Shown: piece by piece, positions 1-22,130 of the stretch
How positions within the stretch are numbered: the stretch's first letter is position 1
Layout: every line of letters starts with the position of its first letter
Source: a virus
Length of the DNA: 22,130 nucleotides
Direction: 5' to 3' (one strand)
Virus record (IMG/VR): IMGVR_UViG_3300002231_000794
Coordinates: 5,322-27,451 of that record
Notes under the pieces: model-generated
Database searches by the model: none
Told to the model about the DNA's origin: nothing
The model's input: the letters and a program-made list of their open reading frames with translations, nothing else
Translations under genes and position numbers: made by a program

Positions 1-975
1 AGGAATAGGGACCTCTCTAAAAATTTCCTTCTTATTCTTCATGTGAGATTGTAACTGATTTGTAGTCTTGTTGTAAATCTTTGAAATCTCAACATAATAT
101 GCGCCTTCTCTAATTTTTAAATCATCCCAAGTTAAAGCTGTATATTCGCTTCTCCTTAAACCTACTGCTATTAATAATGCAATTTGCATCTTTAACGACT
201 CTATAAATTTATCTGCTAAATGCCTGTGTCCCTTCATGCCGCTAATATAACCTCTGTCCGGGTCAAACATCTCAGCAAAAAATTCATTTACCTGTTCTAA
301 ATCATAACTTTTAGCTTTAGCTTTCTTCTGCTCAGACACGCCAATTGGTTCTTCTATATATCTATGAATATTTATTAATGTGTTAGCTTTATAATCAACT
401 TCAAAATTTCTAAATGCGCTAACTATCGTCTTCATATTACCGCGATAAGAAATCCAAGCCTTTCCGGTTGTAATATGTGAGTTACCACATTTGGTTGATT
501 TTTTCTTTGCTAATTCAAATAATTTTTTGCTTATTAAGTTAGGGTTAACATCTATCATTCTGTCAGTGTTCTTAATAACATCATTTAGTCTATTCATAGC
601 ATAATAATGAGAGGCTAAAGTGCTAAACGATAAGTTGCCGTCTTTATATTTAGCATACTGATTTTTCATGTGACTCGGCTTGTCGTTATCAAATTTCATT
701 AGGCGCAAACCATTCTGATCTAATTTATATTTATTAACATTATTAGATGCTTTTTCTTCTTCATATAAAAATTTGCCTGACTCACACCATTGACTAACTT
801 TTACCTTAGATGCATCAAGCGATACACCCTCTTCTGATAATTTTTGCCATTCTCTAATAAATGCCTCGCACTCTTTTATAGTTTTAAATCTTCTGCGAGG
901 TCCTCCATACCTCCGCGCATCAGCGCGAAAGTATGTGTTCCCGGTAACTAATTCTTTTTGAAATTTAGTTTTCAT
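1..975 (-). CDS. int: Tyrosine recombinase (phage integrase), C-terminus cut by window edge
   Basis: 325 codons are readable from the ATG at 975 to the window edge, with no stop, so the catalytic C-terminus lies outside. The N-terminal part (residues 1-70) starts with a small basic region, FRADARRYGGPRRRFKT, that looks like an arm-type DNA-binding domain. A helical core-binding region follows. The first catalytic arginine box is visible near residue 285 as AVGLRRSEYTALTWDDL, the usual GLRxxEl..L.W.D signature, followed by the beta strands and the HMKNKKEIFREVPIP segment that precede the HxxR box. The later HxxR, H/W and Tyr residues are not in view. An AGGGAG ribosome site lies about 7 bases before the ATG. 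It is co-directional with the structural genes but separated from them by a 338-base repeat-rich gap. It would catalyse integration and, with an excisionase, excision of the phage. Family identity is secure; activity cannot be judged from a partial gene. Confidence 0.93.
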   Translation of the reverse strand, partial: MKTKFQKELVTGNTYFRADARRYGGPRRRFKTIKECEAFIREWQKLSEEGVSLDASKVKVSQWCESGKFLYEEEKASNNVNKYKLDQNGLRLMKFDNDKPSHMKNQYAKYKDGNLSFSTLASHYYAMNRLNDVIKNTDRMIDVNPNLISKKLFELAKKKSTKCGNSHITTGKAWISYRGNMKTIVSAFRNFEVDYKANTLINIHRYIEEPIGVSEQKKAKAKSYDLEQVNEFFAEMFDPDRGYISGMKGHRHLADKFIESLKMQIALLIAVGLRRSEYTALTWDDLKIREGAYYVEISKIYNKTTNQLQSHMKNKKEIFREVPIP

Positions 976-990
976 CAATTAATCTCCCTT

Positions 991-1009
991 TCTGATGTAT
1001 ATAATCAGA
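991..1009. promoter_or_regulatory. Palindrome upstream of int, candidate operator
   Basis: TCTGAT and ATCAGA form 6-base perfect arms around a 7-base spacer. On the minus strand it ends a few bases before the AGGGAG ribosome site of int. Its size and position fit a dimeric repressor or excisionase site controlling integrase expression, but no cognate regulator is visible in the window. Confidence 0.35.
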
Positions 1010-1045
1010 TAATGGCGTGTCTAATCGTTTAAGTCTACTTTTAAA

Positions 1046-1065
1046 GTCCATAAAAGGTCCATAAA
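1046..1065. repeat. Proximal GTCCAT pair (candidate integrase arm site)
   Basis: Two GTCCAT hexamers start at 1046 and 1057, one helical turn apart, joined by AAAAG. The arrangement is repeated almost exactly at 1285-1304, about 239 bases away. Paired copies flanking the int-proximal gap suggest integrase arm-type sites. This is inferred from position and spacing. Confidence 0.45.
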
Positions 1066-1230
1066 TACAGTAGTTTAGAGTGAGTTTAGATTATAATGGC
1101 TATTTTCTGCGAGTTATAGGCTATTTATTATTATTGACCCCTTGTCCCCCAGTTAAGCGGTTTAGGGTAGCAGGAAATCCAAGGTGAGCCTCAAAATCGC
1201 ATGATTGCTATATTTGCGATTCATCTAATT

Positions 1231-1260
1231 CCCTCTTATTCCCTCTTATTCCCTCTTATT
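1231..1260. repeat. Three perfect tandem copies of a 10-base repeat
   Basis: CCCTCTTATT occurs three times in a row without a mismatch, preceded by AATT and followed by TCTCCC. It is non-coding and has a period close to one helical turn. It may be an iteron-like protein-binding array in the putative attP region, or a slippage-prone repeat whose copy number varies. Confidence 0.7.
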
Positions 1261-1284
1261 TCTCCCTAGGAGTCACTTTCTTAT

Positions 1285-1304
1285 GTCCATAAAATGTCCA
1301 TAGA
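1285..1304. repeat. Distal GTCCAT pair (candidate integrase arm site)
   Basis: GTCCAT occurs at 1285 and 1296, 11 bases apart, joined by AAAAT. This is the second copy of the pair at 1046-1065 in the same orientation. It ends about 10 bases before the stop codon of the nuclease-like gene. Confidence 0.45.
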
Positions 1305-1313
1305 TATTGCTAA

Positions 1314-1643
1314 TCATTCGTATTTATTAACGAGACCGCTTTCTAGCATTTGAGCGTTTATGCTCTCTTCTTTTTCATAAGTCTTTTTTTGTTGAGGATA
1401 TAGCGTGGCAATAAACTTGCCTTCATTTTCTGATGCTACTTGATGAAGTGTTAACATAAAATCTTCAGGTAATATATCTAATAAATGATCAGTAGCTTTC
1501 GCGCCATTATTTCCGGTGGGACATACAATATGAGCTAAATGTATTCTTACATTATGTAGCCATACTGCGAAACCTAAGTTGATGGAGCACTTAATCGTTG
1601 CTCCATTAACTATTCTAACTAACTTAGCAGGATAAATATTCAT
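1314..1643 (-). CDS. Staphylococcal-nuclease-fold protein lacking catalytic residues
   Basis: The 109-residue protein follows the SNase fold pattern from end to end: LVRIVNGATIKCSINLGF where active phage nucleases have VxDGDT...I.LGF, then VRIHLAHIVCPT in place of the R-x-x-x-x-I-D-x-P-E stretch, an alanine/glycine helix start (GAKATDHLL), GKFIATL in place of GRxLAxV, and a C-terminal INAQMLESGLVNKY like VN..L...GLA..Y. Measured against nuclease motifs, DGDT is NGAT (residues 13-16), the second Asp is Val40, Glu is Thr43 and the distal Arg is Lys76; only Arg33 remains. It is therefore probably not a nuclease; a binding or structural role is inferred. Its ATG lies one base past the stop of the lipoprotein gene, so the two are likely translated together. 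It is the last gene before the int-proximal gap. Confidence 0.7.
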   Translation of the reverse strand: MNIYPAKLVRIVNGATIKCSINLGFAVWLHNVRIHLAHIVCPTGNNGAKATDHLLDILPEDFMLTLHQVASENEGKFIATLYPQQKKTYEKEESINAQMLESGLVNKYE

Positions 1644-1644
1644 C

Positions 1645-1776
1645 TTATTCGTTAGTATTGTCTGTGGTTATTTCAATTGATATTTCTGTGTCTTGAGGAA
1701 TATCTGCATTCAGCATTATTCGTGAACTGCCGCATCCTATTAATATCAATGGTAGTAATATAGTAATTATTTTCAT
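1645..1776 (-). CDS. 43-residue lipoprotein, possible outer-membrane spanin-like lysis protein
   Basis: A short ORF with a strong AAGGAG ribosome site about 6 bases before its ATG. It encodes a classic lipoprotein signal: MK, a hydrophobic stretch, then a lipobox LILIGC with the acylated Cys at residue 15. The mature part is only 29 residues and ends acidic (TTDNTNE). It sits between a single-pass membrane protein (2351-1788) and the nuclease-fold protein. Tiny lipoproteins in phage late regions are often o-spanins, which act with an inner-membrane partner to fuse the membranes at lysis. The neighbour's N-in/C-out topology is compatible, but this protein is not proline-rich like Rz1. The lipoprotein call is firm; the spanin role is inference. 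Confidence 0.65.
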   Translation of the reverse strand: MKIITILLPLILIGCGSSRIMLNADIPQDTEISIEITTDNTNE

Positions 1777-1787
1777 AACATCTCCTT

Positions 1788-2351
1788 TTAATTATTTTGT
1801 AAGTATAAAATCTCGCTTATTTTCATTGCCGTTGCTTTTGTTGTTTTTAAGTTTGTTTCATCATCTACATAAGTAACCACTAGGACTCCCCATGCATCTT
1901 CTGAACTCATTATGGGACAAGCAGTGTTTGCAATATTTCGATCTAAAGATGTGCATTGACTTAAAACAAAATGACCAATCACATATTCATCGCCTTGCAT
2001 AAAATAACCTGTTGGCAATAAATCTTCACTATTTCTTGGTAGCATCATCAGAGGTACGACATTTCTTGCATCGACCCAATCATATAACCATACACTTTGA
2101 ATATCGCGGTCTGACCTTAATAACTTATTTATTAAATCTTCTACTTCATCTTTCTTTTCAGGTTGCGCTTCAAATACTTCTATAATTGGAATGTTTTGGT
2201 TATTTTCGTCTGCTGTTAAATTTGTGTATTGTTGAAATCCAAAGTAAGCAATTATAGATACAACTATAAGGCCTGTTATCTTCATAGCAAAAGCTGACCA
2301 ATTCTGCTCAGGCGATATAATACTTTTGATAATTGATAGTATTTTATCCAT
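1788..2351 (-). CDS. Single-pass membrane protein with large exported domain, unknown (possible lysis role)
   Basis: 187 residues. A short basic N-terminus is followed by one strong membrane segment at about residues 24-41 (KITGLIVVSIIAYFGFQQY). The remaining 145 residues form a soluble domain expected in the periplasm, rich in beta-strand patterns (SVWLYDWVDARNVVPLMM; WGVLVVTYVDD), with two cysteines about 11 residues apart (QCTSL and TACPI) that could form a disulfide. I do not recognise the family. The layout, one N-terminal anchor plus a large external domain, resembles the T4 holin T or a signal-sensing lysis regulator, and the next gene is a mini-lipoprotein, so a lysis role is plausible but unproved. 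The ATG follows the preceding gene's TAG directly. Confidence 0.55.
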   Translation of the reverse strand: MDKILSIIKSIISPEQNWSAFAMKITGLIVVSIIAYFGFQQYTNLTADENNQNIPIIEVFEAQPEKKDEVEDLINKLLRSDRDIQSVWLYDWVDARNVVPLMMLPRNSEDLLPTGYFMQGDEYVIGHFVLSQCTSLDRNIANTACPIMSSEDAWGVLVVTYVDDETNLKTTKATAMKISEILYLQNN

Positions 2352-2552
2352 CTAAATCTCCACTATTGTTTGTGTTTCTAAATCGTATTTAAAAACCTCT
2401 GTGTTAACTAATTCGGTTTCTATAAAACCAACTGCATTCTTTCTATATTCTAGGACCTCATCCATATCATCTAAATTTAGGTGTCCGATATAGCTCTCAA
2501 TCAGATCTCCGTCATTATTGTAAAAGTAACCTTTAACTTTAGTTAGGCTCAT
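2352..2552 (-). CDS. Small hypothetical protein (66 aa)
   Basis: I choose the ATG at 2552 (MSLTKVKGYFYNNDGD), not an in-frame ATG further upstream at 2597, because it gives an ATGA overlap with the stop of the FN3 gene and has GGAG about 8 bases upstream. The product is acidic and shows an alternating strand-helix pattern (VKGYFYNNDGDLIESY; DMDEVLEYRKNAVGFIETEL). No known family is recognised. It lies between a tail-tip gene and a membrane protein and may be a minor tail-associated or lysis accessory protein; its function is unknown. Confidence 0.6.
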   Translation of the reverse strand: MSLTKVKGYFYNNDGDLIESYIGHLNLDDMDEVLEYRKNAVGFIETELVNTEVFKYDLETQTIVEI

Positions 2553-3517
2553 CGTTTTAACTCCGTGATAGTTAGTCCTGTTCCACCGAATATCCAATAT
2601 TGGTCTGTAGTTTCAGTAGGCTCATAGATAAATAATCCATATTTAGACCCTGTCGTTCCGGTAACTCCTGTTGCATCATCTAAAAATGATGAGCTAAAGC
2701 TACCCTGTATACCTTCTGTCGAGCTTTGTCCGGTGGCATCGCCTGTTCCTATAAACACAGCATAATTTCCTGATGCGTTAGCTTTAGTCCAATATGCGTT
2801 ACTCGGTAATTTTTGAAGAACTATGGCATAGGCATATTTCGTAGCAAGGACAGTTCTTTTGCTAGCTAATGCGTTTGCGTTAATTAAAAAACCGGCAATA
2901 GAGCTGTCAATAGCTCCTAATGTTATCTCTGCCGCCATATAACCATTAAAAGTAGTGCTATCACTTCCTGTTCCGTTAGCAGAATAGGTGACTGCATCCT
3001 GAACACTCGACTCAGCTGATGCGTTAGAGCTAACAATGGACCCTGATATATTAGATATAGCGTTCATAGTGACATCACTTGTCGCTATTGTGCTGAATTG
3101 AGCTGATACCTCTGCGGTGTATGCGCTAGCAACACCTGAATTATTAACCGCTCTAACCTTAAAGTAATAGGTTTGGTTTAAACTAAAGGCAGTATCATAA
3201 TTTAAGTTATATTCTTGTTGTCCAGGTGTTCCATCTATCGAGCCTAATAGGTTAAATGTGCCTCCACTAGATGTTGAGTAATAAATCTCCACTCCCTTTA
3301 GGTCTTTATCGCTAGGGTTGGTCCATTTTAGGACTATTGCTATTGGATCGCTTGTAGCGGATAAACTAGAAGGCGCACTTGGTGGGTTTGTATTAGCATT
3401 TATAGTAATTTGCGAAACCGAACTGAATGCTGACTCATAACCTGCGTTATTTCTTGCTTTACATCTAATATCGTATGTTTTGCCGGATATAACCGGTCCT
3501 ATTAAGCATCTTGTCAT
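2549..3517 (-). CDS. Fibronectin type III tail-tip protein, apparently the detached C-terminal part of J
   Basis: 322 residues from an ATG that overlaps the holin-like gene stop as ATGA. Residues 1-40 are only the second half of an FN3 domain (GPVISGKTYDIRCKARNNAG..., the Y.i..kA.N..G strand pair). A complete FN3 domain follows at about residues 46-150 (PPSAPSSLSA..., IVLKWTNPSD, TYYFKVRAVNNSGVAS). The rest (about 155-322) is a beta-rich tip domain ending in a segment with paired Tyr/Trp strands (YGLFIYEP, YWIFGGTGLTITEL). The missing first half of the first FN3 domain matches the end of the tip protein encoded at 5972-4269, so the two were probably one central fibre gene now divided by a 751-base lysis cassette. 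It likely sits at the tail tip and contributes to host contact. Confidence 0.75.
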   Translation of the reverse strand: MTRCLIGPVISGKTYDIRCKARNNAGYESAFSSVSQITINANTNPPSAPSSLSATSDPIAIVLKWTNPSDKDLKGVEIYYSTSSGGTFNLLGSIDGTPGQQEYNLNYDTAFSLNQTYYFKVRAVNNSGVASAYTAEVSAQFSTIATSDVTMNAISNISGSIVSSNASAESSVQDAVTYSANGTGSDSTTFNGYMAAEITLGAIDSSIAGFLINANALASKRTVLATKYAYAIVLQKLPSNAYWTKANASGNYAVFIGTGDATGQSSTEGIQGSFSSSFLDDATGVTGTTGSKYGLFIYEPTETTDQYWIFGGTGLTITELKR

Positions 3518-3942
3518 TTTTGGAGCCTCGACCCGAACCAAAATGAAACACAAATGGATAAGAGTCCAAAATCTTCCTCTGAATAGCTATCTCTTATAGC
3601 TTTTAAAGCCTCATCGCCTTCTTGTATCGCTATAACTATTATAACGACCTTAAATGTTAGGTAAGTTAGAAAAAAACAGTAAGTTAAGATAGGTCTGACC
3701 GATGATCTTAAGTTACTAATAAAACCTGATGAAGTATTTTTTATTATTGCCTCGTCATGAGCATAAATAGATTTATTTTGCTGAATTTTAGCAAGAGCAT
3801 TAGCTTCACTTACTTTCATTTTGCTTTGAGCCTGCATTAATGCCATTTGGTTCTTAAATTTTTGCTTTTCAGTGAAGTGATCGAGAATTTTAGGCACAAA
3901 TGAAGTGCTAAATCCCAATAGTGAGCCAATAATGCTAATCAT
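3514..3942 (-). CDS. Holin-like protein resembling the GTA 3TM holin family
   Basis: 142 residues. An N-terminal hydrophobic segment (MISIIGSLLGFSTSFVP) is followed by a charged helical stretch of about 55 residues (KFKNQMALMQAQSKMK...), then SVRP and a strong membrane segment at about residues 84-106 (ILTYCFFLTYLTFKVVIIV), and a last hydrophobic segment ending FWFGSR near residue 138. The RP before a membrane segment and the terminal FWFGsR are, from memory, typical of GTA-type three-segment holins. It would form pores in the inner membrane at lysis. An AGAGGT ribosome site precedes the ATG. It lies below a 133-base spacer and beside the XhlA-like gene, forming a small lysis pair. Confidence 0.7.
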   Translation of the reverse strand: MISIIGSLLGFSTSFVPKILDHFTEKQKFKNQMALMQAQSKMKVSEANALAKIQQNKSIYAHDEAIIKNTSSGFISNLRSSVRPILTYCFFLTYLTFKVVIIVIAIQEGDEALKAIRDSYSEEDFGLLSICVSFWFGSRLQK

Positions 3943-3962
3943 AATAAATTACCTCTAATTTG

Positions 3963-4054
3963 ATAAAAAAAAGACTCACAAACGCGCACAAACGCGCATA
4001 CAGAGCCTAAGTAATACTAATTAATATAAATATATATAAACGCTTGTGTGAGCC
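3963..4054 (-). terminator. Hairpin followed by T8, possible terminator or attenuator
   Basis: Minus strand: arm GGCTCACACAAGCG, a loop of about 54 bases, arm CGCGTTTGTGAGTC, then eight T. The arms pair over 14 positions with two mismatches and one G-T wobble. The large loop is unusual for an intrinsic terminator and a second copy of the downstream arm lies inside it, so alternative pairings are possible. Attenuation is inferred, not shown. Confidence 0.35.
3977..3996. repeat. Two tandem copies of a 10-base unit
   Basis: CACAAACGCG occurs twice with no gap inside the spacer between the lysis genes. Either copy can serve as the downstream arm of the hairpin with 4041-4054, so the repeat may set two alternative RNA folds, or it may be a protein-binding site. 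Confidence 0.6.
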
Positions 4055-4075
4055 TTATATCGACTCCTGTGGCGT

Positions 4076-4267
4076 TTAACTAAAAAATGCTAGTTTAAGG
4101 AGTAAAATTAAAGAAGATGATGTCGCTGTTAATAAAATCATCTCCAATCTCTTAACTCTGTCGAGAGTCCTCTCTCCTATATCTTCACAAGATACAATGT
4201 GGTCTGTTAATTTTTGTTCTATAACAGCTACCTTCTTATCTACCTCGCTGACTGTTGCTTTTGCCAT
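4076..4267 (-). CDS. XhlA-like small coiled-coil membrane protein
   Basis: 63 residues. Residues 4-45 form a charged amphipathic helix with heptad spacing (VSEVDKKVAVIEQKLTDHI, then RTLDRVKRLEMIL), followed by one membrane segment (LLTATSSSLILLLKLAFF) at the C-terminus. The coiled coil, single C-terminal anchor and length of 60-70 residues match the XhlA/haemolysin-like proteins found beside holins, which assist lysis or modulate the holin. Its ATG lies one base after the stop of the tip protein gene. Together with the holin-like gene it forms a cassette inserted in a split tip gene. Confidence 0.65.
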   Translation of the reverse strand: MAKATVSEVDKKVAVIEQKLTDHIVSCEDIGERTLDRVKRLEMILLTATSSSLILLLKLAFFS

Positions 4268-4268
4268 T

Positions 4269-5972
4269 TTATTCTCTTAATACTGATGTGGTTTCATAAT
4301 TAGATGCAGTCGACTCTTTGTGTTCAATTGCATATTCATAAACAAACTTATTATTAGTAGGGTCAGTTATATTAACCTCTACTTGATCTATAATAGTGCC
4401 ATCTTCAGATAATCCTTGTGTCTGCGTTAGAGCAAATGATGGAGCATCTACTGATGTTGGGTTAGTTATTATAACTTGCGGAACAGCAACAGGGTCGTTT
4501 TGTTCGCTAGTGGACCAATCATAAACAGCGCTTTCTGTTTCTCTTAACTGAACATCAACAGTTAATGCTAATCCTTCTCCTGAGCCACTAGTTCCAAAGG
4601 TCCATTGCATTATTTCAAATACTTTATTTTTAATACCTAAACTCTCTAATGTAACTGAGCAGGTGTCCCCCGGTTCGAGAGCAAATTTAGTTAATTTTAA
4701 ACTAAGGTTTAAAGTCATCTGCTGTCGTGATCTTTTAAGTAATATTTTAGCTAATCGTTGAGCCATAGTGCTATCATCGGTCATTGGCAGAGGTAATTGT
4801 GCAACTAATTCTGCGCCATCTGCTGTTATAGCCGCTGAGTCACGAACTTCAGGATATGATGTAGGTTGATAATTACTCCACGCTCCTATTGCGACACCTC
4901 TAACAATATTAATTGCTTCTCTTTTACTTGGCTTGCCAATTACATTAACAGGACCGGCTAAATCGTCATCTGTTATCGTTACAGTTGGTGTTCTATATTC
5001 GCCTGCATAAACTTTAAATTTGCCATTACTAAAGACCATAAATCCTGACATACTATTTAAAATAGTTTCAATATTTTGCTGAAAGTTATGCGCTGTATCT
5101 AAAGTGCCATTGCAAGTATATCTTTTCTGTGTTCCTCCACCATCTAAACTAACTGTTTCATCACAAACATTAGCCGCCGCACTTATTAAAGTATCATCTA
5201 CCATACTTGCGCTAATTCCCATGCCATAAACTGTATTGGTTAAATAATCTCGCAATATAATAGCAGGATTTTCACTCCACCCTGTTGAAGCATCGCGTGG
5301 GTCATATAGTTGGTCGTTACCTTTAACTATTGCACTAATAGCCGGTATACCTCCGACCCAAACTTCTTGATCATAACCTAATATAACCTGTAAACAGCAT
5401 ATCCCTTTAAATTTGTCGGTAGCATTATCTAAATCAGTATTATTACCCCAAGTAGTACCGATATACTGAGTAGTTGTTCCAACTAGACCTGTATATATTG
5501 TAGCTCTTGATGAGCTATTAGGATAATAACGAGAAGGCGCTGTAACCACACCTGATGTTGAGTTAATAGTTAAAACATCATCATTAAAATAAACTGTTTC
5601 TATTTCTGCGCATTGATGTCCGGCTAATCCAATCAATACATAGAGATTACCTCTATCCATTCCGGGTGTTCCGGATTGAGAGTATTCTGCCTCTGCCATA
5701 TATAATATTGGTCCACCTACTTTAGCTCTTCCATAGATAATTTTGCGAGATGTTATTGGGTTTCTATGAGAAGTACCTCGACCTAATAGTCCGGTCATAT
5801 CAACTTTAGGCATCATTGCTCTAGCTGTGAAATATAATGGCACTCCCACTATAACTGCCTGAGCCGCCCAAGATATAACTGTGGCTAATTTTCCTGTCGC
5901 TCCAAACGCCGACGCTATAGCCGCACCTGCATCTACTATTAGCGCTGATAACCATGCTGCAAAATCAGGCAT
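4269..5972 (-). CDS. Tail tip protein J-like (GTA gp15-type), C-terminally truncated in an FN3 domain
   Basis: 567 residues. A hydrophobic N-terminal segment (about 10-55) is followed by TSHRNPITSRKIIYGRAKVGGP, a signature of J/TipJ host-specificity proteins, then the hub beta-domains and the region with WSENPAIILRDYLTN and ETILNSMSGFMVFSNGKFKV, typical of this family. A later domain contains KRSRQQMTLNLSLKLTKFAL and FALEPGDTCSV. The C-terminus enters an FN3 domain (SFALTQTQG..., YEYAIEHKESTASNYETTSVL) but stops in mid-domain at 4269; the missing half is at 3517. J closes the tail tip and contacts the host. The order tape measure, distal tail, hub, peptidase, J matches RcGTA and lambda-type tails. 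A GAGGT/AGGA-type ribosome site precedes the ATG. Confidence 0.88.
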   Translation of the reverse strand: MPDFAAWLSALIVDAGAAIASAFGATGKLATVISWAAQAVIVGVPLYFTARAMMPKVDMTGLLGRGTSHRNPITSRKIIYGRAKVGGPILYMAEAEYSQSGTPGMDRGNLYVLIGLAGHQCAEIETVYFNDDVLTINSTSGVVTAPSRYYPNSSSRATIYTGLVGTTTQYIGTTWGNNTDLDNATDKFKGICCLQVILGYDQEVWVGGIPAISAIVKGNDQLYDPRDASTGWSENPAIILRDYLTNTVYGMGISASMVDDTLISAAANVCDETVSLDGGGTQKRYTCNGTLDTAHNFQQNIETILNSMSGFMVFSNGKFKVYAGEYRTPTVTITDDDLAGPVNVIGKPSKREAINIVRGVAIGAWSNYQPTSYPEVRDSAAITADGAELVAQLPLPMTDDSTMAQRLAKILLKRSRQQMTLNLSLKLTKFALEPGDTCSVTLESLGIKNKVFEIMQWTFGTSGSGEGLALTVDVQLRETESAVYDWSTSEQNDPVAVPQVIITNPTSVDAPSFALTQTQGLSEDGTIIDQVEVNITDPTNNKFVYEYAIEHKESTASNYETTSVLRE

Positions 5973-5995
5973 ATCCTAACCTCAAACTTCTTACA

Positions 5996-6386
5996 TTAAA
6001 AAAAATTTTTACCTTCATTAACTTCACATTTATGCAGACCTTCTTTAGCAGGTCCTAATAAATAGCCTTGATAATAAATTAACGCTAATTCATTAAACCT
6101 TTTATCTAATGTTTGCTCTGCTGTTACCACATCGCCATCTTGTAACTTATTAATATTGGTGTGTTGGCGAAAACCGACTGTCAATAACATCAGTTAAGCT
6201 TTTATAACCCATTTTATCTAATAATTTGCTCGCTTGCATTTCACTATTCCATTTTTTTATATCTTTTAAATGATCTATTCCTGTTGCTAATCTTATTGCT
6301 TCTGCTGAAAATGTAATGCAGTCATTCACACCATATTTAAATGGTTCGTGTAATTTTTGAGCTATAAATGTTTCTAAATCGTTCAT
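5996..6386 (-). CDS. NlpC/P60-type tail peptidase (DUF6950-like), frame broken by one base
   Basis: The first piece (6386-6150, 78 aa) begins MNDLETFIAQ and carries HEPFKYGVNDCITFSAEAI, the (W/Y)G.nDC segment that holds the catalytic Cys (residue 23) in this family. A second frame from about 6180 to 5996 continues it with INKLQDGDVVTAE and the strand LALIYYQGYLLG. Dropping one base from the A run at 6170-6173 joins the pieces into a product of about 129 residues, the usual length. RcGTA and many phages encode this peptidase between the hub and J, where it probably cuts peptidoglycan during entry. The break looks like a homopolymer error. The conserved His that should follow the Cys is not obvious. 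Confidence 0.75.
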
Positions 6387-6387
6387 G

Positions 6388-7359
6388 TTAAAACGGGTAA
6401 TACTTACCTGATTGGAAGTCTTCTAAAATTTTATCTAATTCTGCTTGCGATGGAGCTGAAACTGTTGGTGCTACAACACTATATGGAACACCCCACAACA
6501 CTTCTTTTTGTTGTAAAGCTTCAACAAACCTTAAACTAGCATCACCTGTGTGTAAGGCCTTTTGGTCTTCATCTGTGTAAAGCAGTCGTCTCGTTCTTTT
6601 TAAATCTATTAATGAATTTTCTACTGTGAGTGAAATTAAAGATGTTTCACCACCCTGTTGGATTGTCATTACATCCATCTTACCTATAAACAAGGTGTAT
6701 GGGTTTTGTACTAATATACCATCTGTTAAAACACCAAATAAAACTTTAGCAGTTCTGTTTTGATATTCTTCATATAAAGCTGATGCAACTAAATCGTTAG
6801 GTATACCGGACAAGGATAAATTAATCCCATTTGCTTTAATTTGTTCTTCTTGTTTTATTTCCGATATTTGTCCAAACTCACCTGCGCCTATATAAGTTAT
6901 GCCGTCGTAAGTTATCTCGCCATATCCACTCCATAAATTAAGAGCAGGGTCAGCAATATTTATTTCTCCACCCATTCCTGAATGATTACCGCATTTATAA
7001 TATAAAGTATTAGGAGCAGAGCTATCAACAACCCATTCAGTCTTAGCTCCTGCGTTACCCGGAGTGCCTGTCGTTGTAACACCGGTAGAATAAGTCGTTC
7101 CATCTAATGTTGATGCTAATAATAGTGGATGTCCTGCGTTAGAGCTGTCGCTCTGATCAAAAACAATAGTATTTCCTCTCGCAACATTAACAACTAATTG
7201 TTGAGTATTGTTTAATGAGTATCTATTGCCATCTCCTGTAGCTAATACTTCTGTGTATACATTTCTAGTAACGCTTCCTGAAAAATCTAAATGAACAGCA
7301 TAAAAAGGCTCTACTAATTGTGCGTTTATTTGAGTCTGAAAATCAATAGTCCGAGCCAT
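6388..7359 (-). CDS. Tail hub protein (GTA gp13-type position) with inserted cupredoxin-like domain
   Basis: 323 residues. Residues 1-32 (LVEPFYAVHLDFSGSVTR) and 142-323 (LWSGYGEITYDGITYIGAG, SEIKQEEQIKANGINLSLSG, LFIGKMDVMTIQQGGETSL, then YTDEDQ and GD) match the hub-like tail proteins found between the distal tail protein and the NlpC-type peptidase. In related proteins, as I recall, the SG.VR and WSG.G segments are almost adjacent. Here about 105 residues (35-140) separate them and form a beta-domain with GHP (His77) and CGNHSGM (Cys123, His126, Met129). His plus CxxHxxM is the type 1 copper ligand set, with amicyanin-like spacing. I infer a cupredoxin-like domain projecting from the hub; copper binding is unproved. 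The ATG overlaps the upstream stop as TAATG. Confidence 0.78.
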   Translation of the reverse strand: MARTIDFQTQINAQLVEPFYAVHLDFSGSVTRNVYTEVLATGDGNRYSLNNTQQLVVNVARGNTIVFDQSDSSNAGHPLLLASTLDGTTYSTGVTTTGTPGNAGAKTEWVVDSSAPNTLYYKCGNHSGMGGEINIADPALNLWSGYGEITYDGITYIGAGEFGQISEIKQEEQIKANGINLSLSGIPNDLVASALYEEYQNRTAKVLFGVLTDGILVQNPYTLFIGKMDVMTIQQGGETSLISLTVENSLIDLKRTRRLLYTDEDQKALHTGDASLRFVEALQQKEVLWGVPYSVVAPTVSAPSQAELDKILEDFQSGKYYPF

Positions 7360-7994
7360 TATAGTGCCTCGCGACAGCTAAAGCTTAAGCTATATAAACT
7401 TTGATGATTTACAGTCCATGTGATTTCATTACTAACTAATCGGAAGACACCTGTGCAGTTACTTGTCGTTACACTCTCTCCACCTGATAAAGCTGTTCTT
7501 AATCGTGGGAATATATCGACTGTAACATTTCCTCCGCCATCAGTATTTGCATCGGATAAAACTTTAAATAACTGTTTAGAGGTTCCTGTGCCGATACTAA
7601 TATAATCTGATGCTTTGAAATAATTGGTCTGACCGCCTGTAGCGCCTGTTAAAGATAATGAGGAAATATTAGCGCTGTGAGCGCCATTAATGGTAGGAGA
7701 ACCGGGAGAGGATGCGTTAGTGCCTTGGTTAGTGAGGGAATTAGGGTCAGGTTGTAAATAGAATGTGCCAAAAGTTCCTTTTAACTTTAAAAAGAAAGCC
7801 TCCCATTCAGCTGATTGAGCGCGATTAAGAGGAATAGTCGTTATATCTGCCTCCCAATATTGTCCTGCCCATTGATATTGTTGTGTAGTTTGAGTAAATG
7901 GTGAAACAGTCTGACCTGTACTGCTTACTCCTAACATTCTGACTAAAGCAAAACTAGTAGTATTAGGAACTGATAATGGATAGGTTATAGTCAT
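7359..7994 (-). CDS. Distal tail protein-like minor tail protein
   Basis: 211 residues. The N-terminus (FALVRMLGVSSTG..SPFTQ) and the stretch QYWEADITTIPLNRAQSAEWEAFFLKLKG resemble the minor tail proteins that follow the tape measure gene (x.wEa...lpPl.r..a..W.aFl..L.g). A central beta region has YISIGTGTSKQLFKVLSDANTDGGGN, followed by DIFPRLRTAL, and the protein ends with YSLSFSCREAL, as the family does. It probably forms the ring joining tube to hub (RcGTA gp12 position). The ATG overlaps the tape measure stop as ATGA, and its stop overlaps the hub start. Confidence 0.75.
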   Translation of the reverse strand: MTITYPLSVPNTTSFALVRMLGVSSTGQTVSPFTQTTQQYQWAGQYWEADITTIPLNRAQSAEWEAFFLKLKGTFGTFYLQPDPNSLTNQGTNASSPGSPTINGAHSANISSLSLTGATGGQTNYFKASDYISIGTGTSKQLFKVLSDANTDGGGNVTVDIFPRLRTALSGGESVTTSNCTGVFRLVSNEITWTVNHQSLYSLSFSCREAL

Positions 7995-9582
7995 ACTTCC
8001 GCGCCTCGCATTCTATTATCTATCATGTGTCCTTGCGATGCTTGAGCTATTGCCGGCAATAAGGATAAAATTTCAGCTCTAACTGTCGATTGAACACCTG
8101 TTGTTATATTAATTGTCTGATTTGTGCCGCCTAATTGATTATTAGGAGTGATAGTTCCGGACATTCTACCTAATGTTAGCAATTCAGGTCCTTTTTCACC
8201 GACTAAGAATGTTCCACCTGCCTTAACAGGACCGCCTAATGCTTGAGGAGTAGGTAATAATCCTTTAAAAAATGTCTCAAATGGTCCTAAAATTGGTCCG
8301 AGTATCATTTTTTGGACAAATAAGTTAACTAATGGCCGCTAATATCTGCCTTCCTAGGTCTTTAAATGCCTCTCCGACTCTTTTTGTTCCTAATATAACA
8401 TTTTCAAAAGCTTTTCCGAATGCTGTTGTAAATGAGGCGGCGTGACCTTAGAGCGGCTCCTCTAAAATCTTCAACCTTGGTCCTTAATTTATTAAAAGCA
8501 CTTACTGCGTTTTTACTTTCTCCTACTAAATTTGTTAAACCTATTGTTTCCGATAATTCGTTTTCACTCTTTGTGGTATTTAAAAGATTTTTAGCCGCAT
8601 CTCCGACTTTATCAATACCGGCTCTTAACTTAGCGACATCCTTCTGACCTTTTTCAATAGCCATAAAGAAACCTTCTTTAATAGGTTCTTCTCCGACTAA
8701 CCAATCCGGAATATTATTAACCATCATCCCAATAGCATGGGACATCTTTAATATACCTTCATATCCTGAGACTATTCCGTGACTTAATCTAACGAATATA
8801 TCGAGTAACTTTTGTGCGGCTCTTTGTGGTCCACCATTCTCACTAAATTGTTTTGAAAATTTAATCGCTATCTCGACCATTTTAGTCATTGCCGGTATTA
8901 ATCCGACTAAGAATGTTCTAAATACACCTGCTCCGATTGTTTTTAATAAAAAGAAGTCATCGTTAAATTTTTCAATGCTAGCTGAAGCTTCTGCATTTAA
9001 GACTAAACCAAACTTAATAGCATCTTCTTGCATCTGCGTTAAAGCTTCTGAACCTAACTCTAACACTTGGATCATAGCCATACCACCTTTACCAAATAAT
9101 TGGAAAGATAGAGTGGCTTTTTCTTGTTGCGTTGCAAGACCTGCTATTTCATCTGATAATCTTTTAAACCTTTCATCAGGTGACAGTCTATTTAACTCAT
9201 GTACAGACAAATTAAGAGCTTCTAAAGCATATCTAGCAGTACCTATACCCTGCTCTGCCTCACCTAAGTTCTTCTCCATCTTTTCTAATGTCTTTTGAAC
9301 AGTAGATATTTTCTCGCCGGCAAGTGCGGCGGCTAATTCAAAGCCACCTAACTGTTTGGTAGTTAAACCAATCCTGTCAGCCATCTTCTTATTAGCATCG
9401 ACTGACTCTAAGGTTCTTTGCGTTAAGATACCGAGTCCTGCAATACCTGCGAGAGCTACTAGACCTGTTTTAAAGTTAAATACTGCTTTTTTAGCTATAC
9501 TTAGTGACCTAGTAAAACCTCTAAACACTCCACGCGTTAGGTCTTTAGCTACTAGTAGCGTGCTTAATTTTGCTTGACTCAT
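7991..9582 (-). CDS. Tail tape measure protein, frame broken twice
   Basis: The main piece (9582-8404, 392 aa) begins MSQAKLSTLLVAKDLTRGVFRGF. It has a glycine-rich hydrophobic segment (FKTGLVALAGIAGLGI) and long helical stretches (ERFKRLSDEIAGLATQQEKA; EKFNDDFF) typical of tape measures. After about 8445 the sequence continues in another frame as SFTTAFGKAFENVILG and GEAFKDLGRQILAAI, then shifts again near 8332 into LFVQKMILGPILG and the C-terminal FLVGEKGPELLTLGRMSGTI motif common at tape measure ends. Repaired length is about 530 residues, short for the family and predicting a short tail. Its start overlaps the end of the chaperone GT product. The two shifts, about 110 bases apart, look like sequence errors. 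Confidence 0.82.
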
Positions 9583-10095
9583 TTTTAATTTTCTCTGCTT
9601 CTAATTGATAAAACGCAATCCAATAGACAAACTCTTCAAAGGTTAAATCTAATATTGCATCTATAGTGGTGTGTTTACGATCAGCTAATAAATAAATAAG
9701 ATATGTAAACTGATCGCTAGTTAGTTTTTTTCAGCTTGCTCAACATCAGGAACATCAAAGATATTCTCTAATAATTTTGCGCCAACATCAGTTATGAACT
9801 TAACATCCATTCCTAATAAATAAGAGCGGTCTTCATCTCCAAAAACTTTTGTCCCTTCTTCATCAGTCAATTTCATTATGATTAAATCTACTATAGCTTG
9901 AAAGCTTGGTAGATCACCAGATTGAAGTTGTTTATAAAATTCAGGGTATTGTTTTCGAAGTCTTGTGTCCTCTCGAACTGTTAGTTGTGAATAAAAGACT
10001 TTTAATGGGTCTCCATTATCAGCCAAACCGGGTATAGAGAAAGAATATTTTTCCTTTCCCTTTTGTAGCTCTAAGAGCCGGTCCTTTAAGCTCAT
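9545..10095 (-). CDS. Tail assembly chaperone GT-type fusion by programmed -1 frameshift
   Basis: The zero-frame G-like product ends at 9721. Just before its stop, the codons GAA AAA AAC form the slippery heptamer A-AAA-AAC. Shifting back one base opens LTSDQFTYLIYLLADRKHTT and DAILDLTFEEFVYWIAFYQ, ending at a TAA at 9545-9547 inside the tape measure gene. Lambda G/GT and most siphovirus tail chaperones use this arrangement in exactly this position. The G and GT forms bind the tape measure and recruit tube protein during tail assembly. The extension (about 59 residues) is helical, as expected for a T domain, and has no start codon or ribosome site of its own. Confidence 0.88.
9721..10095 (-). 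CDS. Tail assembly chaperone, short form (G-like)
   Basis: 124 residues, starting from an ATG with AAGGAG about 6 bases upstream. Beta-rich start (YSFSIPGLADNGDPLKVFYSQ) followed by helices (TRLRKQYPEFYKQLQSGD; KFITDVGAKLLENIF). Size, position between tube and tape measure, and the slippery site at its 3' end identify the unshifted chaperone. It ends acidic at VEQAEKN followed by TAA. Confidence 0.85.
   Translation of the reverse strand: MSLKDRLLELQKGKEKYSFSIPGLADNGDPLKVFYSQLTVREDTRLRKQYPEFYKQLQSGDLPSFQAIVDLIIMKLTDEEGTKVFGDEDRSYLLGMDVKFITDVGAKLLENIFDVPDVEQAEKN
9724..9730 (-). promoter_or_regulatory. -1 ribosomal frameshift site A AAA AAC
   Basis: This heptamer of the X XXY YYZ class sits in the correct zero-frame register, immediately before the TAA of the short chaperone. 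A stable downstream hairpin is not obvious in the AT-rich sequence; the adjacent stop codon may help slippage instead. Confidence 0.88.
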
Positions 10096-10104
10096 TTAAT
10101 CTCC

Positions 10105-10512
10105 TTATGGTGCTGTTGCTTGTGATAGTGCGCCTGTGCCTGTTAAACTAACTGATGCAGTTAGTAATCCATTAGCTGACTCACTCCAATCAAGCGAAGA
10201 AACTAAACAATCTCCTGAATAGTATTTATCCACGCCTGATGTTGTTCCTTCTACATAGAAAGAAACTGTTACGCTTGATCCACCGCCTGCACAAGCAGTT
10301 AGTAAAGCCGCGCCTGCTGTATCTGCATCATCAAAAAATAAATTAACTGAACCAGACCAAGACTCAAGTGTGTTGATGAATGATTTGCTAGTTGTTCCGA
10401 TTGATGATGTTTCAACGCTATCTACTGTTTTATTAAATGAGAAGTCAGTAACTTGACCCAATGTATCTGAGCCGACTTTAACTACTGCTTCATAACCTTT
10501 AGCTATTGCCAT
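10105..10512 (-). CDS. Major tail tube protein
   Basis: 135 residues, Ser/Thr/Gly-rich and almost all beta. It starts MAIAKGYEAVVKVGSDTLGQVTDFSFNK, has a central ESWSGSVNLFFDDAD and ends with GDCLVSSLDWSESANGLLTASVSLTGTG, matching TP901-1/lambda-V type tube proteins (substitution-tested strands separated by a long loop). The gene lies between the tail terminator and the chaperone, the canonical place. A GGAGATATTATT leader carries the ribosome site. The product would polymerise as hexamer rings around the tape measure to form the tail tube. Confidence 0.85.
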   Translation of the reverse strand: MAIAKGYEAVVKVGSDTLGQVTDFSFNKTVDSVETSSIGTTSKSFINTLESWSGSVNLFFDDADTAGAALLTACAGGGSSVTVSFYVEGTTSGVDKYYSGDCLVSSLDWSESANGLLTASVSLTGTGALSQATAP

Positions 10513-10524
10513 AATAATATCTCC

Positions 10525-10971
10525 TTAAATTATAGGTGTTTGTGAATTAGTTGCTCTTGTATAATAAAGAACATCATAATTTAATCTTATGAGTCCAATA
10601 GGTTTTTCAGACTCTGCTGTTATCTCTACCTCTGTCGAGGTTAATGATATTTCTATTGCCTTGCCATTTAAATTAGGGTCAGCTCCGAGTGCATCTTCTA
10701 CTTCTCCTGATATAGTATCTAAAGTGTTCTCTATTGATGTGTTGCCTTCTGCAATCCCTTCAATAGATACGACGCACATTCGTTTATAGGTAGATGGACT
10801 GCCATATTCACGCTCACAAGCCTCGTCGTTAGTGTAAACTAACAAACATGGTAGATTTGCGTTAGGCACTAGAGAGTATAACCTAGTGTTATAAACTTTA
10901 CTGCCTGTTGTTGTTAATCCGGTTAATGTTGTTATTATCCGGTCTCTAATTTGTTGTCTTGCGTGTGACAT
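10525..10971 (-). CDS. Tail terminator protein (lambda gpU-like)
   Basis: 148 residues. The pattern HARQQIRDRIITTLTGLTTTG..VYNTRLYSL, then LPCLLVYTNDEACE, then a long helix around an acidic SIENTLDTISGEVEDALGAD, and ending in IRLNYDVLYYTR, is that of the gpU/minor tail terminator family (R..i...L.gl.ttg..v...r.y.l....lP.l.vyt..e). It caps the tail tube and provides the surface that joins the tail to the head. Position directly before the tube gene supports this. It starts 6 bases after the upstream TAG. Confidence 0.82.
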   Translation of the reverse strand: MSHARQQIRDRIITTLTGLTTTGSKVYNTRLYSLVPNANLPCLLVYTNDEACEREYGSPSTYKRMCVVSIEGIAEGNTSIENTLDTISGEVEDALGADPNLNGKAIEISLTSTEVEITAESEKPIGLIRLNYDVLYYTRATNSQTPII

Positions 10972-10977
10972 ATCTGC

Positions 10978-11304
10978 CTATTGTAATTGTAAATGAATTA
11001 AAGAAATGCCTGTGCCATCGCGTTGTATTTCTTTAACCTTAAATGTTTTTTCTGTATCTGTGACTTCATCCGTTAGGACTATTGTATCGTCTGCCGCATA
11101 TCCATTAGGTAAATCTTGTGTTCTTAATTGTATGGTTGGAGTGGAGCTTGATACAGGTGCTCCACCACCATCAAAAGTAAAATATGGGTCTTCAAATATT
11201 GCCTTTAAAATATAGGTATCGTTTGATGACGCTACTGTATAAGTAATATTTTGACCAAACGCATCAGTATTAAAGAAGGCTAATGGTGTCGTATATATAC
11301 CCAT
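10978..11304 (-). CDS. Head-tail joining protein (gpFII-like stopper)
   Basis: 108 residues, beta-rich. It begins MGIYTTPLAFFNTDAFGQ, a feature of gpFII-type proteins (F.n.ddFg..a.y), followed by an inner GIFD-like strand (KAIFEDPYFTFDGG), PTIQLRTQDLP, a turn-strand region with YAADDTIVL and TFKVKEIQRDGTG, and a final hydrophobic strand. The length and the order connector, FII, terminator, tube fit lambda. It would form the interface ring that stops DNA and receives the tail. Its ATG overlaps the preceding stop as TAATG. Confidence 0.68.
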   Translation of the reverse strand: MGIYTTPLAFFNTDAFGQNITYTVASSNDTYILKAIFEDPYFTFDGGGAPVSSSTPTIQLRTQDLPNGYAADDTIVLTDEVTDTEKTFKVKEIQRDGTGISLIHLQLQ

Positions 11305-11492
11305 TACTCACTCTTCGCGTTAAGACTGCCTGTTTTTGGTTTAGCAATAACTTCTTCTACTGTTTCGTTGTTAGGTTCTGCTAATTTCGCATTTATATAT
11401 TTTTCAGCGCTATCAGGTGGGAGATCTATCACATCTCCCTTTTTTCTTTTAATACCTAAAACTTCAGTATCTTTAATTAATTTAATCTCCAC
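11304..11492 (-). CDS. Small head-connector or decoration protein, copy 2
   Basis: 62 residues starting at a GTG at 11492. GAGGAGC lies about 10 bases upstream and the start overlaps the preceding gene by 11 bases. The core EIKLIKDTEVLGIKRKKGD, followed by VIDLPPDSAEKYINAKLA, is a small SH3-like barrel plus helix (k.k..v...kGdvvdvp...A..li..g.ae). The tail is disordered and basic (AKPKTGSLNAKSE). It resembles its neighbour at 11482-11670 in pattern and size, suggesting an old duplication. Position after the capsid gene suggests a capsid decoration or connector role; the exact function is unknown. Confidence 0.6.
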   Translation of the reverse strand: MEIKLIKDTEVLGIKRKKGDVIDLPPDSAEKYINAKLAEPNNETVEEVIAKPKTGSLNAKSE

Positions 11493-11670
11493 GAGTTTCT
11501 AGCTCCTCGCCTTTAACAGCGCGGTCTGTTTTTTTAGACTTTGCTTTAGCATCTACAGCTAATCCGTTGTTAATTAAATAATTAGCATCTCTGTCATCGC
11601 ATTCAACAGTTTCACCTGCTTTTACGACTACGCCATTAATATACATATCTCTAGTTGGTTTTATTTTCAT
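11482..11670 (-). CDS. Small head-connector or decoration protein, copy 1
   Basis: 62 residues if started at the ATG at 11670 (MKIKPTRDMYINGVVV). A longer reading to a TTG at 11736 would run through the hairpin at 11681-11700 and has no ribosome site, so I reject it. The core DMYINGVVVKAGE, then TVECDDRDANYLINNGLA, has the same strand-KxGe-strand-helix layout as the next gene; the C-terminus is lysine-rich. No ribosome site lies at normal distance: GAAGGAG is 32 bases upstream, before a perfect hairpin, so folding may be required for initiation. Role inferred from position between the capsid and FII-like genes. Confidence 0.6.
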   Translation of the reverse strand: MKIKPTRDMYINGVVVKAGETVECDDRDANYLINNGLAVDAKAKSKKTDRAVKGEELETRGD

Positions 11671-11680
11671 ATTTTTATTA

Positions 11681-11700
11681 GGGAGGGATTTCTCCCTCCC
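11681..11700 (-). promoter_or_regulatory. Perfect 8-bp hairpin with GAAA loop between Shine-Dalgarno and start codon
   Basis: Minus strand: GGGAGGGA, loop GAAA, TCCCTCCC. Two bases upstream is GAAGGAG; ten bases downstream is the ATG of the connector gene at 11670. Removing the 20-base hairpin shortens the GGAG-to-ATG distance from 32 to 12 bases. The loop is a GNRA tetraloop, very stable. It could be a bridging translation element, an mRNA-stabilising end for the capsid message, or both. Confidence 0.6.
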
Positions 11701-11743
11701 ATCTCCTTCAAAGGTGTTTTTAGTTGTTAAAGTCAATTAAGCA

Positions 11744-13001
11744 CTAAGCTCCAATTGCGAAAGACACCGGGTGTTTAACACCGAAGTCTAATGAAGTTAG
11801 AACTCTTAGTCTTAATCCGCCGCTTTTAAATAATGCGTATGGATCAGCTTCTACTTCAATACCGCCTGCCCAAGTTGCAACTATAAACTCAGAGAAGTCT
11901 CCGAGGATATATTTGTTAGCCGCTACTTGACTTGAGATTAATACTCTTCTGCCGTCTATGAAGCCGTCGCGTTGAGCTACAGGTGAGCCTGCGCCATTAG
12001 TTGCGAGTGACTTAGCATATCCATTTAGTGCAGGTGTTGTAATAACTGCAACGCTACCGCCATCTAATGCTTTGTTGTCGGCTAATATAGCTGACTCACA
12101 TTCTATTAGTTCGGCATAAGTAGGTGAGCCTGCAACACCGAATGCTACTGCATTTACACCGGCTACATTAAGAAGGCCTGTAGGTTGTCCTGCAGCACCT
12201 GTTCCATTTAGAGCGGCGTCATCAATGCCAACAGCAGTTGCTCTAAGCAAGTTGGTTCTCACCATCTGCTCAATCGCAAAGCCATCGGTATTTTGTAGTA
12301 AAACTTCTAGTTAAGTCAGTTGCCGCGCCAACAGTCTTTTCATCAAGTGTGATGCTGTCTAATGTTGGATCACTTTGGTTAACATCATTTCCTTCAGTTA
12401 CCCATCCGACTGTACTTAGAGCAGAAACTCTAGGTATTACGATGTTACCTGTATTACCCGGAATTTGATGTTGGGTTAGCTTGTAGAATGGTGCTGAATG
12501 GTGTTAATGCATCGATTAAATTACCATACTGCTTATCAGTATAAACAAATGAAGAACTGTTTGCAGTGTTCATTGTTCTCTGACCCCCAAGTCATTAGTT
12601 ACATCTTCAGGAATAAAGAAACCTTGTGTTTCTTTTCTGATTTTCTTTGAGTAAGCTTCTGATGCTTCTAATTCAAAAGCCGCTTCCTCTCTGCTAATCA
12701 TACCTGCTTTAGCTTTAGCCGCTCTTACAATAGAGAACTCTCTTTTTTCTTGATCATTAAGACCAATTTCTTGTTTCTCTATTGGAGTGTTTTCTAGCTC
12801 TGTTAAAATTTGACCTCTAAAAGCTGAAAGACTTACATCGTCTTCTACTGCTTTTCTCGCTAAGTCTGATTTATTATGTCTTGCGCCAATTTCAAGAATT
12901 TCAGCAATTTCATTCTTTCTTTGCTTCATTTCTTCTGACACTTTAGTTCTAATTTCAGACTCAAGGTCTACGCTATTATCAGTTTTATTTTCTTCTGACA
13001 T
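11744..13001 (-). CDS. HK97-fold major capsid protein with N-terminal delta domain, frame broken
   Basis: I start it at the internal ATG 13001 because AAGGAG lies about 7 bases upstream. Residues 1 to about 125 form a charged helical delta/scaffold domain (SEIRTKVSEEMKQRKNEIAE...). After FFIPEDVTNDLG the frame shifts near 12584, again near 12480, and again near 12300. Read through, it gives NTANSSSFVYTDKQYGNLID, then QHQIPGNTGNIVIPRVSAL, STVGWVTEGNDVNQSDPTLD, and then the C-terminal piece (12265-11744) with ALNGTGAAGQPTGLLN and VLTSLDFGVKHPVSFAIGA. These are clear HK97-type capsid motifs. The repaired length is about 420 residues. It builds the icosahedral shell after protease removal of the delta domain. 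Confidence 0.85.
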
Positions 13002-13730
13002 TTTTTTCTCCTTGTTAAGATTATCTATAAGTGATTGTGAACGACCTAAATTAAGACCTCTGTCAAAACCTACAGTATTATCTGCAGGCACACTTACTAC
13101 TGACACTTCATAAGCTTCCCAATCAGTGACTCTGACATCTTGACTGGTCTCGTCTTCACTTCGTTCCATGTTGTGAATTTGGTAACCGATACTTACATTT
13201 TTTCGGATACCTGTCTGAACATCTCTAAATATATCACTTGCCAATTCCGATTCACCGAACCGAACTGTTGCCAATAATCTACCCTGATCACTGTCAAGCG
13301 TTGCATTTTTCAACCACTACCAATTTGGTTTTTCAGTATTGTGGTTTAATAGGAGTGGAGCATCTCTTAATAGTCGAGATAATCTAACCTCTCCATCTCT
13401 ATGTCCTAAAATTTCGTTGCCGAATGTTCTTTGGACCGGAGACTCTGAACTTACAGACATTGTTAAAGTTCTATCTGAAGTATTAGTAGCCTCGCGTATT
13501 TCTAATGGGAAGGAAGCGCGTTCAACATTTCCTTCTCTTAAAGACAAGCCTTTCTTTTTACTTCTAGACTCCTCTTCATCTTCGTAGCTATTTGATGCTT
13601 CTTCAGCAGGCGCTGTTTCTTCAGTTTCTTCTGTTTCTTCTTCCTCTTCTTTATATGCAGGTTCTAAAACTATGCTGAATTTGTCTCCATCAGCATTTTC
13701 GCCTATCTGAGCTTTGATTTCTTCAGGCAT
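12570..13730 (-). CDS. HK97-type prohead protease, in frame with the capsid N-terminal region; internal stop
   Basis: Residues 1-60 are low-complexity and acidic (EEEEETEETEETAPAEE), then basic. The protease domain begins near residue 72 (FPLEIREATNTSDRTLTMSV) and contains ESPVQRTFGNEILGHRDGEV and LLLNHN with the catalytic His130. The frame meets TAG at 13317-13319, then continues in the same frame with ATLDSDQGRLLATVRFGES and IRKNVSIGYQI, the catalytic Ser in VSIGY. Expected family sequence at the break is nHn..PiGvVe.a; the DNA there suggests several small indels rather than one substitution. No stop separates the protease from the capsid delta domain, so both may be made as a fusion or, via the internal ATG at 13001, separately. 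It matures the prohead. The start overlaps the portal stop by 8 bases. Confidence 0.8.
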
Positions 13731-15234
13731 CTTCTTCTCCTTCTTGGTTATTTACCGGACCTTGGTCATAGACCTCACCGGTGGTGGTGTTAAACTTTGT
13801 TCCAAATGGTTGAAACGCCAACTCGATCTTAAACCGATCAGCTAATGCTTTTTCAGCATCTAACTCACTAAAGTGTGAGCCTAACTCTTTACCATATTGG
13901 TTCAAAACATCTTGCATCGTCATTAAGCCATTATTTAAAGCCATTTGTGATGCTTGAATTTCTTTCTGTGGATCAATCCAAGAGTAACCTCTTGGTATAA
14001 ATGAACAGCTATAAGCAAATTTATCGTAATTTTGTAACTTTATTGGTCCATTATTAAATTCTAACGCTCCTATAGTTAGATTGTGTTTTAACCATTCTCT
14101 ATATACAGGTATGCAAAAATGGTGAATTAACCACGATTGGTTCTGCTTATAATAATCTCTTTCATCTAATAGACCGACTCTTGAACTACTGTAGCTTGTT
14201 TGTGATAGATCATTAGATAAACTTGCATAACTAACGCCTAAACCTGACGCTATTGTTCTAATCATTGACTTATCATATTGGTCTACATTCGTGTTTGGAT
14301 GTTTATTATCCATAAACTCTATATCATAGCCTTCCGGTAGCATTTCAATCGTACCAGGAGAGAAGTCCATAGTAGGCATATAAGCATTATCATCGTCTAA
14401 ATAGCCTTCTGCGTAATTATCGCCTGTTGGTGTTTTTAAGAACGCCATTTTAGCCGCCGCAGATTTAGATGCTATTAGTTCACTATATCTAAAATCTTGT
14501 AACCATTTAATTGCTGTCATTACATTAGCAATTCGAGGGTAACCTCTAACCTGACCAAACCTATGCGAGTCAAATAAATGAAGTGCATCATCTGCAGGCA
14601 GTCTTATATTCTTATCTACATTAGTAACATTAGTTAATATGTCACTATATGGGTTAGCCTTTAAATAATATGCAGTAGGCTTCATAGACCTCTTCTCTAT
14701 TTCAACACCCATGCGTATTTCTTTTTTATCGCTAATATCTTTATTTAAGTCTGAGTCAATATAATCAGGCTCTAAGAAGTTTAGTTTAAAGCCATCTTTA
14801 GAACGAATAAATTGCGTAAATGTTTCGCCATCTCTTACTAAACCTACCATTACCATTTGATATAGGTCGTGCATATTATATCTGCCGCTTATATCAGGGT
14901 TCTCACACCACTCATACCATTTGCGTTCTATTAAATCGTTTGCAGGACTATCTAACTCTCCATTAGCATTTCTTGCTCTTACTTTAATCTTAAACCCTTC
15001 TCCAACACCTACGACACCTTGTTTTAATAATTGAAAGTACCTTTGTATTATTGGATTATTTCGTTCTAAATCACGCGCTCTATCTCTTATTGTTTGTAGA
15101 TTACCTTTTAATTCTTCATTAGGAGATTGGTTGGTGGCTTTCCAATCATTAAACAATCTGCCAAACTTACCTGCGGTAAATTCTCTTTTCTTTTTTGCTT
15201 TTTTGTTTCTTTTAAATATGTCCATTAAAGCCAT
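13723..15234 (-). CDS. Portal protein (lambda gpB family)
   Basis: 503 residues, intact. After a lysine-rich start it has NEELKGNLQTIRDRARDLER, then NPIIQRYFQLLKQGVVG, the usual R.rAR.l.rNnp..... pattern of lambda-type portals. The wing/stem region includes FTQFIRSKDGFKLNFLEPDY, then GVEIEKRSMKPTAYYL, and DALHLFDSHRFGQVRGYPRI (h.f...R.gq.RG.p.l). The C-terminal part holds YASLSNDLSQTSYSSSRVGL, a feature of this family. The dodecameric portal sits at one capsid vertex as the DNA channel. It lies between the gpW-like gene and the protease, as in lambda. The length is normal. Confidence 0.92.
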   Translation of the reverse strand: MALMDIFKRNKKAKKKREFTAGKFGRLFNDWKATNQSPNEELKGNLQTIRDRARDLERNNPIIQRYFQLLKQGVVGVGEGFKIKVRARNANGELDSPANDLIERKWYEWCENPDISGRYNMHDLYQMVMVGLVRDGETFTQFIRSKDGFKLNFLEPDYIDSDLNKDISDKKEIRMGVEIEKRSMKPTAYYLKANPYSDILTNVTNVDKNIRLPADDALHLFDSHRFGQVRGYPRIANVMTAIKWLQDFRYSELIASKSAAAKMAFLKTPTGDNYAEGYLDDDNAYMPTMDFSPGTIEMLPEGYDIEFMDNKHPNTNVDQYDKSMIRTIASGLGVSYASLSNDLSQTSYSSSRVGLLDERDYYKQNQSWLIHHFCIPVYREWLKHNLTIGALEFNNGPIKLQNYDKFAYSCSFIPRGYSWIDPQKEIQASQMALNNGLMTMQDVLNQYGKELGSHFSELDAEKALADRFKIELAFQPFGTKFNTTTGEVYDQGPVNNQEGEEDA

Positions 15235-15237
15235 TAA

Positions 15238-15822
15238 CTATACTCCGCTGTTAAATTTTCCGTATATTATTTGACCTGTCGGTAGACCGCGCTTTGCTCT
15301 ATTTCTTCTTTGGTCCATAACGACTTCTCTTTCATAAAATAATTTATGATCATAGAGTTCAGTTATAGACATCTTTGTTAATGACCTACCTGCTATTGAA
15401 TAACTAGATGCATCATCAACAAACTTATTTTCTAGTAACGCTTTTATCTGCTCTAATACTTTTTCATTATGTGTGCGAAAGTCTTGTCCATCTGATACTA
15501 ATGAATAATCAGGTTGTATTTCTATTGAGCCATCATATACTTGGTATCTTTCAGTCGCGCTTTCAACAAAACCCTGACCGGTATATATACCTGCCATATA
15601 CGCTTTGCTTGTTGCTTTAGGGACTGTTATTCTAAAGTTATTACCATTAGCCGCCGCAACGATATTAAAGCTACTCTTACCTGCGCTTTCTCTAAAGTAA
15701 TAAGTTAAGGTATAAGTGTCGCTTTTAAAGTCTGAGTAACTTCTGTCCCACTTCCAAGTCGTTCCTGCTGTTACTAATACCGGTTCTTGATTTACATAAT
15801 CGTATTCTAAGTCTGTAGTCAT
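15238..15822 (-). CDS. Ig-like domain fused to gpW-like head-tail connector
   Basis: 194 residues. The first 110 are a beta-sandwich (PVLVTAGTTWKWDRSYSDFK, IYTGQGFVESATERYQVYDG), ending with EIQPDYSLV. The last 65 contain EQIKALLENKFVDD, YSIAGRSLTKMSITELYDH and REVVMDQRRNRAKRGLPTG, then IIYGKF, the helix-turn-helix-plus-strand pattern of lambda gpW (y.i.GRslt...l.eL...r...e..). gpW completes the head by binding beneath the portal, and in lambda W also lies just before the portal gene. The fusion to an N-terminal Ig-like domain is the unusual element and may anchor fibre or adaptor proteins encoded upstream. The ATG overlaps the preceding stop as ATGA. Confidence 0.65.
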   Translation of the reverse strand: MTTDLEYDYVNQEPVLVTAGTTWKWDRSYSDFKSDTYTLTYYFRESAGKSSFNIVAAANGNNFRITVPKATSKAYMAGIYTGQGFVESATERYQVYDGSIEIQPDYSLVSDGQDFRTHNEKVLEQIKALLENKFVDDASSYSIAGRSLTKMSITELYDHKLFYEREVVMDQRRNRAKRGLPTGQIIYGKFNSGV

Positions 15823-16124
15823 TTCGGTTCTACCAATATGTTGTAGTTCCTCACAGCAGTATTGCCATTTGAGGTAACTATTGTGTTTGTTAAAACATAG
15901 TTATAACCATTCTTACCTGCAGAAGCTTTGATAGTGGTTTGTGTTCCACTAATCTGCGAGTCAGATAAAGTCATTTCACTATTACTTACTGTCCAATTAG
16001 AAGTGCTGATGGTTTCAGCACTTGCTAGCATATCGGACCAGTTAATATTATATGGTAGCGTTTCGCCGACAGCTTTAGTTGAATTATAGCTGTCAACAGC
16101 TACCGCGTTTGGATAACGAGGCAT
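15819..16124 (-). CDS. Ig-like structural protein, possible fibre adaptor
   Basis: 101 residues, all beta. GETLPYNINWSDMLASAETI, SNWTVSNSEMTLSD and YVLTNTIVTSNGNTAVRNYN follow a pattern common in small phage adaptor proteins (GE.l.y.idWs..L..gdtI..s.W......t......ltn.i.ts.g....r). I assign it as a structural adaptor that may attach fibres encoded upstream to the virion. It lies between a capsid-fibre-like protein and the gpW-like gene. The name is an inference from pattern and place. Confidence 0.6.
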   Translation of the reverse strand: MPRYPNAVAVDSYNSTKAVGETLPYNINWSDMLASAETISTSNWTVSNSEMTLSDSQISGTQTTIKASAGKNGYNYVLTNTIVTSNGNTAVRNYNILVEPK

Positions 16125-16132
16125 AATATTTC

Positions 16133-16564
16133 CTATGCTAAGGTAAATATGCCGTTAGCGTTGATAGTAACCTGAAACTGTGAATTAGTTGAGCTTACAC
16201 CGGATGCCGCTGAAGTATCTAAATCAACATAACAAAGTAACGCATCACTTGCGTGAGTGTCTGAATATATAACTAAATATTTTGCATTACTAATTGTAAC
16301 TGAGCTTCCAAAATTTATGTCCGCACTGTCAAATGTAACTGTTCCTCCTGACTCAGCAACAGTTACTGAACCTAAAGTCTGCTCGCTATAATCAGAGTCA
16401 GCAATCTCGTTAGTAACATCTGATTTAGTTGTGTTGCCACTAACACTTGGTGTGTAAGATGATGTAGTCATCATAGCTTTAAATGTATCGCCATCAAGGT
16501 CGACTCCATTATTAGCAATTAATAATTTTGCATTGTTGTAAAGTGTAAATGATCCTGCCGCCAT
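16133..16564 (-). CDS. Fibre/decoration-like structural protein
   Basis: 143 residues. The opening SFTLYNNAKLLIANNGVDLD followed by DTFKAMMTTSSYTPSVSGNT matches a small virion protein family widespread, as I recall, in marine phages (the d.D.D.fk.ml.tsaytp.......s.v..ei..). The rest is beta-rich (TVTFDSADINFGSSVTISNA, KYLVIYSDTHASDALLCYVD). It is probably a virion surface or fibre-associated protein of unknown detail. It has a strong AGGAG ribosome site and follows the solenoid fibre gene by 14 bases. Confidence 0.6.
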   Translation of the reverse strand: MAAGSFTLYNNAKLLIANNGVDLDGDTFKAMMTTSSYTPSVSGNTTKSDVTNEIADSDYSEQTLGSVTVAESGGTVTFDSADINFGSSVTISNAKYLVIYSDTHASDALLCYVDLDTSAASGVSSTNSQFQVTINANGIFTLA

Positions 16565-16578
16565 TTTCTTCTCCTTGT

Positions 16579-17716
16579 TTAAAATTTTGTGTTTAATATG
16601 CGATTGTCTTTCGCGTAAATTATTCGCTTGTCTTTCGCATATAATATTGGACCAATAGATGTCGAAACATGAACTATTGGTTGTTTGCCTGTTAATACTA
16701 AGCTTCCTGCATTTGGTTTAGCATCGACTGATACATCTAATGTTGGAGCTAAGCCGGTTATGGATATTGACCCTGCTCCGACTGCTATTACATCTCCTTC
16801 ATTTACTGTCGGTTGATGTCCTTGCGTGGTTATTGAACCTGTGCTTGGATAAGCAAACTCGTTTTCATTAAATTCAGGTTGTAATCCTGTCATATTAACA
16901 GCGCCTGTTCCTAAGTTAATAATTTTACCTATTATTAAATCAGGTGTTTTACCGCTTATACTTATTATAGCATTATCCGGTTGAGCATTTATTCCTGCTT
17001 CTATATCAGGACTAAATGTGTTTGTATGTTATAGAGCCTGCGCCTACATCAATAATAACATCATTAGTAAATTCTGCCTCCTCACCTGTTATAGTGATTG
17101 AGCCTGCGCCTGCATTTGCATCTATACCTGCGTTAGTAACAGGCGTTAATCCTGTTAGCGATAGATCTCCGACATTAGCGCTTATCACATTTCCAACAGC
17201 ACTTATCGGTTGTTGTCCTGTGATAGTTAACGCATCTGTAGAAGGCCTGATGTCATGACCTAATAGAACAGTGGGTTGTAAACCTGTTAAGGTTAAACTG
17301 CCTGCTCCTACTAATATAACATCTCCCTCTATAACATTTGGAGTTAGTCCTGTTATAGTTAAGGTATCATTACCGGGAGTTAAATCTTGTCCTGCGAGTG
17401 TGGAAGGCGTTTGTGTGGTGAAAGTTAACCCTCCAACACCCGCATTAATATCAGCGCCTATACTAGTATTTGCCTGATATGTGTTTAAAGTTATGTTGCC
17501 AACATTAGCACTTATTAAAGCGCCAATAGAGGTTGTTGGCGTTTGTCCTGCAATAGTAACAGCACCTGTTGATGCTGAGATATTATTGCCGATATTAGCT
17601 GTTGGTTGTTGTCCACTTACAGTTATAGCTCCGACACCTGCGGTCACATTTACCGGTATTGCAACAGTGCCTTCAGAACTATATGTAGCCTCTGAATAAG
17701 AAGTGAACCCAAACAT
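16579..17716 (-). CDS. Repeat (beta-solenoid-like) fibre protein, frame broken once
   Basis: The product begins MFGFTSYSEATYSSEG and then consists of about 15 consecutive 22-residue repeats with a consensus of roughly l.itG..P.v..G..i....G. The last, shorter repeat is followed by a tail containing YAKDKRIIYAKDNRIL. Two reading frames meet near 17021-17023; dropping one base there makes repeat 10 (ITYNTFSPDIEAG...) exactly 22 residues and restores the phase, giving about 378 residues. The regular alternating strands and G turns fit a beta-solenoid or triple-beta shaft. It is probably a virion fibre. AGGAT lies before the ATG, and the previous gene ends 8 bases upstream. Confidence 0.75.
16648..17626 (-). 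repeat. Array of fourteen full 22-residue coding repeats plus a partial one
   Basis: Successive units begin ITVSGQQP, VTIAGQTP, ITLNTYQA, LTFTTQTP, LTITGLTP, LTLTGLQP, LTITGQQP, LSLTGLTP, ITITGEEA, ITYNTFSP, ISISGKTP, VNMTGLQP, ITTQGHQP, ISITGLAP, with an 18-residue last unit starting LVLTGKQP. Each full unit is 22 residues (66 bases) with no insertions once the frame break in unit 10 is repaired. DNA identity among units is modest, so the array is old. Confidence 0.8.
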
Positions 17717-17724
17717 TATTTATC

Positions 17725-18012
17725 CTATTGTGGTTCTTGTTCTATTCTTGGATCAACCCAATTCTCGTTTAATGACCATCCATCTGCTTCTGTATAAAAC
17801 CATTTATATCCATAATACTCGGACTCTGGTTCTGAAACATCTGTGAAGTGATTTACATTAGATGTATTTACATCGGAAATAATTAAAACCTCATTACCAC
17901 TTGCGTCTTTAATAACTGTTCGATCATTTCCAATTTCAATATTTGTATCATCTGAAAATTGATAGATTGCGATATTTTCGTTATCGCCACTATTCCATGT
18001 CAATACTTGCAT
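17725..18012 (-). CDS. Small acidic protein between fibre genes, unknown
   Basis: 95 residues. AAAGGAT precedes the ATG, which starts 4 bases after the repaired end of the big fibre gene. The sequence has short strands (NIAIYQFSDDTNIEIGNDRT, EVLIISDV) and an aromatic cluster (YYGYKWFYTEADGWSLNENW). It is strongly acidic. No family is recognised. Its position between two fibre genes suggests a fibre chaperone or a small virion component; function unknown. Confidence 0.55.
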   Translation of the reverse strand: MQVLTWNSGDNENIAIYQFSDDTNIEIGNDRTVIKDASGNEVLIISDVNTSNVNHFTDVSEPESEYYGYKWFYTEADGWSLNENWVDPRIEQEPQ

Positions 18013-18016
18013 TTTT

Positions 18017-21000
18017 TTATCCTTTTATTAATAGTTTGGTTGCTGAAATTGCCTTGCCTGCTTCAACCACTTTTCCTGTTTCAGCAGTTTCAGAAAGAGT
18101 AGCGTCATTTTTTACATAATAGATTTGCCCTGCGGTTAAACCACTTTGGTTAACATCTAAACCAATTATCTTTACTTTTGATGTTTCGTTTGCTGAAGAT
18201 GTAGTATCAGCAAAAACCTATAAAATTCTCAGAAGTTAAATTAGTTTCTTCTTTAGTCCATTCTGGAGCATAGTAAGTTGTTCCTGTGCTATTTGTAGGA
18301 TTACCATATTTTCCGAGTAACAACATATAGCCCTCTTGAGCTTCAACAGTTGTATTTCCTACCCATTTAACATTCCAATAATAATTTTGAGTATAACTAG
18401 AACTCGCATCGATAACTTTTATAGTGCTATCGACTGTTATTGCGCCATTACTGTAGCTTAATTCTTTAAGCATAATGTCATAATTATCTGCGCTATTATT
18501 GTAAGAAAAGTAATATTTTTTTGATTTTGGATTATAAGTTAATAGCTGTGTTCCCTCAACATAATATTCTTCTGAACCATCCCTAGCCATTGCTAAAGCT
18601 GTGGTGTTTGTAATATCTGTTCCGCTAAGAGTTAAAGTAGAATACCATAATTCCGTAGAAGATTCTCTCCATACAGTAACCCATTCAGAACTGTCTGGAG
18701 AACCACAAGCAATACCACCATAAGCATCTGTTCCATTACTTATTAATACTACTGCTGTTCCTAAAACTGCATCTCCATAAGTTGTTGTGCCATTAATAGT
18801 AAAAGCTCTAACTGTTGGATAATTACCATTATCTTCATCTCTATACCACATACATCCAACATTATTAGTTTGATCAAAATCTAGTCCTACTCGCCCTGCT
18901 GATGAACCTGCACTACCTATCTGAGAAGAAAGTCCTCTATAGCCAAGTCCTGTTCCACCGCTAGCTGATGTTTGAGCTTGATTTGATGTAAGTAAGCCTA
19001 ATTTACTTGTAGCATTTCCAAGAAAAGTTACTCCACAAGATTGCGTTTCATCATAAACCGATACACCTTGTGAAACTCCTGATCCTAAACCATAAGATGA
19101 AGTTGAATATACGCCAACATTAGATGCTGTTGCTGTTGATCCTGATCCCTCTACTCTGAAAGCATACCAACTATTACCAGAACTATATTGAACAACATAG
19201 AAAGTATTTGTTTTATCATAATATGCAGAACAAAAAGTTGACGCATCTGAAGTTAGTACAACAGGCGTTCCCCAATTAAGAGTATTACCAGAATCTATAG
19301 TGGCTTTAGCTACATAAGCATAACTGCTTGATCCCTGCCATATTGCGCAGACTACCCCTGCGCCATCTGATGCCATTCCAAATTTATCTCCTGTACTTCC
19401 TGTTTGTGCATTATGAACTGATGCGCCTGTTATGGCACTTATGGTTGTAGTAGAGCCTGTAACTTGAGCAAAATCTCCATCTGCTTCAACAAGAGTTGGT
19501 TTACCTTTTGTAATACTTCCACTTGTCTTACCAAATAGTATATCAGTTGGTGTTTCATTTAATTTTAAAGCAGTTGTTGATATAGCTTCGCCAATGTATT
19601 GCGCGTCTGTTTGGACATAAGTTGTTGTTCCTGCACTTCCCATTGTCCAAGTGTTAAATGCGCTATCATTGTTAACCCAATAAAGAACCAAAACATTACT
19701 ATCTGTTGAATTAGCATTAACTAAATTAATATGTTTATTTACTGTTGATGGATCAACTGCTAATGGAGATGACCAAGTTATTGATGTTCCACTTACTTTA
19801 CCTGAACTTACATAGCAATAATTTGAACTATCTTGATATACAATACCAATTTGTTGAGTAAATGGATCATAACAACCTGCATAAGCTCTTTCCTGAAGAT
19901 CAGAACCAATAGTATAACTTCCAATTTCTGTATGTGTGCCTGCGGTAAGTGTTCCAGAACTCATTGAACACTACATTGTAGTAAAGTGTGTTAAAATCTT
20001 GATATATGCAAACTGTTTTTCCTGCTGACGCGTCATAAACAGTATAACCACTTCTATATGCTGAAGCATTTAACACTACAGGAGTTTTAATAGTTGGAGT
20101 TGTTCCAGATATAGTAATGACATAGGCTTGAGTTGAAGTTACTTCAACAGTTGTTGAAGAATTATAAGTAGCTCCAATAACAGCAACATTACCATTTCCA
20201 TTAGCGTCATGAACAAATTGTGAATTATAATAAATCCGAGTATCACTTGTTACTTCTGAACCCCATGAAATATTTTTTGAGCTATCTACTGAAACAACAA
20301 TAACTGATGTTTTTGTTGGACTATTTCCTCTGCTATTCACAACAAAGCCAACTTGAGCTGTGCTATCATAACCGCCTGTCATTGAACTTTGGTTGTAGCT
20401 TCCGCTAAATACAGTCGTATCACTACTATCCACTATAGTTATAGCTTGTCCAGATACAGTTATTGTTTTACCTCTAATATGAGAGTTACTTGCTGTGCCT
20501 CTTGCAACAACAACAAAACAACTTCTGACACTATCCCACCATGCAGAAGCGCCATTTGTATCTGTGCTTTCAAATACTTGTGCTGTTCCCCATGTCATAG
20601 TTGTTCCTGATAATGTTCCAGCTTGTATCGTTGTATAGTTTGATGTGCCTTGATAAACCATTAAAAAAGTATTATCGCCATCTGATACTGCGGTTATTTG
20701 TTCTGATGGATCATTTAATGCTGTTTCAGCACTATAGACTTCTGTTACAGATCCTGATGTTGAAGTGCTTATAAACTTTTTAATCTCACCTGATGTATTA
20801 CTGAAATAATCATCACCTATTGTTAATCCACTCTGTGAGTTATTAATGCTTCCCTCTGGTAAGTTGATTTTAACTTCTTCTGTATCACTTGCGGTTGTTG
20901 AAGCTACTCCGAGATATTTAGTAGCATCAAAGTTAGAAGTTGATGCAGGCATTGTTACTACTGAACCATCATAATTGTTATCACTATTATCAACAAAACT

Positions 21001-22130
21001 AGCGATAGATTTTGCTCCTGCGGAAGATGTTTGAACTATGTTGCCTGTTACATTTATTGTAGATAAATCAGTTTCAGTACCAAAGGTAGCTGTACCATCT
21101 GATGCTAATGTTATTGTTCTTGCAACAGGTCTATTTGTATCAGTATTTCTATAAGCTAATAAAGTTTTTTTACTAGTCGCATTGTATTCTATAGTTTGTG
21201 AATGTGATGTTGTAGAATATTGTTGTGCAGAACCCCAAGTAACCGTAGTACCACTTAATGAACCAACATAAACTTGCCCTGTATTAGAAGTGTAGCCATT
21301 ATAGATAAATTTAGAATTTTCTTTATCAAAAACAAGTGCATGATCGTTAAATTGTCTTGGCGTTGCTGATGAAATAAATACAACTGGAGTTTCATAAGTA
21401 ATAGTTGTTCCTGAAATACTAGCAACAGCATAAGTTGGATAGTAGCTATTTGAGGAGTCGTTATAAGTTACAACAATTTTAGAATTTGTTGTATCGTAAG
21501 CAACAGAAGTATTAACAGCATTAGCTGTACTTATAGTAGCTTCTGCGCCTAAAGTTAATGTAGTGCCACTAACAGTAACGACTCTACTTAAAAAATCACC
21601 GCCTGATACTTCATAGCAAACTACTGATCCTATATTTTCAGCATAAGTTAATGACTGATAAAGAATAGGTGAAGAAACATAAGCAGAAGCGCTTCCAAGT
21701 GTAGCTGTGCCACCTGATGTACAAGTTATTGCAACACATGTGCCTGCTTGTGAACCTGTATTATCATTATAAATAACAATGGTAGCTTGTTGCGCTTCAT
21801 CATAAACAGCTCGTATTGAATGTGTTCCTGTGGTTGTTATATCTGTTGCGGAACTCCAAGTTATAGTATTTGCAGAGGTGTCTATAGTGCCAACTCTAAA
21901 AACTGCATTGTATGAACCTGAGTTAACTTTATATACTGCAATTAATTTATCAGCAGAAGCATCATAAACAATTTCATAACTATTATCACCTGAACTAGAT
22001 GTTATTTCTTGAGCAGTACCTACTGCAAAAGATGTTGCTGTTGTTTTAATTTGTTGAGCTTTGCCTGCGGAAGTAAACTGACATGGCTTGCCTGCTGTTA
22101 TTGCGCCATCAGCTACATAAGTTTTAGATA
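18017..22130 (-). CDS. Giant modular fibre protein with beta-propeller-like repeats, N-terminus beyond window, frame broken twice
   Basis: The frame is open from the window edge to about 19970, then continues with single-base shifts near 19965 and 18212-18216, and ends at TAA 18017-18019: at least about 1370 residues. Three propeller-like modules, each with about six or seven blades of the form ..vyD...k.iv.y.d......y...gtisGtti.wg, are joined by linkers. Two linkers are homologous: SINNSQSGLTIGDDYFSNTS near 20830 and LDVNQSGLTAGQIYYVKND near 18140. The second is followed by AGKAISATKLLIKG, a C-terminal signature I associate with marine phage fibres. The ATG at 20952 is internal and lacks a ribosome site. 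It is likely a receptor-binding or capsid-attached fibre. It lies before the portal gene, not near J. Confidence 0.75.

Follow-up and report, generated by a model that had tools for sequence, protein, structure and literature searches.

The gap at positions 976–1313 of the window is very probably, as judged from sequence comparisons, the attachment site (attP) used by the lambda-like tyrosine-integrase system of a marine temperate phage. The window, i.e., the whole stretch of 22,130 nucleotides analysed here, comprises bases 5322–27451 of a 31,379-base virus record (L002, for which record coordinates are used). It encodes lambda-type portal and tail genes, with a leftward-read tyrosine integrase at the left end, and the gap is bounded by the integrase start (975–978) and the stop of the next open reading frame (1314). 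A preliminary description had proposed an attP in this gap, and the proposal is supported by the adjoining tyrosine integrase and by a frame of paired repeats around a tRNA 3′ half in a relative, L038. The latter is the key evidence, since L038 is syntenic with the window and carries 11-bp pairs around what we take to be the 3′ half of tRNA-Lys. The record runs from the integrase through the gap to the nuclease unbroken, and was therefore probably sequenced in the unintegrated form. NCBIfam models had no match to the short reading frames across the gap. The anatomy of the gap, the rarity of its arrangement and the conservation of this arrangement around tRNA cores in relatives are established. 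The bounding genes and the repeats are the following:

Positions 1–975, minus strand: tyrosine integrase (PF00589), N-terminal and middle part; the rest lies outside the window in two frames.
Positions 1046–1062, minus strand: integrase-side arm-site pair (putative P′ arm), GTCCATAAAAGGTCCAT, 11-bp period; the L038 pair at 5181–5203 is likewise placed.
Positions 1072–1090, no strand assigned: AGTTTAGA pair (starts 1072 and 1083), 11 bp; not above chance.
Positions 1098–1126, no strand assigned: GGCTATTT pair (starts 1098 and 1119), 21 bp; as a pair, within chance expectation.
Positions 1231–1260, no strand assigned: three tandem CCCTCTTATT copies repeating every 10 bp in the P arm, with an inferred function as possible excisionase (RDF) sites.
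Positions 1285–1301, minus strand: nuclease-side arm-site pair (putative P arm), GTCCATAAAATGTCCAT, 11-bp period; the L038 pair at 4920–4942 is likewise placed.
Positions 1314–1643, minus strand: nuclease-like open reading frame bounding the gap (phrog_452 endonuclease; weak SNase).

All four repeat families previously described in the gap were found at their positions and spacings, but in shuffles only the GTCCAT quartet and the three 10-bp copies of CCCTCTTATT rose above chance, while AGTTTAGA and GGCTATTT did not. GTCCAT starts at 1046 and 1057 and again at 1285 and 1296, 11 bp apart in each pair, with 239 bp from the pair at one gap end to the pair at the other. Allowing up to two mismatches, GTCCATAAAAKGTCCAT had two matches in the window and none in 100 shuffles, and an exact 3 × 10 tandem was seen in 0 of 5,000 shuffles. 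An 8-mer pair of any sequence arose in 133 of 5,000 shuffles at 10–12 bp and in 108 of 5,000 at 20–22 bp; because comparable pairs thus appear in 2–3% of shuffles, AGTTTAGA and GGCTATTT are unconvincing as repeats. The first GGCTATTT copy falls within a motif common to relatives (1095–1110). Of the four families, whose phasing was previously likened to that in integrase-accessory protein complexes, only the GTCCAT quartet is therefore well supported, by its sequence pattern, as integrase arm sites, whereas AGTTTAGA and GGCTATTT stay at chance level; the 10-bp CCCTCTTATT array may represent excisionase or accessory sites.

The specificity of this arrangement was evaluated with a detector requiring one 6-mer as two tandem pairs of equal spacing (10–12 bp), the pairs lying 100–320 bp apart. 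In the 22-kb window it responded at one place only, the gap, and by this sequence criterion repeated arm-type sites flank the predicted core (GTCCAT pairs, 0 of 20,000 dinucleotide shuffles of the gap). The relatives compared are 11 loci fetched by look-up with a phosphoesterase next to the integrase, one of which (L034) comes from the L004 record, lacks the integrase start and was therefore excluded from gap counts. The detector was positive in eight of ten relative gaps (0 of 2,000 shuffles for each) and missed L039 and L040; because L037 reads like L036 and L043 shows the same match at identical offsets, counting the three once would turn 8/10 into 6/8. The hypothesis that the repeats are short duplications without function could draw on the two families at chance level and on the 10-bp array, which could be slippage, but is extremely improbable given the behaviour of the GTCCAT quartet in shuffles and an architecture matched in relatives.

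Outside the relative gaps, the detector matched only L029, the L032 repeat cluster and L033 (twice, once adjoining the integrase and once elsewhere) among 32 loci (456,986 bases), and none of ten other integrase-bearing loci fetched by integrase similarity (L013–L022). L032 and L033, the two matches of a GTCCAT-quartet scan of viral_contigs, were preselected by that pattern and are thus not independent for the detector. The L033 quartet match lies just downstream of a tyrosine integrase, and integrase adjacency was not part of the search pattern. In this high-GC contig, GCGTCCATATC repeats (11 bp) flank about 220 bp just downstream of the integrase (L033:7163–7418), which is probably an attP with similar arm sequence. 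L032 was set aside, as its repeats are a GTCCATGG-type cluster with no integrase among the open reading frames listed there; these repeats are partly palindromic and clustered at 10480–10780 in an unrelated contig. A one-arm-pair pattern match inside a coding gene of L011 was judged to be chance.

The closest syntenic case, L038 (IMGVR_UViG_3300006916_001701), has the gene order of the window, i.e., nuclease, gap, integrase and phosphoesterase. Its integrase is 24% identical to that of the window (E 3e-11; 33% at the N-terminus), and its open reading frame at 4621–4920 is 42% identical to the nuclease-like frame of the window. Both ends of its gap carry GTATTCACAAA pairs with an 11-bp period (4920–4942 and 5181–5203), between which the stretch at about 5070–5115, read by eye, presumably is the 3′ half of tRNA-Lys, from the anticodon to CCA. 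ARAGORN, which looks for whole genes, reported none at this stretch. A tRNA 3′ half is a classic attP core. L038 thus resembles the window in gene order, in a related integrase, in 11-bp arm pairs at both ends and in an accessory motif (MP′, see below), and differs in its arm sequence (GTATTCACAAA) and in its tRNA-Lys core. In other phosphoesterase relatives (L043 not included), 12-bp pairs frame a tRNA 3′ end between the phosphoesterase and the integrase, and a T-loop followed by CCA was present in all eight relative gaps examined (L037 and L043 were outside this sample). In L042, a complete tRNA-Glu gene (11363–11437) lies beside the tRNA-containing attP, in addition to the tRNA 3′ end in the core.

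Since those other relatives have their attP between the phosphoesterase and the integrase, genes that are adjacent in the phage of the window, and since the integrase frame is broken in the record, attP might lie elsewhere, e.g., at the phosphoesterase end of the integrase, leaving the gap as a degenerate leftover. However, the phosphoesterase directly follows the integrase in L004 and L038 too, L038 has its tRNA core in the nuclease–integrase gap, and the arm pairs of the window are intact, which makes this location highly unlikely. The integrase (PF00589, found as two separate matches in the record; phrog_1) is split across two frames near L002:5198–5235, left of the window, and is in a single frame in L004; because the record holds ambiguous bases, the break may be a sequencing error. 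Look-ups with the integrase returned one close relative without the N-terminus and eight distant ones in viral_contigs, and two distant matches from unrelated organisms in genome_contigs; the nuclease look-up gave nothing informative. The AlphaFold model of the integrase had a pLDDT of 44.8, and the N-terminal domain alone gave a beta-beta-alpha model (pLDDT 65.8) that matched no solved relative.

The region between the attP arms and the integrase start contains one further feature:

Positions 991–1023, minus strand: weak promoter-like TAGACA-16-TATACA for the integrase (1023–996) with an overlying inverted repeat; not found by a stricter promoter scan.

The inverted repeat, TCTGAT-GTATATA-ATCAGA at 991–1009, lies just upstream of the integrase start and is a possible operator. 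With the P′ pair upstream of the integrase, beside this inverted repeat and the promoter-like site, the repeats could be read as operators or promoter elements of the neighbouring genes, i.e., as a regulatory region of the integrase and not an attachment site. Two like pairs 239 bp apart, one of them far from the integrase at the tail of the nuclease gene, are at odds with such a role, as is the equivalent frame found around a tRNA 3′ half in L038 and around the 3′ ends of tRNAs in other relatives, and we regard a purely regulatory function as very unlikely.

Within the putative attP, comparison with the relatives points to three internal elements:

Positions 1095–1110, plus strand: AATGGCTATTTTCTGC (MP′), an accessory motif conserved in relatives and possibly bound by a DNA-bending protein.
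Positions 1119–1160, minus strand: region predicted by position only to hold the core and crossover, centred near 1138.
Positions 1191–1206, minus strand: weak candidate P-side accessory motif AATCATGCGATTTTGA, read by eye, 53 nt from 1138 (54 in L038).

With up to three mismatches, MP′ (16 bp) was found in L038, L040, L042 and L035, i.e., four of nine other loci, against none of 300 shuffles for each. Its start in L038, L040 and L042 is precisely 28 nt away from the centre of the T-loop, 8 bases past the tRNA CCA, and at this 28-nt position the motif is absent in five of eight relatives. An MP′-like motif on the P side terminates 37 nt ahead of the T-loop centre in seven of the eight relatives, two of which match it weakly (five mismatches); in L038 the distance is 54 nt. 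In local alignments, the best match of the window to a relative was MP′ in three of nine loci, with 4–9 of 500 shuffles equally good, and the other six loci were unremarkable. L037 and L043 were left out of the MP′, local-alignment and T-loop comparisons. MP′ differs from the IHF consensus.

Applying the 28-nt rule would place the crossover of the window near 1138 and the core at about 1119–1160, a sequence-based prediction with roughly even chances of being correct. Relative to this centre, the window has its arms at −163 to −147 and +76 to +92, near those of L038 (−176 to −154 and +85 to +107), in an arm geometry computed for the six relatives with detector-found pairs; the 10-bp array falls at −122 to −93, in the P arm. 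No T-loop (TTCRA) occurs on either strand of 1063–1284, unlike in the relatives, and the integration target is therefore probably not a tRNA 3′ end. Rfam had no match to the gap, and likewise missed the tRNA parts of L038 and L036, so that this negative carries no weight. A blastn comparison of the gap with phages, E. coli and plasmids was unproductive, with no E. coli match for the inner gap and unconvincing plasmid matches, and no attB emerged from these sequences. The common core may be as short as 7–8 bp according to the available text of PMC6109161, so that a short att match could be missed. Only one core-like inverted repeat, a weak one, was present in the gap; this repeat (1195–1221) was rejected as core, being at chance level (below the shuffle mean) and off the position predicted from the relatives. 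We tentatively consider, as a possible but rather doubtful extension, that, throughout this group of marine phages, a single accessory motif at set distances from the crossover (−37 and/or +28) is common to attP sites whose integrases are distant and whose tRNA targets differ, that this motif may bind a host bending factor with a specificity unlike that of the IHF of E. coli, and that the phage of the window moved the module from tRNA genes to a non-tRNA target.

Based on this anatomy, we propose a recombination scheme in which the small N-terminal domain of the integrase would hold both GTCCAT pairs (P arm, 1285–1301; P′ arm, 1046–1062) and its C-terminal domain would cut the core between them, near 1138. 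Folding of the arms and the choice of direction would fall to bending proteins bound at the 1095–1110 motif and to an excisionase, which might sit on the 10-bp array. Crossing with the host attB would then leave the nuclease end at one prophage edge and the integrase end at the other. A small protein at L002:2966–3217 is weakly similar (E 4e-4, single comparison) to the L038 protein at 8081–8416, which itself weakly matches the excisionase family phrog_66 (E 5.7e-4); both lie beyond the phosphoesterase and are, by sequence, candidate directionality factors.

This scheme follows lambda, for which the accessible part of PMC4880445 describes an Int whose N-terminal domain binds the arm sites and whose C-terminal domain binds the core sites, and an att complex of about 240 bp that is bent by IHF, Xis and Fis. 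Like the lambda attP in that account, the gap would have arm-type sites on both sides of the core, with sites for bending proteins and Xis between them, over about 240 bp; it differs in that the integrase reads away from attP and in that the arms are two like pairs. In KplE1, the attachment region and the int promoter overlap or lie side by side and int is autoregulated, as described in the available portion of PMC2951348. The attachment region of the window likewise adjoins the int promoter, as in this KplE1/HK620-type (IntS/TorI) arrangement, which would predict autoregulation; with the P′ pair directly ahead of the gene, the integrase probably represses its own expression, in line with what is reported for KplE1. 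On the other hand, no tRNA core was found in the window, and its promoter is weak and predicted. Marine phage contigs have also been linked to hosts through an attP matching a host tRNA gene, in the accessible text of PMC3861242, while no such match was found in the window.

Among named phages, Roseobacter phages such as CRP-406 are nearest, with about 50% identity in TerL and 33–38% in a tail protein to CRP-406/811/82x/831 (two proteins compared, of the CRP-822-type core genes). An exact 10-bp tandem of CACAAACGCG (2.2 copies, 3977–3998) is located in a gap between late genes of the window. The part of PMC12629253 available describes the integrase as absent in almost all members of the CRP-406 group. 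Overall, the predicted attP of the window adds a further member to a known type of system, and it indicates that a relative of marine phages said to be mostly devoid of an integrase is capable of lysogeny. The predicted core centred on 1138 offers a starting point for locating the host attB, and paired 11–12 bp repeats framing 150–260 bp beside an integrase offer a simple signature for finding attP without a host genome.
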